Both the position numbers and the translations under genes were made by a program. From assembly GCF_003206645.1 (NCBI RefSeq), contig NZ_PZJP01000001.1:317940-381939 (forward strand): a DNA stretch of 64,000 bases. Direction: 5' to 3'. This document shows positions 1 through 64,000 of the stretch, in pieces. Source of the DNA: Salinicola aestuarinus (lineage in GTDB: Bacteria; Pseudomonadota; Gammaproteobacteria; Pseudomonadales; Halomonadaceae). The number at the start of each line of letters is the position of its first letter. Position 1 is the first letter of the stretch. Under the pieces are notes generated by a model. The model worked only from the letters and a program-made list of their open reading frames with translations. It ran no database searches and was not told where the DNA came from.

Positions 1-1
1 T

Positions 2-226
2 GGCGCTCGCTACACCGATGGCTACTACTACGACGCCGCTAACACCTCGAAAAGTGACTCGGCCACGCTGTTCGATGCGGCCTTCGATTACCGGATCGTT
101 CAGAACACCGATTTCACGGTCAATGTCAGCAACATCTTCGATGAACAGCACGTCGTCGGCACGGGCACAGCCAACTACTACAACCCGGGCCGCGAGGTTC
201 GCGCGAAAGTCAGCTACAACTGGTAA
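2..226 (+). CDS. TonB-dependent receptor, C-terminal fragment
   Basis: The reading frame is open from the window edge and encodes the last 74 residues of a larger protein. The end (NVSNIFDEQHVVG, then YYNPGREVRAKVSYNW) is the terminal beta-strand pattern of a siderophore-type TonB-dependent outer-membrane receptor: the 'NIFDE' strand and a final aromatic residue used for outer-membrane assembly. The substrate cannot be told from this fragment. The call rests on family pattern recognition; the fragment is 5'-truncated by the window. Confidence 0.75.
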   Translation, partial: GARYTDGYYYDAANTSKSDSATLFDAAFDYRIVQNTDFTVNVSNIFDEQHVVGTGTANYYNPGREVRAKVSYNW

Positions 227-245
227 CGCCGACTTTCCCGTCGGC

Positions 246-281
246 AATCGCCCCCAGCGGCCTCGTCCGTTGGGGGCGATT
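246..281 (+). terminator. Intrinsic terminator of the TonB receptor gene
   Basis: A 15-bp near-perfect hairpin (arms 246-260 and 267-281, core CGCCCCCA/TGGGGGCG) begins 20 bp after the receptor stop codon. The following T-run is weak, so the hairpin is clearer than the terminator activity. It may also serve the convergent IclR gene. Confidence 0.6.
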
Positions 282-332
282 GTCTCTCCCCTTCTGCTGG
301 CTTGCAGGCCGATTGGCGTTGACGCCCCCTCT

Positions 333-1094
333 TTAAACGCCCCCCACCCTGGCTTCGATCTCGGCCTGGCACTGACGCAGAGCCGCTTCCAGGGTCGTGC
401 GCTGGCGGTCGAAGCGTTGTGCTGGCACGGCCAGTGAGAGCGCATAACGCGCTCCCGCGCCGGTGCGTAATGTCACGCCCAGTCCACACACGCCCTCGGC
501 ATGCTCCTCCCGATCGGCGGCGATGCCTGCGATGCGAGCACTTTCCAGGTCCTTGTCGAGCGTCTCACGCGCGGTCAGCGTCTGACCGGTTCGCGCGTCC
601 AGCCTGGCATCCGCGAGCAGTGGCTCGAGCTCCTCAGGGGGGAGCGAGGCCAGCAGTGCCTTGCCATGGGCGGTACAGTGAATCGGGAAGGCCGTACCAA
701 TCGGCGAGACGACCCGCAGCTCCTGATCCGACGGATACTGATCCACCGAGACCGCATGGAGACCGCGATAGACGCTGAGGTCCACGGTCTCGCGGGTGCG
801 CCGCCCCAATGCCTCGACGAACGGCCTCGCGATCTGCGCGATATCGACATGCGCCGCCGCCGCCAACCGGGCCAGCGCGGGTCCCAGCCTGACCCCCTCG
901 GCAGAACTCAATACCAGCTGCTGCGCCTCGAGCGAGACGACCAGCCGATGCACGGTGGTTCGCGGCAATCCTGTCACCTTCGCGATCCCCCCCAGACTCA
1001 TGCCCTGCGGTTGCCCTTCCAGGGCATTGAGAATCGCAGCGGCACGCGCCACCACCTGCTTGCCCCCGCCGTCACTTACCCTCGCCTCGGTCAT
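333..1094 (-). CDS. IclR-family transcriptional regulator
   Basis: 253 residues, the usual IclR length. The N-terminal winged helix-turn-helix spans about residues 12-70 (LGGIAKVTGLPRTTVHRLV). The C-terminal effector domain follows, with the HCTAHGKALLA stretch and the late ADREEHAEGVCGLGV motif typical of the family. It is divergent from an MFS transporter gene at 1208; the 113-bp gap probably holds both promoters, so it is inferred to regulate the transporter or a linked catabolic pathway. The effector is unknown. Confidence 0.85.
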   Translation of the reverse strand: MTEARVSDGGGKQVVARAAAILNALEGQPQGMSLGGIAKVTGLPRTTVHRLVVSLEAQQLVLSSAEGVRLGPALARLAAAAHVDIAQIARPFVEALGRRTRETVDLSVYRGLHAVSVDQYPSDQELRVVSPIGTAFPIHCTAHGKALLASLPPEELEPLLADARLDARTGQTLTARETLDKDLESARIAGIAADREEHAEGVCGLGVTLRTGAGARYALSLAVPAQRFDRQRTTLEAALRQCQAEIEARVGGV

Positions 1095-1207
1095 GCCCTC
1101 TCCCCGCCGATTTCTGCGTTATCGCCAGCCCCAGCCGGGCTTCAGCTTGACAGGATATCGGTTGCCGACCAGCCTGACACCATTCCTACTGGTGGAACAG
1201 CGTACCG

Positions 1208-2380
1208 ATGAGCGGACAATCTGACATTTCTCGCCTGGGCAATTTCACACTGCTGCTGGTGGCCTGCCTGACCATCATGGTCGGTTGCGTCATCGTGCCG
1301 GGGCTACCGGACATCGCCCGCCGACTCGGCGTTCCGCACGCCGCCAGCTGGCTGGTGACCCTTCCGTCGCTGGGTGTAGTGATCTTCGGTACACTGGCCG
1401 GCAAGCTGATCCAGCGCAAGGGGCTATACCGCGCGCTCTGCATCGGCCTGTTTCTCTATGGGCTGCTGGGCGCGGCGGGCGCTTTTCTGCACGGTGTGGT
1501 GATGGTCTTTACCGACCGCTTGCTGCTCGGTGGTGCCACGGCGATCGTCATGGCGGCGGGAACGGGGCTGATCTCGTCATTCCATGACGGCGATGCCCGG
1601 CTGAAGATGATTGCCAAACAAGGCATGAGCATCGAGCTGGGCGGCGTGGTTTTCCTGAGCCTGGGTGGCGTTCTCGCCGGGTTGGCGTGGTTCTGGCCCT
1701 TTGCGCTCTATCTCTTCGCCTGGCTGATGCTGGTGTTGGTGTGGCTGTATGTGCCGGTGCCCCCCACTCGGAAAGACCCGGACGACGATGAAGAAACCCG
1801 GCGTCCGCCCAGCAACGCCATCAGGCGCATCTATGCCGCCGCTTGCGGCTCGATGATCGTGTTCTTCACCGCGGTCATCGTCTTGCCCTATCAACTCCAC
1901 GCGTTGGGCCTCGGAGAGTCCGAGACCGGTTACTTTCTCTCCTTCGTCTCGCTGGTAGCGGTTGGCGCCGCCGCGATCATGCCTCGCGTCATCCGAAGGC
2001 TGGGGGAGTACAACACCCTGTTGATGGCGTTCACCGCTTACGGTGTGGCCCACGGGTTGTTTTCGATCGCCGCCAATCTGCCGCTGATGGTCGCCGGCGC
2101 CATCCTCATGGGGAGCGGATTCGGCCTCTCGGTGCCGCTGGTCAATCACATGACCGTGGAACAGAGCCATGCCGCCGTGCGCGGGCGCAATCTGGCCTAT
2201 CTATCGATGGCCCTGTTCACCGGCCAGTTTCTCTCCGCCTTCACCGAATTCATTCCCGGCTCACGCAGTCTGGTGTTTCTGGTCGCCGCGACCGTGGCCG
2301 GGGTCATGGGGGTCGTGCTGTGGGTCAGTCATCGGTCACATCGGCGCCAGACCAGCGCGGTCACCTCCCCTTTCCGGTGA
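1208..2380 (+). CDS. MFS transporter
   Basis: 390 residues with about 12 hydrophobic segments, an inner-membrane major facilitator. A charged loop (RKDPDDDEETRRPPS, about residues 188-202) separates the two six-helix bundles. The first cytoplasmic loop (GKLIQRKGLYR) resembles motif A. No specific substrate signature is visible. The divergent IclR regulator suggests an inducible uptake or efflux system. The Shine-Dalgarno before the ATG is weak (GGTGGAA). Confidence 0.8.
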   Translation: MSGQSDISRLGNFTLLLVACLTIMVGCVIVPGLPDIARRLGVPHAASWLVTLPSLGVVIFGTLAGKLIQRKGLYRALCIGLFLYGLLGAAGAFLHGVVMVFTDRLLLGGATAIVMAAGTGLISSFHDGDARLKMIAKQGMSIELGGVVFLSLGGVLAGLAWFWPFALYLFAWLMLVLVWLYVPVPPTRKDPDDDEETRRPPSNAIRRIYAAACGSMIVFFTAVIVLPYQLHALGLGESETGYFLSFVSLVAVGAAAIMPRVIRRLGEYNTLLMAFTAYGVAHGLFSIAANLPLMVAGAILMGSGFGLSVPLVNHMTVEQSHAAVRGRNLAYLSMALFTGQFLSAFTEFIPGSRSLVFLVAATVAGVMGVVLWVSHRSHRRQTSAVTSPFR

Positions 2381-2435
2381 GGCGACCGCGCGGCATGGCC
2401 CTGGCGACGCGTCCTGTGATCGCGCTTTCAGTGCG

Positions 2436-3461
2436 TCACAGCGTCTGAGTGACTTTGCTCAGATAGATCGGCGTATCGGGGCTCCGGCCCAGTTGGCGTG
2501 CCAGGGCCTCGATCATGACGTAGGCCGACTGAATCACGGAGAGTGGCTGAAGGCAGGCATGGCCGGTGTCGACACATGGCAGATCGGCGGCGGGGTGACC
2601 CTCGGGGGCCACGACCAGCACTCGGGCGCCCCGGGCGCGCATCTCCTCGGCAAACGACAGCGAGCCGGCCTGCTCGGCCCCCTCGGGTGCCAGCACCAGT
2701 ACGGGATAGTCGGGCACGATCAGCTCCATGGGGCCATGACGCACCTCGGCGCTGGAGAACGCCTCGGCCTGGATGCCACAGGTCTCCTTGAGCTTGAGCG
2801 CCATTTCCTGGGCGATGGCAAGCGAGGGCCCTCGCGCCACGATCAGCAGCCGTTCGACACCGCTTAGTGTCTCGACGCCGAGCTGCCACTCCTGCGTCAG
2901 GGCTTCCCTCATCCGTTCGGGCAGCGCGTTGAGCGATTGTCTCAGCTCGCCGGCGTCGGCAGTGTGATCCAGCTCGCTCACCAACTGAAGGCCAGCCATC
3001 AGCATCGCCACATAGCTTTTGGTCGCCGCCACGCTGCGCTCCTCGCCAGCGGCCAGCAGCAGCTCTCGATCGGCGACGGCCGCCAGCGGCGAACCGGCGG
3101 TATTGACCACGGCCGCCGCCGAGCCGCCGCAGCGGGAGAGGTATCGGGCGGCGGTGACAAGATCAGGACTTCGACCTGACTGGGAGAACGCCAGCAGTGC
3201 GGTCGGCGGGAGTGTCAGTGGCGAGGCATAAACCCCGCTCTGTGACAGCGGCATCGCCATGCTCGGCAACCCCAGTCGTCGCATCAGCAAATGGGAGACG
3301 TAATCGGCGGCATGCGCAGAGCTTCCCCGCGCCAGCGTCATGACCAGCGCCGGTGCCGTCTGACGCCAGTGCTCGGCCAGTTCTCGCACCTGACGGGGGT
3401 CGCTGAGCATATGCTCCAGCACACCGGGGATCGCCCGGGTTTCCTCTTGCATCAGAGACAC
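2436..3461 (-). CDS. SIS-domain sugar-phosphate isomerase/deaminase (GlmS-C/NagB-II type)
   Basis: 341 residues with two SIS domains like the isomerase half of GlmS, without the glutaminase domain. Visible landmarks are LARGSSAHAADYV (about 43-55), AFSQSGRSPDLV (about 91-102, phosphosugar loop), and LKLKETCGIQAEAFSSAEVRHGP (split: LKLKETCG and RHGP). This class often acts as glucosamine-6-phosphate deaminase (NagB-II) or AgaS. A GTG start at 3461 follows AGGAGAG at good spacing. It is last in a probable operon APC permease - ROK kinase - SIS, fitting amino-sugar catabolism: uptake, phosphorylation, deamination and isomerisation. The substrate is inferred, not seen. Confidence 0.8.
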   Translation of the reverse strand: MSLMQEETRAIPGVLEHMLSDPRQVRELAEHWRQTAPALVMTLARGSSAHAADYVSHLLMRRLGLPSMAMPLSQSGVYASPLTLPPTALLAFSQSGRSPDLVTAARYLSRCGGSAAAVVNTAGSPLAAVADRELLLAAGEERSVAATKSYVAMLMAGLQLVSELDHTADAGELRQSLNALPERMREALTQEWQLGVETLSGVERLLIVARGPSLAIAQEMALKLKETCGIQAEAFSSAEVRHGPMELIVPDYPVLVLAPEGAEQAGSLSFAEEMRARGARVLVVAPEGHPAADLPCVDTGHACLQPLSVIQSAYVMIEALARQLGRSPDTPIYLSKVTQTL

Positions 3462-3537
3462 GATGTTCTCTCCTGGTTAGCGTGAATGATCGTCTCGACT
3501 GGCCGAGATGTCTTCGGGTTGGCCCCGCACCACCGGG

Positions 3538-4518
3538 TCACTGGCGCACGCCCACTCGGTCGAGCTGGCGGTTCAAATCCTCCAGCGTGGCCCCCGTCAG
3601 ACCCGCTGAAGTCGACGCCATGACCAGGGCGCCGCGCAGTGGCGCATCGTCGGCGAACCGGGCCATCACGACCGCCGGTGGAAACGGCACAAACCGGGTC
3701 AGCACGGTATTCAATACCTGTGCTAACCGCTCGAAATGGCGGGTCATGCCCCCGGCCATGGCGATCTGCTTAACGTCCAGAGCCACGGCAAGATTCGTCA
3801 CCTGCGCGGCCCAGGCCAGGATTCGACGGTCCAGCGCCTCGCTGATGCCGGGATCCTGACTGACGAACAGGTCCTGCGCGCAGGCCTGCTCACCGCAGAC
3901 CTCTCGCGCCCAGGCATCCAACGCCCCGCCGGAAAAGATCGACTCCAGCGGGGCGACCCCCGGTAACTGACGCGAGCCGTCGAGCAGCGCATCGGGCGTG
4001 AGAAACGGCGACAGCATGTAGCCGATCTCCATGGCCGCCCCCCGGTCACCCTGCATGACGCGACCGTCGACGATGGACGCCGCCGACAGGCCGGTGCCCA
4101 GATTGAGATAGAGCGCATGCCGCGTCCCCGCGAGCGCGCCGTATTGTGATTCGGCGAGTGCGCCCGCCTTGACGTCGTTATCCAGCAGCACCGGTAGCTC
4201 GCTGCCCCCGGGCGTCAGGCTTTCGCGGATGAGCGGCGCCAGCGCCAGTCCATTCAAGGCTGGCGTGTTCGGCGACAGCGTCAGCTCGCCGTCACGCACG
4301 ACGCCAGGAAAGACCGCTGCAGCGGCGGCAATTTCTCGACCTGAAGGCGTCAACTCTCGGGCTGCCGAGCACAATCGCTCCAGCGTCTGACGACCGTTCT
4401 CGCCAGGCAGGTGTGTCGGCAGCCGCATCGAATGGACTTCTCCGGTCGCGATGTCGGCGCACGCCACGAGACTCTTGGTGCCACCGACATCGATGGCGAT
4501 GAGCGCTTGATGTTGCAA
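3538..4518 (-). CDS. ROK-family sugar kinase
   Basis: 326 residues. It begins with the phosphate-binding motif AIDVGGTKSL and has a second nucleotide-binding element LNLGTGLSAASIVDGR with the preceding LLDNDVKAGALAE, typical of ROK/N-acetylglucosamine kinases. The CxCGxxGC zinc motif found in many ROK proteins is absent. A TTG start at 4518 is preceded by GAGG with 8-nt spacing. The gene lies between the permease (9-nt gap) and the SIS gene, so it probably phosphorylates the incoming amino sugar. Confidence 0.8.
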   Translation of the reverse strand: MQHQALIAIDVGGTKSLVACADIATGEVHSMRLPTHLPGENGRQTLERLCSAARELTPSGREIAAAAAVFPGVVRDGELTLSPNTPALNGLALAPLIRESLTPGGSELPVLLDNDVKAGALAESQYGALAGTRHALYLNLGTGLSAASIVDGRVMQGDRGAAMEIGYMLSPFLTPDALLDGSRQLPGVAPLESIFSGGALDAWAREVCGEQACAQDLFVSQDPGISEALDRRILAWAAQVTNLAVALDVKQIAMAGGMTRHFERLAQVLNTVLTRFVPFPPAVVMARFADDAPLRGALVMASTSAGLTGATLEDLNRQLDRVGVRQ

Positions 4519-4527
4519 CGGATGTCC

Positions 4528-5955
4528 TCACTCGGATGGGCTAAGCGATGCCTGCGCGCGGAACGGCCACAACCGATGCGAACGCGCCCACAGCAGAAAG
4601 CAGATGGTTCCCAGCGCGCCCCACACCAGCGACCACTCGATCGGATGGATGCCCGGCGCATTGCTGTCGGCCAGCAGATAGATGTAGACCCAGCCGACCA
4701 GGGCAATGACAGCGGGTATCGGATAGAGCCACATGCGGTAGGGCCGAGGAAGCTCCTTGCGCTGGCGCCGCAGGACGAATAGCGCCGCGATCTGCGCAAC
4801 GGACTGCACCAGGATCATGACCGTCGTCAGCAGTTGAATGACGGTCGACAGATCCGTGAATCGGCCCAGCATGAAGCCGAGTGATGTCAGTAGCCCCATG
4901 CTCAAGAGGCCGGCAACCGGAAAGCCGTGTCGACGATGCAGTTGGCCAAAGGCATTGAAGAAGACCCCGTCCTGTGCCGCCTCATAGGGGATTCGCGAGC
5001 CACCGAGAAGGCCAGCGAAGACCGAGGCTACGGCGGTGACGAGGATCAGTATCGTGACGATGTTGGCAGCCGTTCCCCCCCAGGTTTCGTTGAGAACCAC
5101 GGAGGCTACCGAGTTGAAGGCCGGCGACGCGGGATCGAGCATCCGGTGCCAGTCGACCACGCCGAGCACACCCATCTGCATCGTCATGTAGATGACCAAC
5201 ATGCCGAGGATCGCGAAGATGATCGATTTGGGAATCACGCGCCCCGGCTGCTCCACTTCACCCGCCAGATAGGCCGATGTGTTGTATCCCAGGTAGTCGT
5301 AGATGCCGATCGTCAGGCCGCCAGCCATCCCGAACCAGAACTGGCGGCTGGTGAGATCGAAGGCACCCTCGGGAAAACTGAACGCCTGCTGGACATTGAA
5401 GTGCCCGAACGATGCTGCGATCAGGCAGCCGATACTCACCAGCATCACGATCCAGAGCACGATCCCCAAGCGCGCGATCGACTCGATTCGCCGCCATAGC
5501 AGTCCAATGATTGCCCAGATCACGGCCAACCCAATGAGATCACCGGTCAAACGGCTCATGTCGGGCCAGAACCAGTCCAGGTACTGAACGAAGCCGATAA
5601 TGCCGGTCGACATGATCAGCGGCACGAACAGCATCGCCGTCCAGACGAAGAGAAAGGGCAGCAGTTTCCCGGTGCGTTTACCAAACGCCTCGCGCAGGTA
5701 GACGTAGGTCCCGCCAGCGCCGGGAATCGAGGCCCCAAGTTCGGCCCATACCAGTCCATCACACAGCGCGAGTAGCGCCCCCAGCAGCCACCCCAGGTAG
5801 GCCTGCGGGCCGCCCATCACGACGATCATCGCGGGAATGGTGATGAACGGGCCGACGCCGCACATCTGGCTCATGTTCAGTGCGGTGGCAGGGAGAAGAC
5901 CGAGTTTCTTTTTCAGACCGGTTGGTCGTGCCTCAGGGGTAACAGGGTCAGACAT
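4528..5955 (-). CDS. APC-superfamily permease
   Basis: 475 residues with about 12 transmembrane helices and the family start: a helix after LLPATALNMSQMCGVGPFITIPA, then WAELGASIPGAGGTYVYLREAFG (only short pieces quoted: GVGPFITIPA, GAGGTYVYLREAFG). APC proteins normally carry amino acids or polyamines. Here the gene leads an operon with a ROK kinase and a SIS isomerase, so the cargo may be an amino sugar or an aminated compound; this is inference. It is divergent from the ROK regulator at 6160. Confidence 0.8.
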   Translation of the reverse strand: MSDPVTPEARPTGLKKKLGLLPATALNMSQMCGVGPFITIPAMIVVMGGPQAYLGWLLGALLALCDGLVWAELGASIPGAGGTYVYLREAFGKRTGKLLPFLFVWTAMLFVPLIMSTGIIGFVQYLDWFWPDMSRLTGDLIGLAVIWAIIGLLWRRIESIARLGIVLWIVMLVSIGCLIAASFGHFNVQQAFSFPEGAFDLTSRQFWFGMAGGLTIGIYDYLGYNTSAYLAGEVEQPGRVIPKSIIFAILGMLVIYMTMQMGVLGVVDWHRMLDPASPAFNSVASVVLNETWGGTAANIVTILILVTAVASVFAGLLGGSRIPYEAAQDGVFFNAFGQLHRRHGFPVAGLLSMGLLTSLGFMLGRFTDLSTVIQLLTTVMILVQSVAQIAALFVLRRQRKELPRPYRMWLYPIPAVIALVGWVYIYLLADSNAPGIHPIEWSLVWGALGTICFLLWARSHRLWPFRAQASLSPSE

Positions 5956-6093
5956 GTCAATTTGTCCTTGTTATTGCTGCTTTTTGACACTGTGTCTCAG
6001 GGCCACGCTGCGGCGCACTGCCTCCACTGTGTCGTTAGCTCGTCCGCCCCCACCAGGGCGAGCGATCCGGCTATCAAAGCATGAGGCCAGTTA

Positions 6094-6116
6094 TTAATTC
6101 AACTTGATTGAATTAA
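6094..6116. promoter_or_regulatory. Operator of the ROK/NagC-type regulator
   Basis: A perfect 9-bp inverted repeat, TTAATTCAA (6094-6102) and TTGAATTAA (6108-6116), with a 5-bp centre: 23 bp overall, the size of NagC/Mlc-type operators. It stands 44 bp before the ROK regulator gene, in the divergent gap with the permease operon. It is probably bound by that regulator to control both directions. A second, shorter palindrome, GACACTGTGTC, lies at 5986-5996. Confidence 0.65.
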
Positions 6117-6159
6117 ATCGGGACGCAAGACTCGATCCTCTTTCTCGTGGCGATACCCC

Positions 6160-7335
6160 ATGACCACTGGCACCAACGCCGAGTACACCCGACGGCACAA
6201 TCGTCGCGTCATTACCGACGCGCTGCGACAAGCCGGGCGCTTGACGCGAGCCGAGCTCACGCGGCGCACGGCGCTCACCGCCCAGACCGTATCCAACATC
6301 ATGGTCGAGCTCGTCGCGGAGGGGTGGGTCAAGGAACACCCGCCCGAGAAAGCCGGGCGCGGTCAGCCTCCGACGCCCTACTCGCTCAATCCCGCCGGCG
6401 GCGCTGCCATCGGTTTCCACATCGAGCAGCATCAGATCATCGCCGTGGTCATCGACATTGCCGGCGAGCCGCTCGATCGCGCCCACCAGGCTGTGCACTA
6501 CCCGACACTCGACGATGCGCTGCCGCGGATGCTCGAGATGATTCGACGATTTCGTCTCAGAGCCGACCTCCCGCCGCTGCTGGGCGTGGGCATCGCCCTG
6601 CCCGGCCCCTTCGGCGTCGAGGGCATGACGGCGGCAGGGCCGACCGGACTGGCCGGCTGGGGAACGCGAGAGGCAATCGAACGCGTCCGCACCGCGACCG
6701 GCCTACCCGTGTTGATCGAGAACGATGCTGCCGCTGCCTGCATGGGAGAACGCCTGTTCGGCGTGGCCGGTGAACTGCATCACTTCGTTCACCTGCTGAT
6801 CGGTAGCGGTCTGGGGGCCGGGATTCATCTCGACAATCATCTGTATACGGGGCACCGGAACAACGCCGGCGAGATCGGCCATATGGTCGTGGTTCCCGAT
6901 GGCAAGCCCTGTCATTGCGGCAACAGGGGCTGCCTCGAGCGTCACGTCTCGATCTCTGCATTGCTGGAATACATGGGGCTGTCCGCCGACCACATACTGA
7001 CCGAAGAGGATTTTCGGTCACCCGCGGGCGAACGGGGGGCGCGGCAGTGGCTGGAGGAGGCGATGCCGGCCATGCGGCAGGCCATCAGCATTCTGGAATC
7101 GTTGTTCGATCCCCAGAGCATCGTGATCAGCGGGCTGCTGCCCGAGCGGCTGCTCGGTGAGCTACTGGAAGGCCTGGCGCCGTTGCATCACTCCATCAGT
7201 CAACGTGCCGAACGCGCACTACCGCGGGTGCAGGCGGGTACTGCCGGACTGGACAGCGTGGCCCTCGGGGCGGGGGCCCTGGTGGTGCTGTCGCAGATCA
7301 CGCCGCAGTACAGCACCCTGCTGAAAGCCGACTGA
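6160..7335 (+). CDS. ROK-family transcriptional regulator (NagC/Mlc/XylR type)
   Basis: 391 residues. An N-terminal winged HTH (about 20-70; RAELTRRTALTAQTVSNIM) is fused to a ROK sugar-binding domain. The zinc motif CHCGNRGCLERH is present, unlike in the kinase of the neighbouring operon. The sugar-site segments IENDAAAACMGE and GSGLGAGIHLD are visible. It probably represses the divergent permease-kinase-SIS operon until an amino sugar or its phosphate is bound, acting at the 6094-6116 palindrome. Confidence 0.85.
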   Translation: MTTGTNAEYTRRHNRRVITDALRQAGRLTRAELTRRTALTAQTVSNIMVELVAEGWVKEHPPEKAGRGQPPTPYSLNPAGGAAIGFHIEQHQIIAVVIDIAGEPLDRAHQAVHYPTLDDALPRMLEMIRRFRLRADLPPLLGVGIALPGPFGVEGMTAAGPTGLAGWGTREAIERVRTATGLPVLIENDAAAACMGERLFGVAGELHHFVHLLIGSGLGAGIHLDNHLYTGHRNNAGEIGHMVVVPDGKPCHCGNRGCLERHVSISALLEYMGLSADHILTEEDFRSPAGERGARQWLEEAMPAMRQAISILESLFDPQSIVISGLLPERLLGELLEGLAPLHHSISQRAERALPRVQAGTAGLDSVALGAGALVVLSQITPQYSTLLKAD

Positions 7336-7343
7336 CGCACCAA

Positions 7344-7367
7344 GCCCGGCACCTGACGGTGCCGGGC
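7344..7367. terminator. Hairpin between convergent genes
   Basis: A perfect 10-bp stem GCCCGGCACC/GGTGCCGGGC with a 4-nt loop, 9 bp after the ROK regulator stop. There is no long T-run, so it may act in either direction for the convergent regulator and epimerase genes. Confidence 0.6.
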
Positions 7368-7426
7368 CGGTTGATCGATTGCGGCAAGCGCGGTTCGGGC
7401 AGCGCTGCCACCCCGCTACATGCCGG

Positions 7427-8689
7427 CTACAGCGCCCCTTCGGCGATGGCGCGCGCCAGGGTGGGGGAAATCGGCAGACGCGGGAGCAGCGTCGCCTGGT
7501 AGGCATGGTAGAGATCCGGCTTGCCGGACCACACCTCGCTCGAGGGCCGGTTGTGGCGGTCGAGCTCCTGCCACCAGCTACCCCGCTCGCGGTCGATCAT
7601 GAAGCGGTCGATGTAGTCCCACAGCCGGCGATACCAGACCTCGTACGCCGCATCGCCGGTGCGCTTCAACAGCAGCGCGGCGGTGCCGGCGGCCTCGGCC
7701 AGCGTCCAGTGCATGCGTTCGTGCACCACGGGCTTATTGTCCCAGTCATGGGTGTAGATGAGCCCGGGCTCCCCGTCGACGTTCCAGGCAAGCTCGATGG
7801 CGCAATGGAACAGGCCGCGAGCATCCTCCAGTAGCCAGCCGGGCACGGTTTCACCGTGACGCAGCAGCCCGCCCTCGAGGTGCAGCATCAGACGCGCCCA
7901 CTCGAAGGCGTGCCCCGGCGTGGCACCGAAGGGCCGGAACGGGTCCTTCGGGGTGTCACGGTTGTACTCGCGCCACTCGTTCCACTCGCTGTCGAAGTGC
8001 TCGACCACGCGGTAGCCGTTGGGCTCGGCGTGGTCGTGAATGATCTTTTCGACGATGGAGAGCGCGCGCGCGCGCCATCGGGGCTCCTCCAACACGTCGG
8101 AGAGCTGCAGGAAGGCTTCGGTGGCGTGCATGTTGCTGTTGCCGCCGCGATACGCCTCGTCCTCGCGCCAGTCGCGGGAGAACCCTTCGCGCAGACGGCC
8201 TTCTTCCTCGTCCCAGAAGCGGGTCTCGATGATCTCGACGATCTCGTCGAGCAGCGGCTCGGCCTCTTCCTCCCCTGCCTGCCAGGCGCTGGCCGCGGCG
8301 AGCGCGACGAAGGCGTGAATATACGCCTGCTTGGTGGTCGAGGTTTCCGGGCCGGGCCGGGTGCCGTACCAGCCACCGTGGGTGGCGTCGCGAAGCTCGC
8401 CCTTCAACGCCGCCACACCGTGGCTCACCAGCGGCATCGCGCCGGGCTCACCGCGCATCGCCGCCAGCGCAAAGCAGTGGGTCATGCGCGCGGTGATCAT
8501 GGTGTCGGGCACGGCGTTCTCGGGTAGCCGGCCATCATCGTCCAGCGCCGCGAAACCGCATTCGGGATGACGCGACGCACGGTAGAAGGCCAGCAGGCGC
8601 TGGCCTTCGCTTTCGAGCCAGTGATGATGCCCCGGACGGTCGAGCCAGCTATCGACACGCGGGGGAAGATTAGAGGTCGTACCGAACAT
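7427..8689 (-). CDS. AGE-family sugar epimerase/isomerase (mannose isomerase or YihS-like)
   Basis: 420 residues forming an expected (alpha/alpha)6 barrel. Motifs of the N-acylglucosamine 2-epimerase/aldose-ketose isomerase family are visible: GGWYGTRPG, KQAYIHAFVALA, NSNMHATEAFLQLSDV, RPFGATPGHAFEWARL, and a C-terminal SWWQELDRHNRP. The conserved histidines and the RGGNSNMH element support catalytic competence. It could be mannose isomerase, sulfoquinovose isomerase or cellobiose epimerase; MHATEA and GHAFEW favour the mannose/YihS type. It is a single gene, convergent with the ROK regulator. Confidence 0.75.
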   Translation of the reverse strand: MFGTTSNLPPRVDSWLDRPGHHHWLESEGQRLLAFYRASRHPECGFAALDDDGRLPENAVPDTMITARMTHCFALAAMRGEPGAMPLVSHGVAALKGELRDATHGGWYGTRPGPETSTTKQAYIHAFVALAAASAWQAGEEEAEPLLDEIVEIIETRFWDEEEGRLREGFSRDWREDEAYRGGNSNMHATEAFLQLSDVLEEPRWRARALSIVEKIIHDHAEPNGYRVVEHFDSEWNEWREYNRDTPKDPFRPFGATPGHAFEWARLMLHLEGGLLRHGETVPGWLLEDARGLFHCAIELAWNVDGEPGLIYTHDWDNKPVVHERMHWTLAEAAGTAALLLKRTGDAAYEVWYRRLWDYIDRFMIDRERGSWWQELDRHNRPSSEVWSGKPDLYHAYQATLLPRLPISPTLARAIAEGAL

Positions 8690-8826
8690 AGATTCAGGGC
8701 CTCCTTAGCCCCGCGCAGTCAGCATTCAGCCACTATTGATGATGCTTGGACGCAGAATGTCCATTCCACCTTGGCCCACCGGGCGGTGTCGCGCGGCGGG
8801 CCAGGGCGAAAGTTCGATGCTCTCGA

Positions 8827-9690
8827 CTAGCCGTTGACCACGGTCCCGCCGTTGGGATGCAACGTCTGACCGCTGATGAACGACGAGTCGAGCGAGGCCA
8901 GAAAGACGTAACAGGGGCCGAGCTCGGAGGGCTGGGCGGCACGGCCCATCGGCGTGCCGGCGCCGAAATCCTCGAGCATCTGCGGATCGTAGGCGCCGAG
9001 CGTTGCCGGCTGCAGCGGTGTCCAGACCGGCCCCGGGGCGACGGCGTTGACGCGCACACCGCGACCGACGACCTGATTCGACAGGGCCCGCGTAAAGCTG
9101 ACGATCGCGCCCTTGGTCGCGCTGTAATCGATCAGGAACTCGGGGCCGATGTAGGCGTTGATCGAGGTGGTGTTGATGATGATGTCGTCTTCACCTAGGT
9201 AGGCGAGTGCCGCCTTGGAGAGGTAGAACATGCCGTGCATGTTGGTGGCGAAGGTCTCTTCCCACTGGGCGTCGCTCAGCTCGGTCATGTCCTTGCTGAC
9301 CGCCTGGGTGCCCGCATTGTTGACCAGAATATTGAGCTTGCCGAACGTCTCGATGACCTGCTCGAGCGCCTGACGGCAGAAGTCGGCGTTGCGAATGTCG
9401 CCGGCGATCAGCGTGCAGCGCCGTCCCTCGGCTTCGACTAAACGCTTCGTCTCCTCGGCGTCCTCGTCTTCGCTCAGGTACATCACCGCCACGTCGGCGC
9501 CCTCGCGGGCGAAATGGATCGCCGCCGACCGGCCGATGCCGCTGTCGGCCCCGGTGATCAGTGCGACCTTGTCCTTGAGCTTGTCACTGCCACGGTAACC
9601 CGGTCGGATGAACTCCGCCGGCGGCTGCATCTTGCCTTCCGTCCCCGGCCACGCTTGCTGCTGCGGATGGATCGTCGTCTTCTCGACCAT
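8827..9690 (-). CDS. SDR-family oxidoreductase (YghA/GsiB39 type)
   Basis: 287 residues with a roughly 35-residue N-terminal extension (QQQAWPGTEGKMQPPAE) characteristic of the YghA/YhdF general-stress subfamily. The NAD(P) loop TGADSGIGRS, the NNAG motif and the catalytic Ser-Tyr-Lys (TTSINAY, then DYSATKGA) are all present. It is probably cytoplasmic and NADP-dependent. The substrate is unknown. Confidence 0.85.
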   Translation of the reverse strand: MVEKTTIHPQQQAWPGTEGKMQPPAEFIRPGYRGSDKLKDKVALITGADSGIGRSAAIHFAREGADVAVMYLSEDEDAEETKRLVEAEGRRCTLIAGDIRNADFCRQALEQVIETFGKLNILVNNAGTQAVSKDMTELSDAQWEETFATNMHGMFYLSKAALAYLGEDDIIINTTSINAYIGPEFLIDYSATKGAIVSFTRALSNQVVGRGVRVNAVAPGPVWTPLQPATLGAYDPQMLEDFGAGTPMGRAAQPSELGPCYVFLASLDSSFISGQTLHPNGGTVVNG

Positions 9691-9896
9691 GAGATGCGCT
9701 CCTTCGCTTGTGATAAGGCGGGCTGAATCGAATCAGCGCCGCGCCCGCTATCACTCATAGTCGACACATCGTTTGGCATCAAACGCGATCGCCCGGCACT
9801 GCTCCATCAAATCGATGACAGCTCGTCGTCGACCCGGCCTTCCTTCACGCCACGACCTTCATCAGCGGCGAAGGGGTGCGCCGTCGCGTTGACCGC

Positions 9897-10580
9897 TCAG
9901 TCGTCAGCCAGGCGAATCCCCTCCTCGGCGATGACGATTCGACGCTGCTTGTAGAGCCGGCCGATCGCCTGCTTGAAGGCGTTCTTGCTGACGCCAAGCC
10001 GCGCCTTGATCTCGGGAGCGGGGCTCTTGTCCCCCAGCGGCAGGAAGCCCTCATTGGCGGTGAGCGCCGCCAGCACCTTCTCACCGACGACATCCAGCCG
10101 CGACTCGCCCGGCGGCAACAGGGAGACGTCGAGCCGACCATCCTCGCGCAGGCGTTTAACGTAGCCTTCGGTGCGGTCGCCTCGGCGCAGCGGCCGGCTG
10201 ATGTCGTCCTGGTAGAGCAGCCCCCAGAAGCGGTGATTGACGATGACCTTGGCGCCGAGATCGGTGAGATCGGCAACGGTCAGATCGACGCGATCCCCGC
10301 TCTTCAGCCCCTGAGCCTCGTCTTTCAAAAAGCGATCCAGACGCATGCTGGCGACCGGCCTCATCTGATCGTCGACATAGATCATGACCAGCACGCGCTT
10401 TCCCGCATCGGGGCGAAAACGCTGCTCACCGAACGGCAACAGCAGATCCTTGGGCCGCCCCCATTTGAGAAACGCGCCGATGTCGGTCACGCGATCCACG
10501 CGGAGATAGGCGACTTCACCCACTCCGGCTAGCGACTCGGTCTCGGTCGTGGATTGAGATTCCCGGGGCGGATTGGACAT
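9897..10580 (-). CDS. S1-like RNA-binding protein of the CvfB/YitL family
   Basis: 227 residues. The N-terminal S1-like segments (LRVDRVTDIGAFLKWGRPKDLLLPFGEQ, quoted in part as DIGAFLKWG and LLLPFGEQ) are followed by a C-terminal winged-helix (LGVSKNAFKQAIGRLYKQRRI), the arrangement of CvfB. It is somewhat shorter than typical CvfB proteins of about 280 residues. A role in RNA binding and gene expression is inferred from the family. Confidence 0.75.
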   Translation of the reverse strand: MSNPPRESQSTTETESLAGVGEVAYLRVDRVTDIGAFLKWGRPKDLLLPFGEQRFRPDAGKRVLVMIYVDDQMRPVASMRLDRFLKDEAQGLKSGDRVDLTVADLTDLGAKVIVNHRFWGLLYQDDISRPLRRGDRTEGYVKRLREDGRLDVSLLPPGESRLDVVGEKVLAALTANEGFLPLGDKSPAPEIKARLGVSKNAFKQAIGRLYKQRRIVIAEEGIRLADD

Positions 10581-10958
10581 GGTGGCACTCTCGGTCGGTT
10601 GGGCAGGACGGCATTATGCGGACGTATCGATACGGTTCAACAGCCCGACCTCGCCCTACGCTGACGAAGCCGGCAGTCATCATTCGGAAAGCAAGACTCA
10701 CTAGGTGCCAGAGGGGCCTCACACCGGGTAAAGGTGGCAGCTCGTCGAGTCGCAGTGAGCAGAAATGCGACACTCGGTGTCGCAACGACAAATCTTCCGG
10801 TAGCTTCAAGGCATAATAACCATTAGATCTTCGTATCAATCCTATCGATAGTCGAATTCACTGCTTCTGATTAGCAGCCTAACGGAACACCTCTCATAAT
10901 GTGCGCACAGGTTGAGGCCATGAGGCCACTGCAACAACGACATTATTGGAGGTCACCC
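10581..10958. other. Intergenic region with one hairpin
   Basis: No gene is recognised. A perfect hairpin GCGACAC/GTGTCGC with a 3-nt loop lies at 10767-10783; it lacks a T-run and could be an operator or RNA element. The region should contain the divergent promoters of the CvfB-like gene and the secreted-protein gene. Confidence 0.4.
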
Positions 10959-11318
10959 ATGAAAATTCGCACTCTCGCCGCTATCGCCATTGCCGCCGCC
11001 CTGCCGGCCGTCGCTCAGGCCAACAGCGCCGTCAACGAGCGCCTGTTCGCGCTGCACAGTGAATCGCTCAACGTTGAGCAGACCGCCGAGTACCAGGCAC
11101 TGCCGACGCAGTACTCAGTCGACACCGTTCGCGGCGGACACTCCGTTGCCACTGATGAAGCGCTTGGCAACGTCGCTCATTCGACGCAGCAGCAGACGCA
11201 CATCCAGAGCGGCAATACCGAACTCGTCGGCCAGGGCCACTCGGTGGCAGCCTCGCAGGCACTCGAGAACGTCGATCAGGCCGGCACGCGTGGCGACGTC
11301 AACTTCGCAACCCTGTAA
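10959..11318 (+). CDS. Small secreted protein with two internal repeats
   Basis: 119 residues. The chosen ATG is preceded by GGAGG at correct spacing; an upstream in-frame ATG has no ribosome site. A clear signal peptide (KIRTLAAIAIAAALPAVAQA) suggests cleavage after residue 21. The mature part carries two copies of a motif, GGHSVATDEALGNV and GQGHSVAASQALENV, about 38 residues apart. No known family is recognised. It is probably periplasmic or exported; a single gene closed by a strong terminator. Confidence 0.7.
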   Translation: MKIRTLAAIAIAAALPAVAQANSAVNERLFALHSESLNVEQTAEYQALPTQYSVDTVRGGHSVATDEALGNVAHSTQQQTHIQSGNTELVGQGHSVAASQALENVDQAGTRGDVNFATL

Positions 11319-11358
11319 CGCGAAGACGCCGACGCCGAATCGCTCGGCAGAACGAAGA

Positions 11359-11388
11359 ACCGGAAGCCTCAGGGCTTCCGGTTTTTTT
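11359..11388 (+). terminator. Intrinsic terminator
   Basis: A perfect 10-bp stem ACCGGAAGCC/GGCTTCCGGT with a 4-nt loop, followed by seven T residues, 40 bp after the secreted-protein gene. A textbook Rho-independent terminator. Confidence 0.9.
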
Positions 11389-12330
11389 CGTTCCGACTTC
11401 CCGCGCCCAGACCTGCCGGGGTCGTTCGGGTCGAAGGCCGAGCAAAGGCGTCGTGAAGCGCGCTCGAACGTCAGGCGTGATACAGGCAAGTCGGATGACG
11501 ACGCGTCATGGCAGGAACGAAGCGCAATCGTCACAAGTGGCATTGACAGCGAAGATCGAGAAGATCGCCATTGAGGCGGTTCTGGCTGGGGGAAACGAGC
11601 GGCATCAGCGCAGGGAAGCTGATACCAGAGATGGGAGAGGGCCGTGACGTTAACGGCATGACCCTCGATCAGCACTTGCCGACAGGTGCTGACTGTCACG
11701 GCCCTCGCAAACCGTATTTCCGTGGCAGGAAAAACTCCGTTTTCCGTTCCTTGCGAGTATCCACTCCTTGGATGGCGCCACCCTAACCGCCAGACCCGAT
11801 TAGCGATATCGATTTATGCGATTTAAGAAAACTTAATTGTATCCCCATGTAACACCGCTATAAAATCAGCGGCTTGGCGACGGTCGTCCCCCTCGCACGA
11901 TCGCCATCGGCAAGCGCGAGCTGACCGATCCGACGTCATAACCGGCAACGACGCCGCCTCCCAAAAGTTGTACAAGATCGACGGCTGCCACTGCCTGACT
12001 CCTCGCGTCGCCTTCTTCAGTTCACGCGGATCATGCCGGGTAGCCGGCACCGGCTCGACGGCTCGACTCAAAATCTTTCGATTCCTTGTCTTTCAACTAT
12101 TTAAGATAACAATCGACCGCATTGCGTGCCGCACAGAGGCATGCCCGACAGGGCTCGATCAGCGCCCCCACCCTGGCCGAAAGATCCAACGTAAAAACCG
12201 ATACCGAATTATAACTTGTACAACTTTTTCCGACGTGTCATTCTCCTTACATCGCTGACACGGACCGACAGCGGTATCGAGACGGAAGTTTCAGTCCTAG
12301 GCATGGATTGCCTTTACAGCGCGGCGGCTC
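11389..12330. other. Long intergenic region, no convincing gene
   Basis: The short open frames here lack ribosome sites and protein-like composition. A 14-bp perfect inverted repeat is present: AAAAGTTGTACAAG at 11963-11976 and CTTGTACAACTTTT at 12215-12228. Each copy contains the palindrome TTGTACAA, so the pair may be operator sites. A small hairpin GTGTCA/TGACAC lies at 12235-12261. Confidence 0.4.
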
Positions 12331-12448
12331 AAGACTCGCGAGTCGTCGTATCAGGGGCGGAAGGCGCTCGGCGCCAAGCGATAGACCGGGCTCCCCCGCC
12401 GCCTGATGACATTCGATCCTTTCTCGCCGCGCCCTGCGCGGCTTTTTT
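12331..12448 (+). ncRNA. Candidate structured RNA ending in a terminator
   Basis: This is a compact series of secondary-structure elements with no ORF: a 12-bp palindrome GACTCGCGAGTC (12333-12344); an outer stem ATCAGGGGCGG paired with CCGCCGCCTGAT (12350-12407, one bulge) enclosing a GGCGC/GCGCC hairpin (12363-12375); then a terminator stem GCCGCGC/GCGCGGC with six T residues (12426-12448). It lies about 110 bp before the racemase-like gene, so it is either a separate sRNA or an attenuator/riboswitch-like leader. It does not match any RNA family I can name. Confidence 0.4.
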
Positions 12449-12558
12449 ATGCCCTTGCCTTAGACATTCGCGACCTCCCCTGCGTGCGCCACACTGGCTC
12501 GAGCGATTAGTCTGTCGACTCGCGACATTGCCCCGTCGCCCGCCGACCTGGAGCCACC

Positions 12559-13374
12559 ATGCCTGCCCATCGCCTTCACCGCCCCATTGCCGTCTTCGAC
12601 GCCGGTATTGGCAGCTACGCCATCGTGGCCGAAATTCAGCGTCAGCGCCCTCGGCAGGACATCGTTTATTTCGCGGATCGCGCCAGCTTCCCCTACGGCG
12701 CGAAGTCGCCGGAGGCGCTCACGGCGATCATGGCAAGCACTCTTCACTACCTGGAGCGCTTCGACCCCAGCGCCATCGTCATGGCGTCCAACGCGCCTTC
12801 CATCACCGTGCTCGAGACTGTCCGCTCCCTGACAACGGTCCCGCTCTACGGCGTTTTTCCCCCGCTTGCGGAAGCGATCGCCTGCTCCTGCAGCCGAGAG
12901 GTGGGCATCATGGGCGTGACCTCGCTGATCGACAGCGACGGGCTACAGCGCTTCATCGCCGCCAACCGCCCACCGGAAGCGACCGTGACCGCCATCGACG
13001 CTTCCTCCATGGTCGAGCTGGTGGAGAGCGGCGCCTTCTTGTTCGACCCGACGGGTACGCAGGCACACGTCGACGCCTTCATCGACGCGCTCTTTCAGCG
13101 CGCGCCAGCAATCGACGTGCTCACGCTCTCCAGCACCCACCTGCCGTGGCTCAAACCGTTCTTCGAGCGTGCCCGCCCTGGCTGTCGTTTTCTCGATCCC
13201 GCCGAACGTATCGTCGCCGAACTGGGGGAGAGCGAGGAGGGAAAAGGCCGTGTGAGGACACTCGTGACCGAGGATGCCCGCTACGCCGTCACTGATTTCC
13301 GCCGAATGCTCGAACGGCTGGGAGTGGAACTCGAGCTCGAGGTCGTGGACAGCATGACGCAGACGGCGAACTGA
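12559..13374 (+). CDS. Glutamate racemase-like protein lacking both catalytic cysteines
   Basis: 271 residues with the overall Asp/Glu racemase layout. The usual motifs are altered: DSGVGG is DAGIGS (residues 14-19), ACNTAS is ASNAPS (Ser77 in place of the first catalytic Cys), and GCTHYP is SSTHLP (Ser192 in place of the second). The remaining fold elements (VYFADRASFPYGAKS, LEAL-like helix, THLPWLKP) are kept. A normal cysteine-dependent racemase needs both thiols, so this is probably not an active MurI. It may be a regulatory, binding or differently acting paralogue. A candidate structured RNA lies just upstream. Confidence 0.75.
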   Translation: MPAHRLHRPIAVFDAGIGSYAIVAEIQRQRPRQDIVYFADRASFPYGAKSPEALTAIMASTLHYLERFDPSAIVMASNAPSITVLETVRSLTTVPLYGVFPPLAEAIACSCSREVGIMGVTSLIDSDGLQRFIAANRPPEATVTAIDASSMVELVESGAFLFDPTGTQAHVDAFIDALFQRAPAIDVLTLSSTHLPWLKPFFERARPGCRFLDPAERIVAELGESEEGKGRVRTLVTEDARYAVTDFRRMLERLGVELELEVVDSMTQTAN

Positions 13375-13473
13375 ACGCGACGGCATCCCGCTGCCGATCC
13401 CGGCGCCGTGCGCGTTCGAGTGCTAGCTTTAATGCCATCTCACACCACGACGCAAGAACGCTAACGAGCTCTT

Positions 13474-14118
13474 ATGTGGCAATGGATTTCCAACAACAGC
13501 AGCGCCCTCTCGGTGATCTCGAGCTTTTTGACGTTCGTCCTGTGGCTGGTCTACCTGCAGATGCTCTATCAGGGCTTCAAACGCCAACGCCAGCCCAAGA
13601 TCATCGTCAACCGGGGCGGCGGCAGTGACCTGAATGCCCGCTGCGTGATCAGCAACATGAGTTCGGAATCGATCTTCATCGAGCATCTGGTTGCCGCGCT
13701 GCATACCGATAAAGGCGTACTGATCAAGGATCTGACCGATCTCGGCCCCTCCCGCGACGATGACAATCTCGACAACTGGGAAAACCTCAACGAAGTGACT
13801 CGCCAGGGCCCTATGCTTTCTGGCAGCTACAGCCACATCGGCTCCTTTGCCGACACCGTCAAAACGGTGCTGCAGGCTTACGACATTCCGGCCGATGGCC
13901 CGCAAGCGAATGACGGGCATCAGCTTCAGGCGATAGAGATCCGGGTCATTGCGGTTTACGGCAGTGAGGATCAGCCCGTCGGCGCCTCGAGAACCTTCAA
14001 TGTGGTGGAGACCAACGAGGGTCAGGCGCTGCAGCCGGCCTCGATCGAGACGAAGCGCTACGCCACGCGCTGGAAGCGACGACAGGTGAACCAGTGGATT
14101 CGTGACCTGGAGCACTGA
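13474..14118 (+). CDS. Membrane-anchored hypothetical protein
   Basis: 214 residues. One N-terminal transmembrane helix spans about residues 11-33 (ALSVISSFLTFVLWLVYLQM). A soluble domain follows that looks rich in beta-strand, with alternating hydrophobic stretches such as DLNARCVISNMSSESIFIEH (20 residues). No family is recognised. Spacing to neighbours (99 bp from the racemase-like gene) suggests an independent transcript. Confidence 0.65.
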   Translation: MWQWISNNSSALSVISSFLTFVLWLVYLQMLYQGFKRQRQPKIIVNRGGGSDLNARCVISNMSSESIFIEHLVAALHTDKGVLIKDLTDLGPSRDDDNLDNWENLNEVTRQGPMLSGSYSHIGSFADTVKTVLQAYDIPADGPQANDGHQLQAIEIRVIAVYGSEDQPVGASRTFNVVETNEGQALQPASIETKRYATRWKRRQVNQWIRDLEH

Positions 14119-14162
14119 CGGCGGGGGCCCGAGGGATTGGGCAGATGCTCTTCGTGCCCGGC

Positions 14163-15440
14163 CTAGGCACTCACCCTGGGCAGTTCATCCCACCGCGTCG
14201 TATACCGGTGGGAACGATGCCCGCAGCGCAGAAACCAAGCCGCCCCCGGGGTGGGCGTGCCGATCCTGACCGTGCCACGCCCCATCTGCTGATTCAGCGC
14301 ATCCATTGCCCCCATCAGCCGCTCGCTACGCTGTCGCTGGCCCGGATCCGGCGGTGCCTCCAGCAGCGAGAGTTGCTCCGTCGTGCGCTCGCAGAGCTCC
14401 ATCAGCATTACCCCGCCTTTCATGTAGAGCCGGTTGGGCACGTACAGACGCTCGAGCACCTGGGTGGCGGCGGCGGCAATCTCGCGGCTGTCATCGGTCG
14501 CGTGGTTCAGTTCGATGATCATGCTCGGGTTGTGCTGCGCCAGATCCTGCCGGTGCGGATTGGTGCGTAGAAAGACGAGTACGGCGCGGCAGAGTGACCC
14601 CTGCTTGCGCAGTTTCTCCGCGCTGCGCTGGGCGTGCTGGCGAATCGCCTCGCGTAACTGGCGCTTGTCGTCGGTGAGCCTGCCGAACGAGCGGCTGGTC
14701 ATGATCCGCTCGCGGGCGAAATCCATTCCCATGGTCTCGATCGCTGGCGTCTCCTGAAGCTCCAGCACCGTGCGCTCCAGCGTGACGGAAAACCGCCGAC
14801 GGATCGCCTTGGCACGCTGCTGACGCAGATCCCAGGCCGTCTCCAGCCCCATCTCGTTGAGGGTTTTCGTCAACCGGCGCCCAACGCCCCAGACATCGTC
14901 GAGCGCAAAGCGCTGCAGCAGTCCCTGCGTCTGCGCGCTGTTCGGATAGAGCACGCAGACGTTGGCGTAGCCGGCAACCTTCTTGGCAGCGCGGTTGGCG
15001 ACCTTGGCCAGCGTGCGCGTCGGCGCCACACCGACCGATACCGGAATGCCCGTGTACTGCTTCACCTGGCGGCGCAGCTCGCGCGCGTGCGCTTCCAGCT
15101 GGCCCGGCGCGAAGCCGGAGAAATCCACCCAGCACTCGTCGATGCTGTAGGGCTCGATACCGGCGCTGAAAGCCTCGAGCACCGCCTGCACCCGGGCACT
15201 GATGTCACCGTAGAGTTCGTAGTTACTCGAGAAGAGCGTGATATCGCCACGCCGGACCCAGTCACGCAGATGATGGGCCGGCGTTCCCATTGTCACGCCC
15301 AGCGCCTTGAGCTCGTGGGATAGCGCAATGACACAGCCGTCGTTGTTACTCATCACCCCTACCGGGCAGCCCTCGAGTTCAGGGCGGAACAGCCGCTCGC
15401 AGCTCACGTAGAAGGTATTGCAGTCGACGATGCCGATCAT
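14163..15440 (-). CDS. umuC: Y-family translesion DNA polymerase V catalytic subunit
   Basis: 425 residues, the UmuC length. It starts MIGIVDCNTFYVSCERLF, the palm with the first catalytic Asp; the second acidic pair is in SIDECWVDFSG. PVSVGVAPTRTLAKVANRAAK (finger, quoted in parts PVSVGVAPT, TLAKVANRAAK) and the little-finger domain follow. It overlaps the umuD stop by 4 bp, so the two are translationally coupled. Transcription starts under the LexA box at 15902. It makes error-prone DNA synthesis after damage, with UmuD'. Confidence 0.93.
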   Translation of the reverse strand: MIGIVDCNTFYVSCERLFRPELEGCPVGVMSNNDGCVIALSHELKALGVTMGTPAHHLRDWVRRGDITLFSSNYELYGDISARVQAVLEAFSAGIEPYSIDECWVDFSGFAPGQLEAHARELRRQVKQYTGIPVSVGVAPTRTLAKVANRAAKKVAGYANVCVLYPNSAQTQGLLQRFALDDVWGVGRRLTKTLNEMGLETAWDLRQQRAKAIRRRFSVTLERTVLELQETPAIETMGMDFARERIMTSRSFGRLTDDKRQLREAIRQHAQRSAEKLRKQGSLCRAVLVFLRTNPHRQDLAQHNPSMIIELNHATDDSREIAAAATQVLERLYVPNRLYMKGGVMLMELCERTTEQLSLLEAPPDPGQRQRSERLMGAMDALNQQMGRGTVRIGTPTPGAAWFLRCGHRSHRYTTRWDELPRVSA

Positions 15441-15880
15441 ATCGGGAACTCGATGTGGCCCGAGCGCACCACGCCCCAGATCTGGGTCTCGACATCGTTC
15501 ATGGGAATGGGCGGGTAGCGGTCGTCACCGGAGCAGAGCAGGTGCCAGCGCCCGCGCTGAAGCCACTTCTTCACCGTCAGCTCACCCTCGACCAGCGCCA
15601 CGACAATATGCCCGGGGCGCGGCGTGATGGCCCGGTCAACGAGCAGGTAGTCTCCCTCGTGGATGCGGTAGGCCTCCATCGAGTCACCGGTCACGCCGAA
15701 TACGAAGGTCGCCGCCGGATGTTTGATGTAGCGCTCGTTCAGGTCCAGCGAGCGGCCGGCGTAATCCTCCGCCGGACTGGCAAAGCCGGCGATACCGGCG
15801 CGCACCGGAACATCGGCACAGGGGATGGCGCGTCGCGGGGGTTCAGACGAGGCAGCGCCGATGAACGTGATCGATGACAT
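15437..15880 (-). CDS. umuD: UmuD, self-cleaving subunit of DNA polymerase V
   Basis: 147 residues from the ATG at 15880 (an upstream in-frame ATG would run through the LexA box and is rejected). S24-peptidase features: a cleavage site in RAGIAGFASPA (Ala-Gly), catalytic Ser in GDSMEAYRI, and Lys in ELTVKKW. RecA filaments stimulate self-cleavage to UmuD', which joins UmuC. The gene lies directly behind a strong SOS box. Confidence 0.93.
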   Translation of the reverse strand: MSSITFIGAASSEPPRRAIPCADVPVRAGIAGFASPAEDYAGRSLDLNERYIKHPAATFVFGVTGDSMEAYRIHEGDYLLVDRAITPRPGHIVVALVEGELTVKKWLQRGRWHLLCSGDDRYPPIPMNDVETQIWGVVRSGHIEFPI

Positions 15881-15901
15881 GGGGCATTGGCCCTCCCAAT
15901 A

Positions 15902-15917
15902 CTGTATTTGAATACAG
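15902..15917 (-). promoter_or_regulatory. LexA (SOS) box of umuDC
   Basis: CTGTATTTGAATACAG matches the consensus CTGT-N8-ACAG exactly and lies within a longer palindrome (15899-15920), 22 bp before the umuD start. It predicts tight repression by LexA and induction after DNA damage. Confidence 0.93.
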
Positions 15918-16075
15918 TATTTAGCGAGAGCGCGCGTTCGGCAACCGTCAATCGGCATCGATGCTGATGCTCAGGGCTGCCGAGCCCGGCGACACGGGCG
16001 CGGTGGGCAACATGAAAAATTCACATGACGGCGTGTCAGGCCGAGTCATGCGATTCTTCAGACCTGAAACGAGAA

Positions 16076-16097
16076 AACCCGGCCACTGGGGCCGGGT
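16076..16097. terminator. Orphan terminator-like hairpin
   Basis: A perfect 9-bp stem AACCCGGCC/GGCCGGGTT with a 4-nt loop. No gene ends close by on either strand; it may close a short RNA or be a remnant. The same kind of hairpin occurs at 19302-19322 in the prophage. Confidence 0.45.
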
Positions 16098-17053
16098 TGA
16101 TAGCGCTGCGTTTCCTTGCATACTTGCCATGGCTTCCTGCCATGCGTCCTTGTGGAGCTGTCGCGTCCCGCGATTCCATCCTTGGCTTAGCATCTTCCTG
16201 ACGCTGTAGGCACACGATACGCTGTCTCCAAATCGCCATTGTTTATCCAGATCAAGTATTGGCGATAGATATGTGTCGAGATGTAATGTTATCGGTCGTT
16301 CGTGTCAACGTCGTGCCAAATCGCCCCCGCCTGCACCCCGAGAGTGCAAAGTATTAGCGTCAGCACGCCGAGCGGAACGCCGCTATCTCGTCGCGAAGGG
16401 CCAATGCTCCCTCGCGGTAATGGCGCATCGACAGGCAGCACGCGTCGCATTGACCGGTGTCTCACCGCCGCCGCCACGGGATTGCCCCTAATCGCCAATG
16501 AGGACACACCTCCCTCGGAAAAGCGGCTGTCGCGAGGGCGACTATTCGGAAAAACCCCGTCATCCAGCGCTTCTCGATGTTTGTCACAAAGCACTGGAAA
16601 AAGTATGAGCTTATGCCGTTTAGCGATCGTCATTGCCAGCGCCGTGTCGACAATATCTGTCTATCACTTGAAAGTGCCATCGCCGGCTAAGGTGGCTTAT
16701 AACCCCTTATCGGGTCACCGCCTGACGCTCATCCATCGCTAATTATCGTTGGCGACTTTCGCGAAAAAACCCTGAAATCTAATTTTAATTTGCAACCATC
16801 CGCGGATGTCAGACGTAACACTTGTGAAGTCTGCTTCGGATTTCCCTCGTCGATAGTGAATCGCCTTGACGGCAGCAGCGCGGAGACAGACGGTAATAGT
16901 CTCCGACGCCCTCAAGAACGAGAGCGGTACCGTGACGAGACGGTGGGAAGTGCATAAAGCGGCTTCTCGCGACATGACAGCGGGGCTTGCGTCATTGTCC
17001 GGGTGGCTGCAGATGACACGATCCAGAACGAAAGGACTGTAGAGAGATACGCT
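16098..17053. other. Intergenic region, one weak small-ORF candidate
   Basis: No clear gene. The best candidate is an ORF at 16604-16742 (+, 45 residues) starting MSLCRLAIVIASAVSTISV, which would form a single membrane segment. Its ribosome site is poor, so it is not called as a gene. Nothing else is recognised. Confidence 0.35.
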
Positions 17054-17344
17054 ATGCCCATGACATTAGTCGAAGCCTTCGAGCCCTGGTTCAAGGCGGA
17101 TTCCTGGCTTTCACATAGCCCAGAAGACGACAAACGCTTTCATCAGTGCTGCTATGACTTCCTGCAGATTCGGGGACGCCAGGTGAGCACGGAAGATTTT
17201 GCCGACCGGCTGCGCGACGCGATTCGTCGGCAAAAAGGGGGCGAATGGCTGGAGAAGCACGAAGACGCACTAACGTTCTATACCCTGCGCTTCGATGCCA
17301 TCGTGGCCTATCTTGGCGACACCGACCAACTCCCCGGCGGGTAG
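17054..17344 (+). CDS. Hypothetical small protein
   Basis: 96 residues from the ATG at 17054, behind AGAGAG. The protein is soluble, charged and probably helical (EDFADRLRDAIRRQKGGEWLEKH in parts: EDFADRLRDAI, GEWLEKHEDAL). No family is recognised. A good terminator 28 bp after the stop supports a real single-gene transcript. Confidence 0.6.
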   Translation: MPMTLVEAFEPWFKADSWLSHSPEDDKRFHQCCYDFLQIRGRQVSTEDFADRLRDAIRRQKGGEWLEKHEDALTFYTLRFDAIVAYLGDTDQLPGG

Positions 17345-17371
17345 GTCGACGTTTTCGGCCCCGTACGAATA

Positions 17372-17396
17372 AAACCGCGCCTCGAGCGCGGTTTTT
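17372..17396 (+). terminator. Intrinsic terminator
   Basis: Stem ACCGCGC/GCGCGGT (17374-17392) with a 5-nt loop, an A-run before it and TTTTT after it, so it may work in both directions. It lies 28 bp after the small hypothetical gene. Confidence 0.85.
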
Positions 17397-17572
17397 GTAT
17401 TGGGCTCTCGCACCAATGCCGGTCGGCTCGCTCCACGGTATCCACGAAAACCTCGGCACGGTAATCCCCGGCCTGCCAGCGAGCGGAAGCCCGTGTTCCA
17501 CTACCCTCGTCAAGGCGGCGACACGCTCAACGTCTCGATGAGGGCTCAGCGTCGTCTATTCGAGCAAGCCCG

Positions 17573-18064
17573 CTACGCACCCGCCGCGAGAATGGCGTCG
17601 TTTGCCTCGACAATCTGATGCTGACTGAAGACGCGCACGCCGTGCCGGCTCAGTAGCGCGGCCGTAACGCCCCTACCGGGAATCGTTTCACCGGAAAAGC
17701 TGCCATCGTAGATCGATATCGTTCCGCAGGACGGGCTCGATTCCGCCAGCACGGCGAGGTCGATGTCGAATCGCTGGCAAAGATCCAGCGCGATCCGAGC
17801 GCCTTCGATAAAAGCGGCGGTGACATCGTCGCCCTCCTTCTCGATGACAGCGGCTTCTCCCTCGAGGACGGCATCTCCGGTGCCGCTCACGATCTCTGCC
17901 GGCTTTCTCGGGATACTCATGCCTGCTTGAACCTCGGGGCAAACCGAGACGATGCGACCCTCCGATCGCCACCTCGCGACAATCCGGTCGTCCAGGGTGA
18001 GATCGCCCCCATCATATCGAACGCGCTTTCCGAGCAGGCAGGCGCTCATCAAGACCTTTTTCAC
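17573..18064 (-). CDS. DUF523 family protein
   Basis: 163 residues covering the whole DUF523 domain: SACLLGKRVRYDGG at the start, SVCPEVQAGMSIPRKPAEI in the middle and LAESSPSCGT near the end. The conserved cysteines (CLLG, CPE, SCG) are all present and suggest metal or cluster binding, though the function of the family is not established. Before phage insertion it was the next gene downstream of tRNA-Arg. Confidence 0.85.
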   Translation of the reverse strand: MKKVLMSACLLGKRVRYDGGDLTLDDRIVARWRSEGRIVSVCPEVQAGMSIPRKPAEIVSGTGDAVLEGEAAVIEKEGDDVTAAFIEGARIALDLCQRFDIDLAVLAESSPSCGTISIYDGSFSGETIPGRGVTAALLSRHGVRVFSQHQIVEANDAILAAGA

Positions 18065-18211
18065 ATCGTTCTCCGCCGCTGACCGCTGACTGGAACTCTC
18101 GACCCCGCATCGACGGCGTGGTTTTCCACACCCGCTACCCGCGCCAAGCTATCCACAGCCGGTTGGCAGTGCCGTGACGTCGGAAAGGTCGCCGAGGGCG
18201 GCACGTATCCA

Positions 18212-18246
18212 TAAAAAAGCCGCCACCTGAATGATCAGATGGCGGC
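18212..18246 (-). terminator. Original tRNA-Arg terminator, now separated from its gene
   Basis: Read on the minus strand this is a 12-bp hairpin (GCCGCCATCTGA/TCAGGTGGCGGC, one wobble) followed by TTTTTT. It lies just outside attL, exactly where the terminator of the intact tRNA-Arg would have been before integration. The prophage now separates it from the tRNA by about 40.7 kb. Confidence 0.8.
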
Positions 18247-18260
18247 TCTCGCAATGTTCT

Positions 18261-18308
18261 TGGCGCGCCCAGAAGGATTCGAACCTTCGACCCCTGCCTT
18301 CGGAGGGC
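18261..18308. repeat. attL core (48-bp direct repeat)
   Basis: Identical over 48 bp to 58897-58944, the 3' part of tRNA-Arg. The sequence to the right (GGGTATC) does not continue into a tRNA, so this copy is only the attachment core. Confidence 0.95.
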
Positions 18309-18520
18309 GGGTATCTTAGAGCCGCGCCTAGCAATATCAATCACTTAGGTCATTTGGCCCCGTGACTATGCGACGGAATACGACTAGATACACCCGCGAG
18401 ACGACGAGATAGCGCACGAAATAGTCACGCCGGGCGTTACCGATCGATAGGCCCACAAATGCATACCCACCCCGTATAGACGAATTCATCTATTTGCCTA
18501 CCGACCCGCCCTTGTAAATA

Positions 18521-18536
18521 CTGTACGCGCATACAG
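18521..18536 (+). promoter_or_regulatory. LexA (SOS) box before the DUF1654 gene
   Basis: CTGTACGCGCATACAG matches CTGT-N8-ACAG and lies 24 bp before the DUF1654 start, in a longer TACTG/CAGTA palindrome. It places the attL-proximal phage genes under host LexA. Confidence 0.88.
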
Positions 18537-18559
18537 TATCAGCATAGGGAGAACCACTC

Positions 18560-18805
18560 ATGGCGAAGCAAAAACGCCCGTCCGGCTACGACCGTCTCGC
18601 GACTCGCATCCAGCAGCAGGTCGCGAAAGCGCGGGAGCGCGATCAATACACGATCACTCTCTACCGATTCGATGAAGACGACCCGGCGGCGTGGGATCAG
18701 ATACTCGACGAGTTCAGCGAGCTCGATTACGTCAGCGTCGAACGCGAGGGAGATGCCGAGGCGCGCATCGAGTGGAACCCGGAAGAAGCCGAGGCGGTGT
18801 CGTGA
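18560..18805 (+). CDS. DUF1654 family protein, SOS-controlled
   Basis: 81 residues with the DUF1654 pattern: SGYDRLATRIQQQV at the start, then a strand-helix-strand unit ending AWDQILDEFSELDYVSVERE and RIEWNP. The family is small and of unknown function. The strong LexA box upstream suggests induction with the phage lytic cycle or a DNA-damage role. It is the first of three overlapping plus-strand genes beside attL. Confidence 0.75.
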   Translation: MAKQKRPSGYDRLATRIQQQVAKARERDQYTITLYRFDEDDPAAWDQILDEFSELDYVSVEREGDAEARIEWNPEEAEAVS

Positions 18806-18993
18806 TCACGATCACCACCTGCCGCGAGCGCGTCGACTTCGAGTGTGGGGCGTGCGGTGCAGTCGAGAGTGACGCGAATCTAGAGGCGATCACCGGGCTC
18901 GCGGTGATGCCTGACGGCACGGGGCATTGCCTGTGGTGCGGGGAGTTCGCCGAGGTGCAGCGTGAGAGCGGCGACGATGTCGGGGCGGGATAG
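18802..18993 (+). CDS. Small zinc-ribbon protein
   Basis: 63 residues from a GTG that overlaps the DUF1654 stop (GTGA), indicating coupled translation. Two cysteine pairs, ECGACG and CLWC, about 26 residues apart, form a likely zinc ribbon. It probably acts as a small nucleic-acid or protein-binding factor; no family is recognised. Confidence 0.6.
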   Translation: MITITTCRERVDFECGACGAVESDANLEAITGLAVMPDGTGHCLWCGEFAEVQRESGDDVGAG

Positions 18994-19291
18994 CAACGCC
19001 CTGGCGCTGCCGGACTACGTTCGCGAATGGCGGGACAGACTGCTCACGCGGGGCTGGCGACTGCGGGATCAGTACGGGCCGCCGTGCGATCGCATGATCG
19101 AATATCACGCCCTCTACCGGGGCGAGCTGTACAGCGGGCGCGTGACGATCTCGAGAACGCCCGAGACCGTCCGCTGGGGTGATCTGACGAATGAGCGGGT
19201 ACTGCTCTGCAACGAACCCGGCGCGGTGCAGGTCTGGCGATTCGCCGAGCCCGGCGCCCCGGCAGCCGGCCCGATCAAAAGGCAGCTCTAA
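18977..19291 (+). CDS. Hypothetical phage protein
   Basis: 104 residues from the ATG at 18977 (an in-frame GTG at 18962 is an alternative). It overlaps the zinc-ribbon gene in another frame. It contains RGWRLRDQYGPPCDRMIEYH and LYRGELYSGRVTISRTPE, a mixed alpha/beta soluble protein. No family is recognised. Last in the SOS-linked plus-strand group. Confidence 0.5.
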   Translation: MSGRDSNALALPDYVREWRDRLLTRGWRLRDQYGPPCDRMIEYHALYRGELYSGRVTISRTPETVRWGDLTNERVLLCNEPGAVQVWRFAEPGAPAAGPIKRQL

Positions 19292-19295
19292 AACG

Positions 19296-19322
19296 CAAAA
19301 ACCCGGCCCCAGTGGGGCCGGG
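19296..19322 (-). terminator. Terminator of the phage late operon
   Basis: Stem CCCGGCCCC/GGGGCCGGG (19302-19322) followed, on the minus strand, by TTTTTG. It stands about 100 bp after dam, the last gene of the long minus-strand late operon. On the plus strand there is no T-run, though it may also end the short plus-strand group. Confidence 0.8.
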
Positions 19323-19418
19323 CAGTGCTTCCGCCGCTGATACCATGAAGAGGCGCTCTATTATTCCTCGGCAGGTTCCGGCGGCAGCCGGGCCGATCAA
19401 ACGACCGGCCCGAGGCGT

Positions 19419-20192
19419 CTAGGCGTCTACCGCCCAGTTGCAGATGATCACCTCCTTGGCCGCCTTGCCGTTGCCGGAGCCGACGGTATAGCGAATGTCG
19501 GCGCTCTCGATATGAAACCCGGCGAAGATCCGGCGCACCTCGGGGTGGTCGTTGAGACTGACAATCGCCCGCCCCTGCATCTGCCCGATCGTCTCCGCCA
19601 TCTGCTTGTACTGCTCGAGCCCGAACTCGACGCCGTAGCCCGCCGTCTCGAGATAGGGCGGGTCCATGTAGAACAGCGTATGAGGCCGGTCATAGCGCTT
19701 CACGCAATCCTGCCAGCTCAGATGCTCGATGAACGTCTGCGATAGCCGCAGATGCGCCGCTGACAGCGTCTCCTCGAGACGCAGCAGATTGAGCCCAGGC
19801 GGCGCCGTGGTGGCGGTGCCAAAAGCCTGCCCTGTAGGTCTCGCGCCGAATGCCAGGCGTTGCAGGTAGTAGAACCGCGCCGCGCGCTGGATATCGGTCA
19901 GCGTCTCCGGCCGGGTCATTTTCTGCCACTCGAAAATCTGCCGGCTACTCAACGCCCATTTGAACTGCCGGACGAACTCCTCGAGATGGTTCTGCACGAC
20001 GCGGTAGAGATTGACCAGGTCGCCGTTGACGTCGTTGATGACCTCAACGGGTGCGGGGTCATCGCGCAGGAAGAACACCGCCGCGCCGCCGGCGAACGGC
20101 TCGCAGTAGCATTTATGGGGCGGCATGAGACGGGTGATGCGTTTAGCGAGGCGGCGCTTGCCGCCCATCCAGGGGATGATGGGTTGAGCCAC
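19419..20192 (-). CDS. dam: DNA adenine methyltransferase (D12 class, Dam-like)
   Basis: 257 residues from a GTG at 20192 preceded by GGAGAG, a start inside the com gene. The SAM-binding motif is PIIPWMGGKRRLAKRI and FAGGAAVFF; the catalytic motif is MDPPYLETAGY (DPPY). It methylates the N6 of adenine in DNA; the target is probably GATC-like but cannot be read from sequence. It is the last gene of the late operon, so it would modify newly made phage DNA. Overlap with com suggests translational control like com-mom of phage Mu. Confidence 0.85.
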   Translation of the reverse strand: MAQPIIPWMGGKRRLAKRITRLMPPHKCYCEPFAGGAAVFFLRDDPAPVEVINDVNGDLVNLYRVVQNHLEEFVRQFKWALSSRQIFEWQKMTRPETLTDIQRAARFYYLQRLAFGARPTGQAFGTATTAPPGLNLLRLEETLSAAHLRLSQTFIEHLSWQDCVKRYDRPHTLFYMDPPYLETAGYGVEFGLEQYKQMAETIGQMQGRAIVSLNDHPEVRRIFAGFHIESADIRYTVGSGNGKAAKEVIICNWAVDA

Positions 20193-20337
20193 GAGATACT
20201 CTCCGGGGGTTGGGGCTCGTGGCCCTCTCGGTGTGAATGCGCCCGCAGCACGGGCATTTGATTTCGAGCAGCTGGAACCCGCCAGCACGGGCCAGCAAGC
20301 GGCTACAGCCGCTGCATCGAATGTCGGTGATTGCCAT
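20143..20337 (-). CDS. com: Com-family zinc-finger translational regulator
   Basis: 64 residues with two pairs of cysteines, IRCSGCSRLL and IKCPCCGRIH, the zinc-finger of the Mu Com family. In Mu, Com binds the mRNA and opens the start of the mom DNA-modification gene. Here com overlaps the start of dam by 50 bp, so the same logic is expected. The C-terminal 25 residues are encoded across the dam start and may simply be a by-product of the overlap. Confidence 0.75.
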   Translation of the reverse strand: MAITDIRCSGCSRLLARAGGFQLLEIKCPCCGRIHTERATSPNPRRVSRGSTHHPLDGRQAPPR

Positions 20338-20488
20338 GTCAAGCCTGTTGTCGCGTGGACCATTGGCCTAGACTCGCCCTGCCTCGCGCGAGGCGGGGAG
20401 CCCTGGCCGGCTTGCAGGCGTGCTCTGCTTGTCGGGTCCGGCGTGAGTGTTGCACCACCCACGCCGGTCGCTCCTCTCTCTGCCCGGC

Positions 20489-20935
20489 TCAGCCGGCGGC
20501 GGTTTTCTGCAAACTCTCCCACGTCACCGCGCGGGCGGCGTCGATTGTCTCGGCGTTTTCAATCATGCGTTCGCCGCGGTGGCGAATGCCGGTCATTTCC
20601 TGCCACTCGAGGAACCGATCCGCGCGGCGTAGTACAGCGTCGACGAGATCCGCCAGCGTCTCGCTACCATCCGGGCCGTTGCGGCCGCGCAGGATGCTCT
20701 CGAGCGTCGGCGTTGCCGGTGGCTCGCCCTCGCCGGCATCTCGCCACTGCTGATACGCCTGCGCCTCATTGAGCTGGCGATCCCAGCTCAGGCGCTCGGT
20801 TTGCGGGTAGTCCCGCACCAGCGGCGCGGCGTCTGCCTCGTAGTCGTCATTAAGCGCGGCGAGCGCTCTAGATTTTTCGCGCTCGAGTTTCTCAGCGGCA
20901 GTCGGCGTGTGGGTTTGTCTCACAATGCGACCCAT
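20489..20935 (-). CDS. Tail-fibre-associated protein (assembly-like C-terminal domain)
   Basis: 148 residues; ATG at 20935 shares a base with the preceding stop (TAATG), behind GGAGAT. The pattern YPQTERLSWDRQLNEAQAY, LADLVDAVLRRADRFLEW and GIRHRGERMIENAETI resembles the C-terminal region of phage tail-fibre assembly/DUF4376-like proteins. A chaperone or tail-fibre accessory role is inferred from this and from its place after the fibre gene. Confidence 0.55.
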   Translation of the reverse strand: MGRIVRQTHTPTAAEKLEREKSRALAALNDDYEADAAPLVRDYPQTERLSWDRQLNEAQAYQQWRDAGEGEPPATPTLESILRGRNGPDGSETLADLVDAVLRRADRFLEWQEMTGIRHRGERMIENAETIDAARAVTWESLQKTAAG

Positions 20936-21267
20936 TAGACGATCTCCTCGTATTGTTCCTGCCGGCGCTGCCACTCAGCCCGCCGTTCGGCGTAATCCTG
21001 ATCGCTCTCGTCGTCCTCTCGGATTAGACGCTCGGGGTATGGATTGAGTAGCCAGATCGTCAGCTCGCCGGATTCAGTTCGCTCGGCGCCGCGGAAAACA
21101 TCACGCGGCAGGCTAGTTTCAATCTCACCCGCACGACACCGGCCTGCTGTGAGCGAAGAGAAATCGACGCTGTCGGAAGCGCCGCCAATCGACGCTGTAA
21201 TAGTCTCGTTTTTGAACGAGTAGTCGACAGTAAACTCAGCGAGTTGAGGTGTATAAACGATCTTCAT
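20935..21267 (-). CDS. Hypothetical tail-region protein
   Basis: 110 residues; its ATG overlaps the tail-fibre stop (TGATG). The N-terminal half is beta-rich (YTPQLAEFTVDYSFKNETI); the C-terminal half is charged and helical (DESDQDYAERRAEWQRRQEQ). No family is recognised. Its tight coupling to the fibre gene suggests a structural or assembly role at the tail tip. Confidence 0.55.
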   Translation of the reverse strand: MKIVYTPQLAEFTVDYSFKNETITASIGGASDSVDFSSLTAGRCRAGEIETSLPRDVFRGAERTESGELTIWLLNPYPERLIREDDESDQDYAERRAEWQRRQEQYEEIV

Positions 21268-22115
21268 CAATAGACTCCGATAGCAACGGCACGGCAATCC
21301 GGGTAAGTGTCGTCTGTTTCAAAAGTCTCCCCGTACCCAGACCATGCGGCGATACGAGTGCCTGATCCTGCTTGAGAGGTGTCACCTCTCAGTGTCGCTC
21401 TGTACATGCGAGCAGAAGACGCAATAGCCCCCCAGTCGGCAGCAGGGAGGACCACAAAACATTTTTCAAACTCTGCTGGTAGTGTCCAGTCTGTCCCTAG
21501 CCTGTTGCTGTTATCGAAGGTCAAAGTGAGGAGAAAACTAATGCAAACCTGGATGCGGTTGGGGAACCTCAAAATCCAGCCATTAGCGTTTTTATAAACT
21601 TTTGGCGGCGAAAATAGCTTCCACTCCGACCAGTCCCCGTTTACAAAACTCCTGTTCCACGCACGCGGGTCGTCATCGTCGTTTTCCAGGTAAAGTAGGT
21701 TGGCCACACCGGAGTTATAGCCACTAATATACAATGTGCCGGATACCCCACCCGGTCTACCTGCTATATTTGACGTGGCCCGGTAGCCGCCCGCAGAAAT
21801 ATCAGTAGGGTCATCATCCATGCTGTTTTTCGGCCAAGTTGGCTGAGCGCCCTTGTTACCGAGGCCGAACTTTACGATCTCCGAAAGAGTCGCGTTGCTG
21901 AACCCAATGCCGTCTCTTACTGCCGCCGGACTGCCCAACTGCCCCGCATTGATCGCGGCCTCGATTGTCGAATAGAGCGACAAATCGCCGAGCGTACGGT
22001 CGTCTGCGACCTGCGCGGCTGACAAGATTTTAGAGACCATTTGGCTGACGGTCTGATAGGCCTCGTTGATCGTCTCTTGCAACTGCTGCTGGTCGACTGT
22101 GCCGTCGTTCGCCAT
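21267..22115 (-). CDS. Tail fibre / receptor-binding protein
   Basis: 282 residues from the ATG at 22115 behind GGAGGAAA. The N-terminus has a helical heptad-like stretch (QQLQETINEAYQTVSQMVSK) suited to trimerisation. The centre has WPKNSMDDDPTDI and YRATSNIAGRPGGVSG, typical of short fibre proteins, and the C-terminal region is a beta-rich head. It probably binds the host receptor. Base composition is more AT-rich than the head genes, a sign of exchange between phages. Confidence 0.65.
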   Translation of the reverse strand: MANDGTVDQQQLQETINEAYQTVSQMVSKILSAAQVADDRTLGDLSLYSTIEAAINAGQLGSPAAVRDGIGFSNATLSEIVKFGLGNKGAQPTWPKNSMDDDPTDISAGGYRATSNIAGRPGGVSGTLYISGYNSGVANLLYLENDDDDPRAWNRSFVNGDWSEWKLFSPPKVYKNANGWILRFPNRIQVCISFLLTLTFDNSNRLGTDWTLPAEFEKCFVVLPAADWGAIASSARMYRATLRGDTSQAGSGTRIAAWSGYGETFETDDTYPDCRAVAIGVY

Positions 22116-22130
22116 GTTTCCTCCGGGCAT

Positions 22131-22153
22131 AAAAAAGCCGCCCGAAGGCGGCT
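22131..22153 (-). terminator. Internal late-operon terminator before the tail fibre
   Basis: Stem AGCCGCC/GGCGGCT with a 4-nt loop, followed by TTTTTT on the minus strand, 16 bp before the fibre start. The T-run and following ATGCCCGGAGGAAA match those before the tape-measure gene at 30126-30148. Confidence 0.8.
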
Positions 22154-22171
22154 ATGGATATTTGGTTCGAC

Positions 22172-25100
22172 CTACACGCGGGTTGAGTCGAGATCAAAGT
22201 AGATTTCCTCTACCCAAGCGCTGCCCCTACTTAAATTCCCTTGCAAATTAAAAGACGTCGACGCTTCTAGGCGAACTGTTCTTGAGCCATTCCAACCACT
22301 AAACTTGATCGGCAAATTCAAGTGGCCGCTCCCCTCAACCCTCGGGTTGCTGCGGTCCTCCTTTCTTAGATCAAGCAGCCTGTCGTGTGCCCTGTCCCAC
22401 TGGTAGGCAGGGCTACCGTTCACAGAAATCCTCAACAACATGCTGGCTCGAGCATAATCTTTTCCATCGCCGTCTGATTTTGCAAGCAAATACCAGACGA
22501 AGGCAGCAGTCGCCTTTACATCGTTACCCTGGGGGTTAAAGTCCAATTCAGCAATCGTCCTCCAATCGTGGTCCCCATCGCTACTCGGGAGGGTTACCCG
22601 GCCGCTGTTAATTGTCGAATCACTGATTGTGACTGCGCCCCCCTTAATCTGTAGCGTGTCGATTGTACCGTTTCTAATTTTTGCGCCATCAATTTCAGCG
22701 TCGTCGATCATCGCTGATTTAATTTTTACATTCTTGATGTTCGCCCAGTCGACCTCGAGGCTATCAGCGTCGATAAACTGGGTCTTTATGTACCCACCTT
22801 CCACCAGCGTCTCGCCGGTATCTGTCACCAGCTTATTGACATTCAGCTTACCGATCAGCGCTTCTGGCATGACGACGCGGCCGTCTTCTACGACAAACGC
22901 CGTCACCATCTCGCCCGACACTTCGTTATAGACGTAGAACTGATCGGCGATGGCGCCTATCGCTGCCGTCTGACCGTCAGACTGCATACCAAGGATGGCT
23001 TTACGACCGCCGACGTCGACGGTTCGGATCGCTGTCGACGTGAACGACTCAGTTTCCGGGTCCCATAGCGTGTAGAGATTATCCTCGACCGAGGCTTGCG
23101 CGGTCTGCAGCTGAGTCAGCAGCTGCGACATTGACCCCTGCGAATTTTCCGCAGTAGTCAGTCGCTGAGTCAGACTCGATTGCCCGGTTTCCAGCGTCGT
23201 TACTTGCTGCGCGAGATCCGCGCGAACGATCTGCTCGACGCGTAACGTCGACGCCGATGCCTCCCCGCCAGCCTTGAGCAAGAGCAGTTTGAGCGCGGTC
23301 TCTTGGTCTGCGTGCTGTAGCTCCCCGATCGAATCCGTGTTCGCGTCGAGCTCGTCACGAAACGGCGCCACGGCCTGCTCAGCGGCCTCGCCGATTTGCC
23401 CGCCGACCTCGTCGATTACGCCCGGTGAAACGCCGTTCACGATCGTGTCGTAGAGAGTCCCTTCGCCCTCGATGTTTTGCTGAATGGCGCCGAAAATTTC
23501 ATTGAAATCACTGGTCGTTGCCACCTCCTTGAATAGCAGGTCGCTATGGCCGTAGGCGTTGACGCTCTCGACCCAGTAGTAATAGGTCGTGCCAAAGCTG
23601 CGGCCGGTGTGCACCAGCGTCGCGCCGGTGCTGAGCAGCTGGGCGCTACCGCGCACGGCGTTGAGCTCGAGCGGCGACGGCGAGTAGTAGAAGCGGAACG
23701 ATACCGGCGTGCCGCGCCAGTCGAGACGCGGGATCAGCGTGATATCGGTATTGGTGGCCTGCACCAGCACGCTATCGGGCATCGGTGGCGCGTTGACGCT
23801 GAACGTGACCGTCGCGGCGCCTGACTGGCCGAACGAGCCGCGGGTGCGCACCTCGGCGACGTACTGTCCCGCTGGCAGGCCACCGATGGTGCAGGTGGTC
23901 GAGTTCGGCGGCACTTCGATAGCCTGCACTGATTCACCATTGGCGCGCAGGACGACGCTGTAGCTCTGCGCGCCACTGACGGCTGACCAGTCGAGTCGGC
24001 CCTGCACGGTCTCGCCGATCGCCTCCAGCGTGTAGGTCAGCCCCGCCGGCGCGGCAATGCCGCCGGTGGGCAGCGAGATAAACCCTAGCGGGTTATAGGG
24101 CTCGCCGACGGCGTCGTCGTAGATCTCCGGGTCCTCAGCGGCGAGCGTGACTTTGCAGCCGCTGTCGCCGTGAAAATCCCAGTCCTCGACGCGAAACTCG
24201 CCGTCGATGTTGAGCGACGGCAGTCGCACGCGGACGACGCGACCGGGCCGACAGGCGTAGCCGCGGAAGTTGAGCGGCAGGGTCAGCATCCCGCCCGCCC
24301 GCTTCCGGCGCAGCGCGATGTTGGCGAGGCGCTGCGACTGGTAGGGGGAGAAAACGAACGGCAGGTCGAGCGTGTCTTCGATCTCGCCGCCGTCCTGCTC
24401 GACCCACTCATCGACGCGCACGGCCGGATAGTCGGTCTCCGTCCAGCGCTGGTCGGGGTCGATGAATTTGCCGCGCATGACGTTGACGGCGTCGGCCTGG
24501 GACGTCTCGGTCTGGCCGCTGACGGTGCCGACCACCATCGACTCGTCGATGGTCAACTCGTAGGGGCCGTAGTAGGCGCCGACAACGAGGCCGAATCGCC
24601 CGCCGATCCGGACGACTTTGCCGGCGCACGCGGCCTCCATGTCGGCCAGCACGCGGTCCTTGCGGGCGTCGGCCTTGAACCCGCCGCCGATGGTGTAGCG
24701 GCGCTCGGTGTCGCCGCTGGGCGTCTCGATGACCTCGTCACTGACGTTGGCGCTGGAAACGAACATCTCCCAGATGATCTCATCATCCGGCACGCGCAGC
24801 CGGGTACGCAGATACCAGAGGATGACGAGCGCGGCGTTCTCGCTGTAGCCAGTGGACTCATCGCGAGGGTCATAGATCTCGCGATTGCCGCGCAGCACGA
24901 ACAGCGGCGTCGGGATGCCGGAGGCGAAATAGTCGCGGTCGTAGCGCAGCGAGACGCGGGCATAACTCAGCCCGTGCCCGACCTGGTTGTCGCGCCAGTC
25001 GGGCGAGTTCTCGAGGAGGTACGGGTCGGCGCTGCTCGGGTTGCGAATCAGCGCCCACGTTGCGCGATCGCCGGCATCGGCGATTGGCTCCTGGTTGAGA

Positions 25101-25435
25101 TAGAGCTCGTCGATCGACTCGATCTCCCCCTCGCTCAGCACGTAGACGAGATAGAGCCATTCCCGCTTGGTCTGGTCGCCCTCCTCCTCTTGCGCCCAAG
25201 CGAGCAGGCCGCCGACGGCGCAGCGGCCGAACTGGTAGTGCGCGGGCTCCTTACTGGAGCGGATGACCTGTTTGAGCTCGGTCTGTGAGCTGACGCCCTG
25301 ATCCACCTCCGGCGTGAGCGAGCCAGCCGCGAACATCGCGCCGCCGGCCATTACACCCAGGTAGGGATTCCCGGTAGCGAACCCGACGGCAACGCCGACG
25401 GCGACCGACGCAACCGCTTTGACTGCCTTACCCAT
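22172..25435 (-). CDS. Tail tip / host-specificity protein J
   Basis: 1087 residues, like lambda J. The N-terminal part (about 1-430) has phage tail-tip features (VYVLSEGEIESIDELYLN, VSLRYDRDYFASGIPTP). Two fibronectin-III-like domains follow (about 475-650; YTLEAIGETVQGRLDW, PAGQYVAEVRTRGSF), then a helical coil (about 690-800) and a C-terminal DUF1983-like region. It forms the tail tip and helps determine host range. The last 200 codons are visibly more AT-rich, suggesting recombination. Confidence 0.88.
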   Translation of the reverse strand: MGKAVKAVASVAVGVAVGFATGNPYLGVMAGGAMFAAGSLTPEVDQGVSSQTELKQVIRSSKEPAHYQFGRCAVGGLLAWAQEEEGDQTKREWLYLVYVLSEGEIESIDELYLNQEPIADAGDRATWALIRNPSSADPYLLENSPDWRDNQVGHGLSYARVSLRYDRDYFASGIPTPLFVLRGNREIYDPRDESTGYSENAALVILWYLRTRLRVPDDEIIWEMFVSSANVSDEVIETPSGDTERRYTIGGGFKADARKDRVLADMEAACAGKVVRIGGRFGLVVGAYYGPYELTIDESMVVGTVSGQTETSQADAVNVMRGKFIDPDQRWTETDYPAVRVDEWVEQDGGEIEDTLDLPFVFSPYQSQRLANIALRRKRAGGMLTLPLNFRGYACRPGRVVRVRLPSLNIDGEFRVEDWDFHGDSGCKVTLAAEDPEIYDDAVGEPYNPLGFISLPTGGIAAPAGLTYTLEAIGETVQGRLDWSAVSGAQSYSVVLRANGESVQAIEVPPNSTTCTIGGLPAGQYVAEVRTRGSFGQSGAATVTFSVNAPPMPDSVLVQATNTDITLIPRLDWRGTPVSFRFYYSPSPLELNAVRGSAQLLSTGATLVHTGRSFGTTYYYWVESVNAYGHSDLLFKEVATTSDFNEIFGAIQQNIEGEGTLYDTIVNGVSPGVIDEVGGQIGEAAEQAVAPFRDELDANTDSIGELQHADQETALKLLLLKAGGEASASTLRVEQIVRADLAQQVTTLETGQSSLTQRLTTAENSQGSMSQLLTQLQTAQASVEDNLYTLWDPETESFTSTAIRTVDVGGRKAILGMQSDGQTAAIGAIADQFYVYNEVSGEMVTAFVVEDGRVVMPEALIGKLNVNKLVTDTGETLVEGGYIKTQFIDADSLEVDWANIKNVKIKSAMIDDAEIDGAKIRNGTIDTLQIKGGAVTISDSTINSGRVTLPSSDGDHDWRTIAELDFNPQGNDVKATAAFVWYLLAKSDGDGKDYARASMLLRISVNGSPAYQWDRAHDRLLDLRKEDRSNPRVEGSGHLNLPIKFSGWNGSRTVRLEASTSFNLQGNLSRGSAWVEEIYFDLDSTRV

Positions 25436-25438
25436 CGG

Positions 25439-25864
25439 TTACTCCTCGTTCTGCTCGTCGCGGGCTTCGACACGCCAGGCAATCAGCGGCGCGGCGTTGG
25501 CTCGCGTCGCGCCCTCTTCGGTCACACACCAGATGCCGCCGGACCAGACGACCCCGATGCAGCGCCCCAGTGGGGCATCGAACAGCACGACGTCGCCACG
25601 CATCGCCTGAGTGACAGGCACGCGCTCGAAACAGGCATCCCATGCCGCCTCGAGGCTGCCGTGGGTATTGGCGAGCACACGCTTGGCACCGACCGCCGTG
25701 CGATAGCGGCCGCGGTACGCCTCCGCCGGGTCGACGCCGCAGACCGCCCGGCAGCAGTCGGCGGCGAACAGGCAGCAGTCGTTTTCGCCCCAAAAAAAAG
25801 CCGCCTCGCGGGCGGCTTGTAGGGTCTGCTGTAGCTGGCGTGGCCAGTTGGGGTGTCGGTTCAT
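25439..25864 (-). CDS. DUF6950-type tail protein (NlpC/P60-like position)
   Basis: 141 residues from the ATG at 25864. The start FFWGENDCCLFAADCCRAV contains a Cys near Asp and the later MRGDVVLFDAPLGRCIGVV resembles the NlpC/P60-like core. In lambdoid phages this position (between tail tip J and minor tail proteins) is held by gene K, a peptidoglycan peptidase of the tail. Peptidase activity is possible but not proven by the visible residues. Confidence 0.65.
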   Translation of the reverse strand: MNRHPNWPRQLQQTLQAAREAAFFWGENDCCLFAADCCRAVCGVDPAEAYRGRYRTAVGAKRVLANTHGSLEAAWDACFERVPVTQAMRGDVVLFDAPLGRCIGVVWSGGIWCVTEEGATRANAAPLIAWRVEARDEQNEE

Positions 25865-25871
25865 GCGAGCT

Positions 25872-26159
25872 CTAGACTCCGTTTTCTTTCTCGTAGTCGA
25901 TTCCGTCACGTGCAAACCCCGTGACGCACTCCAGTGGGATCGGGACTCCATTGATATCGCCGGGGATGGACGGTTTCCCATTCACCACTGGCGAAGACAT
26001 CACCATCGTTCCTCGAATAATAAGATGGTCATCATCAAGCTGCTGTAACTCACCAAGGTAAGAGGCATCTTTCACTGTTACGAAAACCTCATCACCAACC
26101 GAACACTTCCTCAGCTCCTCAAGGAATTCGGTTTCAGGTAAGTGCTTCGTGTCTTCCAT
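25872..26159 (-). CDS. Hypothetical phage protein
   Basis: 95 residues, acidic, containing CSVGDEVFVTVKDASYLGEL and HLIIRGTMVM, a small beta-barrel-like pattern. No family is recognised. It is more AT-rich than its neighbours and sits between two conserved tail genes, so it may be a later insertion. Confidence 0.5.
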   Translation of the reverse strand: MEDTKHLPETEFLEELRKCSVGDEVFVTVKDASYLGELQQLDDDHLIIRGTMVMSSPVVNGKPSIPGDINGVPIPLECVTGFARDGIDYEKENGV

Positions 26160-26182
26160 AGTCGGCTCCTGAGTTAAAGGAC

Positions 26183-26794
26183 CTACTTAGGATACGTGAA
26201 GCTCGGGGCGTCTTTCTTGGCGCCCCAGTAGATCGGCCAGTCGGCGAGCTGCGCCACGGCGAAGAAGAACCGATCACCGGAATGGCGCGAGCGGTGGTTC
26301 TCGTCGGTCCAGCGCTCGGTGCCTTTCCGCTGCCAGTCGGCCATTCGGTCGGTGATCTCGACGCTGATGGCGTTGTCGGTACCGCCCTCCCCGCCATCGC
26401 TACCGGCAAACGAGAATTGCGCGGCGTCCATTTTGCCGCTGAACAGAATGTCTGCCGCATAGCTGCCGTCATCGTCGATCGCGACGAGCAGCAGCCGCCC
26501 GAATCGCCCCCGACAGCGCTCTACCTGGGTGCCGGCGATCAGCTGCTCGTCGAGCCCGGAGAGTGTCAGAGAGACGCTGGAGGGTGACCCACTATCTAGC
26601 CGCTCTTTCGTCGTCGAGATGTCGCCGAACGTGCCGACGCCGTAGAACGTCTGGCCGTCGATGATCAGCGGCCCGGTACCGGTGTGTGCCCGCACCATGC
26701 CGGACTGGAAATCGAGTTCGCAGGCGTAACACAGGCGCACCGTGGGTCGGCTGAGCAGCTCGACCATCGAGTCGGAAAACGGGAACGCAGACAT
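26183..26794 (-). CDS. Minor tail protein (tail assembly, lambda L/DUF2163-like position)
   Basis: 203 residues from the ATG at 26794, which overlaps the upstream stop (TGATG). Beta-rich segments include PTVRLCYACELDFQSG and DIFSGKMDAAQFSF-like ILFSGKMDAAQFSFAG, followed by AISVEITDRMADWQRK. This pattern is found in the conserved tail-hub protein located between the tape measure and J. It probably forms part of the distal tail/baseplate hub. Confidence 0.6.
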   Translation of the reverse strand: MSAFPFSDSMVELLSRPTVRLCYACELDFQSGMVRAHTGTGPLIIDGQTFYGVGTFGDISTTKERLDSGSPSSVSLTLSGLDEQLIAGTQVERCRGRFGRLLLVAIDDDGSYAADILFSGKMDAAQFSFAGSDGGEGGTDNAISVEITDRMADWQRKGTERWTDENHRSRHSGDRFFFAVAQLADWPIYWGAKKDAPSFTYPK

Positions 26795-27375
26795 CAGAAC
26801 GCCTCCCGGCAGTCGATCGACCCGCCGGCGATCAGCGACTCGACCGACATGTCGTGCTCGTCGCTCGTCAGCCGCATGACCGCGTAGGGCCGCGTGTAGT
26901 TGATCTCGGCGCCGTCGGCGGGCGGCGTGCGCAGCCACGGCGCGACCTGAATCGTGGCGTTGCCCTGGGTGTTGCTTTTCACGTCGGCGACCACCTCGAG
27001 CAGCTGGTCGTTGATCGTGATGTAGTCGCCGGCGTGTAGCACTGTCGTGCTCGCCCGCCATCCTCGGCTCGGCACCGTGCCGGCGGCATTGCCATTACCG
27101 TTGACCCGGGCGGTGCCGGCAGCCGTTGCCCGCGCCCGGCGCCACGGGTAGAGCTTGAACGTACCGGCCATGCCCTGGAGCTGGCCGACGAACGACGTCA
27201 GGCGGCGCTCCTCGTCCTCGAACAGGTTGCGAAACTGGAGCGAGCAGCGCCAGTAGGCGCCCGGGTACGTGCGGATCTGCTGCGAGTTGTTGAACGGCGA
27301 GGTGAACGCACGGTTGTTGAACACGCGCCCCCAGTCCATCCGGTAGGGCTCGAGCCCTTCGGGCCACTCGATCAT
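26794..27375 (-). CDS. Distal tail / minor tail protein
   Basis: 193 residues. It begins IEWPEGLEPYRMDWGRVFNN and contains PGAYWRCSLQFRNLFEDEE, a pattern known from minor tail proteins that follow the tape measure in siphophages. The rest is beta-rich (DYITINDQLLEVVADV). Probably part of the tail tip ring. Confidence 0.6.
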   Translation of the reverse strand: MIEWPEGLEPYRMDWGRVFNNRAFTSPFNNSQQIRTYPGAYWRCSLQFRNLFEDEERRLTSFVGQLQGMAGTFKLYPWRRARATAAGTARVNGNGNAAGTVPSRGWRASTTVLHAGDYITINDQLLEVVADVKSNTQGNATIQVAPWLRTPPADGAEINYTRPYAVMRLTSDEHDMSVESLIAGGSIDCREAF

Positions 27376-27385
27376 GGGTGTCTCC

Positions 27386-27580
27386 TCATCGCCGGCGCTT
27401 CATCTCGCGAAGCGCTTCGTCGACGACCTTCTCCGACATCTGCATTCGCACTACCGTGTCGAGCGCACCGCCCAGCATGTGGGCCACCTCCTCGATCGTT
27501 GCCGGCTTCTGGAGATCAAGGCCCGCGTCTTCGAGCTGCTGGAGCAGGGCGTCGGTGAAGGGGCTTCTCTGTTCGCTCAT
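27386..27580 (-). CDS. Hypothetical small tail protein
   Basis: 64 residues from the ATG at 27580, which has GAGGG at 8-nt spacing; an ATG two codons upstream overlaps the tape-measure stop. The protein is helical and charged (DALLQQLEDAGLDLQKPATI, EALREMKRRR). Unknown function, always coupled to the tape measure here. Confidence 0.55.
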   Translation of the reverse strand: MSEQRSPFTDALLQQLEDAGLDLQKPATIEEVAHMLGGALDTVVRMQMSEKVVDEALREMKRRR

Positions 27581-27582
27581 CG

Positions 27583-30126
27583 TCATACCCTCAGTAGTCT
27601 GCGAAGTCGGCCATTGGTGGCGAAGTCTTTACCCACCCTGGCGATTGTCTCCTCGATCCCCTGCTGCACTTGGCGGCGAACAGCGGCGGGGTCGGTGGCG
27701 CCGCGAGCGTCCACGGTCACGTTCAGCCCGCCGGCGGGTCCGCCCGCCGCCGACTCACCCGGCTCGACCATCCGCGACTGCACGTCGTCCAGCGTGCGAT
27801 CCAGCTTGGCACTGGTGTCGGAAGTCGTGACGCGCTCGCCCTGCTGCAACAGCCAGGTTCCCGTTTCGGGTACCGAGTCGATACCGTCGTGGGCCATGCC
27901 CGCCAGGGCAAAGCTACTAACCGCTGCGGCCATCGGCTGTGTAGCTGCTACGGCTGTGGCGGCGGCTGCGGGTGCTGCTGCGGGGCCGATGACGGGAATG
28001 GCTGCAGTCGAGGTGAAGGCGTTCAACCCGGCCATGGCGCTCTGCGCCTGAGCCGTGGCAACCATTGAAGCCGCCGCTGTTGATTGGGTCGTTTTACCCA
28101 CGACAAGCTGAACGGCCTGATACGCCAACCACTGCGCCGCCATCTGACCAAGCGCATTGACGACGGACCGAGCCATGCCGTCGGCAACGCCCTGAGCGGC
28201 ATCGCCGAGGTTCTCGTAGTCGAAGATGACCCCCTCGATGGCATCACCGAAACGGCTCGTGAAGCTCTCGGCTACCTGGCGATTGAGATTGTCGAAATCG
28301 GTGAAGGCGTTCTCGGCGCTCTCCAGCCAACCGCTCCATGCATCGTTATCCCCGCCCAGGTCCACGTCGCTGGCATCGGCGATGCGCTCGAGCATGTCGG
28401 CGCGCTCGCGTTCCGAGACGTTGACCGCGTCGAGGATTTCGAGGCGCTCCCGCAGCGTGTCGTTGAGCTGCTCTTCCGGCGTGCGCATCTCCGCGACTAG
28501 ACGCTGGTAGGTGTCGAGCTTCTCTTGCTGCTCTTCATACGCCGCGACCGTCTCGAGCGCGGCGCGGGCCTGCGCCAGCTGAGCGCTCGTCGCCCCTTCG
28601 GTGGCGAGCTTGTGGAGGGTCTGCTGGTCGGCAGAGAAGCCGACCGTTTCCGCCTGTAGCTTGAGCGCGGCGATCTGGTCGCGAATCGTCTCAGCCTGCT
28701 TTTCGGCATCCGATGTGGCGCTGGACGCGGAGGTGCCCATCGATTGAAAAGACCGTTCGACCGGATCGATGCCGGTTTGCGCCAGCACATTGAGCTGATC
28801 ACGCAGCTTTTGCGCCGCTTCCTCATTGGCCGCCAGCCCCTCCTCGGCTTCTCTCAGCGACTCGTAATATTGGCGCCGCTCCGCTGCGTCTACCCCCAGG
28901 ACCGTGGAGTTACGGAACGGGCCCGGGTCTGTCGACGTTTCCGCCAGCTCATCCAGTGATCGACGGGCTTCCTGTGCCTGCTGTTCGAGCTCCAGCATTT
29001 GACCGGTCAGGTTGACCAGCTGCCCTTTGATGGCGGCTTCGTTGTTGAGGTCGATCGCGTTGGTCAGTTCGTCGACTCGGTTGGCCGTCCTCTCGGCGGC
29101 GCTGGCCGTTAGCCCCAGCTCCTCGCGGTAGGTGAAAAGCGCCCCAACAGCTGTCCCCAGCACGACGACCAGCGCCCCGATTGGGTTGGAAACGGTCGCG
29201 GCGTAGAACGCACCCTGAGCGATGGTCGCTGCCATCACCGCGGCTCGGTAAGTCCCATAGGCGCCCGCAGCGACGGTCGCCGTCGTCGCGAGATCCGCCA
29301 GTAGCTGAATCTGATCGTCGTATTCACCCCGCTGAAAAGCCTCGGCAACGGCTAGCCCCTTGTCGGCAAGCTCGGACATCGCGGGCGCCAGCTCGGCGGC
29401 GGCTACTTGCGCACCGGCTGACATGACGTTTTTCAGCTGGTCGACATCATTGGCAAAGTCGACCAGTGCGTCCGTCTGGGTGTCTGACAGAACGATTCCC
29501 AGATCCTCGGCTTCCTGGCCAATCTCCGCGAACGCCCGCCCCCCATCGCGAAGCAGCGGAATCAGCGCCGTCGTATCACTGGCCATCGCCTCCAGATAGA
29601 ACGTCATGTCCTGCTGGTTGAGGTTCGCTTTCTGCAGGCTGTCGAAGTAGAGCTGCAGCGCCTGCGGCCCCGAGAGCTTGCGAAACTGGTCAGCAGTGAC
29701 GCCCACCTTGGGCGCGATGTTATCGAAGAAGTCCGCCATCGGGCCGCCGCCGGTGGCGATGAAGTCACCGACGCGGTCGTTCACGTCCTTGAGGATGTCT
29801 GCCAACTTGTCCTGCTCGATGCCAACGCTCGTGCTGGCATATCCCCACTTCTGCAACTCCTGCGTCGAGGTGTTGGCCAGCTGAGCCTGATTGGCCAGCT
29901 CGCGAGCGCTGGTCGCAGCATGAGATGTAAACGCCAGCATGCCGGCGCCGGCAGCAGCGGTTGCTGTTCCCATCCTCACGAAGGCGGCAGCTGACTCCTT
30001 GGCGTTGCGCTGAATTTGCTGCATCCGCTGGCGACTGTGCCGCTCCGCCTTATCGAGTGGATCAGTGAAGCCGCCAATCCGGGCCACCAGATCGAGCGTC
30101 AGTTGACCGAGTGAGCGAGTAGACAT
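27583..30126 (-). CDS. Tail tape measure protein
   Basis: 847 residues from the ATG at 30126 behind GGAGGAAA. Long helical stretches include coiled coils (about 20-60, 330-480) and hydrophobic segments (TAVAAGAYGTYRAAVMAATI; AVQLVVGKTTQ region). Its start, RSLGQLTLDLVARIGGFTDPL, is typical of the lambdoid tape measure family. The gene sets tail length and is carried into the host membrane at infection. It is preceded by an intrinsic terminator, so late transcripts must read through. Confidence 0.9.
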   Translation of the reverse strand: MSTRSLGQLTLDLVARIGGFTDPLDKAERHSRQRMQQIQRNAKESAAAFVRMGTATAAAGAGMLAFTSHAATSARELANQAQLANTSTQELQKWGYASTSVGIEQDKLADILKDVNDRVGDFIATGGGPMADFFDNIAPKVGVTADQFRKLSGPQALQLYFDSLQKANLNQQDMTFYLEAMASDTTALIPLLRDGGRAFAEIGQEAEDLGIVLSDTQTDALVDFANDVDQLKNVMSAGAQVAAAELAPAMSELADKGLAVAEAFQRGEYDDQIQLLADLATTATVAAGAYGTYRAAVMAATIAQGAFYAATVSNPIGALVVVLGTAVGALFTYREELGLTASAAERTANRVDELTNAIDLNNEAAIKGQLVNLTGQMLELEQQAQEARRSLDELAETSTDPGPFRNSTVLGVDAAERRQYYESLREAEEGLAANEEAAQKLRDQLNVLAQTGIDPVERSFQSMGTSASSATSDAEKQAETIRDQIAALKLQAETVGFSADQQTLHKLATEGATSAQLAQARAALETVAAYEEQQEKLDTYQRLVAEMRTPEEQLNDTLRERLEILDAVNVSERERADMLERIADASDVDLGGDNDAWSGWLESAENAFTDFDNLNRQVAESFTSRFGDAIEGVIFDYENLGDAAQGVADGMARSVVNALGQMAAQWLAYQAVQLVVGKTTQSTAAASMVATAQAQSAMAGLNAFTSTAAIPVIGPAAAPAAAATAVAATQPMAAAVSSFALAGMAHDGIDSVPETGTWLLQQGERVTTSDTSAKLDRTLDDVQSRMVEPGESAAGGPAGGLNVTVDARGATDPAAVRRQVQQGIEETIARVGKDFATNGRLRRLLRV

Positions 30127-30141
30127 CTTTCCTCCGGGCAT

Positions 30142-30165
30142 AAAAAAACCCGCCGGAGCGGGTTT
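30142..30165 (-). terminator. Internal late-operon terminator before the tape measure
   Basis: Perfect stem AAACCCGC/GCGGGTTT (30146-30165) with a CGGA loop and seven T residues on the minus strand, 16 bp before the tape-measure start. It shares its T-run and ATGCCCGGAGGAAA ribosome site with 22113-22136. Confidence 0.85.
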
Positions 30166-30189
30166 GAATTTAAATGTGGCGTAGGATTT

Positions 30190-30774
30190 CTACGCAGACC
30201 TGATGCTCAAAGAGGCCCCTCGTGAGCTCATAAAGCTACGCTCAAGATGCTCCCCACTACTATCAATAAACGCTACGTTGTTTTCTCCATCGACCAGACA
30301 GCTTGCCGCCTGCCTCACTCCAACCACCTCAGCACCATTGATTTTTAAAAGAATATTTCCTGCGGAGACGGTGCCATGCAGAGGGGATGTCTCATTGATA
30401 TATCTCACGATAATACCTTTCCCGTCCGCTGCGGAAACTGCTCTTTCATTGAAGCTCGAAGTGGCTGCGGAGGAGGCTTTATCCGGCTCATTAGCTATTA
30501 AAAAAGCCGAGCCACAAGTGTTCTGATAGATGCTTTTCAAGATGGAGAAGGCCGTGGCTACGATAATCATAAAAACAGCCTGAGATATTCCGGAAGCCCA
30601 CACTGCAATGTTGTACCGTGTTTCCGATGAACCGCCATACAAGCCTGACGAAGGAGTTTCGTAAGTGCCATAGCTCGCTATTAGAGCCGCCCCCGCAACA
30701 ACACTCAATACCGCTAAGAGCCAAATGGTACCAACTACACCATTCCAACGATTTTTATTAACCCCTTCGCTCAT
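30190..30774 (-). CDS. Membrane protein with PDZ-like domain (probable moron)
   Basis: 194 residues from the ATG at 30774. Two transmembrane helices (about 17-40, GTIWLLAVLSVVAGAALIAS; about 60-85, SGISQAVFMIIVATAFSI) are followed by a soluble domain with the PDZ-like pattern SPLHGTVSAGNILLKINGAEV. Its sequence is clearly more AT-rich than the tail genes on both sides and it interrupts the usual chaperone/tape-measure adjacency. It may act at the host envelope, for example in superinfection exclusion; this is inference. Confidence 0.55.
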   Translation of the reverse strand: MSEGVNKNRWNGVVGTIWLLAVLSVVAGAALIASYGTYETPSSGLYGGSSETRYNIAVWASGISQAVFMIIVATAFSILKSIYQNTCGSAFLIANEPDKASSAATSSFNERAVSAADGKGIIVRYINETSPLHGTVSAGNILLKINGAEVVGVRQAASCLVDGENNVAFIDSSGEHLERSFMSSRGASLSIRSA

Positions 30775-30836
30775 GCCAACCTCCAATCTTCTGGTGCCTG
30801 ATATTATTCACGATCTCGCCGGATCTGAGCGACAGC

Positions 30837-31322
30837 CTACCAGTCCGTGACGATTATCAGCGAGACGCGAGGGTGATCCAGAGCCAGATAGAGGCTGCTG
30901 ATCTTCGCCGAGATGATTTCGCCACCGGCATCCATACGCTTGCTCAGCGTCGCTGCGAAACGCGCCTTGAGGTAACCGATCTGGATTTCTACGGGCCTAA
31001 AAAGCGTGTACCAGCGGGCTACGGTGATGTATACGGCAATGGCATTCGCGTCGTGAGGATTACTGGGTTCGCGCTTGAGAACGGCCGGCATTCCTGCCTT
31101 AGCGTAGGCTCTGATGCGAGCAGCGCGGCCTTCGAAACCTGTCCCGGCGACTATGGCCGAGTACTTCTTACCCGTTCGCTTGCCGCGTTGGTTTACCTCG
31201 ACCTCCTCGCCGCATCCTTCGCAAAGCGCCCAAACGGTTTCGCCCGGCTTGCATAGGCGAGCCAGGTCTCTGTGGTCGCGCCCGTGAATCCTCAGCGAGC
31301 ACTGTCGGCAGTAGTCGGTCAT
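30837..31322 (-). CDS. HIRAN-domain protein with zinc ribbon (probable moron)
   Basis: 161 residues. The N-terminus has cysteine pairs (YCRQCSLRI and ALCEGCGEE) forming a likely zinc ribbon. The rest matches the HIRAN domain: VAGTGFEGRAARI, LKREPSNPHDANAIAVYI, then IQIGYLKARFAATL. HIRAN domains bind DNA 3' ends or damaged/stalled replication structures and are usually fused to helicases or nucleases; here the domain stands alone. It belongs to the inserted block between the tail chaperones and tape measure. Confidence 0.75.
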   Translation of the reverse strand: MTDYCRQCSLRIHGRDHRDLARLCKPGETVWALCEGCGEEVEVNQRGKRTGKKYSAIVAGTGFEGRAARIRAYAKAGMPAVLKREPSNPHDANAIAVYITVARWYTLFRPVEIQIGYLKARFAATLSKRMDAGGEIISAKISSLYLALDHPRVSLIIVTDW

Positions 31323-31386
31323 GCTTCCCTCGGTCAGTCGTTCCTATTCAGAGAATCGGCTGACCGAGGGTTAGGCTTGAATGAAC

Positions 31387-31677
31387 TCACTCTCTCGGCG
31401 GATTGAACCTGACGGGTCGTTCCCCGGCGTCCGCAGCGTAGTGATTGAAGTCGTCGACCTTCTCACGCAGATCCTGAGTCAGCCTCTCGATCTGCTCGAG
31501 GCTGGCATGAGCCTTCGCCGCGTCAAAATCATAGTGGGGCTCGCCGCGCACTCCGTGCGTTTTGCGCAGTTGCTCGCGCAGCTCGTTGATGGCGCGATTG
31601 CGCTCGACCGATGCTGATTCGATTTCCTTCGCCAGCACCTTGCAGCGCCCGATCGCTTCGTAATTGAGTTCCGTCAT
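31387..31677 (-). CDS. Hypothetical coiled-coil protein
   Basis: 96 residues, almost all helical and charged: CKVLAKEIESASVERNRAI and LEQIERLTQDLREKVDDFNH. No family is recognised. It begins 12 bp after the AntA-type gene, so it is probably co-transcribed with it; it might be an accessory of the antirepressor. Confidence 0.5.
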   Translation of the reverse strand: MTELNYEAIGRCKVLAKEIESASVERNRAINELREQLRKTHGVRGEPHYDFDAAKAHASLEQIERLTQDLREKVDDFNHYAADAGERPVRFNPPRE

Positions 31678-31688
31678 GATGACCTCTT

Positions 31689-32777
31689 TCAGTTCAGTGC
31701 CAGTGTGCCGATAGGGCCGCGACCGCGACTGGTGGTCAGGTAGCGCGAAAGCACGCCGATGTGTTCGCGCCAGTTTCCATAGAGCCTAGAGTCGAGCAGC
31801 TTGAGCGCCGGCCCCACTCGTTCCACGAAGTCCCGCTCCAGTGCGTTGGCTCTACCCGCCAACCCTTCGAGATTGCGCAAAATGGTACTGATTTCGCCGG
31901 TCTCGGCGATGCGGCTGGGATCTTTCGCCAGCTCGATGCAATCTTCCAGGCAGTTGTCGATGCGGTGCTGATACCGTTCTCGCTGATCCTGCGTCAGCGC
32001 TTCGCCGGGCAACGTTCGAGAGATCCTGTCGAGGTAGTGTTGTAGCGCGATCAGGCTGTAGTAGAGCGTCTGAGATTTGCGTGCCTCCGCAGCCGGCGGA
32101 CGAGCGCACTCTAGGTACTCACCCTCGATGGCCCACTGGGCGACGAAGTTGGCCGCGGCGTCCATGTCATTGGCGGCGATCATCTCGGCCTTGGGCACGT
32201 TGAAGCGGGTGTGAAGCAGATTCCAGAGACGGTGCTGAGCGCTGTTGCGAGCGCTCGACGGCAGTACGCGAACCTTCTTGCCGATCAGCTCGCGCAGGAT
32301 CTTGAGGCCGTCGGTACCGATGGTGTCGTCGGCGATGCGGTGGGCGACCTCCGGGGCGATGGCATGCAGCTGCTTCTCGCACTCGATGAAGTAGCGCCGG
32401 GCCTGCTTGCCCTTCTCGTTGCGCTCGACCATCGACAGCTCTTTAGCCATGTCGAGGGTGAGGTGGTATTCAGTCCTGGGCCGGCCACCAAGAGGTTTTT
32501 TCCCGTTTTGGAAAATACCCTCCGCTCCCCCATTTTGGGGAGTGGTGTTTGATGCCCAATTTTGGGCAACGGTCTTTGCTTCCCCGCTTTGGGAAGCAAT
32601 CAGAAAGTCTTGGTTTTCTTCGAACCCGTACTGCTTGATCCGCTCCTTGATCCACGCTCCAAAAACCTTACCTACCTCAAGGAATCGATGCAGCGTGCGT
32701 GCGTCGACGAGATGCGCGGTTTCATGATCGATGGTGCCGGTGAAGACGGGGATGATGCTTGCGGCCTGCGTAGCCAT
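31689..32777 (-). CDS. AntA/AntB-type phage antirepressor carrying an internal hairpin array
   Basis: 362 residues. The N-terminal AntA/AntB domain has VDARTLHRFLEVGKVFGAWI and KQYGFEENQDFL (about 25-59), continuing after a spacer with GRPRTEYHLTLDMAKELSMV (about 98-117). The spacer (about 59-94) is a repeat built on QSG/QNW/QNG/QNG and is encoded by four exact 27-nt DNA units at 32496-32603. The C-terminal half is a helical domain seen in other phage antirepressors. Antirepressors inactivate the CI-type repressor. It has its own leader with a Shine-Dalgarno hairpin and C4-like RNA, in the late region, not beside cI. Confidence 0.8.
   Translation of the reverse strand: MATQAASIIPVFTGTIDHETAHLVDARTLHRFLEVGKVFGAWIKERIKQYGFEENQDFLIASQSGEAKTVAQNWASNTTPQNGGAEGIFQNGKKPLGGRPRTEYHLTLDMAKELSMVERNEKGKQARRYFIECEKQLHAIAPEVAHRIADDTIGTDGLKILRELIGKKVRVLPSSARNSAQHRLWNLLHTRFNVPKAEMIAANDMDAAANFVAQWAIEGEYLECARPPAAEARKSQTLYYSLIALQHYLDRISRTLPGEALTQDQRERYQHRIDNCLEDCIELAKDPSRIAETGEISTILRNLEGLAGRANALERDFVERVGPALKLLDSRLYGNWREHIGVLSRYLTTSRGRGPIGTLALN
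32496..32603 (-). repeat. Four-unit 27-nt hairpin array inside the antirepressor gene
   Basis: Four consecutive units, each exactly 27 nt: 6-nt arm, 6-nt loop, 6-nt arm, 9-nt spacer. Arms on the plus strand are TTTTCC/GGAAAA (32498-32515), CTCCCC/GGGGAG (32525-32542), TGCCC/GGGCA (32553-32568) and GCTTCCC/GGGAAGC (32578-32597). The stems differ but always pair, while the loops stay alike (CGTTTT, CATTTT, AATTTT, CGCTTT). The other two reading frames also give repeats (PKRG/PKLG/PKWG and PKAG/PKIG/PKMG), so structure at the nucleic-acid level appears to be what is conserved. Confidence 0.85.
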
Positions 32778-32783
32778 ATCGGT

Positions 32784-32807
32784 GACTCCTCGTTCGTTTT
32801 AGGAGTC
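32784..32807 (-). promoter_or_regulatory. Hairpin masking the antirepressor ribosome site
   Basis: GACTCCT pairs perfectly with AGGAGTC around a 10-nt loop. The second arm contains the AGGAG Shine-Dalgarno, 8 nt before the ATG at 32777. Folding would hide the ribosome site and limit antirepressor synthesis unless the leader is remodelled. Confidence 0.7.
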
Positions 32808-32925
32808 CGCCTCGTCACTTGCACTTGATTGGGGGCGGACCGTACGCAGGTGTGCAAGACCGGGGAACGTAGGCAACCCGGCAGGCCGAAGCCTCCCGCG
32901 CACGGCCCGCCATAACAGGCAGGCA

Positions 32926-33003
32926 CAAAAAAAGCGCCAATGGGCGCTGTGCGCCATACGTTCTGTTCGGGCTTGCACACCCGGCCGCTGATTTTGCAGC
33001 GGC
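32926..33003 (-). ncRNA. C4-like antisense RNA
   Basis: About 78 nt with three hairpins in order: CCGCTG/CAGCGG (33002-32985); CGGG/CCCG (32983-32968) presenting GTGTGCAAG in its loop; and terminator stem AGCGCC/GGCGCT with seven T residues (32948-32926). The loop sequence GGTGTGCAAG is exactly complementary to CTTGCACACC in the downstream antirepressor leader (32858-32849). This matches the organisation of phage P1/P7 immI, where C4 RNA blocks translation leading into ant. Family assignment is from remembered architecture, not a covariance search. Confidence 0.6.
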
Positions 33004-33009
33004 AAGGAG

Positions 33010-33038
33010 ATAGTGGCCCAGGTAGGCGCAGGCGTCAA
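33010..33038 (-). promoter_or_regulatory. Promoter of the C4-like RNA
   Basis: TTGACG (-35, 33038-33033), a 17-bp spacer and CACTAT (-10, 33015-33010). The predicted start falls at about 33003, exactly at the base of the first hairpin of the RNA. A constitutive host-type promoter here would keep the RNA on in the lysogen. Confidence 0.5.
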
Positions 33039-33104
33039 TACGCCGGGCAATGATGCCACCCGCCAGCGCGGCGCGCACTGCGCGTGATGGGGGTGGATGG
33101 ATTA

Positions 33105-33754
33105 TCACCCCCACGTCGCCATTGCCTGCTCGAGCGAATCCGCCGGACGCTGACCGTGCGGCAGGAAGTCGTAGATCGTCAGCGGCTCGGCGTCTTTCTT
33201 GCGATGCGAGTTGGCGTAGAGCGCGGATAGCTGGGCCATCGCGCGCTCTACTCGCTGGCCGGCGTCGAGCCTGCCGTGCTTGTTGCGGTACGCCGCCCAC
33301 TGCCGGACTTCCGCGTAGCTGAGGCGCTGCCGCGCTTCTTCGATCGTGCGCCCGCCGACGCCGTTGAGGACGAGCTCGTGGAAGAGCTCGTCTTCTCCGT
33401 CGAGCTCGCGCTGCTCTTTCCCAGGCCGGTCACCTCGCCGATGACGCGCAGCAGCTCCATCGTCAGGGCGCCGTCGAGGGCGCCCCGCTCCGGGTCTGCT
33501 TCGCCGGTGATGTCGGCGACGCTAAAAACGGCTTTGCCTTCGGCATCACAGATGCAGGCCGCGATGCGACTGGCGACAATGTCGCCGCCACCGCGCACGG
33601 CGGTGATGTCGCTCACTGCCGAGTGGTACGACATCGGGCGGACGTAGGTCGTGGCGCTGAGCGTCTCGCCGCCCTGCTGCCACTCGATGGTTTTCTCGAC
33701 AGGGACGCCGGTGAAGGCGCCCGCCGTCTTGAGGTTGTCGATGCTGAGCTGCAT
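33105..33754 (-). CDS. Tail assembly chaperone frameshift fusion (lambda GT-like)
   Basis: A -1 frameshift at GGGAAAG (33422-33416; zero-frame codons G GGA AAG, the same heptamer as lambda G/GT) joins the G domain to a second frame. It continues EQRELDGEDELFHEL, IEEARQRLSYAEVRQWAAYR and ends at TGA 33107-33105: 216 residues in all. RLSYAEVRQWAAY is the conserved T-domain motif. Both frames and the slip site are seen directly; frameshifting itself is inferred from the lambda precedent. Confidence 0.85.
33248..33754 (-). CDS. Tail assembly chaperone, short form (lambda G-like)
   Basis: 168 residues. The first 112 residues form the conserved chaperone domain (QLSIDNLKTAGAFTGVPVEK; YVRPMSYHSAVSDI; AVFSVADITGEADPERGALD). 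After the slippery site (33422-33416) the zero frame continues as a Ser/Thr-rich tail, which looks like read-out of the overlapping T frame. With its longer frameshift product it assists tail tube assembly around the tape measure. Confidence 0.8.
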   Translation of the reverse strand: MQLSIDNLKTAGAFTGVPVEKTIEWQQGGETLSATTYVRPMSYHSAVSDITAVRGGGDIVASRIAACICDAEGKAVFSVADITGEADPERGALDGALTMELLRVIGEVTGLGKSSASSTEKTSSSTSSSSTASAGARSKKRGSASATRKSGSGRRTATSTAGSTPASE

Positions 33755-33760
33755 TGTCGA

Positions 33761-34270
33761 TTACTCCCCGCTGCCGGCCGCGGGCTTCTTCGGCGTCCAC
33801 TTCCCCGAGCCGCTGCGCTGGATCGATACCTGGGAGCTGACAAGGGCATTGGCCGAGAAGTCCATCGGGAAGTCGCTCACGTAGCCGTTGAAGCTGTACC
33901 AGGTGCGCGTCGTCGGGAGCGTAACGGTGCCGCCAGAGACCTCGGGAAATGCCGTCGGCTTGCCTTCGGCGTCAACGGGACCGTCACTCCAACCGACGTA
34001 CCAGTCGACGCGCTCCTCGCTGCCATCGTTCGCCATGTCGTGCAGCTCAACGTGCGCAGGCTCGCTAGGGTCGGCGTTCACCGTCAGCGACGCCGCACCC
34101 GGGGTGCCGAGGCCTTTCTTGTAGCGCCGGGACTGGGTTTCTTCCAGCGGCGTATCGTCGAGCTGGTCGCGCGGGTTGCCGGCGGGGTTGAACGCAGTGG
34201 CGCCGGGAATACGCGTCACCTTGCCGTTGCGAACCATGAACACCTGAGTGCCCTGGGCCAGAATGGACAT
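33761..34270 (-). CDS. Major tail tube protein
   Basis: 169 residues. It starts SILAQGTQVFMVRNGKVTRI and has the tail-tube pattern DDTPLEETQSRRYKKGLGTP and FNGYVSDFPMDFSANALVSS. It polymerises into hexameric rings that make the tail tube. It lies just before the G/GT chaperones, as expected. Confidence 0.85.
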   Translation of the reverse strand: MSILAQGTQVFMVRNGKVTRIPGATAFNPAGNPRDQLDDTPLEETQSRRYKKGLGTPGAASLTVNADPSEPAHVELHDMANDGSEERVDWYVGWSDGPVDAEGKPTAFPEVSGGTVTLPTTRTWYSFNGYVSDFPMDFSANALVSSQVSIQRSGSGKWTPKKPAAGSGE

Positions 34271-34307
34271 CGTGCTATCTCCTGCCCCAGTGGGGCGCTA
34301 TGGCATG

Positions 34308-34330
34308 AAAAAGCCCGGCGATCGCCGGGC
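34308..34330 (-). terminator. Internal late-operon terminator before the tail tube gene
   Basis: Perfect stem GCCCGGCG/CGCCGGGC (34313-34330) with a 2-nt gap, followed by TTTTT on the minus strand, 37 bp before the tail-tube start. Confidence 0.8.
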
Positions 34331-34348
34331 GTGTGGGTTGGGGTGGCG

Positions 34349-34717
34349 TCAGCGACGGACGATCCAGTCGACGTCGAACGAGCGGTGGCGCAGCCCCGTA
34401 TCGGGGTCGCGATCTTCCTCGCCCCAGCGGGCAATCCGCGCGCGGGTCTCGATGGCATCGCGCATAGCCACTACGGCGGCGCGAACGCTGCTGCCCGTCT
34501 CGGCGTAGACATCGACCTGCAGCGTGACGCTGTCGACGTCGGGACGATCCGCCAGATAGTTCTCGGGAATACCGGTGATGAGCTGATAGGTGGCGTAGGG
34601 GGTTGCGACGTTCGCTGGCGCCTGGTCGAACGGGTAGATGCGAGTCGGCTCGCTGCCGAGCACCGCGGTAACGCCGGGGTTTGCCGCGCAAACAGCAAAG
34701 AGCGGGGCCAGATCCAT
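34349..34717 (-). CDS. DUF3168 tail completion protein
   Basis: 122 residues with the DUF3168 pattern: LFAVCAANPGVTAVLGSEPTRIYP, then PYATYQLITGIPENYL (quoted parts within 20 residues: GVTAVLGSEPTRIYP), QVDVYAETGSSVRAAVVAMR. It probably acts as a tail terminator/completion protein between head and tail (gpU-like). Its ATG overlaps the stop of the HK97 gp10-like gene. Confidence 0.8.
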   Translation of the reverse strand: MDLAPLFAVCAANPGVTAVLGSEPTRIYPFDQAPANVATPYATYQLITGIPENYLADRPDVDSVTLQVDVYAETGSSVRAAVVAMRDAIETRARIARWGEEDRDPDTGLRHRSFDVDWIVRR

Positions 34718-35199
34718 CAGTTGCCTCCTGCCTTGGCGGCGCGCTTGATCGCGCGATCGACCGATTTACCGTACTGGGTGACGAATTCCTGCGTCGCCGC
34801 GTCGATGCTGCTGGCCAGCGCAGTACGCATGAACCCTTTGGCGGGGATGGTCGACGTACCGAACTCGAGGAATCGCCAGTAGTAGGTGTCGCCGCCCGGG
34901 TTGGCTGCATTCTTGTCCCGCGACTTGGCGCCACCGCGCACGCCGACGGCCATTTTGAGATCGCCGGTCAGCTTGTAGTGCTTAGTGTCGGCGCGAACGA
35001 CGATGTTGTCGGCGATGCTGTTCGCGGTGGTCGGGTCATCCAGGCGGCGGGCGCTTTCCTTGGCGCGATCGCGCACGACGTTGGCCGCTTTGCGCAGCGC
35101 GAACCGCCCGCCCTTGCCTTTGATGTCAGCGCTCACGCCCTCGAGTTTGTCGGCCAGCGCCGCGAGCCCCTCGACCTCGAACGACACGGCGTCAGCCAT
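34717..35199 (-). CDS. HK97 gp10-like head-tail joining protein
   Basis: 160 residues. The pattern EGLAALADKLEGVSADI, RFALRKAANVVRDRAKESAR and ending in FLEFGTSTIPAKGFMRTAL is that of the HK97 gp10 family. It acts in joining heads and tails. Overlaps both neighbours by a few bases, so translation is coupled. Confidence 0.85.
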   Translation of the reverse strand: MADAVSFEVEGLAALADKLEGVSADIKGKGGRFALRKAANVVRDRAKESARRLDDPTTANSIADNIVVRADTKHYKLTGDLKMAVGVRGGAKSRDKNAANPGGDTYYWRFLEFGTSTIPAKGFMRTALASSIDAATQEFVTQYGKSVDRAIKRAAKAGGN

Positions 35200-35524
35200 C
35201 GTTGACGCCCTCGACGCAGGGCAGCGTCAGATACTCGCGCCCGGATCGCGGATCCGGCTGAACGCCCTGGATGTTGTAGATTCGGTCGCGGTGGACGATC
35301 CGCATCTGCGCGGTAACGCCAGCGCGGTACCGAATGACGATGCGTGTGGTGACCGCGGCGCGCTCGGCGCCGGCGGCGATGAACTCGCGCACGCTGAGCG
35401 GCTCGACCGACGCCCAGACGGTGGCGGTTGTCTGCCAGTCGTCGAGCATCTCGCCGCTGTAGGGGTCCTGGCGCTGGTCTTTCTTCTGCAGCTGAACGCG
35501 GTGGCGCAGTTTGCCTGCCTGCAT
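35192..35524 (-). CDS. Head-tail adaptor (phage head closure protein)
   Basis: 110 residues. It begins QAGKLRHRVQLQKKDQRQDP, followed by WASVEPLSVREFIAAGAERA and a C-terminal RDRIYNIQGVQPDPRSGREY: the full pattern of SPP1 gp16/HK97 gp7-type head closure proteins. It seals the portal connector. Confidence 0.88.
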   Translation of the reverse strand: MQAGKLRHRVQLQKKDQRQDPYSGEMLDDWQTTATVWASVEPLSVREFIAAGAERAAVTTRIVIRYRAGVTAQMRIVHRDRIYNIQGVQPDPRSGREYLTLPCVEGVNDG

Positions 35525-35533
35525 GTGGCCTCC

Positions 35534-35722
35534 TCAGCGGATGGGCGTGCCGTCGAGCTCGCGCGGCGGCTCTTCGATGCGGCCCTCTTCCTCCGCCTCG
35601 GCGAGCAGCATGTCGACCACGGCGTTGTTCGACTCGACCATCTCGCGATTCGACGCCGTAAGCTCCTGCATCGCCGCGGTCTGGCGATCGAGCGCCGCGA
35701 CCAGTTTATCGATGTCGGTCAT
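35534..35722 (-). CDS. Hypothetical small coiled-coil protein
   Basis: 62 residues, fully helical and acidic (KLVAALDRQTAAMQELTASN; DMLLAEAEEEGRIEE), ending in RELDGTPIR. No family is recognised. It lies within the head-tail connector genes in tight spacing. Confidence 0.55.
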   Translation of the reverse strand: MTDIDKLVAALDRQTAAMQELTASNREMVESNNAVVDMLLAEAEEEGRIEEPPRELDGTPIR

Positions 35723-35729
35723 GGCGGCC

Positions 35730-36056
35730 TCAGAAATGGAAGAATCGATAGGGTTCGATCAATGACGCGACCGCCATTGGCATCTCGGTAACACTGACGC
35801 CGACGGCAACGCTTTCGCGGTTGGCGTACCAGTGGCCGATGATCAGCAGCATGGCGGTGGTGATGTCGTCGTCGAGCAAGAGCGCGTTATCTTTGCCCGA
35901 CTTGTCCGCCTCGGCTTGAGAGGCGAACAGGGACCGCCCGGTCTGGTTCTCGACCATCCGGCGGGCGGCATTGGAATAAGTGTCGAGGAGCGTGTCGTCA
36001 TCCTCGAAGTCCGGCTCGAGCCGGACGTGTTGCTTGATGATGTCCAGTTCGAGCAC
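35730..36056 (-). CDS. Head-tail connector (gp6-like)
   Basis: 108 residues from a GTG at 36056 with GGAG at 8-nt spacing; an ATG six codons upstream (36074) is possible. The pattern LELDIIKQHVRLEPDFEDDD and ALLLIIGHWYANRESVAVG-like TTAMLLIIGHWYANRESV is that of HK97 gp6/DnaA-like connector proteins. It binds below the portal. Confidence 0.82.
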   Translation of the reverse strand: MLELDIIKQHVRLEPDFEDDDTLLDTYSNAARRMVENQTGRSLFASQAEADKSGKDNALLLDDDITTAMLLIIGHWYANRESVAVGVSVTEMPMAVASLIEPYRFFHF

Positions 36057-36131
36057 GGGGTGTCTCCGTCTCATGCGTGAGACAAATAGCCGGTACTACT
36101 GCGACCGCCCGGAGGCGGCCGCAGCCCGGGT

Positions 36132-37370
36132 TTAGCTGCTGGTGCCGGGCTTGCCGACCAGCGCCTTGATGGCGGCGCCGTCCTGCAGCACGCAGCCGAA
36201 GCGGGAGAAGGCGAGGAAGCCGGTCTGGTCGAAATCGGCGTAACGCTCGATCAGACGGCGCAGGATCATGTAGCGGACGCGGCGCAGCACCAGCTGCTTG
36301 AAGTCGCCACCAAACATGAACTTGTTCCCCGCGCCGATATCGGCGATGCCGGAGTCGATCACGTACTCACGATTCAGGAACGTAGCCGGTGCCGTGCCGA
36401 TCACACCCGGCAGCCAGAGTGGGCGACCGTTGGCGTCGACGAACTCCTCGATCGCTTTGAGCGTGTTGTCGTTGAACGCGAGACGGTAGCCAGCGGTGCG
36501 GCGGTACGCGGGGTCGACGGCGTGGATGAGGCTATTGATCTCCTGCCACGTGACCTTGGCCGCTGCCGCGGTATTGACCGTTTTGGTAACCGACGCCTCG
36601 AGCCCCTTGGGCTGTTGCGGTGTGCCGGTGCCAGTGCCTTTAACCAGGTAGTGAGCCTCGGCACGGGCGAGGCGGTTACCGATGCGCCCACCCAAATAGC
36701 GCTCCATGTCGATGCCGCTGTCCTGCAGCAGCTCGTTGGAGACGCGAATGACCTTCGAACTCAGCTTGTGAGCACCCAGCGAGTTCATGCCGAACTCGAC
36801 ATCCTCCTCGCCCGTCTGCTGGTTCTCGCCCAGCAGCTCGCCCATATCACCGGTGCCGTCGCTGGTCGGCCACTCGATGGGGTTGCCGGATTCAGTGGTC
36901 AGGATCTGGGCAACGCTAGCGATACCGCCGAAGTCCTGCATCGTTTCCTGAACGCGAGCGAGGAAGGTCGTCGGTACGGTATAACCGCCCTTCTCGTTCG
37001 GCGTGGTGCCTTGGGCGCGCATCTCCTTGAGCAGCTGACGCTCCTCGGTGCTCATATCCTGCAGTCCGTGGCGCAGGAACGAGTCGAACGCCTGTGCCTG
37101 GCGCTGCTCTTGGGAGGCTTCGCCGCCGCGCTCACCGTCTTCGCTGCGCTGGCGCTGCTCTTCTTCGCCCTCTTCGACGAAGCGCTGATCGGCATCTCGC
37201 AGCTGCTCTTCGCGCTCGATCTTGTCGCGCAGGCCGTCGAGGTCGCCTTTCATGGCTTGCCACTTGCTGCGCTGCTCGTCGGACCAGGCGTCATCGCCGA
37301 TCTCTTCGTTCAGCGACCGCATGTCTTTGGCGATGTCGCTGTACTTTTTCTTCAACTCGTGGAGTTTCAT
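36132..37370 (-). CDS. HK97-family major capsid protein
   Basis: 412 residues from the ATG at 37370. The N-terminal 110 residues are charged and helical (KLHELKKKYSDIAKDMRSLN), the delta/scaffold domain removed by the protease. The HK97 fold follows: GGYTVPTTFLARVQETMQDF, LSSKVIRVSNELLQDSGIDM, and the C-terminal LVLRRVRYMILRRLIERYAD. It forms the icosahedral shell. Confidence 0.92.
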   Translation of the reverse strand: MKLHELKKKYSDIAKDMRSLNEEIGDDAWSDEQRSKWQAMKGDLDGLRDKIEREEQLRDADQRFVEEGEEEQRQRSEDGERGGEASQEQRQAQAFDSFLRHGLQDMSTEERQLLKEMRAQGTTPNEKGGYTVPTTFLARVQETMQDFGGIASVAQILTTESGNPIEWPTSDGTGDMGELLGENQQTGEEDVEFGMNSLGAHKLSSKVIRVSNELLQDSGIDMERYLGGRIGNRLARAEAHYLVKGTGTGTPQQPKGLEASVTKTVNTAAAAKVTWQEINSLIHAVDPAYRRTAGYRLAFNDNTLKAIEEFVDANGRPLWLPGVIGTAPATFLNREYVIDSGIADIGAGNKFMFGGDFKQLVLRRVRYMILRRLIERYADFDQTGFLAFSRFGCVLQDGAAIKALVGKPGTSS

Positions 37371-37371
37371 T

Positions 37372-37977
37372 TCAGGCTCCGATGGTTTCGAGGAAGCGCT
37401 CGCGGGCGCGGCGCTGATTGACGGCGCGATGAGCGAGACCCTTGATCTCGGCACATCGCGCCTCGAGTGAGCGCGCAGAGGCGCCCGCGTCGGGATAGGC
37501 CGGGTAGGTGACCGGCGAGACGTCCAGCAGACGGCTGAAACTGTGGATGGTGCGGACGATCAGGCCGCCATCCTCTTCGCGCCATTCGTCACCATCAGGG
37601 GCGACTCGGAAGGCGAACGACGAGCCGGTGATGTCGCCGCGGCGAAGCGGCGCCAGAACCAGGTCTCGAACGGTCTGCGTGTCCGGCGGCGTGATCTCGT
37701 AGCGCAGCCCCTCGGCATCGACCGAGATCGACAGCGTGCGACTGGTCGTGCGACCCAAAACGAAGTTGCGGTCGTGATTGAACAGCGCCCGGACGTCATC
37801 GCCGAGCACGTTGTCGAACGCGCCCGGGGCGATCTCTTCGCGGAACATGCCGAGGATCATTTCGCTACGGCTGTTGAATACGGCGCCGTGGCCGATGATC
37901 CGGGCGGCCTGGCCCTCTGCTTCGGGCTCTTCGGCGCGCACCTCGCAGGAGATCGCGCGCTTCTCGACATCGCTCAT
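37372..37977 (-). CDS. HK97-family prohead protease
   Basis: 201 residues from the ATG at 37977, overlapping the portal stop and behind GAGGAAA. Conserved elements: GHGAVFNSRSEMILGMFREE, DDVRALFNHDRNFVLGRT (with the catalytic His), and GDITGSSFAFRV (Ser). It cleaves the capsid delta domain during maturation. Confidence 0.9.
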   Translation of the reverse strand: MSDVEKRAISCEVRAEEPEAEGQAARIIGHGAVFNSRSEMILGMFREEIAPGAFDNVLGDDVRALFNHDRNFVLGRTTSRTLSISVDAEGLRYEITPPDTQTVRDLVLAPLRRGDITGSSFAFRVAPDGDEWREEDGGLIVRTIHSFSRLLDVSPVTYPAYPDAGASARSLEARCAEIKGLAHRAVNQRRARERFLETIGA

Positions 37978-39194
37978 GGGGTTTCCTCGGAGGGTGGGTT
38001 CTTGCCGAGCTGGCTCTGCGGCGTGGCGTTGACGCTGATCAGCATCTCGTCGAGGCCATCGCGGGGGTTCATGTCCTCGAGCGCGCGGACCTCGTTGCGA
38101 TCCATCCAGCCGTCGGTGATGGCGTAGTGGTAGAACTCGGCACGCTCTTTCGCGGTACCGCGCAGCAGCCCGCCGAGGTTGAACTTCACGTAGTAGCCGG
38201 CAATGCGCTCGGCGCGGGTAAAGACGCGGCGGTTGATCTCCTCTTCCCAGTTGCGAATCCACGGCATCATGGTGTGCCGCACGAACTGGATGGCCTGCTC
38301 GCTGATGTTTGAGAACGTGGCTTTATCGAGGTCGTTGATCATGTGCGACGGCACGTTGAAGAGGCCGGCGACTTCGGAGCGGTTGAGCTTTCGCGTCTCG
38401 AGGAACTGGGCGTCTTCGGGGGCGATGGTGATCGACTTGTATTCGAGATCCGCCGGCAGCATCAGCGTCTTGTTGTCGGACTGACGCAGCTTGGCCATCG
38501 CCGCGCCCCAGACGCTCTTGAGTCGCTCCCAGCTCTGTTCGTTGAGCGCGCCCTTGGTGGTGACGAGCCCCGTCGGGCGACCGCCACCGTCGAAGAAATC
38601 CTTGCCGTAGCGCTGCGCCGCCAAGCCAAGGCCGATCGTCTCGGCGTGCTGGCGAATGGGGCTGATGCCGGTCTTGCCGTCGGAGCCGAGCGCGCGGACG
38701 TGGATCATGTCCTCGGGCGCGATCGCCAGCGCCCGCCCTTCGTCGGTGATCGCCGAGTAGACCCAGCGGCGGCCGTTCTTGATCAGCTCACATGCCCACG
38801 GCTTGTGCATGACCAGCTCGCGCAGTTCGCCGCGGTTGCTGCGGATCGTCTGCGTGTAGCCGTTACCCCAGCCCAGCACGTGCGCCTGTTTCGTCTCGCG
38901 CCACTTGTAGCTGGTCTGCCAGTCGTTGGGCTCGTCGTGCAGTAGCCAGTACGCCGGGTGGTCGGTAGCGGCCTCGATCGAATTGCCCTGCTTTCGCATG
39001 ACGTGCAGCGGCAGCTGGGCCAAAGACGACGACAGCACGTTGATGCAGGAGTAGACGGCGCCGAGGGTCATGGCGTTGGCGTTGTTCACCGTGATGCCGT
39101 TGTCGGGGTGCAGATACTCCTGGAGGTTCTGCCCGGTCATGGGGGTGTCCGGATTCTCGATAGAGCGCTCGCCGAAGAGTTGATCGAGGATCAT
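37974..39194 (-). CDS. HK97-family portal protein
   Basis: 406 residues with TLGAVYSCINVLSSSLAQLP, a central LIKNGRRWVYSAITDEG and LKSVWGAAMAKLRQSDNKTL, and the C-terminal INRRVFTRAERIAGYYVKFN: the standard portal pattern. It forms the dodecameric DNA entry ring of the capsid. Confidence 0.92.
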   Translation of the reverse strand: MILDQLFGERSIENPDTPMTGQNLQEYLHPDNGITVNNANAMTLGAVYSCINVLSSSLAQLPLHVMRKQGNSIEAATDHPAYWLLHDEPNDWQTSYKWRETKQAHVLGWGNGYTQTIRSNRGELRELVMHKPWACELIKNGRRWVYSAITDEGRALAIAPEDMIHVRALGSDGKTGISPIRQHAETIGLGLAAQRYGKDFFDGGGRPTGLVTTKGALNEQSWERLKSVWGAAMAKLRQSDNKTLMLPADLEYKSITIAPEDAQFLETRKLNRSEVAGLFNVPSHMINDLDKATFSNISEQAIQFVRHTMMPWIRNWEEEINRRVFTRAERIAGYYVKFNLGGLLRGTAKERAEFYHYAITDGWMDRNEVRALEDMNPRDGLDEMLISVNATPQSQLGKNPPSEETP

Positions 39195-39361
39195 CGCGAG
39201 CCCCCGTAACGCTTGGCCGCTCTAGAGGCGGCAAGCGCGACCACCAGCAGCATGCCGCCGCCGGCGATCAGCGCATCCGCCAGCCCGAACCGCAGATACA
39301 GGCCATAGGTCAGCGCCCCGAAGCCGGTCAGCCCCAGGATGTCGAATAGGTAGTGGCGCAT
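39191..39361 (-). CDS. Small membrane protein between terminase and portal
   Basis: 56 residues. The ATG at 39361 directly follows the terminase stop and its own TGA overlaps the portal ATG (ATGA), so all three are coupled. Two hydrophobic segments (GLTGFGALTYGLYLRFGLA and ALIAGGGMLLVVALAAS) form two likely transmembrane helices. No known role; such small membrane genes occur in the same place in other HK97-type phages. Confidence 0.65.
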   Translation of the reverse strand: MRHYLFDILGLTGFGALTYGLYLRFGLADALIAGGGMLLVVALAASRAAKRYGGSR

Positions 39362-41080
39362 TCACATCACCAGGAAGTCGTCGTCGGAAAGGGTTTCGAG
39401 AAGGCTCGTTTCACGCTGATCGGCCAGCATTGCGCGTCCGATCGCCATGATCAGCGCGACGGCGCCGTCGATTTTGTTGTGGTCGCCCTGTTTGATAGGA
39501 CGCACCACGTCGTCGTTGCCGGGGAGGTGTTTGCCGATCACGTTGCTGATGCACCAGGTCATAATCGGGTTGCCGTCGTGATGGAACCGGCCGGCGATAA
39601 TCGCCGCCTCGAGTTCCTTCATCGGGTCCGACATGTTGGTGTAGTTCTGGGTGATGCTGATCGGGCTCAGCCCCTCGTCCTCGAGCTGGTGCGAGAGGTT
39701 CGCTGCGCCGTGGGGGTCGATCGGCGACTCAAGCGCGGGCGTGGCTTCGTGCACGTCCTTGGCTGTCTCGAGGATCTCGCGGTAGTCGACCTCGCTGCCG
39801 TCGGTCGCGGTCATATGCTGGCTCTCGATCCAGCCCTGGTAACGCTGCGACATGCGCTGATCGTCGGTATCGAATGCCGTGTCTTCCGGCACCCAGAACC
39901 GCGGCGAAACGCAGTAGTAGTGGCGCTTGCCGTCGATCGTCTTCACGAAGAGGCGCGCCATGCTGTTCATGTCGAGTTTTCGCGCCAGGTCGAACCCGAG
40001 ATAGCAGCCCCAGCCGGCGAACTGCTCGGGCGTTAGCGTCGGGTCGGCGCAGCGCTTCCACTCTTCCAGGTTGAAGAACGCCTCTTTCGAGGTGACCCAC
40101 AGGTTGAGGTGCTTGACCTTGAACTTGTTGGTCTGTCGCGCGCGGGCGATGGCCTGCGCCTGCATTGACTTGAGGAATTCGAGCGAGACCGACACGCCGA
40201 TATTGGGATTGGCCTTGTAGAGTGCGGCCTCGCTCGTCCAGTCATCGTCGGCGTCGATGGTGTAAATGATGCCGAACAGCTCATCGTCCTGGGTGGTGCC
40301 TTCCAGCATCTCGATGACGCGCTCTCGCATCTCGTAGCACGGTCCGGCGATGTCGTAACCCGCGGTGGTGATGACCCACATCAACGGCTGAGAGCGCGCG
40401 CCCATGCCCGTCAGCATCGTGTCGTACAACCCGGAGTCTTGATGTTCGTGGTATTCATCTACGATCGAAAACGATGGGCTAGAACCATCGCCAGGATCAC
40501 CGATCACCGGCTCAAACTTGCTGCCGTCAAATCGCTCGAGCTTCTTGGCCCAAGGCACGATGCCGAAGTGCTTGCGTAGGTTCGGAAGCTTTTGAACCAT
40601 TTTTAGAGCAGGCCGAAAAACCTCCCACGCCTGCTTTTCGGTCGTGGCGCCGCAGTAGACCTCGGCGCCGTATTCGTTATCAGCGCATAAGGCATAGAGC
40701 CCCGCCCCAGCCACCTTGATCGACTTGCCGTTCTTTCGCGGCTCCTCTTCGTAAACCTCACGGAAACGCCGAAGGCCGTCCCTCTTTCGGACCCAGCCGT
40801 ACACAGCGGCGAAAATGAAAAGCTGCCAGGGCTGCAACGTTATCCGTTGATTTCCGCGAGCCCATTCACCCTTCGTGTGAGGAAGCAACTGTACGAAGCG
40901 ACAGACTCGCTCAGCCTTGTCACGATCAAATCGATAGGGATATGACTTGGCCTTCGACGCGCGGACGTCGTCGAGGTGACGAGCGCAGGCGGCGCGGACG
41001 TAGCTGCAGGCCGGGATTTTGCCGCCGACAACATCGCGGGCGTATTTCTGGGCCGCGTTCACGTTCGGGTAGGCGGCCAT
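39362..41080 (-). CDS. Terminase large subunit
   Basis: 572 residues. The ATPase has Walker [17 protein letters not shown] and Walker [10 protein letters not shown]; the C-terminal nuclease region has [18 protein letters not shown] with catalytic Asp residues and [13 protein letters not shown]. It cuts concatemeric DNA and drives packaging into the prohead. The HNH - TerS - TerL order is that of HK97-like cos phages. Confidence 0.93.
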
Positions 41081-41082
41081 AA

Positions 41083-41529
41083 TCAGAACCCTTCGAATTC
41101 GTTCTTCCCCTGCTCGCCGTCGCCGCCAGATCCGGCACCGAGCATTCGCATTCGAGTGAGTGGGTCGAGGCCGAGCAGAGAGCCGAGGCGGGATAGCTGC
41201 TGAACTGACTTGTCGCGGACATTGACGACCGGGTGCATCTTCTCGCTGCCGTCAGCGGTTGGGATCGTCATGCCCTCTTTTGCGATGCGCACCTCGGCGT
41301 CGAGCATCATCTGCCACGCGTTGCAGTACGCCTGCAGCAGGGGGGCGTCCTCGATCTCGAACGAGCCGCGGTCGATGAGAACTTTCGACTGCTGCTTCCA
41401 GATGCGCCGGGCCGCGTCGCCCATCAGTTCGTCGGGGGGATTGATGCGAGTGATCGAGCTTTTCTTCTGGCTGTTCGTCTTTGGCTTTCGACCTCCACCG
41501 GAGGCCCGAACCGGTGCTGAGTTCGACAT
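41083..41529 (-). CDS. Terminase small subunit (P27 family)
   Basis: 148 residues with [39 protein letters not shown] and [20 protein letters not shown], the P27-family pattern, with a basic N-terminus ([13 protein letters not shown]). It recognises the packaging site and recruits the large subunit. Confidence 0.9.
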
Positions 41530-41605
41530 GGGCCACTCCGGAAAAAAGTTCGTTATTTCTCACGCATAAAAAAGTGACTGAGGCGGCGGTGTCCGGCGGC
41601 GAAAG

Positions 41606-41652
41606 CTGTAGAGATTTGACCCGCCCCTCCCCCTGGCGCGGTCTCTCGCACC
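41606..41652. other. Candidate cos (packaging) region
   Basis: A 124-bp gap between the HNH gene and terS. On the minus strand it contains a purine-rich block (GGGGGAGGGGCGGG) followed by TCAAATCTCTAC. This position and composition are typical of the cos site in HNH-TerS-TerL phages. The cut positions cannot be read from the sequence. Confidence 0.35.
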
Positions 41653-41653
41653 A

Positions 41654-42025
41654 TCACGGCGCATCGGGCAGGCCGCGTCCGCTCTGCGACTCCCGTGCAG
41701 TCTTCGCCTTATGACAGGGCGAGCAGATGGCCTCGAGATTGGTCATCCCGTCGGTACCGCCTGACTCACGGTTAACTATGTGGTCGACCTCGCTTGCTGG
41801 CCTCACCACACCCTGGCGTTTGCACGGCTGGCACAGGTAGCGGTCACGCTGCAGCACCGCGTCACGTTTGCGGCGCCAGGGCCGGCCGCCGCGGCCACTG
41901 CGCCCCTTGCGTCGCTGCGTCCAGCCGGTGCCCATGTACGCATGGTCGTCGCAGTAACCGTGGCGTTCGGTCGTTGTGTGGCGGCAGCCAGGGGCGCGGC
42001 ATGGGCGTCGGGCTTTACCGGGCAT
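41654..42025 (-). CDS. HNH endonuclease
   Basis: 123 residues. Zinc-binding cysteines (CQPCKRQG and CSPCHKAK) frame the HNH core EVDHIVNRESGGTDGMTNLE. The gene is adjacent to terS; in HK97 and relatives such an HNH protein assists terminase in cutting cos DNA. A basic N-terminus contains another Cys/His cluster (PCRAPGCRHTTTERHGYCDDH in parts). Confidence 0.9.
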   Translation of the reverse strand: MPGKARRPCRAPGCRHTTTERHGYCDDHAYMGTGWTQRRKGRSGRGGRPWRRKRDAVLQRDRYLCQPCKRQGVVRPASEVDHIVNRESGGTDGMTNLEAICSPCHKAKTARESQSGRGLPDAP

Positions 42026-42476
42026 CGATCTCTCCAGCCAGTCGCCCCGTTCGCGCCTGCTCTTTCGCTACCTGCCCCTGCTGCCAGGTGGCAAGGCCAC
42101 GCTCTGCCGTCTGTCCGGCTATGTAGCCGCCAACGCCCAACGTCATGAGATCCCAAAGCGCCTGCGGCAGTGGCAGCGTCAGGCCGACGCCGAACATCGC
42201 GCCCAGATAGGGCGCGACGAGATAGTTGTTCGCCACGATCGCGACGATCACCAGCATCAGTAGCGGCCGCCAGTTGCGTTGCAGCCAGCTCTCGCCGTTG
42301 GCCTCGGCCATTACGACCTGCATGCGAGCGTCGAGCGTCTTGGAGCGCTCGGTGATCAGCTGTCGAGTCAGCTCGGCCTTGATCTGCGCCGCCTGGTCCT
42401 TATCCGTCACCGCCTTGTCGACGATATCGAGGATCGGCGAGACCACGGCGCCCAGCGCTTTATCGATGATGCTCAT
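42015..42476 (-). CDS. Membrane protein of the 3TM holin type
   Basis: 153 residues. It starts with an amphipathic helix (IIDKALGAVVSPILDIVDKA), then LQRNWRPLLMLVIVAIVANN and further helices to about residue 120 (LMTLGVGGYIAGQTAERGL). This is the pattern of the 3TM holin family linked to gene transfer agents and phages. A lysis role is inferred from family and its place in the lysis block. Confidence 0.7.
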   Translation of the reverse strand: MSIIDKALGAVVSPILDIVDKAVTDKDQAAQIKAELTRQLITERSKTLDARMQVVMAEANGESWLQRNWRPLLMLVIVAIVANNYLVAPYLGAMFGVGLTLPLPQALWDLMTLGVGGYIAGQTAERGLATWQQGQVAKEQARTGRLAGEIDAR

Positions 42477-42835
42477 CGCGTCCGCTCCATTCTGAGATCG
42501 ACCTGACCAGTCCAGCCGTCATCGGTCGCCATCTGCGTTGTCGCATCGCATGCGGCCAGCTGCGCATCCGCCACGCCGAGCCGGTAGTTCTTCGCCGAGA
42601 GCTCGGCGCGCGCCGCGTCTCGTGAACCCTCGAACCGCCCGGCCTTGGCTTGCTCCTGCACCAGGGCGTACCAGAGCCCGTAGCCCACCGCTTGCTGACT
42701 TGCCTGCGATGCATCCAGCCGCTTGGCGGCATCGCTCGCCTGCACCTGCGAGAACACGGCCCAGGCAACGGCCACGCCGGCCACCAATAGATGCGAGCGG
42801 CTGTCCGTGCTGAGTCTGCGAATCCATCCCATCAT
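42473..42835 (-). CDS. Rz-like inner-membrane spanin candidate
   Basis: 120 residues. A single N-terminal membrane anchor (SHLLVAGVAVAWAVFSQV) is followed by a helical, periplasmic region (DAAKRLDASQASQQAVGYG; AARAELSAKNYRLGVADAQL). This matches an i-spanin layout, and the position after the holin genes supports it. No distinct overlapping lipoprotein (Rz1) was identified. Start overlaps the preceding stop (ATGA). Confidence 0.55.
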   Translation of the reverse strand: MMGWIRRLSTDSRSHLLVAGVAVAWAVFSQVQASDAAKRLDASQASQQAVGYGLWYALVQEQAKAGRFEGSRDAARAELSAKNYRLGVADAQLAACDATTQMATDDGWTGQVDLRMERTR

Positions 42836-43164
42836 TTGCGCCTCAGTTCCGACGCAACGTCGGCGATGTTGTCGAGCAGTCGGTCGACGCGCTGCTCGAA
42901 ACCGTGCACGCCGATATAGCCCAGGAACGCAGCGAAGAAGCGGCCGGTCTCGGCCTCGAATCCCCAGTGCTGAATGAACGGCAGCGAGGTCCAGGCGAGA
43001 AACCCGACCATCAGCGTCTCGATCCAGCGCTTGGGTTTGCGCATTCCGCCAGACGTCAGCACACGCAGCGCCGACATGAACACAGCACAAAGTGCGGCGG
43101 ACTGTGCCGGCTCCCGCGCGAACGTCAGGACCGCCAGCCAGAGCTCGTTGATTTGATCCGGCAT
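42832..43164 (-). CDS. Holin (phage holin family 3-like)
   Basis: 110 residues with three hydrophobic segments (about 15-35, 48-65, 72-90), and the family motif LTSGGMRKPKRWIETLMVGF, followed by FFAAFLGYIGVHGFEQRVD. Holins of this kind set the lysis time by opening the inner membrane. Best holin candidate of the three membrane genes here. Confidence 0.75.
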   Translation of the reverse strand: MPDQINELWLAVLTFAREPAQSAALCAVFMSALRVLTSGGMRKPKRWIETLMVGFLAWTSLPFIQHWGFEAETGRFFAAFLGYIGVHGFEQRVDRLLDNIADVASELRRK

Positions 43165-43189
43165 CTCGATCCCCGGTGTTGTCGCGCGA

Positions 43190-43465
43190 CTACCCTCGCC
43201 GGTGCGATGCGCGGTGGATCAGGATCCATGCAGGGATCATCGAGAGATTGAGCAGAAACCGACCGATGGCTGTCCGGTCACCCAGCGCGATGTCGACCGC
43301 CACGTCAGCACCGCGGAACGCCAGCAGACCGGCAGCGGTGGCGATCACCAGATGGATCGCGAACCGCTCCCAGCCGTCATCGATGCGGTTGAGCGCGATC
43401 AGGCATTGAATGATGAGGCCAGCGGCGATCAGTAGGTTCGCCACCGCCATGACGTTTCCAATCAT
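43190..43465 (-). CDS. Small membrane protein of the lysis block
   Basis: 91 residues with about three hydrophobic segments (VMAVANLLIAAGLIIQCLIA; FAIHLVIATAAGLLAF; FLLNLSMIPAWILIH). Its start overlaps the endolysin stop (ATGA). It could be a second holin or an antiholin; the sequence alone cannot decide. Confidence 0.6.
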   Translation of the reverse strand: MIGNVMAVANLLIAAGLIIQCLIALNRIDDGWERFAIHLVIATAAGLLAFRGADVAVDIALGDRTAIGRFLLNLSMIPAWILIHRASHRRG

Positions 43466-44058
43466 GCAGCCAGCTCCTCTTGCCAGACGTCACGCGAATT
43501 CGCCGGGCGCTGCCCTTCCAGCAACAACGCCTGCACCCGCTGCGACGCCTCGTCTTTCGTGATGCGCCCGTCGGTGTTGGCGTCGAGACCAGCGTTCTGT
43601 CGATACGCCGTCGTACCGTCGGTGAACATGACCGAGCCGCCGGGGCGACCCACGTAGGCAGGCATCAGGATCGCGAGGTACATGTCCGGCAGCGTCGTGA
43701 TGCGGTGGTGATAGGGGCGGAAATACTGCTCGACATAATCGAGCTGCTCGACGGCGGTCATTGCCGCCAGCGCGTCGGTCGTCGTGCCCAGTCCGCGCGC
43801 CGTGGCTGCCATGAACTGGATCAGCCCGGTCGCGCTCGAGCCAGCCAGGTTGCGCTGAGCCGGGTCGAACGTGCGCCCGGTCTCGAACGCCATGCACGCC
43901 ATCAGCCAACTTACGTGGTCGAGCGTCCAGCCGAACCGGTCGGCCATGACGAACAGCCGGTCGATGAACTCGTCGGTGACGTGCGCACCCCACGCGAGCC
44001 TGACGCGCACGGGATAGCGCCCGCTGCCGACCAGGTCGACGTCGCGCAGGAATCGCAT
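43462..44058 (-). CDS. Endolysin, transglycosylase/lysozyme-like, with an EF-hand motif
   Basis: 198 residues from the ATG at 44058 behind GGAG. The region LMACMAFETGRTFDPAQRN holds a likely catalytic Glu59, followed by SSATGLIQFMAATARGL (61-91), as in SLT-type transglycosylases and phage lysozymes. Near the C-terminus residues 159-170, DANTDGRITKDE, form a complete EF-hand calcium loop. It is first in the lysis block, right after the late terminator. There is no signal peptide, so release by a holin is expected. Confidence 0.8.
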   Translation of the reverse strand: MRFLRDVDLVGSGRYPVRVRLAWGAHVTDEFIDRLFVMADRFGWTLDHVSWLMACMAFETGRTFDPAQRNLAGSSATGLIQFMAATARGLGTTTDALAAMTAVEQLDYVEQYFRPYHHRITTLPDMYLAILMPAYVGRPGGSVMFTDGTTAYRQNAGLDANTDGRITKDEASQRVQALLLEGQRPANSRDVWQEELAA

Positions 44059-44073
44059 TGGGGAACTCCGAAG

Positions 44074-44096
44074 AAAAAGCCGCCAGCGAGGGCGGC
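44074..44096 (-). terminator. Late leader terminator (tR'-like)
   Basis: Stem GCCGCC/GGCGGC followed by TTTTT on the minus strand, 16 bp before the endolysin start and about 165 bp after the late promoter. In lambda-type phages such a terminator blocks late transcription until Q protein arrives. Confidence 0.75.
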
Positions 44097-44259
44097 AAAG
44101 CGCTGTGATCGAACAGCAAAAAGAGTTGCCGCTCACGCTATGGCGAAGCGTGGGGGGAGCACGCGGGGAGCGAGCGAGAGCGGCGAACACGGGGATCAGA
44201 TACGACAACGCCCCGGCCGGTGGAACCGATCAGGGCGCAGTGAAGACAAGCATAGCTGA

Positions 44260-44288
44260 AAACTACCCGCTTACCCCCTCGATGTCAA
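44260..44288 (-). promoter_or_regulatory. Late promoter (pR'-like)
   Basis: Consensus -35 TTGACA (44288-44283), a 17-bp spacer and -10 TAGTTT (44265-44260). It lies right after the Q-like gene and directs transcription into the leader, terminator and lysis genes. A hairpin CACGCT/AGCGTG at 44134-44152 lies in the leader. Confidence 0.7.
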
Positions 44289-44298
44289 CATGTAGTAG

Positions 44299-45003
44299 TT
44301 AAGCGGCTATTTTCGATTGCTCGCCTACCATATACAGTAGTGCGGCGCGAGCTTTCTCGGCTGATCGCTCCAGCGCTTTTCGCGTCTTGAACACCTGGCG
44401 CCCGTATTGCGGCAGCATCGCGAACCGACGTCGCTGCCGCGCACCACTGAACACTGGTGCGAGCGACCACCGGGCTGCCCTCAGATCAGGCTGAGGCACA
44501 TTCCAGCCGGCGAACGCCGACCAGCCCAGCCGCAGCAGGATGAGCTGCTGGGCATCGCATACCTGCCCCAGTGTCAGCCCCCTATGCCCCTGTTTGATCG
44601 CCTCGATGCGTTGTCGATCGTCGTCCAGTGCCAGCGCCCAGCGCTGTTCGGGGATCGCGTAAGCCGCCAGCAATAGCGCCATCCGCTGCCGCTCTGTGAC
44701 GTGCGCCAGCAGCGCCCGGGCCATATGCCGATGACGGCAGGCATACCGGTAGTGCTCCGCCGCCTCGCCCACGTGGTCGACCTGCCCGGTCATCTCGCCC
44801 CGACCCTCGCCGAGCCCCGAGATAGTGCTGCCCTTGTGAAAGCCCAGGTTGAGGTGGCGGTAGTCGATCCGCCATTCGATCTCGACCTCGAGCAGTTCGT
44901 CCAAGCACCGCTTCACCGCCCGCTCACGCAGCGGACTACCTTCCGGCTCTCTCCGGATCAGTGCCTGTAGCTCGCTGATCCCCATCAATTCCAATCGCCG
45001 CAT
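44299..45003 (-). CDS. Probable late-gene regulator (Q-like by position)
   Basis: 234 residues, basic. It has a helical N-terminal part (GISELQALIRREPEGSPLRE), a central region (HRHMARALLAHVTERQRMAL) and a basic C-terminus (ARQRRRFAMLPQYGRQVFKT). No Q family signature is recognised. The placement - last early gene, directly before a consensus promoter and leader terminator - is exactly that of lambda Q, so an antitermination function is inferred from context only. Confidence 0.55.
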   Translation of the reverse strand: MRRLELMGISELQALIRREPEGSPLRERAVKRCLDELLEVEIEWRIDYRHLNLGFHKGSTISGLGEGRGEMTGQVDHVGEAAEHYRYACRHRHMARALLAHVTERQRMALLLAAYAIPEQRWALALDDDRQRIEAIKQGHRGLTLGQVCDAQQLILLRLGWSAFAGWNVPQPDLRAARWSLAPVFSGARQRRRFAMLPQYGRQVFKTRKALERSAEKARAALLYMVGEQSKIAA

Positions 45004-45027
45004 TGCTCCCCCTGCTCCCCTGATTCG

Positions 45028-45507
45028 TTACCACCGGCTGCCGTGCGGCATTGCCTCCCGGTGCTCGATGATCGTCGGCGCCCACGACGCGTACTCGCGC
45101 AGCACCGCCTTAGCTTCTTCCAGCCCGCGGGCCAGCACCGCGCAATAGCCGCGCCGGTCAGCTTTCTCCAGCCACTCCCGCTGGCTCGCAGCCGTGGCGG
45201 CGTGATTCGGCGGTGTGGCCTTGAACTCGATATAGAGTCCGAGCCAGCCGCCGCGCCCCTCCATCACCACCAGGTCAGAGACACCGCTTTTCACGCCTTG
45301 GCGCTTGAGGTCCGCCGCTGTCTTCTTGTTGCGCTGGCCACCGTTGGGTACGTGATAGATGACGTCATAGAACGCCCCGACCGGCTCGCCCCGCTGCTGC
45401 TCGCCGTAGAGCCAACGGATCAGCACCGCCTGCTCCGTGCCCTCGTGATCGACGCGAGGGGCGCGGGGCTTCGAGGCTGGACGGCGGCGGGCTGCTGGTG
45501 CAGGCAT
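45028..45507 (-). CDS. VRR-NUC domain nuclease
   Basis: 159 residues with the VRR-NUC pattern: EQAVLIRWLYGEQ, FYDVIYHVPNGGQRNKKTAA, LKRQGVKSGVSDLVVMEGRG and LYIEFKATPPNH (the catalytic D...E-x-K). It is likely a structure-specific or Holliday-junction-type nuclease, in the position where lambdoids have Rap/RusA resolvases. ATG overlaps the upstream stop (TAATG). Confidence 0.85.
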   Translation of the reverse strand: MPAPAARRRPASKPRAPRVDHEGTEQAVLIRWLYGEQQRGEPVGAFYDVIYHVPNGGQRNKKTAADLKRQGVKSGVSDLVVMEGRGGWLGLYIEFKATPPNHAATAASQREWLEKADRRGYCAVLARGLEEAKAVLREYASWAPTIIEHREAMPHGSRW

Positions 45508-46009
45508 TACGCGACCTCCGTCGGATCGATCCGAACCAGGTGGCCCGCTAGCCCCGAGTCAACGAGCGCATCAACATTGCGATGCCCAAACGCCACCAGC
45601 ACCGAGGGCGCACCGCTATTCGCAGCCGCAGGCTCGCCAGTCACATGGTGGAAATGCAGACGTCCGCGCAAAAACAGCACAGCATCGGCTTTCGCCCACA
45701 CCTGGCCGAAAACATCTCCGTTTCAGTCCGAGCGAAAACGAGTGCAATCCCGTCACCGTGCTCGGCCAGCTTTTCGAGCCATAGCCCTGTCTCTCTGCCA
45801 TACGGCGGATTGAGCCAGACCCGCCCGCGCCACGCAGCGGATAAGCCGTCATCGTGCAGAGTCAGGTGCTCACTAGCCGTATCCCACGGACGCTCTACCG
45901 GTGAGCACGGATCAAGGTCGAAGGAGCCGAGTGCCTCGAGGATCGAGGGCGGCGTCAGCCACTCGTCCTTCTGCATACACGCCGCATGGTGCGATCCCAT
46001 CCCGGCCAT
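45507..46009 (-). pseudogene. Phage DNA N6-adenine methyltransferase, frameshifted
   Basis: The N-terminal frame (46009 down) encodes KDEWLTPPSILEALGSFDLD and VWLNPPYGRETGLWLEKLAE, with the NPPY catalytic motif. It then goes out of frame at ATGTTTTCG. One base away, the sequence continues correctly as FGQVWAKADAVLFLRGRLHF to the stop at 45507. The join is at a T4 run (45712-45709 on the minus strand): either a lost T, a sequencing error, or a -1 slip during translation. Phage Dam family (PF05869-like); probably inactive as read. Confidence 0.75.
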
Positions 46010-46284
46010 CAGCTGCCCCTCCTCTGCCGGCGCTCCCAGCGCTGGTAATCCGCGACGATGCGGTCGAGCATCTGGCGCGCCTCATCATTCGTGTCCAGCT
46101 CGCGGCGGCTGGTAACACCGCATGCCTCACGAATCGCATCGGCGGCGTCGGCCTCGTCGTGCGTACCGTCCGGCAACTGCTCGAGCGTCAGTCCCTGCCG
46201 GTGGCGGCGACGGTGATCGAGATAGAGCCGGAATCGTGCGTTGCCGCCGAGCATCGCGGCCCGGCGGGCCTGGGCGTGGCTCAT
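46009..46284 (-). CDS. Hypothetical early protein
   Basis: 91 residues from the ATG at 46284. Basic and helical (ARFRLYLDHRRRHRQGLTLE), with a late motif REACGVTSRRELDTNDEARQ and IVADYQRWERR. No family is recognised. Overlaps its neighbours at both ends, so it is translated in series with them. Confidence 0.55.
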   Translation of the reverse strand: MSHAQARRAAMLGGNARFRLYLDHRRRHRQGLTLEQLPDGTHDEADAADAIREACGVTSRRELDTNDEARQMLDRIVADYQRWERRQRRGS

Positions 46285-46439
46285 CGATTGGCCTCCCGTT
46301 TCTCGCGGGCGCTCATGCAGTGCACGCAGTACGGCGCGTCGAGGGCAAAACACATCGCGCCACGCTTCTGACCGCACAGCCCGCAATAGCGGCGAGCAGG
46401 TTGGCGCCGCGAGCGGCTGAATCGTTGCGATCGCCTCAT
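46281..46439 (-). CDS. Small zinc-finger protein
   Basis: 52 residues from the ATG at 46439. Two cysteine pairs, RYCGLCGQKR and YCVHCMSARE, make a likely zinc finger; the N-terminus is strongly basic (RRSQRFSRSRRQPARR). It overlaps the genes on both sides. Role unknown; small basic zinc proteins are common in this early region of lambdoids (nin-like). Confidence 0.6.
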   Translation of the reverse strand: MRRSQRFSRSRRQPARRYCGLCGQKRGAMCFALDAPYCVHCMSAREKREANR

Positions 46440-46606
46440 GCCATGTACCTCCGGCCCCGGTAGTGCGGGCGGTTCGGGGCGAGCTGGCAATCGACACATG
46501 CCGCCAGCACAACGCCTTGGCGCTTCATCTTGCTCAGCGTCTTGAACTCACGGCACGCCGGACACTGGATGCGATCTCGCGGCTTTCGCAATGCTGGCTG
46601 ACTCAC
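46436..46606 (-). CDS. Small zinc-ribbon protein
   Basis: 56 residues from a GTG at 46606 that overlaps the Rha stop (GTGA), behind GAGGAGG. The cysteines QCPACREF and ACVDCQLA give a zinc ribbon; the ends are basic. Unknown function, nin-like region. Confidence 0.6.
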   Translation of the reverse strand: MSQPALRKPRDRIQCPACREFKTLSKMKRQGVVLAACVDCQLAPNRPHYRGRRYMA

Positions 46607-47385
46607 GCTGCCTCCTCGCCGAGAACCTTCGCTATGCTCTCCGCCCACTTGATCTGCTGCACTGCCGTGCCGTCGCTGTGCTTCTTGCTCGTGTCGTAGA
46701 GCCGTCCGCCAGCCTCTCGGCCCCGGCCAGTCAGCCGCCAAACGGTCTTGCCTTTGGCGTCCCGGTCCTGCCATTGGTAGCCGAGATCCCGCAGCAACCG
46801 ATTGACCGACACCGCGCTCATGTCGAACTCACGCCCCAGCTCGGTCGGTGTCAGATAGCGCTCGTTGGCCGGGCTGAGCAGATGCGTCGCGCCGAGCTCG
46901 GCAAGCAGGTCGATACCCGTCCGGCGGTGGGTCTGCTGGTTGACGCTCAGACGCCGCATGTTGTCGTCCAGACCCAGTGCCCGGGCCGCAGCATCCAGCG
47001 CCCCAGCGATGGCGGATGCCCGCGAGATCGCCGCCACGTCATCCATTGGGGCCGGGGCTGGCTCGGCACGCAGTTGGTCGCGCATCTCGTAGAACGTGCG
47101 AACCAACCGCTTCTTGAAAGCCCGGACGATGTCGGTGTTGCGCATGTACGTGAGCAGCAGCGTCGCCTGGGGCTCGTTGAGGCTCGCGACCTCGCGGCGC
47201 TGCGTCCCGCCGCTCGTCTCAAAGGGTTGGATTTCAAATCCGACCCTTCCGAACTCCTCGAGGTCGTCCCGGTGCTCGCGCACCAGGCGCACCACCGAGG
47301 CGTGGTCACGGTCGATGCCCTCGGCGATCGCCGTCGTGGTTGTGATCAGCTCGCCGGCGTCTCCGGCAATGACGATGTCTGTCAT
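46603..47385 (-). CDS. Rha-family phage regulatory protein
   Basis: 260 residues from the ATG at 47385. The N-terminal Rha domain has HASVVRLVREHRDDLEEFGR, REVASLNEPQATLLLTYMRN and FKKRLVRTFYEMRDQL. The C-terminal part has a winged-helix pattern (YLTPTELGREFDMSAVSVNR). Rha proteins interfere with phage growth in strains lacking IHF and are thought to be regulators. It lies in the early operon after P. Confidence 0.8.
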   Translation of the reverse strand: MTDIVIAGDAGELITTTTAIAEGIDRDHASVVRLVREHRDDLEEFGRVGFEIQPFETSGGTQRREVASLNEPQATLLLTYMRNTDIVRAFKKRLVRTFYEMRDQLRAEPAPAPMDDVAAISRASAIAGALDAAARALGLDDNMRRLSVNQQTHRRTGIDLLAELGATHLLSPANERYLTPTELGREFDMSAVSVNRLLRDLGYQWQDRDAKGKTVWRLTGRGREAGGRLYDTSKKHSDGTAVQQIKWAESIAKVLGEEAA

Positions 47386-47386
47386 C

Positions 47387-48169
47387 TCAGGCCCTCCCGT
47401 TGGCGGTTGCGGCACGCAGCATCGCGAGCCCCTGGTCGGCGTTCATTCGATCCGGCAGGCCAGCGGCCTCGGCGCGGTGTTGGGCGGCCTCACGGCTGGC
47501 ACGCTCCGCCAGCTCCGCCCGGTTGCGTTGGGTATCGGTCTCGAGCAGTCCCTGGGCGGCGAGCGGCTGCCCAGCCATCACTCGATTGACGAGCGCCCCG
47601 TACTCCCGCTCGAACCGCTTTTCGAGCCGGGCGCGGACGCTCTGCGCGGTCGTGCTGTGGATCTCCCGCCAGCCCACCGTTTGCCCCGCCAGCCGCACCG
47701 CCTCATGGCTCCAGCGGCAATCGTTCGGCGCGTGGCAATGGGCGCACGCCTCACGCCAAGCTGCGTCGAGTGTCGGCAGACCCATATCCTCGGGGCGCGG
47801 CTCGCACATCGCGGCGAACGCCACCGGCTGCGGTGGCCATGCCGTGTCGCTGCTTTTGGCGGCATCGCGAACGGCTTGCCGTAGACGACGCACACCCAGT
47901 TCGAGGTGGCGGGTGGTCAGGTGGCTCAACTCCGCCAGCCAGGTGCCGTCGTCGTAGTCGCCCCACTGGCTCGAGAACTTGGCGGCGTAGAGCGAGCGCA
48001 TCGCGTCGAACAGGTAGTCCATGCTGCGCTCAGTGACCGGATGTCCATTCGCCGTCGAAGCACTGTCCTGCGCGCCCTCCGGCTGGCTGCTCTCGCTGCT
48101 GGCGATCCCGCTCCCGTGCCTCGGCAGCTGAGAGACGGCGCGATTGAGTGCGTGGGCGGCCGGTTGCAT
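47387..48169 (-). CDS. Replication protein P-like
   Basis: 260 residues from the ATG at 48169 behind GGAGG, a start that lies inside the O gene (140-bp overlap). It has the P-family features DYLFDAMRSLYAAKFSSQWG and DDGTWLAELSHLTTRHLELG, WPPQPVAFAAMCEP. In lambda, P loads the host DnaB helicase at the O-bound origin. The extent of overlap with O is unusual. Confidence 0.75.
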   Translation of the reverse strand: MQPAAHALNRAVSQLPRHGSGIASSESSQPEGAQDSASTANGHPVTERSMDYLFDAMRSLYAAKFSSQWGDYDDGTWLAELSHLTTRHLELGVRRLRQAVRDAAKSSDTAWPPQPVAFAAMCEPRPEDMGLPTLDAAWREACAHCHAPNDCRWSHEAVRLAGQTVGWREIHSTTAQSVRARLEKRFEREYGALVNRVMAGQPLAAQGLLETDTQRNRAELAERASREAAQHRAEAAGLPDRMNADQGLAMLRAATANGRA

Positions 48170-48923
48170 GGGCACCTCCGGTGGCTTGGTTCGGTTGGGG
48201 ATGGGAGAACAGGTCACGTCGAACCCAGTCGACGAGCTTGGCGGTCCACGCCATCGCCCCGTGGCGGCGATTCGGCTGATCGGCGTGGTGGGCGGTGAAC
48301 TTCGCCAGCTGCGCCGCCGTGGGCTTGGCGTCAGAGCGCAGCCCGGCCCGTAGGCACGCCGCGGCGAACTGCTCGGGGTCGGGTTGCCAGTCGAGCGACA
48401 TCGGGAACTGACGAGCCCCAGCGGTCAGCGGCTGGCCGTCGTCGGATTGCTGACGAGCGGTCTCGAACAGCCCGCCAGCGTCCGCGCCGTGAGTGTTGGG
48501 GTTGGTGGTAGATTCATTGGTAGGTTCAAGGGGTGACACCGGTGACACCCTCCCCCTGTCAGGGCTGTCACCCCGGGGTGTCAGGTTGTCACCCTCCCCC
48601 GGCTCGCTCGACGTAGTAGGGGTGTCAGATTGACACCCTCCACCCACGGCCAACCGGTAGCGGTTCGATTGCTGCCGACCGTGCCGATCAGACCGGCTTT
48701 CGACCGCCAGCAGGCCACGCCCCTCAAGCAGATCGATAGCCCGCTGGACGCTACGCACCGAGCAACCCATCTCCTCGGACATCGCCCGGATCGACGGCCA
48801 GCAGACGTGTTCCTCGTTCGCATAGTCCGCCAGCAGCATAAGCGCGAGGCGCGACGGCGTTTTGACGTCGCTGGGTAGCGTCTTGAGCGACTGACGCGCC
48901 CAGCTCATGGCCAGGAGGCTCAT
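48030..48923 (-). CDS. Replication initiator O-like with DnaT-like C-terminus
   Basis: 297 residues. An N-terminal winged HTH (LALMLLADYANEEHVCWPSI; CSVRSVQRAIDLLEGRGLLA) binds DNA. A long linker (about 90-165, Ser/Pro/Gly-rich) is encoded by the iteron origin. The C-terminal part, LDWQPDPEQFAAACLRAGLR and HGAMAWTAKLVDWVRRDLF, matches the DnaT-type ssDNA-binding domain. It should bind the origin inside its own gene and start replication with P. Confidence 0.8.
   Translation of the reverse strand: MSLLAMSWARQSLKTLPSDVKTPSRLALMLLADYANEEHVCWPSIRAMSEEMGCSVRSVQRAIDLLEGRGLLAVESRSDRHGRQQSNRYRLAVGGGCQSDTPTTSSEPGEGDNLTPRGDSPDRGRVSPVSPLEPTNESTTNPNTHGADAGGLFETARQQSDDGQPLTAGARQFPMSLDWQPDPEQFAAACLRAGLRSDAKPTAAQLAKFTAHHADQPNRRHGAMAWTAKLVDWVRRDLFSHPQPNQATGGAHATGRPRTQSRRLSAAEARERDRQQREQPAGGRAGQCFDGEWTSGH
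48530..48641. repeat. Phage replication origin: iterons inside the O-like gene
   Basis: Several copies of GGGTGTCA/TGACACCC in direct and inverted arrangement: GGGGTGACACC (48530), GGTGACACCCTCC (48541), CTGTCA..CTGTCACCCC (about 48556-48574), a 23-bp unit with GGGTGTCA-GGT-TGTCACCC (about 48575-48597), and a near-identical 23-bp unit with GGGTGTCA-GAT-TGACACCC (48619-48641). As in lambda, the origin lies within the initiator gene, in the linker-coding part. Confidence 0.8.
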
Positions 48924-49249
48924 GGCGCCACCGCCTGCGAGCCAGGGCCGTACTGCATCAGCCGCTCGGTACCCAGCGCGATTTTGATGTACCGCGCACG
49001 CTCGTCGTAGTGCCAGGTCTTGGTCGCCTCAAGCCGTGCAGCCGCGCCAGCATCGAACGGCCGCGTCAGCTCGAGCAGTGCGGCGTAGGCCGAGTGATAT
49101 TGCGCATCGATCGCCGCCAGCTTCGCTTTCAGGCGGTCGTCGAACGCGATGGCATTCTTGAGCACCTCGGCGCGACGGGTCGCGATTTTCAGTGTCTCGT
49201 CGAGCAGGTCAGTACGTGCCCAGGTCGAGTAATTCGGAATCGGTTTCAT
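48920..49249 (-). CDS. Hypothetical early protein
   Basis: 109 residues from the ATG at 49249. Helical (TLKIATRRAEVLKNAIAFDD; KLAAIDAQYHSAYAALLELT) and soluble. No family is recognised. Its position between cro and O is that of lambda cII, but no DNA-binding pattern resembling CII is visible. Confidence 0.55.
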   Translation of the reverse strand: MKPIPNYSTWARTDLLDETLKIATRRAEVLKNAIAFDDRLKAKLAAIDAQYHSAYAALLELTRPFDAGAAARLEATKTWHYDERARYIKIALGTERLMQYGPGSQAVAP

Positions 49250-49286
49250 TGCGTGCTCCCCACACCTGTATGGATTACCACCCCCG

Positions 49287-49532
49287 TCATGCGGGAGCCG
49301 AGTCGTCGCCGGTCGCGGTATGCTTTGAAATAGAACGAGGCGTGAAGACGTCGGGCAGCAACTCAGCGGCCTTGACCGACCCATGGGTCACGTCTTCGAT
49401 AAGAACCGCGTAGCGGGGTGGGAGTGGGCGTTTCCCCGTGCAGACCTGCGAGAGGAACTGCGGAGACATCCCGATCGCGGAGCAAAGCGCCGCTCGAGAA
49501 TCGCCGAAGTAAGCGATCGCCTTACTGATCAT
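49287..49532 (-). CDS. Cro-like repressor (YdaS type)
   Basis: 81 residues from the ATG at 49532 (a GTG at 49541 is also possible but lacks a ribosome site). The HTH is SRAALCSAIGMSPQFLSQVC, followed by GKRPLPPRYAVLIEDVTHGS, the YdaS/Cro-like pattern. Divergent from cI across a set of AAAGC operators, hence a Cro role. First gene of the minus-strand early operon. Confidence 0.8.
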   Translation of the reverse strand: MISKAIAYFGDSRAALCSAIGMSPQFLSQVCTGKRPLPPRYAVLIEDVTHGSVKAAELLPDVFTPRSISKHTATGDDSAPA

Positions 49533-49542
49533 CTCGTACACC

Positions 49543-49625
49543 TAAAGCATGGCTTTATTTGATAGTAAAGCATAGCTTGCTTTACCTGCCATGCAAAGCC
49601 CCTTGAGAATTAAAGCAATGCTTAA
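49543..49625. promoter_or_regulatory. cI/cro operator region (three AAAGC operators)
   Basis: Three similar palindromes lie between cro and cI: TAAAGCATGGCTTTA (49543-49557), TAAAGCATAGCTTGCTTTA (49566-49584) and TTAAAGCAATGCTTAA (49610-49625). A half site ATGCAAAGC is at 49591. Shared half site: TAAAGC. Two further copies are at 51368-51405 before the plus-strand operon, giving the O-right/O-left arrangement of a lambdoid switch. Confidence 0.8.
49569..49596 (-). promoter_or_regulatory. Probable pR promoter (cro direction)
   Basis: TTGCAT (-35, 49596-49591), a 16-bp spacer and TATGCT (-10, 49574-49569), transcribing toward cro. The second operator covers the -10, so CI binding would block it. 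Confidence 0.45.
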
Positions 49626-50406
49626 CGAGGGAAGCCGAGTGCAGGATCCAGAGGCCTTCAAGGCACGAATCAGAGAGGCGCTAAAAATCGCCAAGTCTCG
49701 CGGCGTCACTCAGGCGTCTATCGCCGAGCGCGCGGGCGTTTCGGCGCAGGCGGTTGGGCAATGGTCGCGGTCAGGGAAAATATCGAATCAGCGGCTTGCA
49801 GTGCTGGCTCAGGTGAGCGGCAAAACGCTCGACTGGTTCTATGCCGAACAGGAAAAAGAAGCTTTACCTGATGCTGTCAGAGAGCCGTCGGCGAGCTACG
49901 GCCACCCCGCCAGCGAGAACGAGCTGACCTTCACCGATGCCGCCGATCCCTGGGATCACTCCAAGCCGGTGGGTGAAGACGAGGTGGAAATTCCTCTCTT
50001 CCGCGAGGTGTCTCTGTCGGGCGGGGGCGGGCGAACGCAGGTCATCGAGAACAACGGGGCGTCATTGCGCTTCAAGCGCAGCACGCTCAGGAGTGCGGGC
50101 GTGGGGAAGGATTCAGCAGCATGCGCATTCGTGGACGGCGAGAGCATGGAGCCCATCTTGCCGGACGGGGCTACGGTAGGCGTCGACACAGCCGATAAGC
50201 AGGTCAAGGACGGCAAGATGTACGCGATCGACCACGATGGCCTGCTTCGTGTGAAGTTTCTCTATCGCCTGCCCGGCGGCGGGCTTCGCATTCGTAGCGC
50301 GAACCCCGACAAGGTCGAGCATCCGGATGAGGATCTTGGCGAGGACTGGCCGGAGGCGGTGCGCATCATCGGGAAGGTTTTTTGGTACAGCGTTCTTCTT
50401 CACTGA
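49591..50406 (+). CDS. CI-type repressor with S24 peptidase domain
   Basis: Up to 271 residues; an ATG at 49618 (262 residues, overlapping the third operator) is an equally good start. N-terminal HTH: TQASIAERAGVSAQAVGQWS. C-terminal S24 peptidase: Ser in DGESMEPILP and Lys in LLRVKFLYRLP. The expected Ala-Gly cleavage site reads VSLSGGGG, that is Ser-Gly. It should keep the prophage silent through the AAAGC operators. The unusual cleavage pair may weaken RecA-dependent induction. Confidence 0.88.
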   Translation: MQSPLRIKAMLNEGSRVQDPEAFKARIREALKIAKSRGVTQASIAERAGVSAQAVGQWSRSGKISNQRLAVLAQVSGKTLDWFYAEQEKEALPDAVREPSASYGHPASENELTFTDAADPWDHSKPVGEDEVEIPLFREVSLSGGGGRTQVIENNGASLRFKRSTLRSAGVGKDSAACAFVDGESMEPILPDGATVGVDTADKQVKDGKMYAIDHDGLLRVKFLYRLPGGGLRIRSANPDKVEHPDEDLGEDWPEAVRIIGKVFWYSVLLH

Positions 50407-50443
50407 AGGAAACAACAACTTATAAGCGGAACCGTGGGAGGCT

Positions 50444-51307
50444 GTGTTGCAACGAGATGCACTGGCTGAAGAGTTTGAAGACTACCCTTTTGAGGTTCGG
50501 TACGAGGGCGGAGATGCAGTCAGTCACCGCATCGAGATGTCGTCGTTGGCTGAATCACTCGACGGGTTCAGTAGGATCTACGCCATGGTGGGGCATTTCG
50601 TCTCAACAGGGCGATATGCCAAGCAAAGCCAAGCACTTAACGTAAAAACCTACGCTCAGGCAACTGAAGCAAAATGCTTTAGCTTGCAAGGCGCAGTGGA
50701 CTTCATGGCAACCGGCCAGGTCTTTTCAGGCTTTGCCGGCGCTGTATTGACGGGCGTTGTGGCGGTAGTATTGGGACGTTCTCGAAACTCGAAGGAAGAG
50801 ATGAAGCATCTACGGGAGCTTTTTGAGCGCCAAATGCAATACAGCAAGGATCAGACCGACCGAGTTATGGATACGGTTGATCGCCTTGCGGACTCTCTGC
50901 GCCCATCGGTTAAAAAAGCCGTATCTCCTGTAGGCAAAACATGCCGCTCCATCGACATCTACGAAAACGGACGTATCCACCACACCATCGACCAGTCAAC
51001 TAAAGATTCCATTGAGTCGGATGAAGATGTCGAGATCACCCCTCTTCAGGAGTATTGGGTAGTTCTGACGGCCTTTGATCGCGTCTCTCGGACATGCAAG
51101 GTTCACTTTGTTGATGGAGACGCTGAGGACCAAGAGGAAGACGGAACACCCCGCCGGATTCCATCAGACATCAACGATCCGTCCATGATGCTGGATAACA
51201 ACCCATACCTTCGGGCTCTCGGCTCAGGTAAGCCTGTGCAAGTCATGGCAAAAGCAATGATGAAGGATGGAATGGTTAGCAAGCTATACATCTCCGATTT
51301 ACTTTAG
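50444..51307 (+). CDS. Lysogenic-module protein of unknown function
   Basis: 287 residues from a GTG at 50444 behind GGGAGG. A conserved-looking start, PFEVRYEGGDAVSHRIEMSS and GFSRIYAMVGHFVSTGRYAK, is followed by one membrane segment (about 93-113, FSGFAGAVLTGVVAVVLGRS), a helical part and a C-terminal beta domain. It lies between cI and its terminator, so it is probably expressed in the lysogen with cI; superinfection exclusion or lysogenic conversion is possible. It is more AT-rich than the flanks. Confidence 0.6.
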   Translation: MLQRDALAEEFEDYPFEVRYEGGDAVSHRIEMSSLAESLDGFSRIYAMVGHFVSTGRYAKQSQALNVKTYAQATEAKCFSLQGAVDFMATGQVFSGFAGAVLTGVVAVVLGRSRNSKEEMKHLRELFERQMQYSKDQTDRVMDTVDRLADSLRPSVKKAVSPVGKTCRSIDIYENGRIHHTIDQSTKDSIESDEDVEITPLQEYWVVLTAFDRVSRTCKVHFVDGDAEDQEEDGTPRRIPSDINDPSMMLDNNPYLRALGSGKPVQVMAKAMMKDGMVSKLYISDLL

Positions 51308-51324
51308 CTTTGGCAAAGCGTCTA

Positions 51325-51348
51325 ACCCGCCCACCGAGGCGGGTTTTT
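51325..51348 (+). terminator. Terminator of the cI transcript
   Basis: Stem ACCCGCC/GGCGGGT with a 6-nt loop and TTTTT, 17 bp after the lysogenic-module gene. It separates the cI operon from the plus-strand early operon. Confidence 0.9.
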
Positions 51349-51367
51349 CTTGGCCCAAAGAAAAATA

Positions 51368-51407
51368 TAAAGCCATGCTTGACTAGAAAGGAAAGCGTTG
51401 CTTTACT
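51368..51407 (+). promoter_or_regulatory. Second operator/promoter region (pL-like)
   Basis: Two AAAGC palindromes, TAAAGCCATGCTTGA (51368) and AAAGCGTTGCTTTA (51392-51405), match those of the cI/cro region. A candidate promoter TTGACT (51379-51384), 17-bp spacer, TTTACT (51402-51407) overlaps both. CI would repress the whole plus-strand early operon here. Confidence 0.7.
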
Positions 51408-51442
51408 TTATCCCACGACAACGAGACATCGTGGGTAACGAA

Positions 51443-51856
51443 ATGAACCAGGTCACGCAGGACCACCAAACAATCGAGGCATTCGGCTACCGCTGCCGAG
51501 TCGGCAAGCGCGCCGACAACCTCCCCACCGTTAAGCAGGCATTCGTGATAGCCGGCATCGCCGCCGGGATGACCCAGAAAGAGATCGCCCGAGCTCGCGG
51601 CGTCTCGCCCGCCACGATCAAGAGCACCGCCGAGTCGGTCTATTTCTGGCTGCACGCCCAGCGCGCGACTGACGCCGTCGCCAAGGCCATGCGCCTGACG
51701 TGGATCGCCCCGCTACTGCTGGCTCTCACCGTCAGCGCCATCTCTCCGGACGTCCAAATGCAGCGCACCCGCTCGGGTGGCGGTCGCCAGACCGTGAGCA
51801 TCACCAAACTGTCGCGACGCCAGGACGAGATGGACCTCGGAGGGCTCGCGGCATGA
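51443..51856 (+). CDS. LuxR-type HTH protein with membrane segment
   Basis: 137 residues from the ATG at 51443; a GTG at 51431 is also possible. A LuxR/GerE-type HTH lies at about 35-75 (VIAGIAAGMTQKEIARARGV and PATIKSTAESVYFWL). A hydrophobic segment WIAPLLLALTVSAI follows (about 91-104). First gene of the plus-strand operon under CI control; possibly a regulator of the lysis-lysogeny decision. Confidence 0.65.
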   Translation: MNQVTQDHQTIEAFGYRCRVGKRADNLPTVKQAFVIAGIAAGMTQKEIARARGVSPATIKSTAESVYFWLHAQRATDAVAKAMRLTWIAPLLLALTVSAISPDVQMQRTRSGGGRQTVSITKLSRRQDEMDLGGLAA

Positions 51857-52170
51857 CCCCCGACACCAAGACATTCGTCACTCCGTGGCACCAGCTCGGC
51901 GCGCACTACGACATGCACGTCGTCGACGCCAGCGGGCAGCCCGACACCTGCACCCGATATATCGCCCGCCAGCGCGAACACGGCGAGCCGGGTGGCGGTT
52001 ATCGCCCCGCCCTGTACGTGCCGAGCGTCGACCGCCTCATCGTCGTTATCGACCGATCGTTTCGAGACGCCGGCCACGCCCGGGCCTATATCGCGAATCG
52101 CGTCCGGATGATTACCCAAACCCGCCGCCAACAGCAGATGCCAACAACGGAGGACGACGTATGCGCCTGA
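51853..52170 (+). CDS. Hypothetical phage protein
   Basis: 105 residues; ATG overlaps the preceding stop (ATGA). Soluble, mixed alpha/beta (FVTPWHQLGAHYDMHVVDAS; VPSVDRLIVVIDRSFRDAGH). No family is recognised. Confidence 0.55.
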   Translation: MTPDTKTFVTPWHQLGAHYDMHVVDASGQPDTCTRYIARQREHGEPGGGYRPALYVPSVDRLIVVIDRSFRDAGHARAYIANRVRMITQTRRQQQMPTTEDDVCA

Positions 52171-52442
52171 TCGCCCACCCCGCTACCTGGTTTGCCGGCC
52201 TCGTTGCCGCCGCCGCAACGCTCACGGTAGTCGCCGCCAAGCTGCCTGGCCCGAGCGCTCAAGAGATCGAGCTGATGCAGCGGGACCAGTACTGCCAGAA
52301 CGTCGCCCAGTGGAACGCCGAGGCCGCGCGAGGTGTTGCCCCGGCTCACCGGTACGGCCATCCCGACTACGACGGCATCGCCGACGACGAATGCAGTCTC
52401 GTTCTCTCGCCCGTCGACGGCACCGCCTACGCCAGCAACTGA
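52161..52442 (+). CDS. Small membrane-anchored hypothetical protein
   Basis: 93 residues from the ATG at 52161 behind GGAGG. One N-terminal membrane helix (ATWFAGLVAAAATLTVVAA) then a soluble tail with two cysteines (QYCQNVAQW; DDECSLVL) that could form a disulphide in the periplasm. No family is recognised. Confidence 0.6.
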   Translation: MRLIAHPATWFAGLVAAAATLTVVAAKLPGPSAQEIELMQRDQYCQNVAQWNAEAARGVAPAHRYGHPDYDGIADDECSLVLSPVDGTAYASN

Positions 52443-52563
52443 TCGCAGCCGCCAGCCCGGCGGCCTGTATCCGAAAGCGTCTGCGGACGCGGGCGCTTCG
52501 GGATGCAGTAGCTCTTTAACAACTCGGACCCCACGCAGTGCCAGCGGTGCGTTATCCGTTGGC

Positions 52564-52774
52564 CATCGGAGAGCGGTTTGGCGCGACAGGACGCGAAACG
52601 CTGTAGGGAATTTCAAAGAGAAAGTGGCTCAAGTGATCGAGGCCGTTCGTGCGAATGCCAAGGTAATGAACACTAGGCCCGCTGGAATATCGAAGCCCGC
52701 CACTCATTCCAGACCGCTCTCCGATGCGGTTGCATCACCTGCGTATTCGCCCGGCCCCGTGCCGGGCGCTTTTT
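52564..52774 (+). ncRNA. Candidate structured leader RNA with long-range stem and terminator
   Basis: A perfect 14-bp inverted repeat, CATCGGAGAGCGGT (52564-52577) and ACCGCTCTCCGATG (52713-52726), encloses 135 nt. It is followed by an intrinsic terminator CGCCCGGC/GCCGGGCG with five T residues (52748-52774). It fills most of a 433-bp gap (52443-52875) in the early operon. A 56-residue GTG ORF (from about 52624, with NTRPAGISKPATHSRPLSDA) overlaps it and could be a leader peptide. Attenuator or sRNA; not matched to a known family. Confidence 0.45.
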
Positions 52775-52875
52775 ACGCCAACCCGTAAGAAATCCTTACC
52801 AGTTCACCCGCCAGCACAGCGGCGAGCGTCTCACCGGGCGCTGGCCGCTGTGTTGCCCAACGCCTGGAGGTCCAT

Positions 52876-53625
52876 ATGGACGCCAAGACCAAAGAGCGCC
52901 TACGCCGCCTGAAAGCGATGGCGGACGACGCCACCAGCGAAAACGAAGCAATGATCGCTGCCCGACGTCTTCACGCCCTGCTCGCCAAGCACGGCATGGA
53001 CGAGTCCGAGCTCGACGACGGTGAAGGGATCACCACGAGTGATAAAGGAACGCTGCTGGTCCGCGGGGAATGGTGCCAGGAGGTCATGTTCGCGATTGCC
53101 CGGCTCTACTTCTGTAAGGGGCTTACCCACGGGCAGCCCCGTTTTCGGCATGAGGGGCAAGGCGCCGGTAAGCGCTTTTCGCTGATCGGGAGAGAGCTCC
53201 ATCGCGAGACGGCGATGCGTGTCATCCAGTCAGTCGTCCGGTCGGTCTACGCAGAAGCGAAACGCAGCAGCAAATCGCTTCGCCCGCGACACGTTCACCC
53301 CATGTCGTGGATCACCAGCTTTTGCGAGGGCGCGTCTTTCCGTATCCGCGTCCGTGTCAACGAGCTTATCGAGGCAGGCCGCAAAGGCGCGCTGGAGGAC
53401 GAGGACGGCGACAAGTTGCCAGTACTGGCCCCCATGTACGACGCCGCGCAGGCGGACATCGACGCCTTCCTCGCGGACTGGAAGGTCAACGTCTGGAAAC
53501 CCAAAGGCGAGATCCGATCAGCCGAGGCCTACGGCAATGGTGAGGCGTTCGGTGACGGCGTCGCGCTGGGTCATGAGATCGCGCAGCACGCCCCCAACAC
53601 CCTGACGCACGCCAAGGAGGCCTAA
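52876..53625 (+). CDS. DUF2786/DUF7168 protein
   Basis: 249 residues from the ATG at 52876 behind GGAGG. N-terminal DUF2786: LRRLKAMADDATSENEAMIA and AARRLHALLAKHGMDESEL. The second half (VRGEWCQEVMFAIARLYFCK; FSLIGRELHRETAMRVIQSV) matches the domain that usually follows it. Common in phage and plasmid early regions near recombination genes; function unknown. Confidence 0.75.
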   Translation: MDAKTKERLRRLKAMADDATSENEAMIAARRLHALLAKHGMDESELDDGEGITTSDKGTLLVRGEWCQEVMFAIARLYFCKGLTHGQPRFRHEGQGAGKRFSLIGRELHRETAMRVIQSVVRSVYAEAKRSSKSLRPRHVHPMSWITSFCEGASFRIRVRVNELIEAGRKGALEDEDGDKLPVLAPMYDAAQADIDAFLADWKVNVWKPKGEIRSAEAYGNGEAFGDGVALGHEIAQHAPNTLTHAKEA

Positions 53626-53627
53626 CC

Positions 53628-54554
53628 ATGTGGTTCAAACACCTTCACCAGTACCGCTACCACGACGTCGAAGCGATCGCGCTCGGCGATCTCGAAGCTG
53701 CCCTAGCCGCTTGCGCTTTCCGCCCCGTCAGTGATCGAGAGATGCGCCGCGTTGGCTGGACGCCACCCGCCGGCCGTCAAGGCGAGCGCTACGCCCACGA
53801 GATCCAGGGCCATCGACTGTTCGCGATGCTCCGCCAGGAGCGACTGCTCCCCGCCGCCGTGGTGAACGAAGAGGTCAACGAGCGCCGGGAGGCCCGCGAG
53901 CTGCACGAAGGCCAGCCGCTCAATCGCCGCGAGCGCCAGCTGCTCAAGGAACAGGTGATAGAGGAACTGCTGCCGCAGGCATTCACCCGCACGCAGCGCA
54001 TCGAGGTGTGGTGGGACACCCGCCGCCGGCTGATCGGCATCAACGCCGCCAGCCGCAAGCGCGCCGAGGAGGTGCTCGACCTGCTCCGCCAGACGCTCGG
54101 GTCGCTCAAGGTCACGCCGCTGGCCACCAAGACACCGCCCGCCCGTGGCATGACGGCGTGGCTCACCGACGCCGGTAGCCGACCCGCCAGCCTGCTGCTG
54201 GGTGATCGCGTCGAGCTACGCGCCGCCGAAGACGACGGCATCGTCGGCGCACGCTCGGTCGACCTCGATAGCGACGAGATCCAGAGCCTGCTCGATAACG
54301 GCCGCCAGGCCAGCAAGATGAGCCTCGGCAGCGAAGGGCTGCTGCGCGCCGTGCTTCACGACGATCTCGCGCTCAAGTCGCTGCAGTTCGACGACGCCCT
54401 GCTCGACGAAGCCAGCCAGAGCGAGGACGGCGACGACCCAGCGGTGAGGCTCGAAACCGACTTCGCCCTGATGAGCGACGCCCTCGGCAAATTCACCGAC
54501 CAGCTCATCGACTGGCTCGGCGGCGAGGCGGATCCGAGCACGCCGACACCGTAA
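53628..54554 (+). CDS. rdgC: RdgC recombination-associated protein
   Basis: 308 residues, the usual RdgC length. It begins MWFKHLHQYRY and contains the conserved FRPVSDREMRRVGWTPP, VVNEEVNERREARELHEGQP and RQLLKEQVIEELLPQAFTRT. RdgC forms DNA-encircling rings and limits RecA action. A phage-borne copy may protect replicating DNA or tune recombination. Directly follows the DUF2786 gene. Confidence 0.9.
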   Translation: MWFKHLHQYRYHDVEAIALGDLEAALAACAFRPVSDREMRRVGWTPPAGRQGERYAHEIQGHRLFAMLRQERLLPAAVVNEEVNERREARELHEGQPLNRRERQLLKEQVIEELLPQAFTRTQRIEVWWDTRRRLIGINAASRKRAEEVLDLLRQTLGSLKVTPLATKTPPARGMTAWLTDAGSRPASLLLGDRVELRAAEDDGIVGARSVDLDSDEIQSLLDNGRQASKMSLGSEGLLRAVLHDDLALKSLQFDDALLDEASQSEDGDDPAVRLETDFALMSDALGKFTDQLIDWLGGEADPSTPTP

Positions 54555-54606
54555 CGAAAGCCGCCGGGTCCGCCAGCCCGGCGACGAACGATCCATAGGG
54601 GGAGCT

Positions 54607-54846
54607 ATGCGAGACGATCCACTGAATCGCCTGCGAGTGCGCCGTGGTTCGCAACTGCCATGGGCGAAGCTCAACGAGGAAAAAGTCGCGGAGATAAACG
54701 CCCTCATCGAGCGCCGTGAGGAGCTGAAACGAGAGCTGCGCGATATGACAAACGCAAAGATCGCGGCGCGGTACGGGGTGCATCAACGCACTATTGATCG
54801 CGTCACTGCCGGAGAAAACTGGGGGCACGTGCCATGCCATACGTAA
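54607..54846 (+). CDS. Small HTH protein
   Basis: 79 residues from the ATG at 54607 behind GGGGAG. A helical N-terminus (EKVAEINALIERREELKREL) precedes a resolvase-type HTH, NAKIAARYGVHQRTIDRVTA. It may be a regulator of this operon. Overlaps the next gene by 13 bp. Confidence 0.6.
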   Translation: MRDDPLNRLRVRRGSQLPWAKLNEEKVAEINALIERREELKRELRDMTNAKIAARYGVHQRTIDRVTAGENWGHVPCHT

Positions 54847-55103
54847 CCGTCGAAGCAGAAGTAGAACTCGATGATTTTGAAACCGACGACCTCGTGCGCG
54901 AGCTGAAACGACGGAATCAGAAGGTCAGTGAGCCAGGGGAATCGCAGTCCACGCTGCTCGAAACAAGCTGGGATCCCATCGAAGGCAAGAGCTTCGATCA
55001 GCTGCTAGAGGCAGTCTACGAAGCGCGCATTCTAGGCAAAGACGAACGCGCCATGGAGTTGATCGACCGCCTGATCTACTCCGCCAGCGGCCGGATCGTA
55101 TGA
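54834..55103 (+). CDS. Hypothetical phage protein
   Basis: 89 residues. An acidic start (TVEAEVELDDFETDDLVREL) and a helical C-terminus (SFDQLLEAVYEARILGKDER). The start resembles short phage proteins with a 'V-E-V-D-V-D-L-D-D-F' pattern. Function unknown. Confidence 0.55.
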   Translation: MPYVTVEAEVELDDFETDDLVRELKRRNQKVSEPGESQSTLLETSWDPIEGKSFDQLLEAVYEARILGKDERAMELIDRLIYSASGRIV

Positions 55104-55112
55104 GGTGAATGC

Positions 55113-55406
55113 ATGACAAAGCCTCTCATCATCGACCACCCCATCACCGGCGAGCCCGTCACGTTCGCCGCACTCGCCGCCGAGACCGGCATCCGCAAAG
55201 ACACGCTGCGCTACCGCTAATCCCACCTCGGCTATCGAGGGGATCAACTGATCACGCCCATCCGCCCCGGCTATGAAAGCCGCCGAGGCAAAAAGCCCCG
55301 GCGGGCGGGCAACGATCAGAACCGCGCCGACACGCCGGAATGGCGACGCTCGAGCGCTGGCCGACTCTCCACCCGCCTGCTCAGAGACTACGCGAGGCCT
55401 GCATGA
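55113..55406 (+). pseudogene. HTH gene with an in-frame stop
   Basis: From the ATG at 55113 the frame reads TFAALAAETGIRKDTLRYR, stops at TAA (55218-55220), then continues in frame as SHLGYRGDQLITPIRPGYES to a stop (55404-55406) that overlaps the ATG of the methyltransferase (ATGA). The continued protein-like sequence and the natural coupling at the far stop show this was one gene of about 97 codons, broken by a single-base change (for example TAC to TAA). Confidence 0.7.
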
Positions 55407-56819
55407 CCAATCTCAATCTAGGATTCGGCCACGAGCTGGTGGTCGACAACTTCGCCGGCGGCGGCGGCGCCTCGGAGGGCATCGAGCAGGCGCTGGGGCG
55501 CCCGGTCGATCTCGCGATCAATCACGACGCAGCGGCGATCGCCACGCATACCGCCAACCATCCCGGAACCGAGCACGCCGTCGCCGACGTGTGGGACGTG
55601 AACCCCGACGAGGCGACCAACGGCCAGCCGGTGGGGCTGGCCTGGTTCTCGCCGGACTGCCGGCACCACTCCAAGGCCAAGGGCGGTCGCCCGGTGTCGA
55701 AATCGGTTCGCGGACTCGCTTGGGTCTCCGCGCGCTGGGCGGCGCTGGTAAAGCCCCGGGTCATCAAACTGGAGAACGTCGAGGAATTCCTCGACTGGGG
55801 GCCGCTGGTCAAGAACGCCAAAGGCCAACTGGTGCCAGACCCGGCTCGCAAAGGGCAGACGTTCCGAGGATTCGTCCGCGCGCTCAAGCGGCACGGCTAT
55901 GCCGTCGACTGGCGCATCTTGCGAGCGTGCGACTACGGCACACCGACGATCCGCAAGCGCCTGTTTCTGATCGCTCGTCGCGACGGTCTACCAATCACCT
56001 GGCCGAAGCCGACCCACGGCGACCCGAAGTCGCCAGCGGTTCAGCGCGGGACGCTGCAGGCTTACCGCACCGCCGCCGAGTGCATCGACTGGTCACTACC
56101 TTGCCCATCGATATTCGGACGCAAGCGGGAATTGGTAGAGAACACGATGAAGCGCATTGCCAAAGGCGTCATGCGCTACGTGATCGATTCGGAATCCCCT
56201 TTTATCGCCCCGCCGGGGGGGCGCTGAAAACAATGCTGACAGATCCACCATGGTCTCAGCATTCCTCGCCAAGCACTTCACCGGCGTCGTTGGCGACAGC
56301 CTGACCAATCCTATGCCGACGATTACTGCCACCGATCACAACGCCTTGGTGGCCGTCAGCCTGGTCAACCTCAAAGGCCGCGAACGTGGCGGGCGCAATA
56401 TTTGCGAACCAATGCCGACCATCTACGCCGGCGGCACCCACGCAGCGGTCGTGGCGGCATTCCTCGCGCCCTACTACGGCAGCGGCTCGGGCGAGACCGG
56501 GCGCGATCTCAACGCCCCGGCGCCGACGATCACGACGAAAGACCGCTTCCAACTGGTGACCGTCACGATAGACAGCGAGCTGTACGTCATCACCGACATC
56601 GGTATGCGCATGCTCCAGCCGCACGAACTCGCCGCCGCCCAGGGATTCCCCGACGGCTATCGGTTCGGCGACGTCAATGGGCGCCCGGTGCCCAAACACA
56701 CCCAGGTGCGACTGATCGGCAACAGCGTCTGCCCGCCGCTCGCCCGCGCCCTGGTCGAAGCCAACTTCCAACACGAACGCCAATTCATGCCCGCGCCGGC
56801 CGAGATCGCCGCGGCGTAA
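55403..56819 (+). pseudogene. DNA cytosine methyltransferase, split at a G7 tract
   Basis: The first frame (55403-56227) has the C5-methyltransferase motifs LVVDNFAGGGGASEGIEQAL, WFSPDCRHHSKAKGG and VIKLENVEEFLDWGP. It ends just after a run of seven G (56215-56221). The other frame continues from there (VSAFLAKHFTGVVGDSLTNP; AAQGFPDGYRF; VRLIGNSVCPPLARALVEAN) to 56819. One G less would restore a 471-residue enzyme. So it may be a phase-variable gene now off, a pseudogene, or an assembly error. Confidence 0.75.
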
Positions 56820-56829
56820 GGAGAGCTCC

Positions 56830-57174
56830 ATGATTCAGCGAGAAGAACTTCAGCGGAACAGTGACGGCATGTGGACCCACTCTGAGTGGGCCGCTTTCTG
56901 CGATCAGCGCGAATACGTACACCGTGACGAGGTGAACGAGTGGCTTGATAAGCACGGGCTCGAGTTCTCAATCGTCGAACTTGAGAGCGAGCCCGAGGAC
57001 CACCCCGCCTACATCTCCTATTTCGATGAAATGGACCCCGACCTCGAGCTTTGGGAGCCGAATCCACCCGCCGGTGATGGCTGGATTCTACTGTCACTGC
57101 ACGACACCGAAGACGGGGCAGTGCAGATATGGGTGAGAGAGAAATCACCAGCCATCGAAGCCGCTGATGGCTAA
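56830..57174 (+). CDS. Hypothetical acidic phage protein
   Basis: 114 residues behind GGAGAG. Acidic (YFDEMDPDLELWEPNPP; EDHPAYI). It resembles small single-domain phage proteins of unknown function, with a strand-rich C-terminus (GWILLSLHDTEDGAVQIWVR). No family is recognised. Confidence 0.55.
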   Translation: MIQREELQRNSDGMWTHSEWAAFCDQREYVHRDEVNEWLDKHGLEFSIVELESEPEDHPAYISYFDEMDPDLELWEPNPPAGDGWILLSLHDTEDGAVQIWVREKSPAIEAADG

Positions 57175-57517
57175 GTCTCGCGCCCTCCACTGGCAGGAGC
57201 CGGAGACCATCAACTGCTCACAGTGCGACGGCTCCGGCGAGTTTCGCGGCATGTTCTCGAGCGGCCCGTGCGCAATGTGTGACGGCACCGGACTGGTCGG
57301 CGAGGACGGCGAGCCACTACCGCGAGAGGATCTGCTCGCGATGATGCGCCGCCAGCGCGATCGGCTCGCCGAGCAGCTCGATGGCGCCCGCCAGCACTAT
57401 CAACGGCTACTGCATACCCCTGGGGTCCGAGACGCGCTTGCCGCCGAAAGAGCCAGACAGCTCGAACAGCAGCAGCGCGACGACATGGCGCTACGGAAGC
57501 GCCTCAGAGGAGGTTGA
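57167..57517 (+). CDS. DnaJ-type zinc-finger protein
   Basis: 116 residues. Two CxxCxGxG-like repeats, CSQCDGSGEF and CAMCDGTGLV, form a DnaJ-style zinc module at the N-terminus. A helical, charged C-terminus (LLAMMRRQRDRLAEQLDGAR) follows. Possibly a nucleic-acid or protein-binding accessory. Overlaps the previous gene by 8 bp. Confidence 0.65.
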   Translation: MAKSRALHWQEPETINCSQCDGSGEFRGMFSSGPCAMCDGTGLVGEDGEPLPREDLLAMMRRQRDRLAEQLDGARQHYQRLLHTPGVRDALAAERARQLEQQQRDDMALRKRLRGG

Positions 57518-57518
57518 C

Positions 57519-57872
57519 GTGGAAAAGCTGCTTTGGACCCCAGCGGAGATCGCCGACGCGGCGATCATCCCCTGTTCCGAGGAACACATCCGCCGGCTGG
57601 TGCGAAAGGGCGACATCGCAACGAGCCAGAATCGTGGCCATCGGGTGCTGATTCATATCCGAGACCTCGAGGTCTATGCCTCGCGGTTCCAGTCGAGCCA
57701 TACTGCCCCGGTCGCGGGGCCACGTGCGTCAGATGGGGAGATCGACGTATGCCGCGGAAAGCGAAAGAAGGTATCTACACGAGGAAAGACTCGCCGTTCT
57801 GGTGGGCGTCGTTCGTCGACGGACGCGGCGAGCGAGTTAGGAAATCTACTGGGGTTCGCAAAGACCCGGTGA
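57519..57872 (+). CDS. xis: Excisionase (Xis) / AlpA-like HTH protein
   Basis: 117 residues from a GTG at 57519 behind GGAGG. The first 60 residues make a MerR/AlpA-type winged helix: WTPAEIADAAIIPCSEEHIR and LVRKGDIATSQNRGHRVLIH. The basic C-terminus ([20 protein letters not shown]) overlaps the integrase start by 124 bp. Position directly before int and the HTH type support a role in directing excision. Confidence 0.65.
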   Translation: MEKLLWTPAEIADAAIIPCSEEHIRRLVRKGDIATSQNRGHRVLIHIRDLEVYASRFQSSHTAPVAGPRASDGEIDVCRGKRKKVSTRGKTRRSGGRRSSTDAASELGNLLGFAKTR

Positions 57873-58891
57873 ATCAGCAGGAAGCCGAAGCGCTGCTGGC
57901 CAAGTGGAAAATGGAGGCCCACCAGCAACGCATGTGGGGCAAGAAAGAGCCGGCGCCGGAAGAGACGATCACGTTCGACGAGGTGGTGCTCGCCTACATG
58001 AAAGGCCACCAAACTCGGGGGAGAGAGGATAGGCGGGTGTACTCGCTGAAACGGCTATACCCATTTTTCAGCGGTCGGAAAATGGCCGAGATCACTGATA
58101 TGGACGTCAAGGAATACATCCGACAGCGCTCGATCGACGTGAAGCCAGCGACTATCAATCGCGAGGTCGGCGTGTTCTCCGCAGCGTGCAACCACTGTCG
58201 GCTCGAGCTGGGATGGAAGATCGGCAACCCGTGCGAGGGACGCAAGCTCAAGGAGCCCGAGGGCGTTGTCCGATGGTTGGGGCAAGATGAGGCCGAGAGG
58301 CTGATCGAGGCGGCGGAAGAGCGCGAGAAGGCGCCCTGGCTAGCCGACTACGTCCGCGTTTGTCTCTACACCGGCATGCGTAAGAGCGAGGTCACCGGCC
58401 TAACCTGGGATCGCGTCAACCTCGAACGCCGGATACTGATCCTTGAGACGGGCACGACGAAAAGCGGTAAGCGCCGGTCGGTACCGCTGCATGAAGTCGC
58501 TGCCGCCGCGCTCGAAAGCCGCCTGCGCTGGCGCAATCGGCATTGCCCGAGCTCACCATGGGTGTTCTGTAACGGCAAAGGCGGCCAGGTGCGAGACATG
58601 AAGAAGAGCTTCGCCTCGGCGCTGAAATCGGCCGGCATCGAGAACTTCCGCCAGCACGATCAGCGGCACACTCTGGCGAGCTGGATGGTGATGTCGGGAA
58701 CGGATCTGATGCGGGTTCGAGACATGCTCGGTCACGCGTCTGTAGAGCAGACTCAGCGCTATGCGCACCTGCATCCGGACATGCTCATCGAGGCGGTCAA
58801 CAGCCTGACACCCGCACGAAATAGTCACGCCAATTTCGTGACGCAAAAGGCAGCAGAGGCAGAGAAGGGAAAAAACGAGCTAATTCACTAG
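57749..58891 (+). CDS. int: Tyrosine-recombinase integrase
   Basis: 380 residues from the ATG at 57749 behind GGGGAG. N-terminal arm-binding domain ([20 protein letters not shown]), core-binding domain (about 80-180), catalytic domain with Arg in [21 protein letters not shown] (H-x-x-R; Gln replaces the usual Leu), GHASVEQTQ and Tyr in RYAHLHP. It ends 5 bp from attR. It integrated the phage into tRNA-Arg. Confidence 0.93.
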
Positions 58892-58893
58892 CT
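58870..58893 (-). terminator. Phage-supplied replacement terminator for tRNA-Arg
   Basis: Read from the tRNA (minus strand) the sequence is AGCTA-GTGAAT-TAGCT then CG and TTTTTT (58893-58870): a short hairpin plus T-run 3 bp after the tRNA 3' end. It overlaps the int stop codon. It would replace the host terminator carried off to 18212-18246 by integration. Confidence 0.6.
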
Positions 58894-58896
58894 TAG

Positions 58897-58944
58897 TGGC
58901 GCGCCCAGAAGGATTCGAACCTTCGACCCCTGCCTTCGGAGGGC
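58897..58944. repeat. attR core (48-bp direct repeat within tRNA-Arg)
   Basis: Identical over 48 bp to 18261-18308. It contains the tRNA-Arg 3' end, T arm and the anticodon loop, so integration rebuilds a complete tRNA here. Confidence 0.95.
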
Positions 58945-58973
58945 AGTACTCTATCCAGCTGAGCTATGGGCGC
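58897..58973 (-). tRNA. tRNA-Arg (anticodon CCG)
   Basis: 77 nt. Acceptor stem GCGCCCA/TGGGCGC, anticodon stem CTGCC/GGCAG around a loop CTCCGAA with anticodon CCG, T arm GGTTCGAATCC, and an encoded CCA end. The 48-bp attR core is its 3' part; the 5' part is chromosomal. Confidence 0.95.
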
Positions 58974-59102
58974 GTACGACGTGTGTCGTGCCGGTTTGCG
59001 TCGGTGACCGAGGATGGCCCGCAAGCGGCGCGGCCATCCTACTCGCTCGGCTATTGGCTGTCCAGACATGCGCACCCGGCCCGGGTCGCGCTCGGCCTAG
59101 GC

Positions 59103-59972
59103 CTAGGCGTTGTCGGATGCAGGCCCGCAGCAGAGCGTGTGGCTTTGCGCTTCGGCTGACGCGTCGGACGGCGAGGGAGCGGGAGCCTGATCGCGCTTGT
59201 CGTAGCAGTGCTGCATGTCTCGCGAGGGAGCAGCGCAGCCGGCATCGCCAATGATCCGCGCCGGCACGCCAACGGCGGTCGTGTGCGCGGGCACCGGCTT
59301 GAGCACCACCGAGCCGGCGCCGACGCGCGCGCCCTCGCCAATCTCGATATTGCCCAGCACCGTGGCACCGGCACCGATCAACACGCCGCGCCGGATCTTG
59401 GGGTGACGGTCGCCCGTTTCCTTGCCGGTACCGCCGAGCGTAACGCCTTGCAGCAGGGAGACGTCGTCGTCGATTACGCTCGTCTCGCCGATCACTACGC
59501 CGGTGGCGTGGTCGATAAAGACGCCATGCCCGATCCGCGCCGCCGGGTGGATATCGGTCTGGAAGACTTCGGAGCTGCGGCTCTGCAGATAGCGCGCCAT
59601 CTGCCGCCGTCCGCGCTGCCACAGTGCATGGGCAAAGCGATGCACCGCCAGCGCATGAAACCCCTTGAGGTAGAGCACGACCTCGGTGACCTGACGGATC
59701 GCCGGGTCGCGCTCGAGCACTGCGGTCAGATCATGGGCGATGTCGCGCTCGAGCGAGGGATGCTCGACCAGCAGGTCATCGAACAGCGCGCTCAACTGAT
59801 TGGCGGCGAGATCCAGGTGCGACAGACGGTGGCCCAGACGGTATGCAAGGCCGGCGCCGAGCGTTGCGCGGTTCAGCACCGCCCCCAGCATCAGCGGCGT
59901 CAGCGAGGGCTCCTGACGCGAGATCGTCATCGCCTCGTCGCGCGCCTGCTGCCATAGCTCGGTGGTACTCAT
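59103..59972 (-). CDS. cysE: Serine O-acetyltransferase
   Basis: 289 residues. The N-terminal helical domain ([40 protein letters not shown]) is followed by the left-handed beta-helix with hexapeptide repeats: [20 protein letters not shown] and [20 protein letters not shown]. It makes O-acetylserine, the carbon skeleton for cysteine. The C-terminal 40 residues (Ser/Ala-rich, two Cys) extend beyond the usual end. Confidence 0.92.
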
Positions 59973-60038
59973 CGTGCTCTCCTTGAAGCGGTCGGCGGCT
60001 TCGCAGCACGGCGAGCCGCGCCGATATCGTGACGCTCG

Positions 60039-62102
60039 CTACCCCAGCAGCGAACGAAGTCCGGCAATCGCGCTCTGGCCGCGCTCCTGTTTCTTCTCGG
60101 GGTTCTCCTTGTCGGCGCGACCCTCCCACTCGAGATCGTCCGCGGGGAGCTCGTCGAGGAAACGGCTCGGCGTGCAGTCGAGCAGTTCGCCGTAGGTCTT
60201 GCGCTGACGCGCCAGCGTCAGTGTCAACGTGCGCCGGGCGCGGGTGATGCCGACGTAGGCCAGGCGTCGCTCCTCCTCGATGGTGCCGGATTCGATGGCG
60301 TTGCGGTGCGGCAGCAGCTCCTCCTCCAGGCCCATGAGATAGACGTGAGGAAACTCGAGGCCCTTGGAGGCATGCATGGTGAGTAGCTGAACGCGGTCGG
60401 AGTCATCCTCCTCGGCCTGCTGCTCGAGAATGTCCCGCAACACCAGCCGCGAGATCGCCGACTGCACGTCGTCGGTCTCCTCGGAGGCCTCGCCGTCCTC
60501 GTCATTGCGATGCATCGATTTCTCGAGCTGGTCGATCAGCGTCCAGACGTTGGCCATGCGCCGCTCGGCAATGGTCGGGGCACTGGCATTCTGATAGAGC
60601 CAGGCCTCGTAATCCATGTCGCGCAGCATCTCGCGGATCGCCGCAATGGCGTCGCCCTGATCCATGCGCTTGCGAACGCCGTCGATAAAGTGGGCGAATC
60701 GTCCGAGACGTTCGACGGCGCGGCTCGGCAGCACCTGCTCCAGTCCGATCTCGCCACAGGCGGCGAACATCGAGCCCTGACTGTTGCCCGAGCGGCGCTC
60801 GCTGGCGTAGTTCGCCAGTTTTTCCAGCGTGCCGGGGCCGATCTCTCGGCGCGGCACGTTGACGATCCGCAGGAAGGCGTTGTCGTCGTCCGGGTTGATC
60901 AACAGCCGCAGATAGGCCATCGCGTCCTTGATCTCGTTGCGCGAGAAGAACGAAGTGCCGCCGGAGAGTTTGTAGGGAATCTGATGGTGCTGGAGCTTGA
61001 GTTCCAGCAGCCGTGCCTGAAAGTTACCGCGGTAGAGCACGGCGAAGTCGCGCCACTCGGCACGTTCCTTGATCCGACGGGTGAGGATCTCACCGGCGAC
61101 GCGCTCCGCCTCGGCCTCCTCGTGGCGATTGACGATCACGCGGATCGGATCACCCTGCCCCATGTCCGACCACAGCGTCTTCTCGTAGACGTGGGGGTTG
61201 TTCGCGATCAGCGTGTTGGCGGCGCGCAGGATGGTGCCGGTGGAGCGGTAGTTCTGCTCGAGCTTGATCACGTTCAGCCGCGGGAAGTCCTCACCGAGGG
61301 TCACCAGGTTTTCCGGCCGTGCCCCGCGCCAGGCATAGATCGACTGGTCATCGTCGCCGACCACGGTAAAGGTGGCGCGCTCGGCCATCAGCATCTTCAC
61401 CAGCTCGTACTGGCTGACGTTGGTGTCCTGATACTCGTCCACCAGCATGTAGTGGATCCGCTTGCGCCAGCGGGCCAAAGCGTCCGGATCGGTCTTCAAC
61501 AGCACCACCGGCAGCATGATCAGGTCGTCGAAATCGACCGCGTTATAGGCCTTGAGGTGGCGGTTGTACGCCTCGTAGATACGCGCGGCGTACTGCTGGT
61601 CCTCGTCCTCGGCGTGGGAGAGTGCCGGCCCCGGCAGCACCAGATCGTTCTTCCACTGGGAGATCTGGTTCTGCACCGCATTGATCTGCTCGGCGTCGGT
61701 GTCGGCTTCCTTCTGCATCAGATCCCGCAACAGCGCCTTGGCATCTTCCGGGTCGAACAGCGAAAAACCGGGGCGAAAGCCCAGCGCCTTCAGCTCGCGG
61801 CGGATGATGTTGAGCCCCAGATTGTGGAAGGTCGAGACCGTCAGACCGTGCCCCTCGCGCCCCTGGAGCATCTGGCCGACGCGCTCCTTCATCTCGCGCG
61901 CCGCCTTGTTGGTAAAGGTGACGGCGGCGATCTTGCGCGCGCTCATCCCGCACTCCTGTACCAGATACGCGATCTTGGTAGTGATCACGCTGGTCTTGCC
62001 GGAGCCGGCGCCCGCCAGCACCAGACAGGAGCCGTCGATGTAGCGCACCGCCTCCTGCTGGCGCGGATTGAGCTTGGCGAGACGTTGACGTATATCGGAC
62101 AT
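60039..62102 (-). CDS. rep: ATP-dependent DNA helicase Rep
   Basis: 687 residues from the ATG at 62102. Walker A in LVLAGAGSGKTSVIT, motif II VDEYQDTN, GDDDQSIYAWRGARPEN, RNYRSTG-like LEQNYRSTGTI and the C-terminal MTIHASKGLEF-like LTMHASKGLEFPHVYL and ERRLAYVGITRA. The overall sequence follows E. coli Rep closely rather than UvrD. It clears proteins from DNA ahead of the replisome. Confidence 0.92.
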   Translation of the reverse strand: MSDIRQRLAKLNPRQQEAVRYIDGSCLVLAGAGSGKTSVITTKIAYLVQECGMSARKIAAVTFTNKAAREMKERVGQMLQGREGHGLTVSTFHNLGLNIIRRELKALGFRPGFSLFDPEDAKALLRDLMQKEADTDAEQINAVQNQISQWKNDLVLPGPALSHAEDEDQQYAARIYEAYNRHLKAYNAVDFDDLIMLPVVLLKTDPDALARWRKRIHYMLVDEYQDTNVSQYELVKMLMAERATFTVVGDDDQSIYAWRGARPENLVTLGEDFPRLNVIKLEQNYRSTGTILRAANTLIANNPHVYEKTLWSDMGQGDPIRVIVNRHEEAEAERVAGEILTRRIKERAEWRDFAVLYRGNFQARLLELKLQHHQIPYKLSGGTSFFSRNEIKDAMAYLRLLINPDDDNAFLRIVNVPRREIGPGTLEKLANYASERRSGNSQGSMFAACGEIGLEQVLPSRAVERLGRFAHFIDGVRKRMDQGDAIAAIREMLRDMDYEAWLYQNASAPTIAERRMANVWTLIDQLEKSMHRNDEDGEASEETDDVQSAISRLVLRDILEQQAEEDDSDRVQLLTMHASKGLEFPHVYLMGLEEELLPHRNAIESGTIEEERRLAYVGITRARRTLTLTLARQRKTYGELLDCTPSRFLDELPADDLEWEGRADKENPEKKQERGQSAIAGLRSLLG

Positions 62103-62309
62103 GGGGAACCTGAAGAGAGGCACGGTGAGCCCGCGCTATGATACATGCTGAGCCCGGTGAAGATCAGGCTACCCGATCCTGACACGACGACGTCCTTGGC
62201 CCGTCCCGAGACGAATCGAGCCACCCGAAGAGAACGTCACAAGACAGCGGTGACGGACAAGACAACAGCAAAGAACAAGACAACACGCAGAGACGAGAGA
62301 CAGCCCGAC

Positions 62310-62765
62310 ATGCAGATCATTCGAGACGATCTTCGCGGTCCCGACATCGCCGCGCTGCTGCAGGCGCACCTGGACGACTTCGCGCCACACTCACCGCCGG
62401 AGAGCCGCCACGCGCTGGACCTCGAGGAGCTTCGCCAGCCGGACGTGTACTTCTATACCGTGTGGGAAGACGACGACCTGCTCGGCTGCGGGGCGTTCAA
62501 GCGGCTGGACGCGACACACGCCGAACTCAAGTCGATGCGAACCGATCCGCGCCATCTGCGCCGCGGCGTGGCCCGCGGCCTGCTTACCCACCTGATCGAA
62601 TCGGCGAAGGCGGAAGGCTTGACGCGCTTGAGCCTGGAGACCGGCTCGCCGGCGCACTTCGCCCCGGCACGCAAGCTCTACGCCACGTTCGGTTTCGAGA
62701 TCTGCGGCCCGTTCGGTGACTACGTCGAAGACCCGTACAGCGTCTTCATGACGCGCTCGCTGTGA
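62310..62765 (+). CDS. GNAT-family N-acetyltransferase
   Basis: 151 residues from the ATG at 62310; an upstream ATG would add a low-complexity Lys/Thr-rich leader and is less likely. Acetyl-CoA binding motif: ELKSMRTDPRHLRRGVARGL; later SLETGSPAHFAPARKLYATF and FGFEICGPFGDYVEDPYSVF. It resembles the YjgM/PhnO-like small-molecule acetyltransferases. Substrate unknown. Confidence 0.85.
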   Translation: MQIIRDDLRGPDIAALLQAHLDDFAPHSPPESRHALDLEELRQPDVYFYTVWEDDDLLGCGAFKRLDATHAELKSMRTDPRHLRRGVARGLLTHLIESAKAEGLTRLSLETGSPAHFAPARKLYATFGFEICGPFGDYVEDPYSVFMTRSL

Positions 62766-62768
62766 CAA

Positions 62769-63239
62769 TCAAACATCCACTGCCCCGGCAAAATCGAGCT
62801 GGCGCCACGCCTCGTAAACGATCAGCGCACAGGCGTTGGAAAGGTTGAGACTGCGGCTGTCGGCGAGCATCGGAATGCGCAGTCGCTGGCCAACGGGCAG
62901 CGCCTCGAGCATCGATTGCGGCAAGCCGCGGGTCTCCGGGCCGAAGACGAGCGCATCGCCCTCGCGATAGTGCACGTGGCTGTAGCCGTGGCGACCGCGG
63001 GTGGAGACGGCGAAGACGCGCTCGGGGCCGACGGTTTCGAGAAACGCCGCCCAGTTGGCGTGGACCTCTACCCGCGCCCACTCGTGATAGTCCAGCCCGG
63101 CCCGCCGCAGACGCTTGTCGTCGAGCTCGAAGGCCATGGGTTCGATGATGTGCAGCCGAAAACCGGTGTTGGCACAGAGCCGGATGATATTGCCGGTATT
63201 GGGCGGGATCTCGGGCTCAAAGAGGACGACGTCGAGCAT
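62769..63239 (-). CDS. trmL: tRNA (cytidine(34)-2'-O)-methyltransferase
   Basis: 156 residues, the TrmL length. SPOUT features: [39 protein letters not shown] and [20 protein letters not shown]. It methylates the wobble nucleoside of tRNA-Leu isoacceptors. Convergent with the GNAT gene. Confidence 0.93.
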
Positions 63240-63391
63240 GGTGGCCGCTCTCGCGTGGGGGAGGTTCTATGCATCATACGAAATCGGCGCCACTCTCTAC
63301 AGCGCCGTGAAGTTGGCTCGCTGCAAGAGTGACGCCGATCTGACTGCCTATGGCGCCTGGGGAGAACGCCTGGCTCGCCGTTCAGCGGGGT

Positions 63392-63946
63392 TTAGAAACC
63401 GACGCTGACGCCCAGCACCGGACCGCTGTCGAGCGTATGGCTGTCTTCGCCTTCGAAGTCGGAGCGCATGTAGCGGTAGCCGACGTAGGCGTAGGTCTGG
63501 GAGATCAGGTTCACGCGGGCCTGCGCGCCGTACTCGTAGCTCTTCTCGAGATCGCCGTTGCTCAAGCCTTCCGGCGTGTAGAAGCCGTAGCCGCCGATCG
63601 AGGTGAGCGGGATCGGCGTGTCGACGAAGGCCGATCCGCCGAGGCCAAGGCCACCGCCGTTGCCGTAGTGGGTGTCCTGGTACTGGTAGCGGCCACCGAC
63701 GGAGACATCAAGACCCGGCAGGTAGGGCGAGAACATCAGCGAGCCGGAGTACGCCTTGGCGTTGTGGCCGCTGTCATCGGTGTTCAGATAACCGACACCG
63801 GCGCGGAAACCGGGGAAGATCGTCTGGCTGGCTTCAGCGCCAAAGGAGTCTTCACCGCCGTTGGCCGAGACGCTGAGCGCCATCGCCTGCTGACTGGCGA
63901 AAAGGCAAGTGGCGGTGGCGAGCGCGAAACCCCAATGCTTGATCAT
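63392..63946 (-). CDS. YfaZ-family outer-membrane protein
   Basis: 184 residues from the ATG at 63946 behind GAGGAG-like AGGAGACAG. Signal peptide IKHWGFALATATCLFASQQA, mature start about ALSVSANGG. Alternating beta-barrel strands (YSGSLMFSPYLPGLDVSVGG; QTYAYVGYRYMRSDF) and a terminal Phe (VGVSVGF-type GVSVGF) fit an eight- to ten-strand YfaZ barrel. Function unknown. Confidence 0.8.
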   Translation of the reverse strand: MIKHWGFALATATCLFASQQAMALSVSANGGEDSFGAEASQTIFPGFRAGVGYLNTDDSGHNAKAYSGSLMFSPYLPGLDVSVGGRYQYQDTHYGNGGGLGLGGSAFVDTPIPLTSIGGYGFYTPEGLSNGDLEKSYEYGAQARVNLISQTYAYVGYRYMRSDFEGEDSHTLDSGPVLGVSVGF

Positions 63947-64000
63947 GAACTGTCTCCTCAAAAAATCGCACCGAAGCGCGTTGGACTTCGTGCTTAAGGA

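Follow-up and report, generated by a model that had tools for sequence, protein, structure and literature searches.

The window, the whole 64,000-nucleotide stretch of Salinicola aestuarinus DNA that was analysed, carries on its minus strand an open reading frame of 362 amino acids (32777-31689), with an AntA DNA-binding domain at the N-terminus and, in the AlphaFold2 model, a helical C-terminal part. The match to Pfam AntA/AntB (PF08346) reaches 89.6 bits against a cut-off of 27 over residues 24-120, with an E-value of 1.9e-25, and on this domain match the protein is a putative antirepressor. Upstream of the reading frame and on the same strand, Rfam matches mark a C4 antisense RNA at 32828-32917 (RF01695), an isrK-like RNA at 32928-33003 (RF01394) and the a1/b1 targets of the C4 RNA at 32964-33016 (RF03163); judged from these matches, the locus is a P1/N15-like, RNA-controlled antirepressor locus. 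Elsewhere in the window, perfect palindromes with CTGT-N8-ACAG cores lie at 15898-15921 and 18518-18539, and they resemble LexA (SOS) boxes.

Within the antirepressor gene, 190-271 nt past its start codon and between the two halves of the AntA domain, four inverted repeats occupy positions 32495-32599 with axes exactly 27 nt apart, and the hairpins, spacing and placement given in the preliminary description are thereby confirmed. Each unit is a 24-bp dyad read on the minus strand. In ascending coordinates, 8, 8, 6 and 9 of the 9 pairs at dyad positions 4-12 are formed in unit 4 (32495-32518, positions 4-7 CCTT), unit 3 (32522-32545, CCCC), unit 2 (32549-32572, CCCG) and unit 1 (32576-32599, CCCT), respectively, unit 2 being the weakest. 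The arms differ from unit to unit, whereas positions 4-7 are symmetric within every unit (16/16 pairs), and the coding (minus) strand is rich in A at the centre. The array folds far better than dinucleotide-shuffled sequence, with z -5.6 for one strand and -5.1 for the other, and no Rfam family matches it at the gathering threshold. A recent tandem duplication of a 27-nt unit was considered and rejected: Tandem Repeats Finder reports no array, and the spacers differ by eye.

In the AlphaFold2 model, which has a mean pLDDT of 75.6 overall and block values of 93-97 over residues 11-60, strands 11-16 and 19-25 are followed by helices 26-33 and 39-50, a strand at 58-61, a low-confidence loop at 62-102 and a strand at 103-107. 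The array corresponds to about codons 60-95, and we read the fold as a winged helix-turn-helix with the array in the DNA that would encode the wing loop. Codons 37-41 (K V F G A; 32655-32669, minus strand) extend from immediately ahead of the second helix, the predicted recognition helix, into its first residues, in the high-confidence part of the model. No useful relative emerged among solved structures, the best E-values being 0.75 in the sequence search and 0.36 in the fold search.

The dyad is a property of the gene family. AntA linkers were collected from genomes, viral contigs and annotated phages with a protein pattern that misses divergent members, and the 407 linkers, which come from phages or prophages of Proteobacteria, Firmicutes and Bacteroidota, were merged into 251 distinct ones. 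When the geometry is fixed (positions 4-12, even axis), at least 8 of the 9 positions are paired in 197 of the 251; random windows from these loci reach that level in 30 of 1152 cases and downstream windows within the genes in 9 of 500, and synonymous recodings keep such a dyad in only 64 of 1255 cases. Relaxing the requirement to at least 7 of 9 raises the count to 237 of 251 linkers (94%), compared with 17% of random windows, and leaves 14 that pair at no more than 6 positions. The dyads sit at nearly the same place in the gene, their arms differing between relatives, and consist of 9-bp arms around a 6-bp centre; the axis is even in 146 of the 148 distinct dyads scoring at least 7 and odd in 2. 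Pairing is 0.86-0.98 at positions 4-12, a plateau somewhat inflated, its edges less so, by the choice of the axis for high pairing, and falls to 0.46 and 0.37 at positions 13-14 and to 0.18-0.58 at positions 1-3. The axis is found in all three codon phases (61, 43 and 42), and the peptide is therefore not what is kept. Together with the recoding control, this bears out the earlier view that selection acts on the nucleic acid; where homologues might have shared the spacer peptide and lost the paired stems, they instead keep the pairing and lose the peptide.

Repetition of the unit is less general than the dyad itself. Two to four sites occur in some relatives, but 201 of the 237 linkers have one, at a lenient threshold that admits some chance second hits among the remaining 36, and the exact 27-nt period, although true of the window gene, is particular to it: among relatives with clear multiple sites, axis spacings are 28, 30, 33, 36, 42, 47 or 57 nt. 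Among 10 annotated phage genes the linker stem is the strongest of the scanned stretch in only 2 (L189 and L197), the remainder having weaker or imperfect stems, with the best stem of Sfi21 and of Vibrio 431E48.2 lying outside the linker.

Mutual information was computed between the AntA domain columns, with the linker left out, and the dyad bases of 237 sequences (Neff 129), the 14 linkers with no more than 6 pairs being omitted. All five top residue-base pairs join columns 27, 28, 30 and 31 (residues 37, 38, 40 and 41 of the window protein) with dyad positions 4-7, column 27 appearing twice, and the resulting associations come close to a code. In column 27, K or R goes with C at positions 4 and 5, D with G, and Q with T then A (weighted counts at position 5: K to C 33.1/34.0, D to G 11.3/11.3). 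Column 31 is related to position 6, D occurring with C (40.4/40.5), N mostly with G (18.9/26.9) and A with T, and position 7 follows both column 28, where D is found with C (39.5/41.5), and column 30, where K or R is found with G (17.8/17.8), N with A and A with T.

The predictive value of these columns was assessed on 123 of the 237 sequences, retained because they had at least 8 pairs, arms that agree at positions 4-7 and helices free of redundancy, with only proteins less than 55% identical used for prediction. The four helix columns predict the exact 4-mer at positions 4-7 for 48.0% of the 123, against 4.8% on average for four other variable columns (best of 40 draws, 10.0%), and success rises to 92.9% for the 33 sequences that have a relative matching all four helix residues; lifting the identity limit gives 78.4% of the 123 versus 14.4%. 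Proteins less than 55% identical that have the four helix residues in common carry the same 4-mer in 33 of 36 pairs, compared with 205 of 4898 for all pairs below 55%. When each 60% cluster is reduced to one representative (n=36), the helix columns still rank at the top, with a few others among them, whereas with 11 or 7 very distant representatives they no longer dominate the ranking. Since the helix residues predict the letters of the dyad, the AntA domain very probably binds the palindrome in the DNA encoding its own wing; the computed dyad in the reading frame and the helix-to-base code thus locate a predicted binding site within the gene that encodes its presumed binder.

An RNA helix favours G-U mismatches over A-C, and we compared the two classes in the AntA dyads. 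In one set G-T and A-C mismatches number 18 and 22, and among 131 mismatch cells of 144 distinct dyads 28 and 31, so that G-U is not tolerated more than A-C. The near-equality of the two classes, the fixed parity and the constant spacing of the half-sites speak for a dimer site in double-stranded DNA. RNA hairpins in the ant mRNA that control translation or decay, or that bind a protein, are in our view very unlikely: the strong folding (the z of -5.6), the A-rich centre on the coding strand and the position of the gene within an RNA-regulated C4/isrK locus would all suit them, but they leave the mismatch balance unaccounted for, the recognition helix of the protein tracks the dyad bases, and an RNA loop need not be even. 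For the same reasons the RNA-binding array, one of the four functions first suggested for the hairpins, is not supported, whereas the DNA-binding array among those suggestions fits the evidence. A role as DNA hairpin or cruciform agrees with the symmetry taken alone. The palindromes could also be kept by mutation, template switching repairing a quasi-palindrome in an unconstrained loop with no selection involved; this process would produce compensatory changes, and stems free of mismatches, in a loop that varies, but it leaves unexplained the fixed even axis, the fixed 9-bp block and the agreement of helix residues with bases in proteins less than 55% identical, and we consider it extremely improbable.

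Further copies of the sites were sought near promoters and elsewhere in loci of at least 9 kb, and in 81 of 83 cases none rose above decoys. Both exceptions belong to one locus (L039) with two tandem ant genes (6022-6711 and 11440-12126) that lie 5.4 kb apart and carry the same dyad, and are thus probably cross-bound. No second copy stands out in six phage records (31-49 kb) or in the 64-kb window: in these 7 sequences the next-best sites match 11-13 of 16 letters, where decoys have a mean of about 12 and maxima of 13-14. The core pattern of unit 4 occurs without mismatch at one place in the 3.87 Mb genome. Mobile in-frame palindromic elements of the Rickettsia type insert the same element at many unrelated places; AntA dyads differ in being nearly fixed in place within one gene family with no cognate copies standing out elsewhere, and the idea of a mobile hairpin cassette is not supported.

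Comparison of closely related phages indicates what is exchanged. In the Listeria phages L479 and L518 about 250 nt of ant, comprising the recognition helix and the dyad, are only 52-80% identical, between flanks that are identical for about 1.0 kb before and 96-100% identical for about 2 kb after. A similar stretch of about 175 nt differs between the Listeria phages L494 and L502, which are 98-100% identical over the 1.5 kb before it, 92-100% in the rest of ant and 82-100% further down. The flanks are more mosaic in 42 Lactococcus loci, where six cassette types were labelled and 2 loci were left unlabelled; the dyads of types e and f (8/42 loci) are imperfect. On these alignments, protein specificity and site travel together, and the AntA domain and its site are swapped jointly in the Listeria phages. 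The early proposal of a recombination hot-spot that swaps specificity therefore survives in part, namely in the joint exchange, but a role of the palindrome as the recombination site finds no support. The same data bear on the possibility that the dyads are operators for a different regulator placed in ant, such as the prophage CI repressor, which could naturally have its operator in an early gene. The bases, however, follow the helix of the encoded protein, the cassette of domain and site differs between near-identical flanks in L479 and L518 (the repressor gene itself was not located), and no copies stand out elsewhere, unlike repressor operators, and this explanation appears scarcely credible.

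The four units of the window are not alike in predicted specificity. The helix KVFGA predicts CCTT, which is found in unit 4 only, and this preference is extrapolated because G at helix position 30 is absent from the code table (weight at least 2). The CCCC of unit 3 is the usual site of KDFST-type helices, the CCCT of unit 1 is the site of KRFAT-type helices, and the CCCG of unit 2 is absent from the single-site genes of the sample; with the units differing at positions 6-7, one strict specificity cannot explain all four. Several other multi-site genes likewise mix their own with a different 4-mer, as in L006 (ATCG and CTCA), L056 (CCGC and CCTT) and L082 (CCCT and a CCGT/CCGC site); L158 has CCCC-like sites twice. 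Either unit 4 fits the gene's own helix and units 1-3 are for other antirepressors, or a relaxed helix reads all four, which is possible given that the window protein has small or non-polar residues at 38, 40 and 41.

Five sister antirepressor families also show family-specific intragenic dyads. In loci sampled in one uniform way for every family, dyads paired at 8 or more of 9 positions cluster at one place in the gene and in one parity in AntA (even, 15/29), Rha (even, 17/30), Bro-N (odd, 13/30) and ORF6N (odd, 11/30), and also in KilA-N (even, 8/26) and P22_AR_N (odd, 7/11), the last two resting on small sets. These best bins are maxima over many bins, where the flanks lead one to expect 0.2-0.9 dyads per bin; both the HTH_3 control, in its best bin, and ORF6N, in the wrong parity, reach 4/30. 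In larger viral sets, each made up of relatives of one query, Bro-N genes have dyads of at least 8/9 in 60 of 63 cases (59/60 odd) and Rha genes in 42 of 63 (40/42 even), and here the evidence is the parity skew, not the 8/9 count, because the best of many axes was taken. In the Rha helix FGKQHKDVLRKI one residue tracks position 5 (weighted: D to G 10.2/11.7, N to T 10.6/11.6, H to C 3.3/3.3), in a ranking that also includes columns adjoining the dyad, and the Bro-N ranking, with an Neff of only 14.5, includes columns outside the helix.

Individual genes show both agreement with and departure from these parities. P22 rha has an even 8/9 dyad at what is by eye the usual Rha place, and an odd 8/9 dyad occurs in N15 gene 30, which by eye is Bro-N-like. 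The window holds a second antirepressor gene with a Rha family match (46603-47415, minus strand), whose 8/9 palindrome at about 47222-47248 is odd, against the even Rha set. P22 ant (L847, 15091-15993) has an even palindrome paired at 12/13, 192 nt into the gene, where the P22_AR_N set is odd. On another contig of the window's assembly (L560), the reading frame 1030-2028 (minus strand) encodes a Bro-N antirepressor with a 9/9 odd dyad, and its C-terminal half resembles by eye that of the window AntA protein, so that the DNA-binding domain appears to have been exchanged on a common C-terminal part.

In our judgement it is highly probable that the hairpins are dyad-symmetric DNA operators for an AntA-type dimer, kept in the wing-encoding part of its own gene. 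From the computed dyads and code we infer an operator of two 9-bp half-sites around a 6-bp A/T-rich centre, which would be bound by an AntA winged-helix dimer and would change together with the reading helix in the AntA family. The antirepressor dimer would then sit within its own gene, 190-271 nt past the start and in the path of RNA polymerase, and a bound dimer might block the polymerase, acting as a brake on the antirepressor with polar damping of the downstream genes. Such self-limitation of ant by a roadblock, with downstream damping, may be the most likely role of the operators, a view we hold about evenly for and against, and its main alternatives are an origin function and cross-control by other antirepressors.

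If the array were a replication origin, AntA would be an initiator whose gene carries the dyads as iterons, in the manner of lambda O. An origin would suit the four spaced sites in the presumed binder's gene and the lack of outstanding further copies, and P22 gene 18 carries an annotated origin inside the gene; yet most AntA genes have one site, and 5 of the 6 phage records annotate separate replication, helicase or helicase-loader genes, the sixth, Mcat4, having few named genes. We therefore regard an origin as very unlikely, and self-limitation by the operators remains our preferred role.

Tentatively, the results can also be joined into a wider reading that is possible but far from probable, in which phage antirepressors (AntA, Rha, Bro-N, ORF6N, KilA-N and P22_AR_N) would as a general rule carry an operator within their own gene, with a dyad geometry particular to each family and a readable code, and in which genes like that of the window have added operators of rival specificity. 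Antirepressors of co-resident or incoming phages would in that case switch a window-type gene off, or be titrated by it, and a contest of prophage specificities would be written into one gene.

Antirepressors decide whether many prophages wake, and to our knowledge little is known of the targets of their variable N-terminal domains. If the operator interpretation is true, the target of an antirepressor could be read from the gene itself and a recognition code obtained from sequence alone, domain swapping would amount to the swap of a matched protein-and-site pair, and strong palindromes in coding sequence that resemble RNA structures would be explained.

Sites inside AntA genes are undescribed in the open-access literature covered, which includes PMC6237814, PMC4825925 and PMC4488713, subscription journals lying mostly outside its scope. 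Among the closest known systems, P1 C4/icd/ant and N15 antA likewise have an antirepressor gene downstream of a C4-type antisense RNA; that control acts before translation of ant (PMC4488713), whereas the intragenic dyads of the window would be another layer. In P1, ant1 (L849, P1 48600-49900) has an even 8/9 palindrome 435 nt into the gene, its N-terminal region differing by eye, and the P1 record also annotates Ant2, a shorter product that begins internally and lacks the first 83 residues. The small terminase gene of P22, with its internal pac site, likewise contains the recognition site of its own DNA-binding product, although that site serves the start of packaging and not regulation. The coding sequence of the lambda O initiator gene contains sites to which the DNA-binding domain of its product binds, and P22 gene 18 by its annotation is similar, but these belong to a different protein family, whereas AntA genes have mostly one site and no sign of a replication role. 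A further parallel is C.Kpn2I, a restriction-modification controller that has its site inside its own frame, acts there as an elongation roadblock and so limits its own synthesis, and which its authors call unique among C-proteins (PMC6237814). AntA resembles it as a regulator with a site, here predicted to be bound, inside its own reading frame; C.Kpn2I as described there is a single case, whereas the predicted AntA sites extend over whole phage families with hypervariable specificity and up to four sites per gene.
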